A stretch of 42,939 bases of DNA, from positions 1-42,939 of the forward strand of contig JABWBD010000010.1 in the NCBI GenBank assembly GCA_013360685.1, given 5' to 3'. The position numbers and the translations under genes are program-made. The DNA comes from Pirellulales bacterium. Its GTDB lineage: Bacteria; Planctomycetota; Planctomycetia; Pirellulales; Thermoguttaceae. The number at the start of each line of letters is the position of its first letter. The stretch's first letter is position 1. Positions 1 to 42,939 of the stretch are shown one piece after another. Under the pieces are notes generated by a model. The model saw nothing but the letters and a program-made list of their open reading frames with translations, ran no database searches and had not been told where the DNA came from.

Positions 1-1194
1 AAGAAGATGAAGAACGACGACAAGGTCGATTGCGTGGTCCTGTTTTCAGGCACGTGGGTATGGTCCGCCCACATGATCGCCGCCATCCGCGACTTCGCGA
101 TGACCGGCAAGGGAGTGCTCATCTGGACGCATCCGGGCTCGCAGGGCTGGCGGCCCGTCGGCGGACTTGTGCTGCACGGGGCGCTGTACGAGGTGGGAAT
201 CGACCACAAGTTCGTCTACGGGCCCGCCGACGACCCGGACGAGGTTGCCGGGATCGCCAGCTTCTGCCGCGCCTGCCACATGAAGAACTGGCTCAACATG
301 TCGACGATCGGCACCTTCGGCGGGCGGGGCATGGGCCAGACCTGCGGCGTCGCCGATCCCAGCCAGTGGATGCGGGAGTTCGGCATCGATATCGACTCGC
401 GCGACACCACCGAGTTGATCCGCGCCGCCCAGGAAATCAGCCAGGGCGAACTCGCCGCGCTGCATCCGCGGATCAAGAAGCTCTTCGGCGGTCTGCCCGA
501 GCTCAACGTGGTCAACGAGCGGTCGATGCGGCTCTACCTGGCGATCAAGAAGCTCGTCGAAAAGAACCGCTGGGACTTCTACACGATCCAGTCGTTCCCC
601 GGCCTCGGCGACGACTACAGCGCCACCTGCTTTGCCCAAAGCATGATGCTGGAAGACGGCGTGGGCACGTCGACGCTGGGCGATTTCAACACGGCCCTGA
701 CCGTGCTTCTGCTCACGAAACTGAGCAACGAGCCGGTCTACTACGGCGACCTGCAGCACATCGACAAGGAAACCAACGAGATCAAGATCATCGGCGACGG
801 GGCCTGCCCGCCCTCGCTGGCATCGAAGCTTGGCCCGGCGGGATTTGCCGAGCACGGCATCCCCACGGAAGGCGAGGCGGGCGGGCTGTCGGTGAAGCTC
901 GTCTGCAAGGTGGGCGAAGGCGTGCTCGCCCGACTCGGCCGCGTCAACGGCCACTTCACCATGGTGCTCACCCGTTGCTCGGTCTTCGAGCCGCCCGCCG
1001 ACCAGTTGGGGAAGCGGCAGTTGGAATGCGGCATCCCCTTCTGGCCGCACGGCTTCGTCACCGCGCATTGCGACATCGACGAGATGCTCCAGAATTGGAC
1101 GAACGAGTACGCCTGCCTGGGCTACGGGGAGCACCTCTACGGCGACCTGATCCACTTCTGCGAGCTGACGGATATTCACCTGGTCCTGCCGTAG
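1..1194 (+). CDS. L-fucose/L-arabinose isomerase-family protein, 5'-partial
   Basis: The reading frame is already open at base 1, and the first ATG (base 7) lies inside what looks like the middle of the N-terminal domain, so the gene starts outside the window. About 395 residues are visible; FucI/AraA-type enzymes usually have 450-600. The segment around residues 215-235 (LEDGVGTST, then GDFNTAL) matches the metal-binding Glu/Asp region of this superfamily. Family members interconvert aldoses and ketoses in the cytoplasm with a divalent metal. The substrate cannot be read from sequence. The DUF4432 gene follows 10 bp downstream with no room for a promoter, so the two are probably co-transcribed in a sugar-use operon. 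Confidence 0.75.
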   Translation, partial: KKMKNDDKVDCVVLFSGTWVWSAHMIAAIRDFAMTGKGVLIWTHPGSQGWRPVGGLVLHGALYEVGIDHKFVYGPADDPDEVAGIASFCRACHMKNWLNMSTIGTFGGRGMGQTCGVADPSQWMREFGIDIDSRDTTELIRAAQEISQGELAALHPRIKKLFGGLPELNVVNERSMRLYLAIKKLVEKNRWDFYTIQSFPGLGDDYSATCFAQSMMLEDGVGTSTLGDFNTALTVLLLTKLSNEPVYYGDLQHIDKETNEIKIIGDGACPPSLASKLGPAGFAEHGIPTEGEAGGLSVKLVCKVGEGVLARLGRVNGHFTMVLTRCSVFEPPADQLGKRQLECGIPFWPHGFVTAHCDIDEMLQNWTNEYACLGYGEHLYGDLIHFCELTDIHLVLP

Positions 1195-1204
1195 AGACGA
1201 ACCG

Positions 1205-2284
1205 ATGAACCTCTCCGGCCGCAACTACACGCGAACCGAGTTGCTTCGCCGCGTGGGCAATCCCGCCCAACTGGGCGGCGCCCGGCATTCCACGCTGAAC
1301 GACGGCCGTTCCAAGGGCGTGGCGGCGGTAGACGTCGACACGGGAAGCGGATTCCGCTTCACGGTGTTGCCCGACCGCGGGATGGACATCTCGTTGGCCA
1401 GCTTTCGCGGGTTGAACCTCGTTTACCTCACGCCCACCGGCGAGGCCCACCCCGCCTATTACGAACCGCAGGGCCCCGGCTGGCTCCGGACCTTTTTCGG
1501 CGGGCTGTTGACCACGTGCGGCCTGACCTATCTGGGGCCGCCGGGCAAGGATGCCGACGAGGAACTCGGCCTGCACGGCCGCTATGCGACCTCGCCCGTC
1601 GGTCAGTTCCGCGACAATTCTCGCTGGGATGGCGACGACTATGTGGTGGAACTGACCGGCACGGTCGAGGAGGCCGTGCTCTTCGGCGACAAGCTCCGCC
1701 TCACCCGGACGATCACGACGGCGATCGGGCGCAAGTCGCTCGTCGTCTCGGACGTCGTGGAGAATTTCGGCTACAAGACGTCGCCGTTTACGATCCTCTA
1801 TCACGTCAATGCCGGGTTTCCGCTCCTGGACGAGGCAAGCCGCGTCGTGGTCACCGCGAGCAAGACGGAACCGTGCGATGCCCGGTCGGCCGAGGGGCTG
1901 GGGCGTTTCCACGAGTGTTCGGCGCCGGCGCCGGGCTTTGCCGAGGAGAACTTCCTGCATACGATGGCGGGTGACGATCGCGGAGACGCCTGGGCGGCGC
2001 TGGTCAATCCGGAGCTGGCCGGCGGCCTGGGCCTTTACGTGCGATTCGACGTGCGGTCGCTTCCCTACCTGAACCAGTGGAAGATGCTGGCGGAGGGAGA
2101 TTATGTGGTGGCCATCGAGCCGTGCAACGCTCCCTGCGAGAACCGGGCCGAACTGCGCGGGCGGGGATTGCTGCCGAGCCTTGCGCCGGGCGGGCAATGG
2201 AAATCGCAGGTCGAGATCGGAGTGCTCGACGGCCCGGGAGAAATCGACCCGTTTCTTGAGAAGCTTCGCTCCGTCCGCGGTTAA
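1205..2284 (+). CDS. DUF4432 family protein (aldose-1-epimerase-like fold)
   Basis: The 359-residue protein has no signal peptide and is predicted cytoplasmic. It carries typical DUF4432 features: an N-terminal VLPDRGMDI block near residue 58, a GGLLTTCGL block near residue 100, LGLHGR near 120, and NAGFPLLDE near 200. DUF4432 proteins resemble galactose mutarotases (beta-sandwich) and often sit beside sugar isomerases and dehydrogenases. A role in presenting the right sugar anomer to the upstream isomerase is inference. The ATG at 1205 lies 10 bp after the isomerase stop. The amidohydrolase follows after 18 bp, which supports one transcript. Confidence 0.85.
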   Translation: MNLSGRNYTRTELLRRVGNPAQLGGARHSTLNDGRSKGVAAVDVDTGSGFRFTVLPDRGMDISLASFRGLNLVYLTPTGEAHPAYYEPQGPGWLRTFFGGLLTTCGLTYLGPPGKDADEELGLHGRYATSPVGQFRDNSRWDGDDYVVELTGTVEEAVLFGDKLRLTRTITTAIGRKSLVVSDVVENFGYKTSPFTILYHVNAGFPLLDEASRVVVTASKTEPCDARSAEGLGRFHECSAPAPGFAEENFLHTMAGDDRGDAWAALVNPELAGGLGLYVRFDVRSLPYLNQWKMLAEGDYVVAIEPCNAPCENRAELRGRGLLPSLAPGGQWKSQVEIGVLDGPGEIDPFLEKLRSVRG

Positions 2285-2302
2285 CGAAAGAAGAGACCGT
2301 CT

Positions 2303-3391
2303 ATGAACTCTGCCGTGAAGCAGGTCCTGCTGAAAGACTACAAGCCCAAGTGTCTCCTGAATCTCCAGCCTCGCATTCCCGAGAAACCGCGGTTCCCGGT
2401 GATCGACGCCCACAACCACCTTTTCGGCGAACTGGCGGCCGAGAAGCTGATCGAAGTGATGGATGCGGTCGGCGTCAAACGGTGGCTGAACGTCACGGGC
2501 AACGTCACCCTGCCGCTGGAGAACAACACCTACACGATCGCTCGCCGCCCGCTGGAGATCTTCCTCGACGGTTACGTGAAGCGTTATCCCGGTCGCTTCG
2601 CCGCCTTCACCATGTCCGATTTCGCGCAGTGGGGCGATCCGGTCCTGCTCACCGACGACGGTTGGGTCCAGCGGTGCATCGAGCACTTTGAAGAGGACCT
2701 GGCCAAGGGGGCCTGCGGGCTGAAAGTAACCAAGGAGCTTGGCCTCTTCTTCCGCGACCGCGGCGGCGAAATGCTCCGCGTCGACGACCAACGGTTGTAC
2801 CCGATCTGGCAGCGCGCGGGCGAGCGCGGCGTGCCGGTGCTGATCCACGTCTCGGATCCCATGGCGTTCTTCGATCCGATCGACGAGCACAACGAGCACT
2901 ACCTGACGCTCCAGCAGTTCCCCGGCTGGAGCTTCGTCGGATCGCATTTTTCCAAAGCCGAGCTGCTGCGCCAGCGGAACCGGATGATCGGCGACCATCC
3001 CAAGACGCGGTTCCTCCTGCCGCACGTGGCCAACCACCCGGAGAATCTGGCCTCGGTGGGCGAGCTGTTGGACACCTATCCCAACGTGATCATCGACTTC
3101 TCCGCCCGGATCGACGAGCTGGGCAGACAGCCGTATACCGCGCACGACTTCTTTGTGAAGTACCAGGACAGAATCCTCTTTGGCCTCGACATGCCCGTTT
3201 CGCCCGAGGCCTACCGGTGCTATTACCGGGTGCTGGAGACCCGCGACGAATATTTCGACTACCCGGATTACATCGGGCGTTTCGGCGTCTACACGCGCTG
3301 GAAGCTCTGCGGCCTGGACCTGCCCGACGACGTGCTCCGCAAGATCTACCACGAGAACGCCGAACGCTACATCGCCGGCCTGCGGGATTAG
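2303..3391 (+). CDS. amidohydrolase-family (TIM-barrel) metal-dependent hydrolase
   Basis: The 362-residue protein begins its barrel with VIDAHNHLFG near residue 33, the HxH metal-binding motif of the amidohydrolase superfamily. Other likely ligands are the His in LIHVSDP (about residue 181), the His in LLPHVANHPE (about 238) and the Asp in ILFGLDMPV (about 293). No signal peptide is seen, so it should act in the cytoplasm. An AAGAAGAGA-type purine stretch precedes the ATG. Family members hydrolyse lactones, amides or decarboxylate small acids. A sugar-lactonase-like role would fit the isomerase and DUF4432 neighbours but is not shown by sequence. Confidence 0.8.
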   Translation: MNSAVKQVLLKDYKPKCLLNLQPRIPEKPRFPVIDAHNHLFGELAAEKLIEVMDAVGVKRWLNVTGNVTLPLENNTYTIARRPLEIFLDGYVKRYPGRFAAFTMSDFAQWGDPVLLTDDGWVQRCIEHFEEDLAKGACGLKVTKELGLFFRDRGGEMLRVDDQRLYPIWQRAGERGVPVLIHVSDPMAFFDPIDEHNEHYLTLQQFPGWSFVGSHFSKAELLRQRNRMIGDHPKTRFLLPHVANHPENLASVGELLDTYPNVIIDFSARIDELGRQPYTAHDFFVKYQDRILFGLDMPVSPEAYRCYYRVLETRDEYFDYPDYIGRFGVYTRWKLCGLDLPDDVLRKIYHENAERYIAGLRD

Positions 3392-3418
3392 AGCGAATCC
3401 ATAATAGTCTGTTGGTGC

Positions 3419-3440
3419 GCCGGAACGTAGTCCGTCCGGC
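3419..3440. repeat. short inverted repeat between two genes
   Basis: GCCGGA (3419-3424) and TCCGGC (3435-3440) form a 6 bp stem with a 10-base loop in the 74 bp gap before the ceramidase-like gene. There is no T-run, so it is not a classical terminator. It may be a small dispersed intergenic repeat. Confidence 0.35.
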
Positions 3441-3465
3441 ATGATCCGTCAGAAGGAGCAATGGA

Positions 3466-4851
3466 ATGAACCGATTTCAGCGCTTGGGTGCTGTCGTTTT
3501 CGGACTTGCCCTGGGGCTGGCGGTCAGCCGGTCCGTCGCGGCCGAGCCACCCGGCTGGAAGGTCGGTGCGGCGCGCGCGAAGATTACGCCCGAGAAACCG
3601 TTCTGGATGGCAGGGTTCGGCGCGCGGACCCGGCCGGCCGAAGGAGTGCTTCAAGACCTGTGGGTCAAGGCACTGGCCTTGGAAGACGCGCAAGGGCATG
3701 TCGGCGTTGTCGCGACGGCCGACCTGGTCGGTTACCCCAAAAACATCTATGACTCGATCTGCCGCGAGCTCAAGCGGCGATGCGGGCTGGACCGCGCGCA
3801 GTTGATGCTCACCACTTCGCACACTCATTCGGGACCTGTCCTACGCGATGCGCTCCAGGACATCTACCCCCTGGACGATACCCAGCGAGCTCTGATCGAA
3901 GAGTACTCCGTGCGGCTGGAAAAACTCGTGGTAGACACTGTCGCCGAGGCGGCTTCACGGCGGACTCCGGCGACCCTCTGGGCCGGACAGGGTGAAGCGC
4001 GGTTCGCGGTGAACCGCCGCACGAACAACGAGCGGGAACTGCCCGACATGCTCGCCAAGGGCATTGCCCCCAAGGGGCCATCCGATTTCGCCGTTCCGGT
4101 CCTGGCAGTGCGGACTCCAGACGGCAAACTGCACACCGTCGTCTGCGGCTATGCCGCACATACGTCGGCGATGACCATGCAGGAATATGGCTACCACTAC
4201 TCGGGCGACTACGCCGGCTTCGCCCTGGCCGAATTGGAGGGGGCGGCGCCCGAGATCCAGGCAATGTTCTTCCAGGGGTGCGGCAGCGACCAAAGCGCCG
4301 CACCGCGAGGGACCCTCCAGCAGTGCAAGAAAATGGCCGCCGAACTGGCCGCCAGTGTCCGAAAAGCGCTCGACGGACCCATGCGGCCGGTCGCGCCGCA
4401 GTTGAAGATGGCCTTTGAGTTCGTGAAACTGGACTTCGAGCAAGCCACACGCGAATACCTCGAAAAGACGGCCGAGAGCAGCGGGTACGAAAGTCGCTGG
4501 GCCAAACGCCTGCTCAAGGCGCTAGATCAAGGCCGGACACTCGCCGTCGCCTATCCCGAGTACCCGGTGCAGGCGTGGAGGCTGGGGGAAAACCAGTGGT
4601 GGATCGCACTGGGCGGCGAGGTGGCGGTTGACTATGCCCTCCTGCTGAAGAAGCAATATGGCCCGGATACCTGGGTCGCAGGCTATACGAACGACGTGAT
4701 GGCCTACATCCCGTCGCGGCGCGTGTGGGAGGAAGGCGGCTACCAGGCCGGTGCGTTCCCTGTCTATGGGCTGCCCGCGGTCCGCTGGTGCCCCGACATT
4801 CAGGACCGGATCACGGCTGCGGTAGACCGGCTGGTCGAGAGGCTAAAGTGA
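3466..4851 (+). CDS. exported neutral/alkaline non-lysosomal ceramidase-like hydrolase
   Basis: The 461-residue protein opens with a Sec signal peptide (hydrophobic stretch residues 8-20, cleavage likely after VAA near 25). The mature part matches the neutral ceramidase N-terminal domain: VGAARAKITPE near residue 32, TSHTHSGP near 119 with the HxH zinc ligands, and a GYAAHTSAM histidine near 228. At 461 residues it lacks most of the C-terminal domain of full ceramidases (about 650-780), which is common for planctomycete paralogues. True substrates of these short members are unknown, so lipid amidase is only one option. An AAGGAG ribosome-binding site lies 8 bases before the ATG. Its 3' end overlaps the convergent PQQ gene by 9 bp. 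Confidence 0.8.
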   Translation: MNRFQRLGAVVFGLALGLAVSRSVAAEPPGWKVGAARAKITPEKPFWMAGFGARTRPAEGVLQDLWVKALALEDAQGHVGVVATADLVGYPKNIYDSICRELKRRCGLDRAQLMLTTSHTHSGPVLRDALQDIYPLDDTQRALIEEYSVRLEKLVVDTVAEAASRRTPATLWAGQGEARFAVNRRTNNERELPDMLAKGIAPKGPSDFAVPVLAVRTPDGKLHTVVCGYAAHTSAMTMQEYGYHYSGDYAGFALAELEGAAPEIQAMFFQGCGSDQSAAPRGTLQQCKKMAAELAASVRKALDGPMRPVAPQLKMAFEFVKLDFEQATREYLEKTAESSGYESRWAKRLLKALDQGRTLAVAYPEYPVQAWRLGENQWWIALGGEVAVDYALLLKKQYGPDTWVAGYTNDVMAYIPSRRVWEEGGYQAGAFPVYGLPAVRWCPDIQDRITAAVDRLVERLK

Positions 4852-6501
4852 GGCCTCCACAGGCAGCTCGTAGCAGGCCGCCTGCTCGGCGTTTCGCACA
4901 AGCAGGTACGGGCCATACAGGGCGATGTTGTTCCAGGTCATGCCTTCAATCGCCTGAAACCGGCCCAAGACGCGGTTCGGCCGCTCCGGCGATGCCTCCA
5001 CGAGCACGACCTCGCCCGACTCGGCCAGCACGAGCACCAGCCCCGCGACCCCAAGGATCTGGCCGTGGCGGTAGCGGCCGTCCTTCCAAATCCTCTGCCC
5101 GGTCTGCAAATCCACGCATTCCAGAATGCCGTCGGACAGCCCGTAGGCATAGCCGTCCCTCACCGCCACGTTGGCGAACTTGGTCCGCAAGACCTTGGGA
5201 TTCTTCCAGAGCGTCTGCACGGTGAAGGCGCCGTCGGCACTGCGACCGATTTGCAGCAGTGCCGCCCCTTGGCCATAGCCTTTGGAAAGCAGCACGCGAT
5301 CGCCTCCGACCGCAACGGGTTGCGAGACGTTGGGATCGGCATTGCTGTGAGCGGGCCAGGGATGCTCCCAGAGCACGCGACCGGTGGTCACGTCGTGCGC
5401 GCTCGCCGAGTCTTCATTGACGCTGAGGATTTGCCGGACGCCCGCGAGCGTCGCCAGCGCCGGCGAACTGTAGCTGATCTGGCGATTGCCTCCTTCCCAG
5501 ACAAGATCGCCGGTCTGCTTGTTGTAGGCGGCCAAAGAGACCTTGCGGCCCTGCTTGGGACCGCCGGCGGGAACGATCACCAGATCGTCGGCGATCAAGG
5601 GTGAATTCGACCGCGCCCACGGCAGGGTTGCGGATTCTTCCTCAGGCGAGACTCCGTATTCTTTCAGGAGGTTCTTTCGCCAGCGGCACTTGCCCGTAGC
5701 GCCGTCGAGACACAGGAGGTGGCCCGTGGCGCCCAAGGCGTAGACCAGTCCCTCGTGGATTGTCGGGGTGCTCCGCGGCCCGACGCCGCCGCTGATCGCG
5801 TCGTAGCGCGCGGCGGTCGCGTGGGCCCACTCCAGTTCACCTGTGTCGATGCGATAGCAGGTGACCATTTCCAGTTCCCCGCGTTGTTCCATGGTCACCG
5901 CAAAGCCGTTCACGGCGGAGAAGGCCGACCATCCCGCCCCGATCTCCCGTTTCCAAACGAGCCTGGCCGGCCTCGTCGCCCAGTCTCGGGCCAACTCGAC
6001 GTGGTCGACCGACGCGTTGCGGCCGGGGCCGAGAAACTGAGGGAAATCCAGGGGGGTCGCGGTCAGCAGGTCCACCGGGGCGTTCGGCTTCCGGGCGAAG
6101 CCGCCCGGCGCCGGCCACGGCATCCGCTCATCCGGTTTCAGCGCGAAACGGAAAGCGAACTCTGGAACGAGTTCGCCGCTGATACGTTCCACGCGAAACA
6201 GGACCGCCGCCACGCCGATCGAAAGGAGCACCCCGATCAGCGAAAGGGCGCGGACTCGCCGGCGGTAGCCGCTGAGCAGCAGGAACCAGACCGCGAGCGT
6301 CACCACCGCGAGAAACGCCAACAGCCAACTGGCCACGTTGGCGCTGCCGTGATCGCCGATCAAGTCCGTTGTCTGGAAGACGGCGATGAGCAGGAGCAAG
6401 AGGACCAGTACCATCCAAAGCCACTTAGAAGGCAAGCGCTTGTTCGTCCGCCCACTCGTGGGTGCCTGGAGGGCGGGCTGGTCCGGGTTCTGCTCGGTCA
6501 T
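4843..6501 (-). CDS. membrane-anchored PQQ-like beta-propeller protein
   Basis: The 552-residue protein has a basic N-terminus, then three predicted membrane segments (about residues 27-46, 58-77 and 87-105), then an extracytoplasmic domain with beta-propeller repeats typical of the PQQ_2/BamB-like family. Repeats show motifs such as GLVYALGATGHLLCLDGATG (about 253-272), VWEGG and RIWKDGRY. BamB itself is a 390-residue lipoprotein, so this planctomycete type with several membrane helices is a different architecture; enzymatic quinoprotein activity is not indicated. A scaffold or ligand-binding role at the cell envelope is inference. The gene is monocistronic, convergent with the ceramidase-like gene and divergent from the pRiA4b fusion gene. 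Confidence 0.85.
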   Translation of the reverse strand: MTEQNPDQPALQAPTSGRTNKRLPSKWLWMVLVLLLLLIAVFQTTDLIGDHGSANVASWLLAFLAVVTLAVWFLLLSGYRRRVRALSLIGVLLSIGVAAVLFRVERISGELVPEFAFRFALKPDERMPWPAPGGFARKPNAPVDLLTATPLDFPQFLGPGRNASVDHVELARDWATRPARLVWKREIGAGWSAFSAVNGFAVTMEQRGELEMVTCYRIDTGELEWAHATAARYDAISGGVGPRSTPTIHEGLVYALGATGHLLCLDGATGKCRWRKNLLKEYGVSPEEESATLPWARSNSPLIADDLVIVPAGGPKQGRKVSLAAYNKQTGDLVWEGGNRQISYSSPALATLAGVRQILSVNEDSASAHDVTTGRVLWEHPWPAHSNADPNVSQPVAVGGDRVLLSKGYGQGAALLQIGRSADGAFTVQTLWKNPKVLRTKFANVAVRDGYAYGLSDGILECVDLQTGQRIWKDGRYRHGQILGVAGLVLVLAESGEVVLVEASPERPNRVLGRFQAIEGMTWNNIALYGPYLLVRNAEQAACYELPVEASL

Positions 6502-6744
6502 GGTTGCTCCTTGCCTGGTGGACTGGCGAGATCCGCACTATACCGCCGACAGTTGCCAACCGCCACCCTCTTCCCCCAAGGCTTGGGTAGTCGTCCAGCC
6601 GCCCTTTTTGCCCCAATGCATCGCACCGGTCTGCCGCTGACTGAGAGCCTGGCGGCGGTGCTGCTGGATGGCCTTGTATGACCGTGCTCCTGCCGCGACA
6701 ATAGCAGGTGTTCCCATCCACAGACTAGCCGGGGAGGACCACCG

Positions 6745-8517
6745 GTGGCACGGAAAGTACCACAGTCGGCTAAACCCAAGGATCTGGATCCCAGTCTCCC
6801 GATTTACCAGCTCAAGATCACGGTCCGGGACATCCAGCCGTCGATCTGGCGGAGAGTGCAGACGACCGACTGCTCTCTCTCCGAACTCCACGATATCATC
6901 CAAGTAAGCATGGGATGGGACGACGCCCACGTGCACGTCTTCGAGGTCGAAGGCAGGCAGTACACCGACTACGGAAGCTGGGATGTCGATCCCTATGAAT
7001 ACCGCGATTCCCGCCGCGTGCGGCTCAGCAAGCTTGTCGAGAAGCGATGTTTCCGATTCGTCTACGAGTACGACTTCGGCGATTCGTGGCGGCACACCGT
7101 TGAGATCGAGAACACGGTTCAACCCGAACCCGGTATCCGGTATCCTCGTTGCACGGCCGGCAAACGCGCGTGCCCGCCGGAGGACTGTGGCGGTCCGTGG
7201 GGATATGAGAACCTGGTCGAAGCGATCCATGACCCCGCCCATAAGGATCATGGGGAAAAGGTGGAGTGGTACGGCGGTCTTGATCCCGAGCAGTTTGACC
7301 TGGACCAAGTGAACAGAGATCTCCTCTCTTCCCGGCGCTGGCTGGGTCGCCGCCGAGGCAAACAGCTCCCGGAGGCAAGCTTTGGGGAAGGGCAACTTGT
7401 CCGCGTGAAACCGGGAGTTGTCCACTCGCGATATCCGGACATTCCCTTGGGCGGCTGGGAGGCGACGGTGACGCGCGTTGCGTGGCTGATTCCGATGGGC
7501 TATCAAGTCCGCTGGACCGAGCGGACCTTGGCGGCAGCCCACGCGATCTACTTCAAGCGATGCAGCCAGGACGATCTGGAATCGGCAGAGCATTTCTTGG
7601 AGGAAGGGGAACTGGAGGCTGTCTCTTCCGAGCAGCCGCTTGAGATGGAGCAACCCCAGGATCTTGCCGCCCGCCCTTTGTCGATGGACGACCCGGACGA
7701 CCGCGTACGCGCCGTCTTTGGATTGACTTCCGACGATCCGCTCCCCCAGGTCAGCGATCCGACGCAGCAGCAATTCCTGGGCTTTTTGCGGTCACATCTC
7801 TCATTCCCTTTCGAGGCGGATTACTGGCCCGCCTCGTCCCTCGGGCCGAAAGAGCAGGGAAAGCTGACCGTGGAAGGTTTTGCCGATCCGCCGCTTGATC
7901 CCGTGGAAGGTATCCAGTGCCGGGCACGCCGAGGCACTGCGGAATACCGGGTCCCGCTGTCGACCGTCGCTGTTGCGAAGGAGGATTCCAACTTCGACTA
8001 CGTCGAGGACTACACCTACTGGTTGTGGGAATGCGAAGCTCGTGACGGGGAAGCAGGTGCATACTTTGAGGAAGACATCGAGGACGAGGAGTTCGACCTG
8101 GACGGGGACGAAGAAGAGGAGTTCGACGAGAAAGACGAGGACGATTTCGAGGAAGACGATTTCGAGGAGGACGAATTGGACGTTGAGGAGCCGACCGCGG
8201 AGGCGCGGTTCCCCATCGGCACGGTTGCTCTTTACGGTCCGGACGACAAGACGACCACGAAGATTGTCGCCGGAGTCATCTTGCACCCGGGAGCGGAGCC
8301 GATCCTCAAGCGCTGGGTGGCAACGGACGTCCTCACCAGCCTCAAAGTGTCCCGGGGGATGGACAAGTTTTTCAAGAAGTACGGCGTTGAACGGATTGGC
8401 ATGAGCGAAGGCAATATGGGTTGCCCGCATGAAGAAGGCGAGGACTTCCCCGTAGGCGGCGATTGTCCGTTCTGTCCCTACTGGAAAGGCAAGCAGGGGA
8501 GCGGAGCCGCGGAGTGA
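6745..8517 (+). CDS. pRiA4b ORF-3-like domain fused to SH3-like modules and an acidic tail
   Basis: The start is GTG at 6745 with a GGGGAGGA site ending 6 bases upstream. Residues about 15-195 match the plasmid pRiA4b ORF-3 family (IYQLKITVRDIQPSIWRRV near the start; FEYDFGDSW-type block near 108). A segment at about 212-270 (GQLVRVKPG, PLGGWEATV, VRWTERTL) looks like an SH3-like barrel, and residues about 350-440 look like a second related module (LSFPFEADY, VEDYTYWLW). Residues about 440-485 are almost all Asp/Glu. The C-terminus has CPH and GDCPFCPYW, a possible zinc site. There is no signal peptide. The function of this domain combination is not known to me. Confidence 0.75.
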   Translation: MARKVPQSAKPKDLDPSLPIYQLKITVRDIQPSIWRRVQTTDCSLSELHDIIQVSMGWDDAHVHVFEVEGRQYTDYGSWDVDPYEYRDSRRVRLSKLVEKRCFRFVYEYDFGDSWRHTVEIENTVQPEPGIRYPRCTAGKRACPPEDCGGPWGYENLVEAIHDPAHKDHGEKVEWYGGLDPEQFDLDQVNRDLLSSRRWLGRRRGKQLPEASFGEGQLVRVKPGVVHSRYPDIPLGGWEATVTRVAWLIPMGYQVRWTERTLAAAHAIYFKRCSQDDLESAEHFLEEGELEAVSSEQPLEMEQPQDLAARPLSMDDPDDRVRAVFGLTSDDPLPQVSDPTQQQFLGFLRSHLSFPFEADYWPASSLGPKEQGKLTVEGFADPPLDPVEGIQCRARRGTAEYRVPLSTVAVAKEDSNFDYVEDYTYWLWECEARDGEAGAYFEEDIEDEEFDLDGDEEEEFDEKDEDDFEEDDFEEDELDVEEPTAEARFPIGTVALYGPDDKTTTKIVAGVILHPGAEPILKRWVATDVLTSLKVSRGMDKFFKKYGVERIGMSEGNMGCPHEEGEDFPVGGDCPFCPYWKGKQGSGAAE

Positions 8518-8541
8518 AGCGATCGGCAGAAATCGAGTACC

Positions 8542-8633
8542 AGCAGCCGGGCTGCTACCGTCAAGGCAAGTGACGGCGCAATGGCAGCCCGAGGCGAGCA
8601 GCCGGGCTGCGAAACGAAACGGCCTGCGAGGCC
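8542..8633 (+). repeat. palindrome-rich leader before the GH20 gene
   Basis: Two copies of the same dyad, AGCAGCC-G-GGCTGC, lie at 8542-8556 and 8597-8610, 55 bp apart. Between them CCGTCA (8558-8563) pairs with TGACGG (8571-8576) around a 7-base loop, enclosed by GGCTGC (8550-8555) pairing with GCAGCC (8584-8589). GGCCT-GCG-AGGCC follows at 8621-8633. This could be a dispersed repeat or a structured 5' leader. Confidence 0.5.
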
Positions 8634-8658
8634 CGCCCAACGACGAGGAGACAGCAAA

Positions 8659-10266
8659 ATGATCGCGCGGTTTGGACTTGCTGGTGTGTTCCTGGCATTG
8701 CCCCTCACAGCCACCGGGGAGGACACTGTTTCGCTTGTTCCCAAGCCGGTGCAATGCCAACGGCTCGAGGGAGCCTTCTCTGTGAGTCCCGAGACGAGAA
8801 TTATCGTCGGCGACAACGCCGACACGTTGCTCCCAGTTGCCCGGCACCTGGCCCAGGCGATCAAAGAACAGACGGGCTATGCATTGACAGTCCAGCCCGG
8901 CGGCGAATCGCAAGGCGGCGTTCTGCTCTCATGCGCCGCGGCGGATGCGGCACTCGGCGACGAGGGCTATGCCCTGGCCGTCGGGCCGAACTCGGTGGTG
9001 ATCCGGGCGGCCAGGCCCGCCGGCGTTTTCTATGGAGTGCAGACACTCCGCCAATTGCTCGTGCGAGAAGAAGCGGGCAGTGCAGCGGCGAAACCGGCGA
9101 GGACAATCCCCTGCGTGCAAATCGAAGATCGGCCGCGGTTTGCGTGGCGAGGGATGCATCTTGACGTGGCCCGCCACTTCTTCGACAAGCAGTTCGTCAA
9201 GCGGTACATCGACCACATCAGTGCCTGCAAACTCAACATCTTCCACCTCTACTTGACCGACGACCAGGGCTGGCGGATCCAGATCCGGCGCTATCCCCGG
9301 CTGACCGAGATCGGGGCCTGGCGGTCCGGCACCCAGAAACACTACTCGGACGGCCGAGGCGACCTCGCACGCTACGGCGGCTACTTCACGCAGGACGACC
9401 TGCGCGAGATCGTCGCCTATGCCCACGAGCGGTTTGTCACCGTGGTGCCGGGGATCAGCATGCCGGGCCACAGCCAGGCCGCCCTGGCCGCGTATCCCGA
9501 ACTCTCCAGCACGGGCGGACCATTCGAGGTCTGGACCGATTGGGGCATCTCCAAGGAGGTCATGGATCCGGGCAAGGAAGAGGTCTTCGAGTTCGTGGAG
9601 AACGTGCTCAGCGAAGTGATCGACGTCTTTCCCAGCCGTTGGATTCACACCGGCGGCGACGAAGTGCCTCGCGACCGCTGGAAGGCCAGCCCTTACGCCC
9701 AGGCACGCATCCGGCAGGAGGGGCTCAAGGACGAAGACGGGCTGCAAAGCTACTTCACCAAGCGCGTGGAACGGTTCCTGAATTCAAAGGGCAGGGCCTT
9801 GATCGGCTGGGACGAGATCCTCGAGGGCGGGCTGGCCCCGAATGCCGTGGTCATGTCGTGGCGCGGGACCAAAGGGGGCATCGAAGCCGCACGGGCCGGG
9901 CACCACGTGGTGATGACGCCCAACCAGGAAACCTACTTCAACTACATGCAGCACAAAGACCGGCGAGGCCCCGGCCACGCGGCGCACTTGCCGCTTTTGG
10001 CGGTCTACCATTTCGACCCGACGCGCGGGCTTTCGCCCGAGGAAGCCAAGTATGTCCTTGGCGGCCAGGCATGTCTCTGGACCGAATACGTGCCCGCGCC
10101 CGCCGACGTCGAGTACCTGCTCTTCCCGCGACTCCTGGCCATGGCCGAGGTGCTCTGGTCGCCCTTGGAAGGGCGGAGCGACAGCGAGTTCGTGCGCCGG
10201 GTGCCCGCCCAGTTGGAAAAATTGAAGGAAACCGGAACTGGCTACTGTCCGGATTGGAGGGAGTAG
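8659..10266 (+). CDS. exported GH20 beta-N-acetylhexosaminidase
   Basis: The frame is open further upstream, but the ATG at 8659 gives a clean Sec signal peptide (MIARFGLAGVFLALPL) and has a CGAGGAG site about 9 bases upstream, so I chose it (535 residues). An N-terminal GH20b-type domain (VPKPVQC near residue 21 onward) precedes the catalytic barrel beginning at RFAWRGMHLDVARHF (about 160). The catalytic Asp-Glu pair is D334-E335 in HTGGDEVP. Active-site Trp motifs (GWRIQIRRYP, WDEILEGG, LWTEYV) are present. Length is normal for bacterial GH20. It should remove terminal beta-linked GlcNAc or GalNAc outside the cytoplasm by substrate-assisted catalysis. It is convergent with yraN, 8 bp apart. 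Confidence 0.93.
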   Translation: MIARFGLAGVFLALPLTATGEDTVSLVPKPVQCQRLEGAFSVSPETRIIVGDNADTLLPVARHLAQAIKEQTGYALTVQPGGESQGGVLLSCAAADAALGDEGYALAVGPNSVVIRAARPAGVFYGVQTLRQLLVREEAGSAAAKPARTIPCVQIEDRPRFAWRGMHLDVARHFFDKQFVKRYIDHISACKLNIFHLYLTDDQGWRIQIRRYPRLTEIGAWRSGTQKHYSDGRGDLARYGGYFTQDDLREIVAYAHERFVTVVPGISMPGHSQAALAAYPELSSTGGPFEVWTDWGISKEVMDPGKEEVFEFVENVLSEVIDVFPSRWIHTGGDEVPRDRWKASPYAQARIRQEGLKDEDGLQSYFTKRVERFLNSKGRALIGWDEILEGGLAPNAVVMSWRGTKGGIEAARAGHHVVMTPNQETYFNYMQHKDRRGPGHAAHLPLLAVYHFDPTRGLSPEEAKYVLGGQACLWTEYVPAPADVEYLLFPRLLAMAEVLWSPLEGRSDSEFVRRVPAQLEKLKETGTGYCPDWRE

Positions 10267-10274
10267 CCTATTGC

Positions 10275-10706
10275 TCACGAATGGAACCCCCTTTGCCCGA
10301 CGGCCTCGAAAGCATTCGGGAAGTGCTCGATCACCGGCCGGCGCCGGTCTTCCGGCCACGTCACGGCGACGATGTCGAACCGGGCGGGCTGTTCCAAAAG
10401 GCCGTGCCGCTTAAGATAAGCAAGGGCAAGACGGGTGAGCCGCCGCTGCTTGGCATCGTCAACCGCTTCCGAGGGATGTCCGGCGTCGCCCGACTGGCGA
10501 GTTTTGACCTCGACGAAAACGACCGTCCGCCCGTCGACCGCCACGAGGTCGATCTCTCCCGGCCCGGAGCGATCGCTGTGCGAGACGATGCGATAGCCCA
10601 ATCGGCGGAGATAGCGTGCGGCCGCCTTCTCGCCTCGCCGGCCCAGCGGCCTGGTGGGAAACAGGCGGCGCAACCATCCGGAAAGCACGGCATTGAGCCG
10701 GCGCAT
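10275..10706 (-). CDS. yraN: YraN/UPF0102 family endonuclease-like protein
   Basis: The 143-residue cytoplasmic protein has the YraN fold signature: GRRGEKAAARYLRRLGYRIV (about 22-41), GEIDLVAVDG (about 50-59) and VFVEVKTR (about 63-70). The E..D..EVK spacing resembles the PD-(D/E)XK nuclease core. The biological role of YraN is unsettled; RecB/Holliday-type nuclease relatives are known. It is last in the ffh-rpsP-trmD-rplS run, 27 bp after rplS, a placement also seen in other bacteria next to ribosomal and RNase HII genes. Confidence 0.88.
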   Translation of the reverse strand: MRRLNAVLSGWLRRLFPTRPLGRRGEKAAARYLRRLGYRIVSHSDRSGPGEIDLVAVDGRTVVFVEVKTRQSGDAGHPSEAVDDAKQRRLTRLALAYLKRHGLLEQPARFDIVAVTWPEDRRRPVIEHFPNAFEAVGQRGFHS

Positions 10707-10733
10707 GGCACACCCGAGGGAACAGGGCAGGCT

Positions 10734-11156
10734 TTACTCTTCCGCTGCCGCTTTGGCTTTCTTGCCCCGACGCCGCTTGGGCTTCGCGGCCTCTTCGGCG
10801 GCCCGCTCGACCCGCCGTTCCTTGAGCCGCACGGCCTTGCCGACGCGGTCGCGGAGGAAGTACAGCTTTGCCCGGCGGACGATCGCCGACCGCTTCACCT
10901 CGATGGCGGCGATCCGCGGCGAATGCAGCGGGAACTTCCGCTCCACGCCTTCGCCCTGCACGATCCGGCGGACCGTGAACATCTCGCGCGTGCCGGAGCC
11001 GCTGCGTGCGATGACCACGCCGTTGAAGATCTGGATCCGTTTCTTGTCCCCTTCGAGGATTTCGACGTGGACATCGACGGTGTCACCGATCTCGAACTTC
11101 GGAACTTCGGGTTTCATGCTGGTCTTCTCGACCAGGTTCATCACTTGCTGGCTCAT
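10734..11156 (-). CDS. rplS: 50S ribosomal protein bL19
   Basis: The 140-residue product matches bL19: [13 protein letters not shown] (about 21-33), [12 protein letters not shown] near 41, then [14 protein letters not shown] and [17 protein letters not shown]. Residues beyond about 115 form a Lys/Arg/Ala-rich C-terminal tail absent from the E. coli protein (115 residues). bL19 sits at the 30S-50S interface. The ATG at 11156 has an AAGGGA site upstream, inside the end of trmD, and the two genes overlap by 74 bp in different frames. The start is supported because family alignment begins only a few residues later. Confidence 0.97.
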
Positions 11157-11895
11157 GGGGAATCCCTTTCTGTCTCGTCTCGTTCTCCGCCCCGGCCGGC
11201 CCGCGCTGCCCGTCGATCAGATCGGGCCGGCGGTCCCGGGTCCGCAGCAGGGCGTTTTGTTTTCTCCAGCGGGCGATCTCTTCGTGGTTGCCGCTCAACA
11301 GGATCGGCGGCACCTCCAGCCCCCGGAACTCGCGGGGCCGCGTATACTGGGCGAACTCCAACCAGCGGTTTTCGCCCGAAAATGAATCCTCTCGACTACT
11401 CTGTTCGTCTCCCAACACGCCCGGCACAAGCCGCATCACAGCGTCAATCACCGCCATCGCGGCCACTTCGCCCCCGTTGAGGACAAAGTCGCCCAGCGAG
11501 ATCTCGTCCGGCTTCAGGATCAGCCGCACCCGTTCGTCGAAGCCCTCGTACCGGCCGCATAACAGGAGAACTCGCTGGCAGGCCGCCAATTCCTCCACGA
11601 CTGCCTGGTCAAGCCGGCGTCCCTGGGGGGACAGCATGACCAGATGACCAGGGTCGGCCTGCTCGGCCCTCACGGCCTCGACACAGGCGACAACCGGTTC
11701 GACCATGACCACCATGCCGGGCCCGCCGCCAAACGGGCGATCGTCGACCTTCTTGTGTTTTGCATCGGCCGACCAATCGCGGATATTGTGGAGGCGAACC
11801 TCGACCAGCTTGCGCTCGATCGCCCGCTTCAGCAGGCCCTGGCCCAGATACCCGCTGAAAATCTCGGGGAAAAGGGTCAGAACATCCAGTCGCAT
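11083..11895 (-). CDS. trmD: tRNA (guanine-N1)-methyltransferase TrmD
   Basis: TrmD methylates G37 in tRNAs with G36-G37, using S-adenosylmethionine bound in a trefoil knot. The 270-residue product shows [13 protein letters not shown] at the start, [13 protein letters not shown] (about 51-63), [13 protein letters not shown] (about 110-122) and [13 protein letters not shown] (about 130-142). The conserved core ends near RRPDLI. The last 35 or so residues are polar, lack family similarity, and are encoded where the frame runs into rplS. The start lies 6 bp after rpsP. rimM, often between rpsP and trmD, is absent here. Confidence 0.97.
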
Positions 11896-11901
11896 CGGGC
11901 A

Positions 11902-12285
11902 TCACTCGGCGGCTGTTTCCGCCTCGGCCGATGCAGTCTCCGGCTCCTGGCGCCGGGCGGGCTGCGGCGGGGGCGTCGGCCGCCGCCGGCCTTGAGCGAG
12001 GCGGTCCAAAGCCTGGCGCTGCTCGTCCAGGTGGGTCCCGTTCAAACCGTACTTCTTGATCAATACCTTCACTTTGTCCGAAGGCTGCGCACCGACGCTC
12101 AGCCAGTACTGGATCCGTTCGCCTTTCAACAACGCTCTCGCGTCGGTTTCCGGCACCATCGGATCGTACGTGCCAAGCTCCTCCAGGACGCGGCCGTCGC
12201 GGGGGCTCCGCACGTCGGCCGCACAAATGCGGTAGAACGGGCGGTGCTTCTTCCCCATCTTCTTCATCCGGATACGTACTGCCAC
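11902..12285 (-). CDS. rpsP: 30S ribosomal protein bS16
   Basis: The 127-residue protein begins MAVRIRMKKMGKKHRPFYRI, the bS16 N-terminal signature, followed by DARSPRDG-like and ELGTYDPM segments. The core ends near residue 85. The remaining roughly 40 residues are a Pro/Gln/Ala/Glu-rich tail (RRRPTPPPQPARR) of unknown use, longer than E. coli bS16 (82 residues). bS16 stabilises the 30S body. It lies between ffh (125 bp upstream) and trmD (6 bp downstream). Confidence 0.97.
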   Translation of the reverse strand: MAVRIRMKKMGKKHRPFYRICAADVRSPRDGRVLEELGTYDPMVPETDARALLKGERIQYWLSVGAQPSDKVKVLIKKYGLNGTHLDEQRQALDRLAQGRRRPTPPPQPARRQEPETASAEAETAAE

Positions 12286-12410
12286 GCAATGCTCCTCGTC
12301 AACGATACCTTCGACGTGATTGAAACCCTTGATTCTAGCTTTTCCGGCCCGGCTGCCCAGGCCGGCTCGCCGTTTTCCGCCTCTGGCGGTATCGGCCGCC
12401 GCCCCCCTAC

Positions 12411-13892
12411 TTACCCCCGGTCCTTCCTCTCGTCCCGTTTCCGACGGCGAGCTTCTTTCTCCCGCTGCTTCTTCAGCTTCGCCCGCTCCTCCGAGGTCAG
12501 CCGCTTTCCGGTGCCCTGCTTCTGCTTCATGAGCTTGGCGCCGGGGTTGGCCATCGCTTTCTGGCTGAGCTCCTGAACGGCCTGCATCCGGCCGCGCATC
12601 CCCATGCCGGAGATCCGCTTCATGATGTCGGCCATGGCGTCGAATTCCTTGACGAGCTTGTTGACCTCGTGCGGCTCAACTCCCGCGCCCGTGGCGATCC
12701 GCCGGCGGCGGCTCTGGTCGATTTTGGAGGGAGCGCGTCGCTCTGCCGGCGTCATCGAGTCGATGATTCCGGCCAGGCGTCGCATCTCGCCCTCGGCATC
12801 GGCATCGCCGATCATCGAGGTCAGATTGCCCAACCCAGGGATGAGGCCGAGTACCTTGCTGAGCGGACCCAGACGTTTTGTCTGGGTCATCAATTTGCGG
12901 AAGTCCTCGAACGTGAACTCGCCACGGCGAAGGCGTTCCTCCTGCTCGGCCATCTGCTCCTGGTCGAGCTTTCGCTGGGCCTGCTCGACGAGCGAGAGAA
13001 TATCGCCCATGCCCAGAATCCGGCCGGCCATACGGTCCGGATGGAATTCCTCCAGGGCATCGAGGTGCTCGCCGGTCCCGATGAACTTGATCGGGACGCC
13101 GGTCACGGCCTTGACCGATAATGCGGCGCCGCCGCGCGCGTCGCCGTCGAGCTTCGTCAGGACGACGCCGTCCAACTCCAAGGCTTCGTTGAACGCCTTG
13201 GCGCTGTTGACGGCGTCTTGCCCGGTCATCGAGTCGACCACCAGGAAGACCTGCTGGGGTTCGATCCTCCGGTCAATCCTGGTGAGCTGCTGCATCAGCT
13301 CCTGGTCGATATGCAGCCGGCCTGCCGTATCGAGGACCACCACATCAATGCCGGCCTGCCGGGCCTGCCTTACCGCGTTCTGGCAAACGGCCACCGGATC
13401 CGTAGCGCCGGGCTCCGCATAAACCGCTAGTCCGAGCTGCCCGCCGAGCACTTTGAGCTGCTCCACGGCCGCGGGACGCTGGAGGTCCGCGGCCACGAGC
13501 ATCGACTTCCTCCCCCTCTCTTGTAGCATCCTCCCCAGCTTGCCGCAGGTGGTCGTCTTGCCCGAACCCTGCAGGCCGCACATCATCAGCACGTTTGTGC
13601 CTGGCTGGAGGTGGAGTGAGTTGTCGACAGGCCCCATCAACCCGACCAGCTCCTGGTGGACAATCCCCACCAATTGCTGGCTCGGATTGAGCGATTTGAG
13701 GACAGTTTCGCCGATGGCCTGCTCCGTCACCCGGGCCATAAACTCTTTGACCACGGAAAAGCTGACGTCTGCTTCCAAGAGCGCCTGCTGCACGAGGCGG
13801 AGGCCATCGCGCATGTTCGCTTCCGTCAGCTTGCCGCGACCGCGGAGCGTCTTCAAAGCGGAACTGAGGTTTTCCTGCAAGGATTCAAACAT
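12411..13892 (-). CDS. ffh: signal recognition particle protein Ffh (SRP54)
   Basis: The 493-residue GTPase has the N-domain (residues 1-95), the G-domain with P-loop [10 protein letters not shown] (106-115), DTAGRLHID near 190, [10 protein letters not shown] near 247 and the closing [12 protein letters not shown] segment, then a Met-rich M-domain from about 330 ([13 protein letters not shown]) that binds signal peptides and 4.5S RNA. The C-terminus is very basic ([12 protein letters not shown]). Ffh with 4.5S RNA targets nascent membrane proteins to FtsY. It is the first gene of the operon; a 4.5S RNA gene was not recognised nearby. Confidence 0.97.
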
Positions 13893-14448
13893 AGGAACCG
13901 GTGTCGTCTGGCATGACGAAAAAGGGGACAGTCACCGCGGATGATCGCGGGCCGGCGGGAGTGAAGTCCCAAGGTCTTGCGGAGCCAGTCCTCTTTTCCA
14001 TCGCCCCCGGCATAGTCCGTGGCGGGGCAGCAGCGGGTAATCCTATATGGTAACGAATTTGGGGTAGGTTTGACAATGCTCGCGCGACTGGGAATTTCGC
14101 GTTTGCAGGCGAGCGAGCCTGCGAGAATAGGAAACTAAGGAAAGACAGGGCGAGCGAGTCCAGATTCCCGGCGCTTTTGTGCCAATTCCGCTGTCAATTC
14201 CGCCGCCGGGCTGCCGATTGGGTGACTTATCCCATCCAGCGAAAGACTAACGCTGTATTCTTCTGGGCTTAATGGCCGATTCAGAAGTGGGGACCCTTAT
14301 TCGCCCGGATAGGCGTGGCGAACGGCCCCCTGTAAGTGTTTTTTGTCGCTTTTGAAGATGACCGGGGTGAAGCGAGGCGTTCCCGACCCGGTGGTTCCGC
14401 ACTCACCGTCCCGGCTCGAAGAAAACAACCGCAGCGACAACCAACCAA
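13893..14448. other. intergenic region between ffh and the DUF1573 gene
   Basis: This is the bulk of a 725 bp divergent spacer. I see no convincing ORF or RNA gene. It holds GGGGACAGTCACC-like sequence (13924-13936) directly before ffh, resembling the left arm of the palindromic elements at 21937 and 29002. CCGCG-N6-CGCGG follows at 13935-13950, and a hairpin lies at 14105-14122. The ffh promoter probably lies here, but I could not place it with confidence. Confidence 0.5.
14105..14122. repeat. inverted repeat (hairpin)
   Basis: GCAGGC (14105-14110), loop GAGCGA, GCCTGC (14117-14122) make a perfect 6 bp stem. There is no T-run. It is probably a short dispersed intergenic palindrome. Confidence 0.4.
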
Positions 14449-14488
14449 TTGACACGTTCCATACTCCAACCTAGAGTTTCGCGACTCT
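14449..14488 (+). promoter_or_regulatory. sigma70-like promoter for the DUF1573 gene
   Basis: TTGACA (14449-14454) is a perfect -35, followed by a 17 bp spacer and TAGAGT (14472-14477, 4 of 6 to TATAAT). A small dyad, AGAGT-N6-ACTCT (14473-14488), covers the -10 and expected start site. It would leave a leader of about 130 bases before the ATG at 14618. Confidence 0.5.
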
Positions 14489-14617
14489 CGGCCATTGTTG
14501 CGAGGGATTCGGGGGGAATTCACTTGCCGACTCAGACGGATCGCACGCCAGCGACGACCTCCCTGACGATGCTTCGAGTGACTGCTTGGTAAGAGTCTGT
14601 TTCGGGAGACTGCCCAG

Positions 14618-15607
14618 ATGATTCGTAAAGCTGCTGCCGTGATGCTGCTTGTCGGTGTTGCCTGCTCCACCGGTTTCGGCCAGGAGTGGGCGACCAAGAT
14701 GTTTGAAACCAAGGAACATGATTTCGGCGCCGTCGCCCGCGGAGCGAAGGCGGAATTCGAGTTCGTGCTTTCCAATATTTACGTTGAGGACGTCCATGTC
14801 GCCTCGGCCCGGTCGAGTTGCGGCTGCACCAGCGTCAGTATCCAGAAGCCGCTCCTCAAGACCTACGAGAAGGGGGCCATTGTCGCCACGCTCAACAGCC
14901 GGTCGTTTTACGGCCGCAAAGGGGCAACGATCACGGTCACGATCGACCAGCCCTTCTATGCTGAAGTCCAGTTGCACGTAACGAGTTACATCCGCAGCGA
15001 CGTCGTTTTCCACCCGGGCGCCGTGCAGTTCGGCTCGATCAACCAAGGGACGCCGGCCGAATCGAAAGTCGCCATCAGCTACGCCGGCCGCTCGGACTGG
15101 CAAATCCTTGAGGTCCGCAGCGCCAACCCGCACCTGTCCGGAGACGTGGTCGAAACCGGCCGCGGCAACGGCGAGGTACGCTATGAACTGCTGGTCCACC
15201 TCGACAGCGATGCGCCGGTCGGGTACGTGCGAGACCAACTGGTGCTTGTGACCAATGATCGCAACGCAACCCAGGTACCGGTCTTGGTCGAAGCCAAGAT
15301 CGACTCTCCAGTCGCGGCCAGTCCGACTTCGCTTTTCATGGGAGTGGTCCAGCCGGGGCAAAAAGTGACGAAGCCGCTGGTCATCCGGGCCGGCAAACCG
15401 TTCCGAATCCTCTCGGTGAGCTGTGACGACGCCAGCTTTGAATTCGACACCTCTTCCGAAACCGAGGCGAAGGCGATCCACGTGATCCCCGTCACATTCG
15501 TGGCCGGCGTCGATCCCGGCAAGGTGGTCAAGACCATCCGCGTCGAGACCGACCTGGGCGAATCGCTGCCCGACCTGTCGGCGTATGCGGTCGTCGCCGC
15601 CCCGTGA
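14618..15607 (+). CDS. exported DUF1573 domain protein
   Basis: The 329-residue protein has a Sec signal peptide (MIRKAAAVMLLVGVACSTG, cleavage near residue 21). A DUF1573 module follows: KEHDFGAVARGAKAEFEF (about 33-50) and a SSCGCTS Cys pair (about 67-73). At least one more immunoglobulin-like region follows (ASPTSLFMGVVQPGQKV near 237, CDDASFEF near 268). DUF1573 modules resemble MSP/ASPM-type Ig folds and are common in exported proteins of Planctomycetota and Bacteroidota; no enzymatic function is known. GGGAG at 14604-14608 is a plausible ribosome-binding site 9 bases before the ATG. Confidence 0.88.
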   Translation: MIRKAAAVMLLVGVACSTGFGQEWATKMFETKEHDFGAVARGAKAEFEFVLSNIYVEDVHVASARSSCGCTSVSIQKPLLKTYEKGAIVATLNSRSFYGRKGATITVTIDQPFYAEVQLHVTSYIRSDVVFHPGAVQFGSINQGTPAESKVAISYAGRSDWQILEVRSANPHLSGDVVETGRGNGEVRYELLVHLDSDAPVGYVRDQLVLVTNDRNATQVPVLVEAKIDSPVAASPTSLFMGVVQPGQKVTKPLVIRAGKPFRILSVSCDDASFEFDTSSETEAKAIHVIPVTFVAGVDPGKVVKTIRVETDLGESLPDLSAYAVVAAP

Positions 15608-15691
15608 TCCCGCTTCCAGACTGCGCAACCAGTGCGAGCACCAGCGAATTGTTGGTGCTCTTTTCGTGCGCGGCGGATCGCTCGCGTCTAC

Positions 15692-15925
15692 TCAATCTTC
15701 GCTCTTGTGCCCCGGCGGTTGTTCGTCTCGCGGACGCGGCAGAGCGATCGAGATCAATTCCTTTTCATTCTGCGAACCGGAGCAGCCGCTGCATTGGTCG
15801 CACCCGGCCGGCTTATCCCTGGGGCCGGTCCGGAAAACACGGCGCATGACGTACGCGGCCGCCGCAGCGATGATCAAGAATACCGCGATGTCCTGCCCGC
15901 CGAATTCCATGAGTTCCTCGATCAC
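15692..15925 (-). CDS. FeoB-associated Cys-rich membrane protein
   Basis: The 77-residue protein has one membrane helix (about residues 10-28, AVFLIIAAAAAYVMRRVF) followed by CDQCSGCSG (about 42-50), the Cys-rich signature of small proteins found next to ferrous-iron transporter FeoB. No feoA or feoB is in the window. The GTG start at 15925 overlaps the reductase stop by 4 bp (GTGA), so it is probably translationally coupled to that gene; an in-frame ATG five codons on is an alternative start. A role in iron or metal handling at the membrane is family-based inference. Confidence 0.7.
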   Translation of the reverse strand: MIEELMEFGGQDIAVFLIIAAAAAYVMRRVFRTGPRDKPAGCDQCSGCSGSQNEKELISIALPRPRDEQPPGHKSED

Positions 15926-16698
15926 AGCCGCCGGATGTGAAAACCGCCGTCGACGTTGATTCGTTCGCCGGTGCTGAACGGAAAGCAGTCGGAGACCACC
16001 GCGGCCACCGCCTTGGCCACGTCGTCCGGGCGGCCCCAGCGGCGAATCGGCCAGATCCCCTCGGCGATGAGCCGATCGTACTTGTCCTTGACCGGCGCCG
16101 TCATGTCGCTCTCGATCACGCCCGGACAGATCTCGAACACGGTGATCCCGTCGTCGGCCAGCCGCTGAGCAAAGAGCTTGGTCATCATGCCGATCGCGGC
16201 CTTAGTCATGCAATAATCCGCGCGGTTCGTCGATACGGCATATCCCGAGACGGACGAGATATTGATGATTTTTCCATCGGTAATCCGGTTTCGCGCCAGT
16301 AGCCGGATCATCTCCTTGGCCACGCGCTGCGAGAGGAAGAACGGTCCTTTCAGGTTGGTGTCGAAGACCAGGTCCCAGCTCTCCTCGGTGGCTTCCAGGA
16401 TGTCTTTCCGTCCCTGGGAAGTAATGCCGGCATTGTTCACCAGCGCGTCGATGCGGTCGAACTCGGCCATGGTTCGGTCGACGAGTATGTCGCGGTCGAT
16501 CGCCGAGGCGACATTGCCCTGCACCGCGACCGCCTCGCCTCCGGCTGCTTTGATCTCGGAGACGACCTCGTCGGCGGCATCGGGGCGAGTGGCGTAGTTG
16601 ACCACAACGGCATAGCCGAGCCGCGCTAGTTCCAGGGCGATCGCCCGGCCGATCCCGCGCGATCCTCCCGTGACAATCGCTGCACGCGTCTGCATCAT
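15922..16698 (-). CDS. short-chain dehydrogenase/reductase (3-oxoacyl-ACP reductase-like)
   Basis: The frame extends to a TTG at 16746, but the ATG at 16698 (258 residues) aligns with the usual SDR start, so I chose it. Classical SDR motifs are clear: TGGSRGIG (residues 10-17) for NAD(P), NNAG (about 88-91), catalytic Ser in ISSVSG (148-149) and Y162-x3-K166. The C-terminus keeps the PGVIESDM and INVDGGF blocks. FabG-like reductases reduce 3-oxoacyl-ACP, but many planctomycete members reduce sugars or other ketones, so the substrate is open. It is coupled to the downstream FeoB-associated gene and divergent from the uroporphyrinogen-decarboxylase-like gene. Confidence 0.88.
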   Translation of the reverse strand: MMQTRAAIVTGGSRGIGRAIALELARLGYAVVVNYATRPDAADEVVSEIKAAGGEAVAVQGNVASAIDRDILVDRTMAEFDRIDALVNNAGITSQGRKDILEATEESWDLVFDTNLKGPFFLSQRVAKEMIRLLARNRITDGKIINISSVSGYAVSTNRADYCMTKAAIGMMTKLFAQRLADDGITVFEICPGVIESDMTAPVKDKYDRLIAEGIWPIRRWGRPDDVAKAVAAVVSDCFPFSTGERINVDGGFHIRRL

Positions 16699-17152
16699 GG
16701 CGTTTTTCCCGCTGGTGTGTAACCGATCATCCGAGGCACCCCCCAATCTCCAGCGTAGAGCCGCGCGACGCCGACGTCAACGCGGACGGTCCGTTCGGCG
16801 TTCGGCCCGACGGCGCACGGTGGCGGCCGCACCTTGCCCGGAGACTGCGAGCCGGGATTCCGACCAAGACGGCCGTGTTCGGGGGACAACAACGTCCGCG
16901 GCACGCGCCCGCTTGGCGTCGCCTGTGCCGCCGTGTATGCTGGTACCGCTGCTGCCGGGAGTCCGGGCGCGGCCGGATTTGCGGAAACAGCCGCTTCTCC
17001 GGTCCCGCGAAAGACTCCCGCACGTCGGGCCGGCACTCCATCCGGAAATGAGACAGACGTCCCGCGCAAGGCACTACGTCGATACCGAAAACAGAACCAA
17101 CGCTCCCCGGCCCCAATTTCCGGAGGCCGCGGGGATCCAGGAGCATCCGCCT
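16699..17152. other. divergent intergenic region
   Basis: This 454 bp region lies between the divergent reductase and decarboxylase-like genes. An Arg/Pro/Ala-rich frame runs through it in phase with the downstream gene but has no protein-like character. I see no RNA gene or convincing promoter; CGGAC-G-GTCCG (16783-16793) is the only small dyad. Confidence 0.4.
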
Positions 17153-18271
17153 ATGACTCCCAGGCAACGGATCCAAGCCGTTTATCGCGGTGAAACCCCG
17201 GACCAGGTCCCGTTCATGCTCGACCTGTCGCACTGGTTCTACCACAAGAACCGGATGCCTTGGGATCTCAGCCGATCCTACGACGTGCCGGAGCACGCGC
17301 TAATCGACTACCACAAATCGGCCGGTGTCGGCTTCTATATGCCCAATCTCGGCAGCTTCTACGCGGTCGATTATCCGGACGACATCAAGGCTTCGACCCT
17401 CAAGAGCGAGGACGGCCGCGAGATCACGTGGTGGCTGGAGACCCCGCAAGGGCGGATCGAGCGGACCCGGGTCTGGGAGGATGCCACCTACTCTTGGGCA
17501 GTCAAGCGATGGGGAGTCAAGACGGAGCAGGACCTCCGCGTGCTCGGATATGCCCTGGCAAACCGGAGGTACCGGCCGCTCTGGGACCGCTACCAGGCTT
17601 GGGTGGATGCTGTCGGCGAGATGGGCGTCGTCTATGTCGGCCTGGGCTACAGCGCGATGGGCCACTTGCTCAACTACTGGCTGGGCGTCGAGGGCGTAAT
17701 GTATGCCGCCGTCGACTGGCCCGGGACGACGCGCGACGTCGTCGACCAGATCAATGCCAACCAGTTGAACCTGGTCGATCTGCTCGCCGCATCGCCCGTG
17801 GAATACGTGGTCATGGGCGACAACTTCTCCAGCGACGTGCAGCCGCCCCACTTTTTCGCGCGCTGGTCGCGGGCCTATTACGAAGAAGCGATCCGCCGGT
17901 TGCATGCGGCGGGCAAGTTCGTCGCGGTGCACATCGACGGGAAGCTGCGCGGGGCGCTGCGGATGATCCGCGACGCCGGCGCGGACTGCGCCGATGCGGT
18001 GACGCCCGTGCCGATGGGCGACCTGACGCCGGCCGAGTGCCGCGAGGAAGCCGGGCGGGAGTTCATTCTCTCCGGCGGCGTTGCCCCCAATCTCTGGCTG
18101 CCGGATACCGGTCTCGAAGCGTTCCGAGAGGCCGCTCTCCGCTGGCTCGACCTGCGGACGAAGAGCCCTCGGCTCATCGCGAACGCGGGCGACCAGGTGC
18201 CGCCTTACGCGGACGAGGACCGGATCAAGATCCTGCGCGACCTTGTGGACAAGTATGGAACCTACCAGTAG
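17153..18271 (+). CDS. uroporphyrinogen decarboxylase (URO-D/MtaA) family protein
   Basis: The longer frame from 16670 was rejected: ATG at 17153 has AGGAG 9 bases upstream, and family similarity (MTPRQRIQAVYRGETPDQVP) starts at once. The product has 372 residues. The barrel shows VHIDGKLRGALRMI near residue 260 and AGDQVPPYADEDRI at the end, as in URO-D/methyltransferase relatives. The HxC zinc motif of cobamide methyltransferases is not visible in the HIDG segment. True HemE is unlikely because its N-terminal Arg signature is missing. The reaction is unknown. Two small genes follow on the same strand. Confidence 0.8.
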   Translation: MTPRQRIQAVYRGETPDQVPFMLDLSHWFYHKNRMPWDLSRSYDVPEHALIDYHKSAGVGFYMPNLGSFYAVDYPDDIKASTLKSEDGREITWWLETPQGRIERTRVWEDATYSWAVKRWGVKTEQDLRVLGYALANRRYRPLWDRYQAWVDAVGEMGVVYVGLGYSAMGHLLNYWLGVEGVMYAAVDWPGTTRDVVDQINANQLNLVDLLAASPVEYVVMGDNFSSDVQPPHFFARWSRAYYEEAIRRLHAAGKFVAVHIDGKLRGALRMIRDAGADCADAVTPVPMGDLTPAECREEAGREFILSGGVAPNLWLPDTGLEAFREAALRWLDLRTKSPRLIANAGDQVPPYADEDRIKILRDLVDKYGTYQ

Positions 18272-18322
18272 CAGCACGCTTACTTTGCTCTTCTTCCTAA
18301 TCCAAACCCGGAGAACCTGTCG

Positions 18323-19018
18323 ATGACGACACGAATAACGCGACGTTCCGTATGCCAACTCCTGGCGGCCGGCCCTGCCGCGCTGAGTTGGATGGCCGCC
18401 AACAGCATGGCAGCCGATCGCGACAAGAAGGCGCAGCCGAGAGTCCTGATGCCGGTCGGCGACGCCACGGAGGTGGTCGACACCCTGTATCCGTTCTTCC
18501 GCCTGGCCGAGGAAGGCTACAAGGTGGTCGTCTGCGGCCCGGAAGCCCGCATGTACCACATGGTGACCCACGAGATCCCGCCCGACAGCAACATCCCGTG
18601 GGATATCACCCAGGAGCGGCCCGGCTACCATATCAAGGCCGAGGCGGCGTTCCGGGACGTGGATCCGGCCGAATACGCCGGGCTATTTGTTTCCGGCGGA
18701 CGCGCTCCGGAGTACCTTCGCTACGACAAGGACCTGATTCGGATCACGAAGCACTTCTTCGAGACCAACAAGCCGGTGGCCGTCGTCTGCCACGGAGTGG
18801 AGATCGTGGCGGCCGCGGGCGCGCTCAACGGCCGGAAGATGACCACCGTCAAGAAGTGCGCCCTGGACGTCACGCAGTTCGGCGGCACGTTCATCAATGA
18901 GCCCTGCGTCGTCGACGGCAATCTCATTAGCGCCGGCACATGGCACGACTACGACACGCCTTTCATGAAGGTCTTTATCGAACAACTCAGGAAAGTCGCC
19001 GCGCCGAAGGGCGAATAG
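18323..19018 (+). CDS. exported DJ-1/PfpI family protein
   Basis: The 231-residue protein starts with a Tat-like leader (TTRITRRSVCQLLAAG, hydrophobic to about residue 31). The DJ-1/PfpI domain begins at RVLMPVGDATEVVDTL (about 40). The elbow Cys lies in AVVCHGVEIV (about residue 156), followed by the expected His. EAGYKVVV-like and YAGLFVSGG blocks are present. Members include glyoxalases, proteases and chaperones, so activity cannot be set from sequence. It follows the decarboxylase-like gene by 51 bp. Confidence 0.85.
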   Translation: MTTRITRRSVCQLLAAGPAALSWMAANSMAADRDKKAQPRVLMPVGDATEVVDTLYPFFRLAEEGYKVVVCGPEARMYHMVTHEIPPDSNIPWDITQERPGYHIKAEAAFRDVDPAEYAGLFVSGGRAPEYLRYDKDLIRITKHFFETNKPVAVVCHGVEIVAAAGALNGRKMTTVKKCALDVTQFGGTFINEPCVVDGNLISAGTWHDYDTPFMKVFIEQLRKVAAPKGE

Positions 19019-19075
19019 CGGCCTGATCCGTCACCTCGGGAACGACCGTGCGCGACTCGTCATGGGGTGTTCGGT

Positions 19076-19127
19076 GATGGAATGCTGGGGCACAGGGGTG
19101 GCTGTTCCGATATCCCAGTATTCCATC
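19076..19127. repeat. imperfect inverted repeat (14 bp arms)
   Basis: GATGGAATGCTGGG (19076-19089) and CCCAGTATTCCATC (19114-19127) pair with one mismatch around a 24-base loop, in the 194 bp gap after the DJ-1-like gene. The right arm continues into further TTCCA-type repeats (ATCATTCCAACACTCCAG). No T-run follows. It is probably a dispersed intergenic palindrome that may also end transcription. Confidence 0.5.
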
Positions 19128-19212
19128 ATTCCAACACTCCAGCCTCCCCCGCCCCTGCCCCGATCCCGAAACAGGCGACGGAAGCCGTGCGAGACCGTCA
19201 GGAGACATCCCC

Positions 19213-20316
19213 TTGCCGTACCCGAAGATCGACCCTAGGAAACTCGACGTCTTTCCGCTTGCCGAGCGGCCAAATATCACGCGAATCGAAGAGGAGGCGC
19301 TCGATCCGGCGTCGGCGGCGCCCGCCGCCGGGCCCGAATCGGACCGCCAGATCAAACAGCTCGCCGAGGCGATCCGCGTAGCGCGGTCGCGCGGTGCGGC
19401 AGTGATGTTGACCTACGGGGCCCACGTGGTGAAGAACTGCTGCGCGTTGTTAGTCAACTGGCTCGTTGAAAACGGCTGGCTAACGCATCTGGCCACCCAG
19501 GGCGCCGGCGTGATCCACGACTGGGAATTCGCCTTTTTGGGCCAGTCGGGCGAGTGGGTCCGCGACAATGCCCCGGTCGGGCGGTTCGGAAGCTGGGAAG
19601 AGACGGGCCGCTGGATCAACCTGGCGGTGATTGCCGGGGCGGCCGAAGGGCTGGGGTTCGGGGAAGCGATGGGCAGGTTGATCCAAGACGACGGCCTTGA
19701 GCTGCCGCCGGCCGAAGAACTCCGCCGCCGGATTACCGAGGATCCCGGCCATGAGCTAACGGCGGCGCGCGCAGACCTGCTATGGACCATCGAGCAATTT
19801 GGGCTGCGGCCCGGCCGGCACACAGTCAACCACCCCTTCCGCCGCTACTCGATTCTTGCCTGCGCTTGCGGCCGGCGCGTGCCACTGACGGTGCACCCGG
19901 GGATCGGCTACGACATCATCGTCAATCATCCTCTGTACCATGGCGGCGCGATCGGTCGCGCGGCGACGACCGACGTCCGCGTATTCACCGAGAGCGTGGA
20001 TCGGCTGGACGGCGGCATCTACCTGTCGGTCGGGTCGGCGATCATGAGCCCGCAGGTCTTTGAGAAGGCGTTCAGCGCGGCGAACAACCTGCGGCGCCGC
20101 AAGGGGCGGCCGATGCTCAGCGACCACCGGATCGTGATCGTTGATATCCAGGCGGGCGGAGGTTGGGACTGGTCCGCCGGGGAGCCGCCCAAGGACAATC
20201 CCGCCTATTATCTCCGTTACTGCAAGAGTTTCTACCGCATGGGCGGGACACTCGAGTACCTGCAGTGCGACAACCGCGTCTTCCTGGCCAACCTGGTGCA
20301 GAGGCTCCGCACCTGA
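19213..20316 (+). CDS. possible deoxyhypusine-synthase-like NAD-fold protein
   Basis: The 367-residue protein starts at TTG 19213, with AGGAGA 7 bases upstream; there is no better ATG near. Residues about 58-115 (AVMLTYGAHVVKNC, LVENGWLTHLATQGAGVIHDWE) resemble the nucleotide-binding region of deoxyhypusine synthase relatives found in some bacteria. The catalytic Lys region of true deoxyhypusine synthase was not recognised. No signal peptide is seen. Conserved-looking blocks CACGRRVPLTVHPGIGYDI (about 217-235) and YLSVGSAIMSPQVFEKA (about 273-289) may be useful for searching. I do not know its function. Confidence 0.5.
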   Translation: MPYPKIDPRKLDVFPLAERPNITRIEEEALDPASAAPAAGPESDRQIKQLAEAIRVARSRGAAVMLTYGAHVVKNCCALLVNWLVENGWLTHLATQGAGVIHDWEFAFLGQSGEWVRDNAPVGRFGSWEETGRWINLAVIAGAAEGLGFGEAMGRLIQDDGLELPPAEELRRRITEDPGHELTAARADLLWTIEQFGLRPGRHTVNHPFRRYSILACACGRRVPLTVHPGIGYDIIVNHPLYHGGAIGRAATTDVRVFTESVDRLDGGIYLSVGSAIMSPQVFEKAFSAANNLRRRKGRPMLSDHRIVIVDIQAGGGWDWSAGEPPKDNPAYYLRYCKSFYRMGGTLEYLQCDNRVFLANLVQRLRT

Positions 20317-20401
20317 GCGGCGCACGCCCGTCGGCCGGCGCGCCCAGCCGATTGCGGACTTCTGGACCGATGCTCCTCGCCGGCCGCCGGGCAGATTGCC
20401 G

Positions 20402-21364
20402 CTAAAACCACTTGCTGCGGATGAAATAGTAGACCATACCCGCGGGCACCGCCACACAGCTTACCAGCATGGCCACCATCATCCGCTCGTCGTGAAAGGG
20501 AAACTGCTCGAAGTTCTGGCCGAAGAAGCCCGTGATGAACGTGAGCGGCAGGAAGATCGCGCTGAGGATCGTCAGCCGCTTCATGATTTCGTTGGTCCGC
20601 TCCGAGGCCGACCAGAGATAGGCGTCCAGGGCGTTGCTCAGGAGGTCGCGGGTGGCTTCGAGCGACTCGTGCAACCGCAGGACGTGGTCGTAGACGTCGC
20701 GGAAGTACACGGCCGTCCGCTCCTCCACCCATCCCTCGCCTCGCTTGGCCAACAGCGCGAACACGTCGCGCTGCGGCGAGAGCACCTTGCGGAGCCTCAC
20801 CAGCAGACGTTTGTAATGAAAAATCTCGGCCAGTTCGACCGCGGTGCGATTGCTCAGCACGCGGTCCTCAATACTGTCCACCTGGGCAGCGATTTCATCC
20901 AGCAGCGGGAAGAACGAGTCCACGATCGCGTCGGCGATGAGGTAGGCCACGAAGTCGGGCCCGCGGCGGAGGACTGCCCCTTCCCCTTCGAGCCGCTGCC
21001 AGACGGCCTCCAGTCCTGGAATCGGTTCGGCATGGACCGTGATCAGAAAACGCTCGCCGAGGAACAGGTGCAGTTCCTGGGACTCGACGTCCTCGCTCTC
21101 CTGCGAGGGCAAGCGGAAGCCGTGGATGACCAGGAAGAGATAGTCTCCGTAGGTCTCCAGCTTGGGGCGCTGGTCGAAATGGGCGCAGTCCTCAATGGTC
21201 AGGGGATGGAGCGAAAAACGCTCGGCCAACAGGGCCAGTTGGGCCGTATCCTGCGCCGCCAAGTCTACCCAGCGCTTGATGCCTTCCGGCGGCGGCGCGA
21301 CGTTGTCCTCGCCCTGCTGCGTCTTCACGGGCCCCTGCGGGCCGACCTCAAGAACGCGAAACAT
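20402..21364 (-). CDS. corA: CorA-family magnesium/cobalt transporter
   Basis: The frame extends to a TTG at 21403, but the ATG at 21364 has GAGGA 9 bases upstream and starts MFRVLEVG, so I chose it (320 residues). A cytoplasmic alpha/beta domain (WVDL, HPLTIEDC near residue 55) and a long coiled region lead to two C-terminal membrane helices (about 262-282 and 293-313). The signature loop reads GFFGQNF where classical CorA has YGMNF: Gly and Asn are kept but Met is Gln. CorA forms pentamers that import Mg2+. It lies downstream of rrf2 on the same strand. Confidence 0.92.
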   Translation of the reverse strand: MFRVLEVGPQGPVKTQQGEDNVAPPPEGIKRWVDLAAQDTAQLALLAERFSLHPLTIEDCAHFDQRPKLETYGDYLFLVIHGFRLPSQESEDVESQELHLFLGERFLITVHAEPIPGLEAVWQRLEGEGAVLRRGPDFVAYLIADAIVDSFFPLLDEIAAQVDSIEDRVLSNRTAVELAEIFHYKRLLVRLRKVLSPQRDVFALLAKRGEGWVEERTAVYFRDVYDHVLRLHESLEATRDLLSNALDAYLWSASERTNEIMKRLTILSAIFLPLTFITGFFGQNFEQFPFHDERMMVAMLVSCVAVPAGMVYYFIRSKWF

Positions 21365-21390
21365 AGTCTTGTGGTCCTCGACAGATCGAT

Positions 21391-21413
21391 GGGTTGCGGC
21401 CAAGCCGCAACCC
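21391..21413. repeat. perfect 10 bp inverted repeat
   Basis: GGGTTGCGGC (21391-21400), loop CAA, GCCGCAACCC (21404-21413). It lies between rrf2 and corA, partly inside the rejected TTG extension of corA. The stem is strong, but no T-run follows on either strand. It could attenuate transcription from rrf2 into corA or be a dispersed palindrome. Confidence 0.55.
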
Positions 21414-21460
21414 TGTGGGGTACGGGGTTGACGGGGTACTGGCGTGGTGGAATCCTGGAG

Positions 21461-21913
21461 TCATTCCGCCTCGGGATCGTCTCGGCGTGCGGAAGATCGC
21501 TTCCGCCGCCGGTGGACTTCAAAGGCGGCGAGGTCGGCAATCGTGGTCTTCTTGAGGAAGCGGGTCAGTTGCGAGCGCGAGGTCCTACAGAACGCATGCG
21601 CGGGACACGCCCGATTCCCGCTGCACACCGCATTGCCCAGCATGCACCGCGGTTGAAGGACTTCGTCGTCCAAAGCCACGCAGAGTTCGTAAAGGGTGAT
21701 GCTCCGGGCCGGGCGCGCCAGGACGACGCCTCCGCCCACGCCGCGCTGGGTCGAAACCAAGTTCTTACGTGCCAAGACGTTGATGATCTTTGCCAGGTAC
21801 GCTCCGGGAATCGAGCACTCCCTGGCGACGGCCTTGACCAACACCGGCTCTCCCTTCCGGCCGGCGATGTAGCCCAACGCGCTGGCTGCGTAGGAGGATG
21901 CCTGGCTGATCAT
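21461..21913 (-). CDS. Rrf2-family transcriptional regulator with Fe-S cysteines
   Basis: The frame extends to 21979, but those residues are encoded by the palindromic element at 21937-22020. The ATG at 21913 starts the normal Rrf2 N-terminus (MISQASSYAASALGYIA), giving 150 residues. A winged helix spans about 1-70, with the GGVVLARP wing near 61. Cysteines 90, 97 and 103 match the spacing of cluster ligands in NsrR/IscR-type members, with a further C109. Such proteins sense NO, oxygen or Fe-S status. Its position divergent from ccoNO, with a dyad in between, suggests it controls the cbb3 operon. The C-terminal tail is basic, then acidic. Confidence 0.88.
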   Translation of the reverse strand: MISQASSYAASALGYIAGRKGEPVLVKAVARECSIPGAYLAKIINVLARKNLVSTQRGVGGGVVLARPARSITLYELCVALDDEVLQPRCMLGNAVCSGNRACPAHAFCRTSRSQLTRFLKKTTIADLAAFEVHRRRKRSSARRDDPEAE

Positions 21914-21936
21914 CGGAGCGGTTCCAGTTGAGACGC

Positions 21937-22020
21937 TAACAAAACGGGGACGGGCACCCTCGCGTCGCCCGGTTTTCAAGCCGGCTTCGAACTGGGCCGG
22001 GAGCCAGTCATTGCCTTGTT
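21937..22020 (-). repeat. approximately 84 bp palindromic element, copy A
   Basis: The outer arms start AACAAAACGGGGAC (21938-21951) and end GCCTTGTT (22013-22020); 15 of 22 arm positions pair. The core contains the 10 bp palindrome AAGCCGGCTT (21978-21987). It matches copy B (29002-29086) in length, in the GCGAGGGTGCC-GTCCCCGTTTTGTT arm and in CCGGGAGCC. Both copies have the same orientation relative to the gene downstream (here rrf2, minus strand). It resembles REP/MITE-like elements; no transposase is in the window. Confidence 0.65.
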
Positions 22021-22059
22021 CGGCGAGCGCCAGGAACGGGTTTGCCGGTGAGCATGTAG

Positions 22060-22080
22060 CCGAGGCCCGCCGAGCCTCGG
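22060..22080. repeat. 7 bp hairpin repeat
   Basis: CCGAGGC (22060-22066), 7-base loop, GCCTCGG (22074-22080): a perfect stem in the rrf2-ccoNO spacer, likely a dispersed intergenic palindrome. Confidence 0.45.
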
Positions 22081-22253
22081 ATTCCAGCGTCTCGGAGTGG
22101 CGCTGCTACGGGAAAGTCGTTCTCTGCCGCCGGTCGTGGCGCCTGTCAGGCGTCAGTATGGCAATTAAGGAGCCGGGCGTCAAGAATTCCGCCGCTCGCC
22201 TGACCGCAAAGCCCTTGACGGACTCGACGCGCCGGGTGAAAATCGACGCTGAT

Positions 22254-22285
22254 TTGACGATTAGATGATCTGTTGGTCATCTATT
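22254..22285 (+). promoter_or_regulatory. candidate operator/promoter for ccoNO
   Basis: TAGATGA (22262-22268), 8-base spacer, TCATCTA (22277-22283) is a perfect 7 bp dyad. The AGATG...CATCT core resembles NsrR-type Rrf2 sites (spacing 10 here, 11 in the classical site as I recall it). TTGACG at 22254-22259 could be a -35; a -10 is not clear (TCTATT at 22280-22285 would need a 20 bp spacer). It ends 48 bp before the ccoNO start and faces the divergent rrf2 gene. Confidence 0.5.
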
Positions 22286-22331
22286 CCTGGCCGTTTGAGC
22301 CGGCGCAGCCCACGGCAGATGGAGGTCGGAA

Positions 22332-24707
22332 GTGACGCCCGAAACCCTGGCAATCCAAGCGCGCGAGGCTCCGCACCCGGGCGCGGGCGGGTCTGCCCCG
22401 CTGGAGCGGTTTGTCTACAACGACGCGATCGTGCGAGCCTTTCTCCTGGCGACCGTCCTGTGGGGCGTCGTCGCTTTTCTGGTGGGACTGCTGGTCGCCC
22501 TGCAGTTGGCGTTGCCGGTCGTGAATCTCGGTTTCTCGTTCACGTCCTTCGGCCGGATGCGGCCTCTGCACACCAACGCGGCCATTTTCGCCTTTGCGGG
22601 CAATGCCGTGTTCGCGGCCATTTATCATTCGACACAGCGGCTCGCGAAGGCCCGCCTGTTCAGCGACTTCTTGGGCCAGGTCCACTTCTGGGGCTGGCAG
22701 GCGATCATCGTCGGGGCCGCCGTCACGTTGCCCCTGGGGGTGACGACGGGCAAGGAATACGCGGAGTTGGAATGGCCGATCGACATCGCCATTGCGCTGG
22801 TTTGGGTGGTTTTTGCGATCAACTTTTTCGGCACCCTCGTCCGCCGCCGCGAGCGGCACATGTACGTGAGCCTGTGGTTCTACATCGCCACCATCATCAC
22901 GATCGCCGTGCTCCACATCTTCAACAGCCTGGAATTGCCCATGGAGGCGATGAAGAGCTACCCCGTATATGCCGGCGTGCAGGACGCTTTTATGCAGTGG
23001 TGGTACGGGCACAACGCCGTGGGTTTCATGCTTACCACGCCGTTCCTGGGGCTGATGTACTATTATCTTCCCAAGGCGGCCGAACGGCCGGTGTATTCCT
23101 ACCGGCTGAGCATCGTCCACTTCTGGGCCCTGGTCTTTATTTACATCTGGGCCGGACCGCATCATCTCCACTACACTGCCCTGCCGGAATGGGCCTCGAC
23201 GCTGGGGATGCTCTTTTCGATCATGTTATGGATGCCGTCGTGGGGAGGCATGCTCAACGGCCTGCTCACGCTCCGCGGGGCCTGGAACAAGGTGACTGCC
23301 GAGCCGATCCTGAAGTTCTTCGTCGTCGGCGTCACCTTCTACGGCATGTCGACCTTCGAGGGGCCGCTGCTCTCCGTCAAGGAGGTCAATGCCCTGGCGC
23401 ACTACACCGATTGGATCATCGCCCACGTCCACGCCGGGGCGCTGGGCTGGGTCGGATTGATGACCTTCGGCATGCTCTACTGGCTCATGCCGCGGATGTT
23501 CCAGGTGCCGCTGTGGAGCAAGAAGCTGGCCGACGCCCACTTCTGGATCGCCACGATCGGCATCCTCCTTTATATCGTGCCGATCTACGTCGCCGGATTG
23601 ACCCAGGGGCTGATGTGGCGGGCGATCGACAGCACGGGGAACCTCTCCTATCCCGACTTCGTGGAGACCGTGTTGGCCCTGATGCCGATGTACTGGCTGC
23701 GGCTCGTGGGCGGCACGTTGTACTTGGCCGGCGCGGTGCTCTGCGGCGTGAACTGTTTGAAGACGATGGCCGCCCGGCCGGCGCGCTATGAAGAGCCGGT
23801 CCACGAGGCCCCGGCGCTGGCTCGCGATTACGTGGAGCCTCCCAAGCCCCGGTCACGGCTGAAAGACGCCCCGGTGCTCGATCTGGCGCACCGGCTGGAT
23901 GTGTGGCAACAGGGCTGGTGGCACCGCCGCTGGGAGCGCAGGCCCCTGCGGTTCACCGTCTGGGTGACCATTGCCGTGATCGTCGCGTCGTTGTTCGAGA
24001 TCATCCCGCTCTTCCTGATCCGCTCGAACGTTCCGACGATCGCCTCGGTCAAGCCCTACACGCCGCTGGAACTGCTCGGGCGCGACGTTTACCTGAGCGA
24101 GGGCTGTTACAACTGTCACTCGCAAATGGTCCGCCCCATACTCGCCGAGACGAAACGCTACGGCGAATACTCGAAGCCCGGCGAATCGGTCTTCGACCAT
24201 CCTTTCCAGTGGGGCTCGCGGCGGATCGGCCCCGACCTGGCGCGCGAGGGGGGCAAGCAGTCGGCGTTGTGGCACGTGCTTCATTTCCAGGACCCGCGGC
24301 AGGTGACGCAAGGGTCGGTCATGCCCGCGTATCCCTGGCTGCTGGAGCGTCAGATCGACTTCAACGTGATCGAGCCGCGGATGGCGGCCATGCAGCGGTT
24401 GGGCGTGAGCTATCGCGACGACGAGATCCGGGACGCCGCGGAATCGGCCCGCCGGCAGGCGAGCGTCGTTGCCGCCAACGTCGTGGCCGACCAGGGTCCC
24501 GCGGGCTTGGAGAACAAGGAGGTCATCGCCCTGGTCGCATACCTCGACCGGCTGGGAAAAGACCTTTTTGAAACACCGCCGAGCGCGGAATCGCCAACGG
24601 CATCACAGACCGCGGGCAACGAACCGGCCGGCCGGGAGCGGCCGCCGACACAGAATGTCAAGAAAGCGGAAACAACTACGGCTGCCATCGGCGCGGCGGC
24701 GCCCTAA
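22332..24707 (+). CDS. ccoNO: fused cbb3-type cytochrome c oxidase subunits I and II (CcoN-CcoO)
   Basis: The 791-residue membrane protein joins CcoN (about residues 1-500) to CcoO (about 540-755). CcoN shows the haem/copper histidines: H80 in RPLHTNA, WWYGHNAVGF near 225, GPHHLHY near 279 and IAHVHAGALGW near 362, across about 12 helices. A charged linker leads to the CcoO membrane anchor (about 538-556) and one haem c site, CYNCH, at 591-595, with a MPAYPWL Met-ligand region near 660. The enzyme reduces oxygen to water with high affinity and pumps protons. The tail after 755 is Ala/Pro/Thr-rich. GTG start with GGAGG 6 bases upstream. CcoQ and CcoP follow. Confidence 0.95.
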   Translation: MTPETLAIQAREAPHPGAGGSAPLERFVYNDAIVRAFLLATVLWGVVAFLVGLLVALQLALPVVNLGFSFTSFGRMRPLHTNAAIFAFAGNAVFAAIYHSTQRLAKARLFSDFLGQVHFWGWQAIIVGAAVTLPLGVTTGKEYAELEWPIDIAIALVWVVFAINFFGTLVRRRERHMYVSLWFYIATIITIAVLHIFNSLELPMEAMKSYPVYAGVQDAFMQWWYGHNAVGFMLTTPFLGLMYYYLPKAAERPVYSYRLSIVHFWALVFIYIWAGPHHLHYTALPEWASTLGMLFSIMLWMPSWGGMLNGLLTLRGAWNKVTAEPILKFFVVGVTFYGMSTFEGPLLSVKEVNALAHYTDWIIAHVHAGALGWVGLMTFGMLYWLMPRMFQVPLWSKKLADAHFWIATIGILLYIVPIYVAGLTQGLMWRAIDSTGNLSYPDFVETVLALMPMYWLRLVGGTLYLAGAVLCGVNCLKTMAARPARYEEPVHEAPALARDYVEPPKPRSRLKDAPVLDLAHRLDVWQQGWWHRRWERRPLRFTVWVTIAVIVASLFEIIPLFLIRSNVPTIASVKPYTPLELLGRDVYLSEGCYNCHSQMVRPILAETKRYGEYSKPGESVFDHPFQWGSRRIGPDLAREGGKQSALWHVLHFQDPRQVTQGSVMPAYPWLLERQIDFNVIEPRMAAMQRLGVSYRDDEIRDAAESARRQASVVAANVVADQGPAGLENKEVIALVAYLDRLGKDLFETPPSAESPTASQTAGNEPAGRERPPTQNVKKAETTTAAIGAAAP

Positions 24708-24718
24708 GGAGAACGTGC

Positions 24719-24916
24719 GTGGGCCTGAAAGGACTCATGAGCGGAATGGGCATGAGCAGCTTCACCATCGCCGCGATGGTGATCGCCCTGGCCACGTTCG
24801 TTGCCGTCGTGATCTGGACGTTCCGCCGGCCGCGCGACGAGATGGAGGCCGACTCCCGGCTCTGGATGGACGACGAGGACCGGGACCTGTCGCTGGCAGT
24901 GGAAAGACGCATTTGA
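24719..24916 (+). CDS. ccoQ: CcoQ/FixQ-like small oxidase subunit
   Basis: The 65-residue protein has one membrane helix (about residues 14-35, SFTIAAMVIALATFVAVVIW) followed by an acidic tail (RPRDEMEADSR), the plan of CcoQ/FixQ, which stabilises the assembled cbb3 complex. The assignment rests on size, topology and its place between ccoNO and ccoP. It starts at GTG 24719 with AAGGAG upstream, 11 bp after ccoNO. Confidence 0.75.
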   Translation: MGLKGLMSGMGMSSFTIAAMVIALATFVAVVIWTFRRPRDEMEADSRLWMDDEDRDLSLAVERRI

Positions 24917-24928
24917 GAGGGACACCCC

Positions 24929-25522
24929 ATGGCCGACGACCGATTGCTCGATCATGTGTACGACGGCATCCAGGAATACGACAATCCATGTCCCCGCTGG
25001 TGGTACTTGGTCCTCTGGGCGACCGTTCTTTTCAGTCCGCTCTATTTCCTCTTTTTTCACGTTGGCAGTTCCGGATGGACGTTGAGCCAGTCCTATGACC
25101 AGGAGGTGGCCGACAATCTCAATCTCCGTTTCGCCGAGATCGGCGAATTGACGGCGGACGAACCGACCTTGTTGAAGTACATGCACGAGCCCGATTGGCT
25201 GGCCATTGGCACGGGGGTGTATAGCACGCACTGCAAGTCCTGCCACGCAGCGGACGGCAGCGGCCTGGTCGGTCCCAACCTCACCGACGATGTCTACAAG
25301 AACGTCCGCTCTCTGGCGGATATCGCCAAAATCGTTGAGGACGGCGCTGCCGGAGGAAGCATGCCGGCCTGGCGTAATCGACTTCACCCCAACGAAATCG
25401 TGCTGGTATCGGCCTATGTGGCCGGTTTGCGGGGCAAGAATCTTCCGGGCCCTCGCGGCGCGGAGGGAAAAGCGGCCCCGCCCTGGCCCAAGGGGAAGCC
25501 CGACGGGGTCGACCTGCAATGA
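24929..25522 (+). CDS. ccoP: CcoP-type subunit III with a single haem c
   Basis: The 197-residue protein carries the FixP N-terminal motif (YDGIQEYDNPCPRWW, residues 11-25), one membrane helix (about 26-46) and one cytochrome c domain with CKSCH at 102-106 and a likely Met ligand in GGSMPAW near 150. Classical CcoP has two haem c domains and about 300 residues, so this is a one-haem form. It would pass electrons from a soluble donor to CcoO. It overlaps ccoG by 4 bp (ATGA), indicating translational coupling. Confidence 0.92.
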   Translation: MADDRLLDHVYDGIQEYDNPCPRWWYLVLWATVLFSPLYFLFFHVGSSGWTLSQSYDQEVADNLNLRFAEIGELTADEPTLLKYMHEPDWLAIGTGVYSTHCKSCHAADGSGLVGPNLTDDVYKNVRSLADIAKIVEDGAAGGSMPAWRNRLHPNEIVLVSAYVAGLRGKNLPGPRGAEGKAAPPWPKGKPDGVDLQ

Positions 25523-26955
25523 CCCGCGAATCCCTGCTGTGCGAGCCCCGAGTTCTCTCCACGCTCAACGCCAACGGTTCGCGCCGCTGGCTTCACCCTC
25601 GGCCATCGCGCGGCCGGCTCTATCGGGCGCGGCGGATCCTGGCCTACGGACTGATCGCGGTCTTCACGCTGGTGCCGTACCTCTCGATCGGCAGCAAGCC
25701 GGCCGTCTTGCTGGACATCTCCCGGCGCGAGTTCACGCTCCTGGGGTTCACGTTCCTGCCGACCGACACGGTGTTGCTGGCGCTCCTGCTGGTGACGCTG
25801 ATCCTGGGTATTTGCCTGGCGACCGCCATCCTGGGACGCGTCTGGTGTGGTTGGATGTGTCCCCAGACGGTCTACATGGAGTTCGTCTACCGGCCGTTGG
25901 AGCGGCTGTTCGATGGCCCACCCGGGCCGCGCCAGGCACCCGGCAAACGGTCCACGCCGGGCCGCATCCTGCTGAAGTACGCGATTTACGTGGCAGTCTC
26001 GGCATACCTCGCCCACACGTTTCTTGCGTACTTCGTCGGTGTGGAGACGCTGGCCCAGTGGGTCGAGCGGTCGCCGCTGGAGCATCCGATCTCGTTCCTG
26101 GTGATGGCGGGCGTCACCGGCTTGATGATGTTCGACTTCAGCTACTTCCGCGAGCAAACGTGCATCGTGGCTTGTCCCTACGGCCGGTTCCAGTCGGTCA
26201 TGTTGGACCGCGACTCGCTGATCGTCAGCTACGATCCCAAGCGGGGCGAGCCTCGCGGACGCGCTGGGCGCGGGTCTCCAGACCCCGCCCTCCGTGGCCA
26301 TTGCATCGACTGCGGCCAGTGCACCGACACCTGTCCCACCGGGATTGACATCCGCGACGGCTTGCAGCTCGAATGCATCGCCTGCGCGCAGTGCATCGAC
26401 GCCTGCGACGCAGTGATGGACCGCCGGGGCAAGCCTCGCGGCCTGATCCGCATGAGCTCGCAGTCGCGAATCGAGGACGCCGGCGGCCGATGGCTGCGCC
26501 CGCGGCTCGTCTTGTACGCGGCGGTGATGCTGGCGCTGCTGACCGTCCTGGGCACGGCGCTGGTCCGCAAGCAATCGGCCGACGTCACCCTGCTGCGTGG
26601 CCGGGGCGCGCCGTTCCACGAACTGGCGCCCGGCGAAATCACCAACCAGATCGGCGTGAAGATTACCAACCGCAGCGGCGCAGATGCCGCCTACCGGATC
26701 GAGGCAGCCGCCCCGGCGTCGGTCAGGGTGGTTGCCGAGGAAAACCCCGTGCTGCTGAAGGCAGGCCAGTCGCGCTCCGTCGCCGCCATGATCACCATCG
26801 GCCGCGGCGAGTTCCAGGGCGGCCGGTGCGATGTCACCCTGCGGATCTCGGACGGTGACACTTTTTCGCAAGAGCTCGACTACCGTCTGCTCGGCCCACA
26901 GAACGCCCTGGCACCGGCGGCAAGCGATGGTCGTGAGGAGCCGGACCGTGGCTAA
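25519..26955 (+). CDS. ccoG: CcoG/RdxA-type cbb3 oxidase accessory protein
   Basis: The 478-residue protein has several helices (about residues 42-62, 75-105, 155-175, 193-210), WCGWMCPQT near 112 and an EQTCIVACPYGRFQS block near 213. A ferredoxin-like pair of [4Fe-4S] motifs follows: CIDCGQCTDTCP (about 257-268) and CIACAQCIDACD (about 285-296). An Ig-like C-terminal domain (FixG_C) starts near 360 after another helix (about 328-350). CcoG reduces or handles copper during CuB-centre assembly of cbb3 oxidase. It overlaps ccoP at its start and ccoH at its end. Confidence 0.93.
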   Translation: MTRESLLCEPRVLSTLNANGSRRWLHPRPSRGRLYRARRILAYGLIAVFTLVPYLSIGSKPAVLLDISRREFTLLGFTFLPTDTVLLALLLVTLILGICLATAILGRVWCGWMCPQTVYMEFVYRPLERLFDGPPGPRQAPGKRSTPGRILLKYAIYVAVSAYLAHTFLAYFVGVETLAQWVERSPLEHPISFLVMAGVTGLMMFDFSYFREQTCIVACPYGRFQSVMLDRDSLIVSYDPKRGEPRGRAGRGSPDPALRGHCIDCGQCTDTCPTGIDIRDGLQLECIACAQCIDACDAVMDRRGKPRGLIRMSSQSRIEDAGGRWLRPRLVLYAAVMLALLTVLGTALVRKQSADVTLLRGRGAPFHELAPGEITNQIGVKITNRSGADAAYRIEAAAPASVRVVAEENPVLLKAGQSRSVAAMITIGRGEFQGGRCDVTLRISDGDTFSQELDYRLLGPQNALAPAASDGREEPDRG

Positions 26956-27463
26956 CGAAATGCCGACCGTCCCAATCGTCGTGGCCGGCCCGTGCCGGAA
27001 CCTGCTCTGGCCTGGCATGATCGTTGTCTTCCTGGGCGTGCATATCCTGGCCATGCTGGTGACGGTCTGGATCGCCACGCGCGACCGCTCGTTTGCCATC
27101 GAGCCGGATTACTATCAAAAGGGACTGCACTGGGACACGATTGCCCGGCAACAGCGGACCAACGCAATGCTCGGCTGGCGCGTGGAACTCGAGATCGGCA
27201 ACGACGCAGGCGTGTTGGGCCGGCGGACGCTCGCCTGCAAACTCGTCGATAAGTCGGGTGCGCCGATCGAGGGCGCCGCAATCAACCTGGTTGCCTTTGC
27301 CCACGCCCGTGGAAATGAGCGGACCTCGGTGGTCTTGGAAGATTGCGGCGAGGGTGTTTACGTGACCGCGTGTCGCTTTGCACGCAAGGGGCTCTGGGAG
27401 TTCCGCCTGGTTGCGCGCCGCGGGCGAGAGACGTTTACGTATACGGAGCAAATTCGGATCTAG
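26948..27463 (+). CDS. ccoH: FixH/CcoH family protein
   Basis: Starting at GTG 26948 (TGAGGAG about 6 bases upstream) the product has 171 residues and overlaps ccoG by 8 bp. An ATG four codons later is an alternative. One membrane helix (about residues 21-42, MIVVFLGVHILAMLVTVWIA) is followed by YYQKGLHWD (about 56-64), the FixH signature, then a periplasmic beta-rich domain. FixH/CcoH helps late assembly or stability of the cbb3 complex. It ends 10 bp before the convergent hicB gene. Confidence 0.88.
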   Translation: MANEMPTVPIVVAGPCRNLLWPGMIVVFLGVHILAMLVTVWIATRDRSFAIEPDYYQKGLHWDTIARQQRTNAMLGWRVELEIGNDAGVLGRRTLACKLVDKSGAPIEGAAINLVAFAHARGNERTSVVLEDCGEGVYVTACRFARKGLWEFRLVARRGRETFTYTEQIRI

Positions 27464-27473
27464 CTCGGACTGT

Positions 27474-27734
27474 TCACATCACAGCCCCGTGGGTTGCACA
27501 CTCCTCGTTCTGGATAGTAATCCTTGGGCTTGGGTTGGCAGGTGGAACGGAAAGCCCTTGTTCTTTGAGAAGAGCGACGTGCTCTTCCATTCCCCACCTT
27601 GCCTGATAGATGCAGTCCTCTACGGAATGACCGATTCCTGAGAAACCTTCCAGCTCAGGGGAGTAGAAGCCGAAATAGTCAGGCTCTGCGGTAGCCTCGA
27701 TTACCAGGGAGTAGGGCAAATTGATCACATTCAA
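27474..27734 (-). CDS. hicB: HicB-like antitoxin
   Basis: The 86-residue protein has the HicB-type partial RNase H-like fold (EPDYFGFYSPELEGFSGIG, then EDCIYQARWGMEEHV). It ends soon after this core and shows no clear ribbon-helix-helix or HTH DNA-binding tail. HicB neutralises HicA by direct binding. It follows hicA with a 4 bp overlap (27731-27734). The order toxin then antitoxin is usual for hicAB. Confidence 0.85.
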   Translation of the reverse strand: MNVINLPYSLVIEATAEPDYFGFYSPELEGFSGIGHSVEDCIYQARWGMEEHVALLKEQGLSVPPANPSPRITIQNEECATHGAVM

Positions 27735-27931
27735 TCTCCTTGAGTATGCTTAATCCCCGCGGCCTTCAGAATGGAGTGACAGGTCCCTGAAGGGACTTCT
27801 TTGGAACCGTGGTAGTCCACACGAATCAATCTGTTCCATCCCGGTTTCCCGTAATAACGTATGGATCCCTTTTCCTTGACAATTCTGAAGCCGTGCTCTT
27901 CCAGCATGCGAACCAACTCTGAGAATTTCAC
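27731..27931 (-). CDS. hicA: HicA-family mRNA interferase toxin, catalytic His replaced
   Basis: The 66-residue protein matches the dsRBD-like HicA fold: MKFSELVRMLEEHGFRIV at the start and KEVPSGTCHSILKAAGI near the end. HicA toxins usually have a catalytic His in a GSH segment after the first strand; here it reads G22-S23-I24-R25. H41 in VDYHGSKEV is kept. Either this is a known His-less subfamily or the toxin is weak or inactive. GTG start at 27931 with GGAG 8 bases upstream. A promoter with an overlapping dyad lies 50-80 bp upstream. Confidence 0.82.
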   Translation of the reverse strand: MKFSELVRMLEEHGFRIVKEKGSIRYYGKPGWNRLIRVDYHGSKEVPSGTCHSILKAAGIKHTQGD

Positions 27932-27964
27932 AATGTCGCTCCGTTGCAGAGCACTACTGGGAAC

Positions 27965-28011
27965 AACTCCAGCTCTAGGGGGAGTTTACTGCAATAGGAG
28001 CTCACGTTCAA
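27965..28011 (-). promoter_or_regulatory. hicAB promoter with overlapping dyad
   Basis: On the minus strand TTGAAC (28011-28006), a 17 bp spacer and TAAACT (27988-27983) form a sigma70-like promoter. The dyad AACTCC-N10-GGAGTT (27965-27986) covers the -10 and start site, as expected for autoregulation. The rest of the 286 bp gap up to the TauE-like gene shows nothing else I can name. Confidence 0.5.
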
Positions 28012-28217
28012 GGGGCCCGATTCCAACGCCTTGAGGGGATTGATTCTCGGCTATAGACTAGATGGAGCGGTGATAATCCTGCGGCATTGCCCAAATTCAT
28101 GACCAATCGCCAAGAACCTGCCAGTTCCTTCCCTCCACATCCCCGTCCCGGGGGTTAGGGGCTCTCTTGAACGTGCGAGGATTGTCACCACATCGGATAT
28201 CCTTCTCGCGCTGACCC

Positions 28218-28994
28218 ATGGAATTATTAACCGCTGTGATCGTTGCCAGCCTGCTCGGCAGCCTGCACTGCGCCGGCATGTGCGGGCCGCTGGTGGCGTT
28301 CGCCGTCGGCGACGGCCGGCGCCAGTCGTGGACAAACCGAATGGGGTTGCAGGCCGCGTACCACGGCGGCCGGCTCGTGACTTACGCGGCGGTCGGAGGG
28401 ATTGCGGGCTTGGCCGGCGCAGCCGTGGACTTGGGGGCGGCGCGGCTGGGAATCCACCGCGCGGCCAGCATCGTGGCCGTGGCCCTGATGATCGGCGTGG
28501 GTGCGGTCGCCGTCTTGCGCTATGGCGCAGTGCGATTGCCCCAGTGGCGGCTGCCGGGGCGGGTCCGCAGCCTGATCGCGGGCGGCCAGCGCGCTGCGCT
28601 GGCGATGCGACCGGTGCCGCGGTCGCTGACCGTCGGCTTACTGACTCCGCTTCTACCCTGTGGCTGGCTCTACTTGTTCGCGCTGGTAGCCGCCGGCGCC
28701 GGAAACGCCGTCCTGGGCATGGCGGTGATGACCGCCTTCTGGTTGGGCACGCTGCCCGTTCTGCTGTCGGTCGGCGTCGGCGTCCAACTCCTTGCAGGTA
28801 CGATCGGGCGTCGCATGCCCTTGGCTACCGCGGTCGCGATCGTGCTTTTGGCCATCACGACCATTTTTCTGCGAGCGAGGCTTCCACTGGCGGCCTCCGA
28901 GCCGCCGGCAACAAGAAGCACGACTGACTCGCTTCGGCAAGTGGAGGATCTCCGCGATGCCGTCCCTCCCTGCTGCCGAAATCATGGCTCCTGA
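28218..28994 (+). CDS. TauE/SafE-like (DsbD_2/UreH-type) membrane protein
   Basis: The 258-residue protein has about six hydrophobic segments and the motif LHCAGMCGPLV (residues 16-26), typical of the UreH/TauE-SafE-like branch that accompanies cbb3 oxidase and copper ATPase genes. PLLPCGWLY (about 142-150) is the second characteristic Cys-containing motif. The paired CxxxC/Cys motifs suggest metal or thiol transfer across the membrane. The last 30 residues are polar and poorly conserved. By context it probably helps supply copper for CuB assembly; this is inference. It is followed by palindromic element copy B and ccoI. Confidence 0.8.
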   Translation: MELLTAVIVASLLGSLHCAGMCGPLVAFAVGDGRRQSWTNRMGLQAAYHGGRLVTYAAVGGIAGLAGAAVDLGAARLGIHRAASIVAVALMIGVGAVAVLRYGAVRLPQWRLPGRVRSLIAGGQRAALAMRPVPRSLTVGLLTPLLPCGWLYLFALVAAGAGNAVLGMAVMTAFWLGTLPVLLSVGVGVQLLAGTIGRRMPLATAVAIVLLAITTIFLRARLPLAASEPPATRSTTDSLRQVEDLRDAVPPCCRNHGS

Positions 28995-29001
28995 AAGTCC
29001 C

Positions 29002-29086
29002 TAACAAAACGGGGATGGGCTCCCGGTCATTGTGGAGGCGGTTGTGGAACAAAGACAACGCGAGGGTGCCTGTCCCCGTTTTGTTT
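29002..29086 (+). repeat. approximately 85 bp palindromic element, copy B, spanning the ccoI start
   Basis: Arms 29003-29024 and 29064-29085 pair over 22 positions with one mismatch if two G-U pairs are allowed; the outer 13 bp (AACAAAACGGGGA) are perfect. The 39-base loop holds GGAGG (29034-29038) and the GTG start of ccoI (29044). It shares length, arm sequence and orientation with copy A before rrf2. Confidence 0.75.
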
Positions 29087-31512
29087 GTGCCCATTGCGGC
29101 CTGCCTGTGCCGGCCGGGCTAATCGATCCTTCGCAGCCGGCACAGTTCTGCTGCCAAGGCTGCCGGGCGGTTTACGAGATGATCCGCGGTTGCGGGCTGG
29201 ACCGTTTCTATCGGCTCCGCGACGCGGTGGAAACGTCCGGCATCCCGGCCCGCACGACCCACCGCAAGTACAGCGAGTTCGACGACGCGGTATTCCGCGA
29301 CCTCTACTGCCAAGCCCTCGCCGACGGTACACAGTCGGTCGAGCTCTATCTGGAGGGAGTCCACTGCGCCGCGTGCGTGTGGCTCATCGAAAAGCTTCCC
29401 GGGGTCCTGCCGGGAGTGATCGAGTCGCGGCTGGATCTCCGCCGGGCGCTGGTCCACATCCGGTGGAATCCGTCGCAGGTCGGACTGGCCCAGATCGCGC
29501 GGACGCTCGACTCGCTGGGCTATCCGCCGCACCCGGCCAAAGACGCGCGCCGGCGCGAGCTCCGCCGGCAGGAGGACCGGCGTTTCCTGATCCGTATCGG
29601 CGTGGCGGCCGCGTGCACGGGCAACGTGATGACGTTGGCCTTCGCCCTGTACGGCGGTGTGTTTACCGGCATCGAAGCGCAGTACGCCCAATTGTTTCGC
29701 TGGGCGAGCATGGCCATCGGGATGATCGCCCTGGTATGGCCGGGAAGCCTGTTTTTCCGCGGCGCTTGGGCGGCGATTCGGACCCGCACCGCCCATCTTG
29801 ACGTACCGATTGCCCTGGGCCTGCTGGCGGGCGGAGCTGCGGGCATTCTCAACGTCGTCCGCGGCCGGGGCGAGATCTACTTCGACTCGCTCACGATGCT
29901 GGTCCTCTTGTTGCTCGCCGGCCGCTGGCTGCAACGCCGCCAGCACTGCTGGGCCAACGACGCCGTGGAACTCCTCTTCTCGCTCACGCCCACCTCCGCT
30001 CGGCGAATCGAGGGCGATCGCGTGGTCAACGTGCCTCTGGAAGCCCTGCAGCCGGACGAAGTGGTCGAGATCCTTGCCGGCGACAGCGTCCCCGCCGACG
30101 GCACGGTCCTGGAGGGCCGTTCGAGCGTTGACCAGGCGCTCTTGACCGGCGAGTCCCGGCCGGTCCCGGCCGTACCCGGCGATCGCGTCTACGCTGGCAC
30201 CCTCAACGGCGCCGCGCGGCTCCTCGTCCGAGTCGAAACCGTCGGCGAGCAGACCCGCGCGGGCAGGCTGATGCAGCTCGTCGAACAGCACAGTCGCAGC
30301 CGGGCGCCGATCGTGCAGTTTGCCGACCGCGTGGCCGGACGGTTTGTCGTGATCGTGCTGGCCTTGGCGGCGGTCACGTTCGGCGCGTGGCTGTGGTGGG
30401 ATGCGGCGCGCGCGGTGGACAACGCCGTAGCCTTGCTGATCGTCACCTGCCCTTGTGCGCTGGGCCTCGCCACGCCCTTGGCAATGACGATCGCCTTGGG
30501 CCGGGCGGCCAAACGGCATATCCTGATCAAAGGCGGCGAGACCCTGGAACTCCTCAGCCGAAGCGGCACGATGTTTCTGGACAAGACGGGCACGATCACT
30601 GCCGGCCAAATATCGGTGGTCTCGTGGACTGGCGACCGGGCCGCTGGGCCGCTGGTGGCCGCACTGGAACGGCATTCGGCCCACGGAATCGCCCAGGCCC
30701 TGATCGCCGCCGTCGAAAGCCAGGCCGCGCGTAATTGTCCCGGAGCGGAAAGCCTGGCCGCGACCGACGTCCGGCAGACTGCCGGCGGCGGAATTGCCGG
30801 CACGGTTGCCGGGCGGCGCGTGATCGTCGGTTCTCCCAAGTTTGTCCTGGGCTGCGGGGCGACGGTCGATGAGGCATTGTCGGCCGCACAGCAGCATGCG
30901 GTATCTTCCGGTTGGACTCCTGTCTTGGCGGCGGTCGACGGCCGCTGTGTCGCCGTAGTCGCATTGGGCGATCCGATCCGCGGCGATGCCGGCCAAGCGA
31001 TCGGCCAGCTGCGCAATCTTGGATGGCGGCTGCGGATCCTTTCGGGCGACCACCCGCAGGCAGTTGCGGCGATTGCCGGCGCGCTCGAGATCGACGCGGC
31101 CGACGCGTTTGGGGGCGTTCCGCCGGAGGAAAAGGTGCTCCACGTGCGCCAGGCCCGCGCACAAGGGCCGGTGGTAATGATCGGCGACGGCGTGAACGAC
31201 GCGGCCGCCCTTTCCGCGGCCGAGGTGGGCATTGCGGTCCACGGTGGGGCCGAGGCGAGCCTGGCGGCGGCCCACGTCTGCCTGGACCGCCCGGGGCTGA
31301 CGCCCATGGTCGAGTTGGTCCAAGCCGCGCGCAATACGCTGCGTGCGATCCGCCGCTGCCTGGCCGCGTCGCTCTGCTATAATGCAGTGGCCGCTTCGTT
31401 GGCCATGTCCGGCCTGATCAGTCCTTTGCTGGCGGCGGTCCTGATGCCGATCAGTTCCTTTACAATGCTCGCCCTGGCCTACAGCGCACGCACGTTTGGG
31501 GATGACCCATGA
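29044..31512 (+). CDS. ccoI: CcoI/FixI-type copper-exporting P1B-ATPase
   Basis: I chose GTG 29044 because GGAGG lies 5 bases upstream; GTG 29032 is also open. The product has 822 residues. Order: Cys-rich N-terminal domain (CAHC, then CCQGC near 38), HMA domain with CAAC near 111, eight predicted helices, actuator TGES (about 366), membrane CPC (about 476-478 in TCPCALG), phosphorylation DKTGT (about 516), and [10 protein letters not shown] (about 715). The HP motif reads SAHGIA instead of SEHPLA-like. CcoI delivers copper for cbb3 CuB. The first 14 residues are encoded by the palindromic element. It overlaps ccoS by 4 bp. Confidence 0.93.
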
Positions 31513-31670
31513 GCGTGGTCTACGTTCTATTGCCGGTGGCGGTCCTTCTGGCGGCTGCGGGCGTGGCGGCTTTCATCTGGGCCGTTCGCCACGGGCAGTT
31601 CGACGACCTCGACACACCGGGCATTCGCGTCCTCCACGACGACGAGGATCTGCCGGAAGCGGACGAGTGA
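31509..31670 (+). CDS. ccoS: CcoS/FixS cbb3 oxidase maturation protein
   Basis: A 53-codon frame starts at the ATG overlapping the ccoI stop (ATGA, 31509-31512). It reads [19 protein letters not shown], a single N-terminal membrane helix, then [17 protein letters not shown], the FixS signature, and an acidic tail [12 protein letters not shown]. CcoS is required for cofactor insertion (haem b and CuB) into CcoN. Size and position directly after ccoI match the family. This completes the assembly set; the next gene is convergent. Confidence 0.93.
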
Positions 31671-31696
31671 CGCAGCTTCCGTCCAGCAGTCCGCCA

Positions 31697-34645
31697 TCAT
31701 TCCAACAGCACCGTCGCCAGACCGGAGCCGCGGATCGGCACGGCCACGGACCGCGATCGGACCTCCAGAGGCCCTTGGGGTTCTTCCACCAGGCTGCACG
31801 AGCGGGCGCCGTGGAAAGGCACCAGCGCCAGGCGCACTTGAGCGGTCGTCGGCCGGCCTGCCACTTCCCAGAGACGCAGCACCAGGCCCTCGCCGGTCGC
31901 GGACCGCTTCATGCCCACCAGCAGTACGTTTGGTTCGGAAATCTCCAGCAGGCCGGCCGATCCTTCCCTCAGCGGTCCGAGCGGGTTCGGCGCCGTGGCG
32001 ACTGCCCGCATGGGACTGGCCGCGCCCCAGCCGAACCGGGCCGACGCGACGTTGTCTGCCTTGGCCCTGCTGGTGATCGCGAAACGAAACGTGAAGTCGC
32101 CCTCCTGGCCCGCCAGATAGTTCGTGAACCAGTAGTTGTTCATCACGTAGGCGTAGAGGTGGCCGTTCGTCGCCGTATAGTCGGCCGGCCACTTACCCCG
32201 GTTGATGTCCTGGAAGCAGACCAGCGGAGCGTCGGGCGTGGCCCAGCAGATGGCCGCATCGGCCGACTCCAGTTCCACGAAGTGTTGGACCGTCAGCCAA
32301 CTGACGCACGCTCCGGGCAGAAAATCCTTGTCCGGCCGCACGATCGCCGCCGGCTCCTCGTAGCGGAGGACCGGATTGGACGCGGCAAACGGAAATGCGA
32401 AGTAGACGCCCTCCTTGTCGTACGTGAGTGTCTTGGTCAGACGGTTGACCACGTCGATCCGTTTCACATCCTCCCAGACGGTGATTTCGCAGGTCAGCCT
32501 GGGCGTCCTGGCGGCCGTTGTCTCGACGGTCATCCGCTGCCCCAGCGGCCCCAGGTCTGCCCGCTGCAACCTGGCCTTCGCCGAAGTGGCGATTGCCAGT
32601 TCCGGCTCCGCCGGTTTTGTCTTGGGATCGACGATCCGGCTATCCTTGCCGCCGCTGACGTATAAGTATTGATTCAGCCGGTAAGGCGCCTTGCGATCAA
32701 CCAATTCCCGACCAAGCTCTTTATCGACCAGGCTGACGACCGTACCGCTGGCGGCATCGAACGTCACGCGGTAATAGCGGCTCTCGATCGTCGTCCCATC
32801 GCCGGGACCGGAAACTGGCGAAGCCGGTTCGCGGGAGCCACGCTCCCGGCCGTCTTGGCGAAGGGGACCTCCTTGCTTCTCTTCGAGCGGCCCGCACTTC
32901 AAGACGCGATACCCGCAGGCGGGCACCTCCGGCACGGCCGCCAGCGTCGTTTCACCGACGCGAACACTCCGGACCGATGGATCGGCAATCGTCCACCCTT
33001 GGGGCAGCGCGGCTTCAACCACGTCGGTCCGCGGCCAACTGGCCATGTTCAGCACCACCAGGCAATCACCGCCGGTCTTCACCAGCGAGGCCAGCGCTCT
33101 GGCCCCTTGATCCACGAGCGCGGCCGATTGACGGTCCGCGTCGTGGGCAAATCGCGACTTGATCGCCCACTGGGCCTTGGTGAACTCGCTTTCCGGCTGG
33201 GTGCCGGCAGTGTGGGCGCCCCAGGTGTGCTCGTCGTAGAGCAGGCAGTTGCGCCAGGCGTCGTCGATGGCCTGGCGCGGATATTCCAGCTCCGGCCGCA
33301 GCCGCCCGGCCAGCGACAGCATCCGCTCAGCGTTGTCGACGGCCTCATGCGCGTTGCGGCAAAGGGCCGTTTCCCGGGCTGACGAGCCCGCTCCATCCTC
33401 CCAGTACGTGCCGCCGCTGCCTCGCACCACCGGCAGCTTGTCCGCGTAGTGCTTTTCGATGTACTCGAAGAATTCCGCATAGCGGCAGAAGAGGATTTTG
33501 GGGTGAGCGTACTTCCGGTTCCATGCCTCGACGATCTGGGGGAGCTTCGGCTCGATCGGCCAGTTGTCGTTCGAGGCCCCATTGAAGAAGATGGCGTCGT
33601 AGGGATAGTCATCGCGCGCATCGTACTCGGCAAGGTGCTTGAGCGTCAGTTTGCGCGCGGCCTCGAGGCTTGTGTGAAACCCCATCCGCAAGGCATATGC
33701 GAAACTCGGGCGGACGAACATCATCAACACCCGGCTGCCGTCCGGCCCTTCCCACCAGCAGGGGCTCTTACGTTCCATGTGCGTAAACGTGATCGCCCGC
33801 GCGTCGTTGATGCCGTCGCCGAAGTAGCGGATGCCCGAGTTGGCCAGGACCATCGGGGTCGAGGCGACGCAGGTAGGCACGTCGTTGATCATGGCGCTCT
33901 GGCAAGGGATCCCGTAGCGCCGGGAAAGGCCATGGGCGAAATACGTCATGCGGCAGAATTCCTCGTGCGAGCACAGCCCGGTGAGGATATTGACATAAAG
34001 CGCCTCCACGCCGATCTTGCCTTCCCGGGCCAGGCGCTGGAACTGCTCAATCGACGAGTCCTTGCGTGCCGCCAGGTAATTCTCGACCTGCCAGGCCACC
34101 TCGCAATTCCACTTGAAGTCCGGATAGCGCTCGATGAGCCTGGCGGCGTCGTCAAGGTTGACGTTGTGCTGTTCGGCGCACTGGGGCTGGAGATGGGTGT
34201 AGCCGATATCGGTGTGCGAACTGGCGGCAAGGTACACCCGCCACTTGCGCTGAGGGCCGAGCGTCACGCTTGTTGAACGCGACTGTCCGGCCACCGTGGC
34301 CGTCACCTTGCACTCGACCGGTCCTGGGAAGTCGGGCGCCTCAACCTCCGTGACGGTTGTCCGCGAGGAGGCGGCCTCGGCCACCGGCACATCGAAGGTC
34401 TCATTGCCCGCTTCGACGCGAAGGACCAGATCGGTCGCCGGGCGGCTCAACTCCACTCCGACGTCAACGACTCGCCGCAGGCCGGGCTGGCGCGCGACAA
34501 ACAGCGGGGTCGGCTGGGCCGAGAGGGCCTCGATCCGGACTGGCGCGGTCTGGTCCTTCCCTCCAGCGACCTGACCCGCAGCGATCCGAACTGCGCCGAC
34601 GGCCAGAGCGCCAAACAATGCCACCCATGACATGCCTCGAACCAT
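31697..34645 (-). CDS. exported GH38 alpha-mannosidase-like glycoside hydrolase
   Basis: The frame opens at 34714, but the ATG at 34645 has AAGGAG 7 bases upstream and gives a signal peptide (MVRGMSWVALFGALAVGAV), so I chose it: 982 residues. An N-terminal beta domain (about 30-130) precedes the catalytic domain with SSHTDIGYTH, where H144 and D146 match GH38 zinc ligands, and AMINDVPTC, where D255 matches the nucleophile. The C-terminal half has beta-sandwich regions (VSLVDKELGRELVD near 650). GH38 enzymes cleave alpha-mannosides with retention. It is last of three exported hydrolase genes, 66 bp after the GH89-like gene. Confidence 0.85.
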   Translation of the reverse strand: MVRGMSWVALFGALAVGAVRIAAGQVAGGKDQTAPVRIEALSAQPTPLFVARQPGLRRVVDVGVELSRPATDLVLRVEAGNETFDVPVAEAASSRTTVTEVEAPDFPGPVECKVTATVAGQSRSTSVTLGPQRKWRVYLAASSHTDIGYTHLQPQCAEQHNVNLDDAARLIERYPDFKWNCEVAWQVENYLAARKDSSIEQFQRLAREGKIGVEALYVNILTGLCSHEEFCRMTYFAHGLSRRYGIPCQSAMINDVPTCVASTPMVLANSGIRYFGDGINDARAITFTHMERKSPCWWEGPDGSRVLMMFVRPSFAYALRMGFHTSLEAARKLTLKHLAEYDARDDYPYDAIFFNGASNDNWPIEPKLPQIVEAWNRKYAHPKILFCRYAEFFEYIEKHYADKLPVVRGSGGTYWEDGAGSSARETALCRNAHEAVDNAERMLSLAGRLRPELEYPRQAIDDAWRNCLLYDEHTWGAHTAGTQPESEFTKAQWAIKSRFAHDADRQSAALVDQGARALASLVKTGGDCLVVLNMASWPRTDVVEAALPQGWTIADPSVRSVRVGETTLAAVPEVPACGYRVLKCGPLEEKQGGPLRQDGRERGSREPASPVSGPGDGTTIESRYYRVTFDAASGTVVSLVDKELGRELVDRKAPYRLNQYLYVSGGKDSRIVDPKTKPAEPELAIATSAKARLQRADLGPLGQRMTVETTAARTPRLTCEITVWEDVKRIDVVNRLTKTLTYDKEGVYFAFPFAASNPVLRYEEPAAIVRPDKDFLPGACVSWLTVQHFVELESADAAICWATPDAPLVCFQDINRGKWPADYTATNGHLYAYVMNNYWFTNYLAGQEGDFTFRFAITSRAKADNVASARFGWGAASPMRAVATAPNPLGPLREGSAGLLEISEPNVLLVGMKRSATGEGLVLRLWEVAGRPTTAQVRLALVPFHGARSCSLVEEPQGPLEVRSRSVAVPIRGSGLATVLLE

Positions 34646-34710
34646 ATCGAGTCTCCTTGTTCCTGGACGCAGTGCCCGCGCTTCGCCCTTATGGGGACGG
34701 GGTGGGGTGG

Positions 34711-37068
34711 TCATGGTTCTGTTTTGGCTTTTTTCGGCCCGAAAGCTTCCGTCGGGAGTTGTGCCAACTCCGCGTCGCTGAGCCGATGTCGGGTGAGGAT
34801 CTCGCGGACGGCCTGGTCCGGTCTGCCCGCGTAGCGATCGTGCGGGGCCACGGCAAAGGGCTCCTTGACAAACGTCTGTTCGATCTGCCGATAGGCCGGG
34901 GCCAACTGCTCGTCATCGACGATTGACCGGCCCGCCGCAAGATTTGCCTCGGCGTGGGCCAGAAACGCCTCGATCCGTTTGCGGTAGTAGAACCGCACCA
35001 GTTCATAGTAATCGCGGTGGGCGTAGTCGAGGATCTTGCCGGCCCAGATCGTAAGGATATCGCGGATCCGCTCCTCCGTGTCGGCGGGGGCGTTGGGCAG
35101 CGATTTTGCCTTCGCGAGGATGGGGGCCAGGCAGAAATCGTCGCTGCTGGACAACAGCATTTCCTGGCTGGCCAGAACTGCACGGAGCGATTCGGATTCG
35201 CGGCGGAAGCCGCCTGGATCCTTGAACCGAAATGCGCCGGCCAGGCGCGCCGCGTGCAGATCGAACCGGTCGCTGAGAAACTGCCTGGCGATGTCGATCA
35301 GGTCGCGTTGCCACAGTCCGCGGTCGCCCACACGGTCCGATTCCGCCAGCGCGATCTCCAGCGCCGCCTGGAGATGGGGCAGGAATTGCCGCGCCTGGGC
35401 AACGCCGTACGGAGTTTCCCCCTGGAGCCGCTCCCGGGTGACGCGCAGCATATACAGCGGGCATTCGACTCCAGGCGAGCCATAGACGCTGGCCAGTAGT
35501 TCGCCGAAACAGCGGACCATGCCGGGGGCTGCCGCCTCGCCGTAGCGGCGCGCGGCGTAGTCTTCCAGAAACTCGGACAACTCAACCGCCGACGGGTCCC
35601 ACGCCAGGCGGCTGATCAAATCGAAGGCGATCGGGTTGTGATGGATTGCCTCCGGTTCGATGCATAGCCCTCGACACATCCGCGCCCGGGGATCCGCCGC
35701 GGCGGCCTGGGCCCGTCGCACCAGGTCGGCCAGGTCGCCGTGGAGCATGGTGGTGCCGCCGTAGGCATACAAGAAGCCCACCAACCACGGCTTGCCCCCG
35801 AAGTAGTCGAACTGCTGGTACATGGGCGGTCCGCGGACCAGGTCGCTGGGCATTTCCCAGACCTGAAAGGCATCGGCCGGCAGGGCCTCCAGGAATGCCT
35901 TGACGTCTTCGTGCCGCCGGTCCAAAAACGTCCAGGAGTTCGTGAACAGCACCGCCTGCGGATCGACCGAGCGGATCGCCTCCAGGTTTCTCTTGGCCAG
36001 GGCGATTTCGATGGGCAGGATCTCCTTGGGGTCGGTGCTGGGGCGCATTTCGCAATAGCTTTGCGATGCCCACAGATGGTCCGTTCCAAATCTCCGGAGA
36101 AACTCCTCGGCAAAGGCATTGGCCACTTGAAGATAGAGGGGATCGTCGGGGTGGAGGAACACGCCCGGCGGGTTGAACCCGACCCAACCTACCTCCAAGA
36201 ACCGAGCCTTGCCGCGATAGGCCTCGGCAAACTCCCGCGGCACTTGTCCGAGGAATCCGCGGAAGTCGGGCGCCATTTTCAGCCCCACGCTTCGACCGTA
36301 TTCGGTGAACCGCCTGGCCAGATCGGCCTGAAAGTCCTGATAAGCCGCTGGATACGGCGGCCGCATTGCCCAATTGTGCCATCCGGCCCAGGGGTGGAAC
36401 GGCGGGGCGCTCAGACTGGTCGGCGGCACCTCAACGCCAAAGCGTTTCCAAACAGCCCGCCAGGTCGCCGTGAAATCGAAGTTCGACGATAGGACATTGA
36501 AGCGGTGCTTGGCTGCCCAGTCGACCTCGGCCTTCCACTGGTCCCAGTCCCACCAGTAGGATGTGTACTCGCAATCCATCATGTACTGGCGCATGGACCA
36601 ACGCGGCCGCTCGACGACGTCGAGCCCGGCGACCGGCAGCGAGGTCCGTTGGGGAACGTGCTCGCCGTCCCAGAAGAAGCCGACGCGGCAGAACTGCTCC
36701 AGGTAGCGATAAACGCCGTAGAGCGTTCCCCGAGCGCTGCCGCCGAGGATCACCATGTACGGCCGGCCTCCCTCCTCGACCGACTTGATCAAGAACCCTT
36801 CGTCGCCCAGGTCGCCGGGAAGCTGCAATTTCCCTTGGGCCGACAGGGCATCGACCAGGCGGCAGCGGCCGATCGCAAAGCCCGCCGCAGTGCCTTCCAC
36901 CGTGCAGATGCCCTCGGCGTCGATCGTCGCCGGTTTGCCGGAGATCCGGGCGGCGTACTTCTGGAACTCAGCACGTGCGTGCGTTTCGGGCGAAGGCGCG
37001 GCGCCGGCGGCACCCGCCGGCGGAAGCAGTACCATCAGTGCGACGCCGGCAAGAACGGCGGATTTCAT
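34711..37068 (-). CDS. exported GH89 alpha-N-acetylglucosaminidase-like protein
   Basis: The 785-residue protein has a signal peptide (MKSAVLAGVALMVLLPPAGA) and NAGLU-type architecture: a small N-terminal domain (GTLYGVYRYLEQFCRVGFFW, about 114-133), the barrel (YTSYWWDWDQWKAEVDW, about 168-184) and a helical C-terminal domain. Candidate catalytic acids are E340 in SYCEMRPS, equivalent to the human FNEMQPP Glu, and E473 in CIEPEAIHHNP, equivalent to the human APEG Glu. GH89 enzymes release alpha-linked GlcNAc, for example from heparan sulfate or mucin glycans. It lies between the GH-A-type and GH38-like genes on the same strand. Confidence 0.82.
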   Translation of the reverse strand: MKSAVLAGVALMVLLPPAGAAGAAPSPETHARAEFQKYAARISGKPATIDAEGICTVEGTAAGFAIGRCRLVDALSAQGKLQLPGDLGDEGFLIKSVEEGGRPYMVILGGSARGTLYGVYRYLEQFCRVGFFWDGEHVPQRTSLPVAGLDVVERPRWSMRQYMMDCEYTSYWWDWDQWKAEVDWAAKHRFNVLSSNFDFTATWRAVWKRFGVEVPPTSLSAPPFHPWAGWHNWAMRPPYPAAYQDFQADLARRFTEYGRSVGLKMAPDFRGFLGQVPREFAEAYRGKARFLEVGWVGFNPPGVFLHPDDPLYLQVANAFAEEFLRRFGTDHLWASQSYCEMRPSTDPKEILPIEIALAKRNLEAIRSVDPQAVLFTNSWTFLDRRHEDVKAFLEALPADAFQVWEMPSDLVRGPPMYQQFDYFGGKPWLVGFLYAYGGTTMLHGDLADLVRRAQAAAADPRARMCRGLCIEPEAIHHNPIAFDLISRLAWDPSAVELSEFLEDYAARRYGEAAAPGMVRCFGELLASVYGSPGVECPLYMLRVTRERLQGETPYGVAQARQFLPHLQAALEIALAESDRVGDRGLWQRDLIDIARQFLSDRFDLHAARLAGAFRFKDPGGFRRESESLRAVLASQEMLLSSSDDFCLAPILAKAKSLPNAPADTEERIRDILTIWAGKILDYAHRDYYELVRFYYRKRIEAFLAHAEANLAAGRSIVDDEQLAPAYRQIEQTFVKEPFAVAPHDRYAGRPDQAVREILTRHRLSDAELAQLPTEAFGPKKAKTEP

Positions 37069-37197
37069 GGCGGATACCTCCTGTCGATGCTTCGGGGGTT
37101 GCTGCCATGAGTCTGCAGGATCTGCCCAGACAAATCAAGCCAGACAGGCCCATCCCCGTTGCCCCGCCGTCTCCACCTAACAGGCGGTTTTCTCCGC

Positions 37198-39609
37198 TCA
37201 CTTTAACTCAACGACGCCATACAACGGCGCCTCCGGGATCCGCAGGCGGACCGCGCCACCGTTGCGATCCAGCACCAGGGGGCGCGGGGACGCCTCTTCG
37301 GGTAGGTGCAGGGCCGCGCCCGCGAAACGATCAACCGAAGAGGGGAGTGTCAACGTCACCGGACCCTCAACCGGTCCATGGCGGACCAGGTGCAGGAACA
37401 TCTTGCCTTCCGGCGCATAGGGGATTATTTCGATGGCCGATTGCGGATCGAACCGGAAACGCTCGGCATCGGTCCAGCGCGCCGACTGCTCGGCGATGGC
37501 TTCCGGCAGGTCGACGATCACCTCGCCTTTGCCCACCGCGGCTGCCCCCTTGGGACACGCCTTGAGTCCCAGCGCTTCCCAGAGCGTCGAGTGTGGACGG
37601 AGGCGGCCCAATTCGTCGAACCAGCCGGCGCCGACCGCGGCGGCCAGCTTCCCGCCCGCGCGGACCCAATCGGCGATCGCGCCGGCCGCTTTCGGATCGA
37701 TCGAGGCGGCGTTCTCGATCGTGAGGACCCGCATGGCGCCGAGCTTTTCGGGAGAAAGGTTCGCGTCGCGCAGCAGCACTGCCGGTACGCCGCGAGCGAG
37801 CAGATCGGCGAGATGTTCCGGGATGACCGCATGGCCGAACAGGTCGCGCGACCTGGTGGAAATCACTGCGCCGACGGTCGTCCACCGGGGAGCCGAAAAC
37901 AGTTCCGGACGGCGGCCGCACCAGGAGACGAGGCGGGCCACCTCCGCACGGCCGGGGTCGTCGCTCGGGCGATCGGTGAAGCCGTAATAGACGATCCAAG
38001 GCCGTGCGCCGTGGCCCAGCGAGGCCGCGGTGATCGGGCCGATCACGTCGGCCGGCCGCAACCGCTGGAAATCTCGTTCGTCGAACGTGCCGATGTAGTT
38101 CCAGAGCGGCCGCCCGTCGGCCAGCGCATGGCCCAGCAGCATCTTCTGCGACATTTCCAACGACGTGTGCCCCCGCGACTCCGAGAGGAGCATGTCCTCG
38201 TGGGCGTATTGGAGGTCGCTGGCCAGCATGGCGGTGCGAAAGACGTACTGCGTGTTGCAGAAGAAAAGAACGTCGGGCCGGACCGACCGCAGGCGGTTAC
38301 GAAACGCCTCGTTGGCCTCCGCCCAGACCCGGTTGCGCCAATGGAGCCACAGGTTCCAGAGCGGGCCTTGTTCAGTCGGAATCGCAAGCGACGGCGGATC
38401 GGCGCCGAACGCCTCGCGTGCAGCGGCGTCGCCGAACCGCTGCCGCACGTAGCTGCGGAACTTCTCGCGGCACGCCTCGCAGTAGCATGTCCATCCGCCG
38501 GCGGTATGGAAGAACTGGTTGTTGTCGAGCATGACCGCGTCGGCCTCGTCGTGCCGGACGATCCGCTCGGTGTAGTCGACCGTGTACTTCAGGGCGGGGG
38601 TATTCGGGCAGAGCCAGGGCGCGCCGTAGTCCATCACCGGCTCGCCCGTCGGCCCCCGCTGCGACCACTCGGGGTGGTCGCGCCCGAGTTGTCCGGACTG
38701 CCAGACCGGGGCGTGGCCGCAGTGCATCACGCTCGAATAGAGGATGATCTTGTAGCCGGCCTTGCGGTAGGCGTCGATGGCCGTGCGGAATTGCTCCTCG
38801 CTCAGGTGTTCCGCGGGCGAGGTAATGGCGTTGTGGGCCTCGGGCGGCAGCACGATGATGGCGTTGAATCCGAACTGGTCGCGGAGCCGCTCGGGCCGCC
38901 CTGCGACGTCGGCCAAGGCCGCGTGCTGCGTCTTCCCCCAGGGCTGCAGCACGATGGCCCGGCGATGCCAAACCGCGGCGGTCGGACCGGCACAGGCGAT
39001 CTGCAGGTCGTCGGGGACCGGGCCGGCTGCCTGGATCGCCGGATCGGGCAACAGCCGCATGGGCGGCCGGCCGGGCCCTAGCAGGCAGACGTCGAACCAG
39101 CGGACCTGGACGCCGAAATTGGTGACCAGTTTCCTAGTCGCGACCCGAAGCCCGATTGTGTGGCGCCCCTGCGGCCGGTCTTTTGCGGGCTCTAACTTGG
39201 CCAGATCGATCGTGACGCGGGGCTCTGCCGCACTACCAGCCACGTCGGCCTCCCAGACGACCGCGCCGCCGATCAGGACCTGGGCGAAGTGGCAGCCGGC
39301 GGTCGCGGCGCGGAAATCGTCGCTCCAGCCGAACGACAGTTGCGAAGGCCCGCCGGAGAAATCCACTTCACGAACCAGTTCGGCGCTGTTGCCGGCCTCG
39401 GACCGCTGGTTCCAAGGAAACTCGATCACCAGGGCGAGCCCAGGGCCAGTGCAGGTGGGCGACACCTCCGTCCGCACGCGCCAGCCTTCACCGTGTGAGC
39501 GGAACGCCCAGCCGCCGATAGTCTCCTCGGCAATTGCCGTTGAGAACGATCCCAGACAAACGGCGGCGCAAATCGCGCCGACCAGACGACTCCGGAAAGT
39601 GGTGGTCAT
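37198..39609 (-). CDS. exported GH-A-type glycoside hydrolase-like protein
   Basis: The ATG at 39609 starts a Sec signal peptide (MTTTFRSRLVGAICAAVCL, cleavage near residue 28), giving 803 residues; the longer frame to 39786 was rejected. A beta-sandwich region (about 30-180) precedes a barrel that begins near FNAIIVLPPEA (about 240). The AVMLDNNQFF and CYCEACREKFRSYV blocks (about 365-395) recall planctomycete proteins related to GH42 beta-galactosidases with a trimerisation domain (AGAIADWVRAGGKLAAAVG near 650). Catalytic acids cannot be assigned with confidence. It is first in the three-gene run; a 129 bp gap precedes the GH89-like gene. Confidence 0.65.
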   Translation of the reverse strand: MTTTFRSRLVGAICAAVCLGSFSTAIAEETIGGWAFRSHGEGWRVRTEVSPTCTGPGLALVIEFPWNQRSEAGNSAELVREVDFSGGPSQLSFGWSDDFRAATAGCHFAQVLIGGAVVWEADVAGSAAEPRVTIDLAKLEPAKDRPQGRHTIGLRVATRKLVTNFGVQVRWFDVCLLGPGRPPMRLLPDPAIQAAGPVPDDLQIACAGPTAAVWHRRAIVLQPWGKTQHAALADVAGRPERLRDQFGFNAIIVLPPEAHNAITSPAEHLSEEQFRTAIDAYRKAGYKIILYSSVMHCGHAPVWQSGQLGRDHPEWSQRGPTGEPVMDYGAPWLCPNTPALKYTVDYTERIVRHDEADAVMLDNNQFFHTAGGWTCYCEACREKFRSYVRQRFGDAAAREAFGADPPSLAIPTEQGPLWNLWLHWRNRVWAEANEAFRNRLRSVRPDVLFFCNTQYVFRTAMLASDLQYAHEDMLLSESRGHTSLEMSQKMLLGHALADGRPLWNYIGTFDERDFQRLRPADVIGPITAASLGHGARPWIVYYGFTDRPSDDPGRAEVARLVSWCGRRPELFSAPRWTTVGAVISTRSRDLFGHAVIPEHLADLLARGVPAVLLRDANLSPEKLGAMRVLTIENAASIDPKAAGAIADWVRAGGKLAAAVGAGWFDELGRLRPHSTLWEALGLKACPKGAAAVGKGEVIVDLPEAIAEQSARWTDAERFRFDPQSAIEIIPYAPEGKMFLHLVRHGPVEGPVTLTLPSSVDRFAGAALHLPEEASPRPLVLDRNGGAVRLRIPEAPLYGVVELK

Positions 39610-40781
39610 TGTTTTCTCGTTAAGTGGGCATCCGGGGCCAGGCCGCGAAAGCTCAGTGTCCGGCTGAGGCTGAGTCGCGATTTCGCGCCAGTCTACCGGC
39701 ATGGGCAAGGTGAAGCCAACCGCGTTGTGGCACGGGTGATCGCGCGGTACACGAAGCTGCCAGGAGCGTGTGGCGTGGTGTTGCATACAGTTCCGGGCGA
39801 TGTGCGTGGCAGTGAGTGGAAAGGGTCAAAAGTCGCCTTGCCGCCGGGATGGATCCGGGTGCAATGCGGTCGGCCACGCAACGCATCGCGCCGGTGTTGC
39901 GTGAAAACTCCACGACGGAAGTTGTTGTTTAACAAGAGTTTAGGCAAAACGATCTCTGTAGCTATTATGAGGGACGTGTTGCATGGGTTGCGGATTCCAG
40001 AGTGTAGTGATTCTGGGTCGAAATTGGGGCCAGGAAAATACGGGGGAAAAAAGGAATAACCGCGGAGGCAAGCGACGCTTTGGATGCCACGGGACGGATG
40101 CGGACTGCTGCGTTTCGGAGGGGTCGGCGGGGGGGCTTGGAGTTGGGAAAACACACGCGGCGCGTTGCCGTCGACGCACGGCAGGATGGGCAGAGGGGTA
40201 AAGGTGTGGCGTGGCACTGTAGTGCCTCTAGGATTTTGGAGAAGGATGGAGTGGGTGTCTGGCGGCGCCGTAGGTCTCGTGGTCGGCAGGATGCGAGGCT
40301 TTGGGACACCGGTCGGCTGTGGGACAGGGTTTTCTGAACGTCTGTATATCACATGGAGTGGCCTGATTTCAACTCAATTCTTGCCGCGGGAGACGGAATT
40401 TGGAAAAAAGTTGTCGTCGTAACAGGTGAAGGGCTCCGCTGGCGAGGCCGAGAAGATGCGTTGCAGGAGGTGGTTTTGCGACAATCTCGGAGTGTTGCGA
40501 AAAGGGGTTGGGCGAGACGCTGGGATGTAAGTGGCAGGGGGACATGGGGTTCGGGCGTGGGTGCGGAACGAAAGTGCTATACCGGCCGGTGGAGGGGCGT
40601 TGCAAAAACACGCGCGGTGGCCGCGTGTCGGAGGGAGGTGTGGAACAGGACGTGAGCCTGCAATCGGGAGCCACCCTGGCTGCCCAACTAGGCCGGATGG
40701 AGCGGCTGTGGCTTGTCGAACCTATTGCCGGTGAGCTCGCGGCCTCGGAGGGTTTCGCAACTGACGAGAAATCGCACCGAA
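39610..40781. other. 1.17 kb gene-free, strongly G-skewed region
   Basis: No frame on either strand gives a believable protein, and no tRNA or known RNA was recognised. The plus strand is very G-rich from about 39760: a hand count of 40501-40560 gives 32 G and 7 C, and 40081-40140 gives 31 G and 12 C. GTGTTGC occurs four times (39778, 39894, 39976, 40492). A perfect dyad GGCACT-GT-AGTGCC lies at 40213-40226. An AT-richer patch spans about 39910-40070 and may hold the promoter of the hydrolase run. Confidence 0.6.
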
Positions 40782-41078
40782 TCAGAGGAGATTCTGGATG
40801 TCGCGAGCACTGTGTAATATACGGAAGACTTCAATCCCATCTCCTTCCGGCAGCGAGTGGTAGAAAATGAGGTAGTTGCCGACAACGAACCGGCGAAGGC
40901 CGGGACGGTACTGTTCGACAAGTTCGCCAAGAAGTGGATTCTTCGAGAGGAGCCGGCATTGTTCGTCGATGCGAAGCAAAAGCCTGTCGGCAACTCGCGG
41001 ACTATTCGCCGCGACGTAAGCCCAAATATCCAACAGGTCTTCGTTGGCACGCGGAGTCCGAAGAAGACGCGCCGTCAC
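40782..41078 (-). CDS. RelE/ParE-family toxin
   Basis: The GTG at 41078 overlaps the antitoxin stop (GTGA, 4 bp), so this start is preferred over the longer frame; the product has 98 residues. It matches the RelE/ParE superfamily: RTPRANEDLLDIWAYVA (about 6-22), a central PLLGELVEQYRPGLRRF segment and FVVGNYLIFYH (about 62-72), ending IEVFRILHSARDI. ParE toxins block gyrase, while RelE toxins cut mRNA at the ribosome; ParE is more likely from the C-terminal pattern, but this is not certain. Confidence 0.87.
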   Translation of the reverse strand: MTARLLRTPRANEDLLDIWAYVAANSPRVADRLLLRIDEQCRLLSKNPLLGELVEQYRPGLRRFVVGNYLIFYHSLPEGDGIEVFRILHSARDIQNLL

Positions 41079-41332
41079 GATTCCTGCTGGGAGTGTCGGC
41101 GGTGAGCCTCGGCGAGGGCCTGCTGAATATCCCATGGCTGCGACTCACCGCGGTCGGCTTGTTCAAAGCCGATCTGCAATTCCCGGCGCAGATAGTCGTC
41201 GAAGAGGCGGCGAGCCTGGTCGCTTTCGATCAGGAAGTAGACCCTGTGTGTCTGGTCATCCTCCACCTTCACGGGCTGATCCGGACTGCGTGCCAGGATC
41301 TCTCGCATTTCGTCGGTGATTTTTGGAGCCAT
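41075..41332 (-). CDS. antitoxin partner of the ParE-type toxin
   Basis: The 85-residue protein starts at ATG 41332 (MAPKITDEMREIL). Its middle (VKVEDDQTHRVYFLIESDQ) looks like a short beta-hairpin, followed by a helical tail (ARRLFDDYLRRELQIGF) and EAHRRHSQQES. I do not recognise a named family; the role as antitoxin rests on size, the 4 bp overlap with the toxin gene and its upstream position. A TACAAT -10-like box lies at 41384-41379 (minus strand). Confidence 0.7.
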   Translation of the reverse strand: MAPKITDEMREILARSPDQPVKVEDDQTHRVYFLIESDQARRLFDDYLRRELQIGFEQADRGESQPWDIQQALAEAHRRHSQQES

Positions 41333-41926
41333 GCTGATATTCCGGAGCAGTGGAGTCAAAACGCAGCGTACCACCCGTATTGTAAATCCCCTACCGCAAG
41401 AAGGGAATCGTCGCCACCAGCCTTCCGAAAAACGTCACAGCAACGCGCCGCAGCGAGGACGCAGCGAAACTCGCTCGAATAGGTGGTGTGTCGCACGAGG
41501 GTGGCCGAGAAAACCGGGTAGGCGAAGCTGAAGGGAACGAGATCTGAGTGCACTGAAGAGCGACTGAATCGTCCTCACTCCACGTGATTCGGCTCCATCC
41601 GCATGTGCTACCGCTATGGGCTGGCTGCGCATCTGCGCTGATCAGCGCGAGCAAGGCAACCTTGTGACGGCGGTGCGGACCGATCGCATAGAATTACTCC
41701 CTTGAAATCGGCCGGTCGCCGCGACGTAAACCCCGCCGCGATCAACAACTTCAATGCGACATTACCATTCGGGACAGAACCGTCTTCGAGTGTGAAATGT
41801 TCTTGCTTATTCTGACGCCCATTTCAGACACGTTGATGCATATAGCCCGCGCTCCCGCTATACTCGACATCGCAGGCAGGAACCCGGGCAGGCCGGGAAG
41901 CGACCAGGGAAGCCAGGAGACGAAAT
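41333..41926. other. divergent intergenic region
   Basis: This 594 bp spacer lies between the antitoxin and heparinase-like genes. Apart from the TACAAT box for the antitoxin and the dyad/promoter at 41833-41864, I see no gene or RNA; the frames through it have no protein-like character. Confidence 0.5.
41833..41864 (+). promoter_or_regulatory. candidate promoter/operator of the heparinase-like gene
   Basis: TATACT (41859-41864) is a good -10. TTGATG (41833-41838) is the best -35, but the spacer is long (20 bp). The dyad TATAGC-N10-GCTATA (41841-41862) overlaps the -10 and could bind a regulator. AGGAG at 41915-41919 serves the ATG at 41927. Confidence 0.4.
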
Positions 41927-42939
41927 ATGAGCTCTTTCAAGAAACGGATACGGGAGACTCACCCGGAAGACCTGACCGGCCCGCAGATGCTCGCGGCCAG
42001 GTGTCTCGCAGCAGGCATCGCTCTGACCGCGATTCTGGCCGGTCCGCCCTCAAAGGCGGCCGAGTCACCGGAACCGAACCGCGCGGGCGCGAAGACCCAA
42101 AGCACGTTTTGCCACGCCGAGGTGATCGAGCGGCTCCGGGGGAATGTCGCTGGGCATCCGAGGGCGGCGGCCGTCGCCAAGGAGGTACGGGCCGCGGCGC
42201 AACCGTGGCTCGATATGTCCGACGCGGATCTGTGGTCGCTGATGTTCGGAGCCGGCATTCCTCGCTCCTGGATGGTGTGGTCCAACGGACATTGCCCATC
42301 GTGCAATCAAAACGTGCTGATGTATGCGTGGAAAATCGATGCGATGAATCGACCCTATAAGTTAATGTGTCCACATTGTGAGGAATTGTTTCCCAAAAAT
42401 GATTTCCACGCATTTTATCATTCTGGACTGGATAAACACGGGGTGTTTCAGCATGCTCTTGCGGATCGATCGCTGTTGTATAATGAAGCTCATCCCGATT
42501 TGCATGATCCCCTTCATCAGTTTGGGGTGGATGATGGGGAGGGATATCGCGATGGAGAGAAAACCTGGTGGTTTATTGGCACCTATTTGATTTATGGGCA
42601 GTGGAAACAACTGGTGTTGGGGGGCATTCGAAATCTGTCAGCGGCCTATGTGGCAACAGGCGATTCTGCCTATGCACACCGTGCAGGGGTGTTGCTGGAT
42701 CGGGTGGCTGATCTGTACACGACGTTCAATTTCAAAGATCAAGGGGTGATGTATGAAGGGCCCGCACACGCAGGCTACGTGTCCACATGGCACGATGCGT
42801 GTGAGGAAACACGCGAATTGGCACTGGCCTATGACCAGGTGCGAGATGCATTGCAAAAAGATAAGGAACTATCTGTGTTTTTGAGCAAAAAGGCCAAACA
42901 GTTCGAAATCGATACACCCAAAAATTCACCCGAATGATT
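41927..42939 (+). CDS. heparinase II/III-like (alginate-lyase-like) exported protein, 3'-partial
   Basis: Start ATG 41927 with AGGAG 7 bases upstream. The N-terminus is 25 residues of polar sequence, then a hydrophobic stretch (MLAARCLAAGIALTAILAG, about 21-39) that fits an export signal. CPSC (about 124-127) and CPHCEELFPKNDF (about 145-157) form a paired-Cys zinc-like insert seen in planctomycete heparinase II/III-type proteins, followed by a helical toroid-like region (FIGTYLIYGQWKQLV). A TGA at 42935 closes the frame at 336 residues, half the family length; adding one A would restore PE-MI reading on, so the stop may be an error. GC content drops sharply from about base 42300. Confidence 0.65.

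Follow-up and report, generated by a model that had tools for sequence, protein, structure and literature searches.

The perfect inverted repeat TAGATGA-TCTGTTGG-TCATCTA in the spacer of a divergent rrf2/ccoNO gene pair is best read as the core of an operator for the adjacent Rrf2-family protein, which would regulate its own gene and serve as an Fe-S switch, probably a repressing one, for the cbb3 oxidase operon. We put the probability of this reading at about three in four. A conserved element, in a two-copy layout, is tied to this gene pair in 21 planctomycete genomes, and the Fe-S-type ligands of the regulator are invariant; because the element is conserved together with its regulator and these ligands are kept, a local switch is the best reading. 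Local control of ccoNO by the adjacent Rrf2 protein is thus well supported by comparison of sequences, and both the planctomycete pairing and its operator appear to be new in the open-access literature searched, where no description of either was found. The window, that is, the whole stretch of DNA analysed, comprises 42,939 nucleotides, and the genes concerned are as follows.

21461-21913, minus strand: rrf2, Rrf2-family regulator with C90-X6-C97-X5-C103-PA-H106 (PF02082)
22332-24707, plus strand: ccoNO fusion, cbb3 oxidase subunits I and II, with a GTG start after GGAGGT
24719-24916, plus strand: small membrane ORF in the ccoQ position, recognized by position and one hydrophobic segment only
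24929-25522, plus strand: ccoP (PF14715 FixP_N, PF13442)
25519-26955, plus strand: ccoG (TIGR02745, 416 bits against 316.7)
26831-27463, plus strand: ccoH (FixH; PF05751), whose true start is probably further in
28218-28994, plus strand: DsbD_2-type membrane protein of the cco cluster (PF13386)
29032-31512, plus strand: ccoI-type copper P-type ATPase (PF12156, PF00122; TIGR01511 over cut-off)

The ccoNO product scored 1215 bits with the fused-protein model NCBIfam NF011053 (cut-off 1080), 663.6 bits with the ccoN model (583) and 226.3 bits with the ccoO model (200.7). The neighbours of rrf2 are ccoNO and CorA, and no isc or suf genes adjoin it. A HicA/HicB-like pair (27474-27931) separates ccoH from the DsbD_2 gene, on the strand opposite to the cco cluster; it consists of a HicA toxin gene (27731-27931, minus strand; PF07927, 50.4 bits) and a HicB-like partner ORF without a Pfam match (27474-27734, minus strand).

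The rrf2 product reached 93.8 bits against a Pfam PF02082 gathering score of 30, and its predicted fold is that of an ordinary winged-helix Rrf2 protein (pLDDT 89.9; Z of 13-16 to CymR, IscR, RsrR and NsrR). Numbering from the ATG at 21913 puts the cysteines at C90, C97 and C103, where a preliminary description of this DNA had placed them, and together with H106 they are invariant among the 21 orthologues. In the PDB alignment, H106 falls on H107 of IscR, which is a cluster ligand (PMC3899308, PMC5411485). To judge from these residues, C90, C97, C103 and H106 probably carry an Fe-S cluster, and as a set they resemble the ligands of IscR. At position 8, 20 of the 21 orthologues have Tyr and one has Asn, and column 33 is mostly Cys, with Ser, Thr, Ala or Gly in the others. 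Position 41, corresponding to Glu43 of IscR, is Ala in 19 orthologues and Ser in two. In IscR, the E43A exchange leaves an apo-protein that binds type 1 sites (PMC3899308). By analogy, the natural Ala suggests that loss of the cluster may not abolish binding here, and that switching could depend on the redox state, in the manner of RsrR (PMC5015018).

The preliminary description had located a perfect TAGATGA-N8-TCATCTA dyad within 22254-22285, 48 bp before ccoNO, with an Rrf2 gene on one side and ccoNO on the other. All of this holds: the repeat, with arms of 7 bp and a gap of 8, occupies 22262-22283, its end is 48 bp from the GTG start at 22332, and both flanking genes were identified by profile matches. 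When the 417-bp spacer is shuffled with its dinucleotides preserved, 33% of the shuffles contain a perfect dyad with 7-bp arms and a gap of 0-12 (P ~0.33), and 3.4% contain the extended form, with a gap of 8 and 9 of 10 arm positions matched. The fixed dyad pattern with up to two mismatches is expected 0.02 times in the window, a rarity that holds post hoc only. Since the dyad as a single sequence is no better than chance in the spacer, its reality rests on conservation in relatives.

The comparison set consists of the spacers of 21 planctomycete genomes with a divergent rrf2/ccoNO pair. Phylogenetic footprinting of such spacers, as the preliminary description had suggested, was run, and the element proved to be conserved across all 21, so that the lack of conservation which that description had named as a refutation did not occur. 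Among the best 80 ccoNO loci of the genome collection, the nearest (L041, identical with L157; MAG Planctomycetaceae PLM2.Bin2), at 72% identity, has an orthologous divergent Rrf2 gene and an element with perfect 9-bp arms, and its 10+10 bp core is identical to that of the window. The two aligned spacers have TAGATGATCT-N4-GTCATCTATT in common but differ in the four bases at its middle and in those immediately outside the element. The pair and the element are also present in a third genome (L158), where all is kept except for the left arm, which is weakened. A second lineage, around L042 (ErkenSummer_bin-5518), contributed 18 more usable spacers with orthologous Rrf2 genes; ccoNO gave a tblastn match in 17 of these, and L195, which is cut short, was included on its reading frame. 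L013 and L015 were left out of the spacer evidence.

The consensus of the 21 spacers is GAnTAnnnGA-N8-TCnnnTAnTC, a palindrome of 28-30 bp, and from the comparison of these spacers the dyad is the core of this conserved element. Outside the window's lineage the element is degenerate. A palindromic motif search without any preset returned GA.TA..TGA..T..A..TCA..TA.TC with a score of 488, against 233 and 238 for shuffled spacers. Refinement with several sites allowed gave 40 sites with a summed score of 796. Under the same refinement, none of 30 dinucleotide-shuffled sets exceeded 23 sites or a sum of 253, a comparison that is partly circular because the consensus obtained from the real spacers was the starting point for the shuffled sets too. 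The independent checks are the 488-score search, a leave-one-out test and a motif built from ccoNO-side sites only. With the leave-one-out PWM, the top place of the whole 2-3.4 kb locus falls inside the rrf2-ccoNO spacer in 21 of 21 cases. The regulator very probably binds this 28-30 bp element.

In the window the element occurs twice, and each copy accompanies one promoter. All promoters and start sites given here are consensus predictions.

22258-22287, unstranded: candidate ccoNO-side operator, 30-bp CGATTAGATGATCTGTTGGTCATCTATTCC, leave-one-out PWM score 28.8, the best of the locus
22215-22243, plus strand: predicted ccoNO promoter TTGACG-17-GAAAAT, by consensus, also in L157 and L158
22161-22190, unstranded: weak rrf2-side copy of the element, GCAATTAAGGAGCCGGGCGTCAAGAATTCC, leave-one-out score 8.3
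22155-22183, minus strand: predicted rrf2 promoter TTGACG-17-CATACT with TG before the -10, a prediction only

The TTGACG box adjoining the dyad (22253-22258), to which the preliminary description had pointed, is not conserved in relatives. Another TTGACG, at 22215, is the one that the two closest loci retain, along with a 17-bp spacer and a -10, so that three loci have the same -35, the same spacing and GAAAAT, CAGAAT or GAAAAT as the -10. The strong copy is centred at about +22 from the predicted ccoNO start in the window and at +23 in L157 and L158. The rrf2-side copy of the window is weak (P 0.024 against shuffles, with the motif from ccoNO-side sites only), and its position relative to the predicted rrf2 promoter, -28, recurs in L157 and L158. 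Two copies, one per promoter, are found in most or nearly all of the 21 spacers; relative to the predicted starts, most rrf2-side centres fall within -20 to -32, and those on the ccoNO side within -29 to +23. The half-site includes GAC and can mimic a -35, and for this reason the motif was relearned from the ccoNO-side sites downstream of the predicted start. This motif is largely free of promoter hexamers, and it placed the rrf2-side site best in 18 of 19 spacers, with the -35 overlap of some spacers controlled only partly. The spacer of the window is about 180 bp longer than those of L041 and L158. The whole of this extra length falls in the interval from rrf2 to its predicted promoter (21914-22160), and the predicted rrf2 leader is unusually long (~235 nt).

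The proposed switch would work as follows. A dimer of the regulator would bind both copies, the strong one just downstream of the ccoNO start and the other on the rrf2 promoter; both promoters would then be blocked, and the level of the regulator itself would stay low and self-limiting. A change in the Fe-S cluster, most likely of its redox state as oxygen falls (as in RsrR), or else cluster loss, would release the DNA and turn the oxidase on. Binding itself, repression rather than activation, the type of cluster and the signal are what we infer. For the signal, redox or O2 is the most likely, a first guess made because the target is a high-affinity oxidase, and NO or iron would be possible. 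Oxidants or low iron would free an IscR-type holo-repressor from the DNA, a poorer match for a low-oxygen oxidase, so that the redox-release step is a physiological argument and not evidence. The centres of the element lie at usual repressor positions and were for that reason counted for repression. It is unlikely that the regulator is instead an activator that uses the element to bring in RNA polymerase at ccoNO, in the manner of IscR at certain type 2 sites. Some Rrf2 proteins do activate, and several second-lineage spacers have the ccoNO-side centre near -20 to -29. However, the strong site in the window's lineage is at +22/+23, downstream of the predicted start, and many other spacers have the centre at +5 to +17, where activation would likewise be unusual.

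An NsrR-type operator, at which NO would destroy a 4Fe-4S cluster and so release ccoNO, had been suggested by half-sites of the form AGATG...CATCT, which are alike by eye, and by the Fe-S-type cysteines of the regulator. We regard this as quite unlikely, and the NsrR type of site and regulator was rejected on operator consensus, model score and cluster ligand. The published operator, gATGyAT-N5-ATrCATc (PMC1274295), fits the spacer with 5 mismatches of 14 at best. The NsrR, IscR and RirA family models of NCBIfam were all missed by a wide margin, at 34.2 against 182 bits for NsrR, 56.3 against 207.55 bits for the IscR equivalog and 48.3 against 193 bits for RirA. Although the Rrf2 fold and three cysteines are common to both proteins, NsrR has another operator, another target and Asp8 as the fourth ligand of its cluster (PMC5411485), where the regulator here has Tyr8 in 20 of 21 orthologues. 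A different set of ligands might nevertheless sense NO. Of the local redox- or NO-responsive switch that the preliminary description proposed, the local switch stands, through the conserved operator and the invariant ligands, and the NsrR type is not supported.

Lying downstream of the predicted start, the dyad would be transcribed and could then work as a hairpin of the mRNA leader instead of a DNA operator. This is very improbable, as the element is also found at the rrf2 promoter, upstream of the predicted start, and part of the second lineage has it upstream of the ccoNO start, in both cases outside the transcript; Rfam returned no family match, and an RNA element was rejected on this ground. 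A chance dyad without function, to which the P of ~0.33 for the dyad alone would be favourable, is rejected as scarcely credible because footprint and motif are conserved in 21 spacers with strong controls.

Among known systems, the regulator has an RsrR-like layout together with IscR-like ligands and an IscR-like half-site core, and by the tests made it is a member of neither group. The ligands C92, C98, C104 and H107 of IscR, a Cys3-His set, correspond to C90, C97, C103 and H106, but the first Cys loop is X5 in IscR and X6 here. The core TA-N3-GA of the IscR type 1 half-site, ATASYYGACT (PMC3899308), is common to the element, whereas the type 1 centre is N9 and the centre here, GA-N8-TC, is one base shorter. 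The full type 1 operator, ATASYYGACTRWWWYAGTCRRSTAT, was rejected for the spacer, its best place having 8 mismatches of 25 and lying away from the dyad. The adjacent target also differs, being an oxidase and not isc or suf. RirA resembles the regulator in having the Rrf2 fold, three cysteines and the role, here a probable one, of an operator-bound repressor, but it is a global regulator and the one here is local. The RirA operator is TGA-N9-TCA.

RsrR, a redox-sensing 2Fe-2S Rrf2 protein of Streptomyces venezuelae, is the best PDB sequence match, and the YLAK stretch of its recognition helix is common to the regulator. Outside the Cys motif, RsrR uses Glu8 and His33 as ligands; here these positions hold Tyr8 and mostly Cys33. 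The RsrR operator is of the 11-3-11 type, with odd spacing, in contrast to the even GA-N8-TC, and RsrR binds at hundreds of places where here one target is seen. The likeness, two operators in a spacer with a divergent target, is one of layout only. RsrR represses its divergent neighbour from two full sites in the shared spacer and is likely autoregulated (PMC5015018). CtaR of Acidithiobacillus ferrooxidans, a predicted Rrf2 regulator of oxidase genes, resembles the present case, as compared by description, in that an Rrf2 gene lies in an oxidase cluster (PMC2754497). In A. ferrooxidans it is linked to aa3 oxidase biogenesis genes with no operator described, and its authors mention CtaR near cbb3 genes in T. 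denitrificans, with data not shown (PMC2754497).

The own genome was searched for further sites by patterns with mismatches. In this assembly (8.0 Mb, 77% complete), no second full-element site was found within two mismatches, and the core pattern with up to two mismatches gave 8 matches against 5 in the control, near the control level. With the full element matched once and the core near control, a wider regulon in the own genome was rejected. Since no second site was found there, the switch looks dedicated to ccoNO, and other targets may be unseen in a genome of this completeness. Other genomes have a few extra sites. In one of them, a strong extra element (L233 ~1500, G549:C173:6924; score 21.3) lies directly upstream of a gene that is DUF1338-like by eye, which is possibly a second target in that genome. 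Three GAGTAGATGACCCATCCGTCGGGTAGTT-like near-copies on contigs C404, C444 and C505 of G399 match the element with two mismatches, and they could represent additional sites or a small family of repeats.

Control of high-affinity cbb3 oxidases is usually ascribed to FNR/FixK-type regulators. No FNR/FixK box was found in the rrf2-ccoNO spacer, the best place having 3 mismatches of 10, and the one Crp/Fnr-type protein found in the 77% complete assembly is without an FNR-type cysteine cluster. A tentative extension, to which we give somewhat less than even odds, is that an undescribed planctomycete Rrf2 subfamily serves as a dedicated O2/redox sensor for cbb3, with its own even-spaced operator class on both promoters, and does the job of FNR/FixK; regulator, operators and oxidase may then travel as a cassette. 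The idea of a cassette comes from the distribution of the oxidase, since the own genome alone has a full ccoNO among 61 genomes of the family searched, though the contig is correctly binned. A mis-binned contig was rejected as the cause of this patchiness, as the Ffh of the contig is 89% identical to that of a same-genus genome, while its identity to Ffh of the genomes with the nearest ccoNO is 65-66%. The same-genus genome G001, which is 99% complete, has no full ccoNO match, and gain or loss of the cco cluster is patchy in the family (G001-G060). If true, a dedicated Fe-S Rrf2 switch, kept across planctomycete lineages, would account for low-oxygen gene control in bacteria in which such control has received little study, and a predicted operator class with a centre one base shorter than that of IscR type 1 would inform how Rrf2 proteins choose their DNA.

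The pairing of Rrf2 and ccoNO recurs. In the 868 kb around the best 80 ccoNO loci, all eight Rrf2 genes lie directly upstream of ccoNO and divergent from it, and at least three sequence types of Rrf2 occur beside ccoNO: the window subfamily, the Phycisphaerales CPFGGGxCG type and a CPL...LCPLH type. As the pairing is repeated with several types, Rrf2 has become linked to cbb3 oxidase several times. The Phycisphaerales loci L063, L066, L071 and L086 have the other type (CPFGGGxCGxGxxCAxH) divergent from ccoNO, and their spacers have in common TCGTGAATTC/TTGATTT-like dyads, unlike the element of the window. Three relatives from the same order (L014, L015, L016) carry an upstream Rrf2 gene that is co-directional with ccoNO; their cysteine motifs differ, and the L016 protein seems to be without the usual CxxH. 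A protein search for Rrf2 relatives in the order gave a best match that is only 40% identical and not at ccoNO. A related Rrf2 gene (C-X6-C-X5-C-PAH; L159, G441:C137) stands in a row with genes for an RnfC-like and a small membrane protein, an arrangement hinting that relatives of the subfamily also serve other redox complexes.
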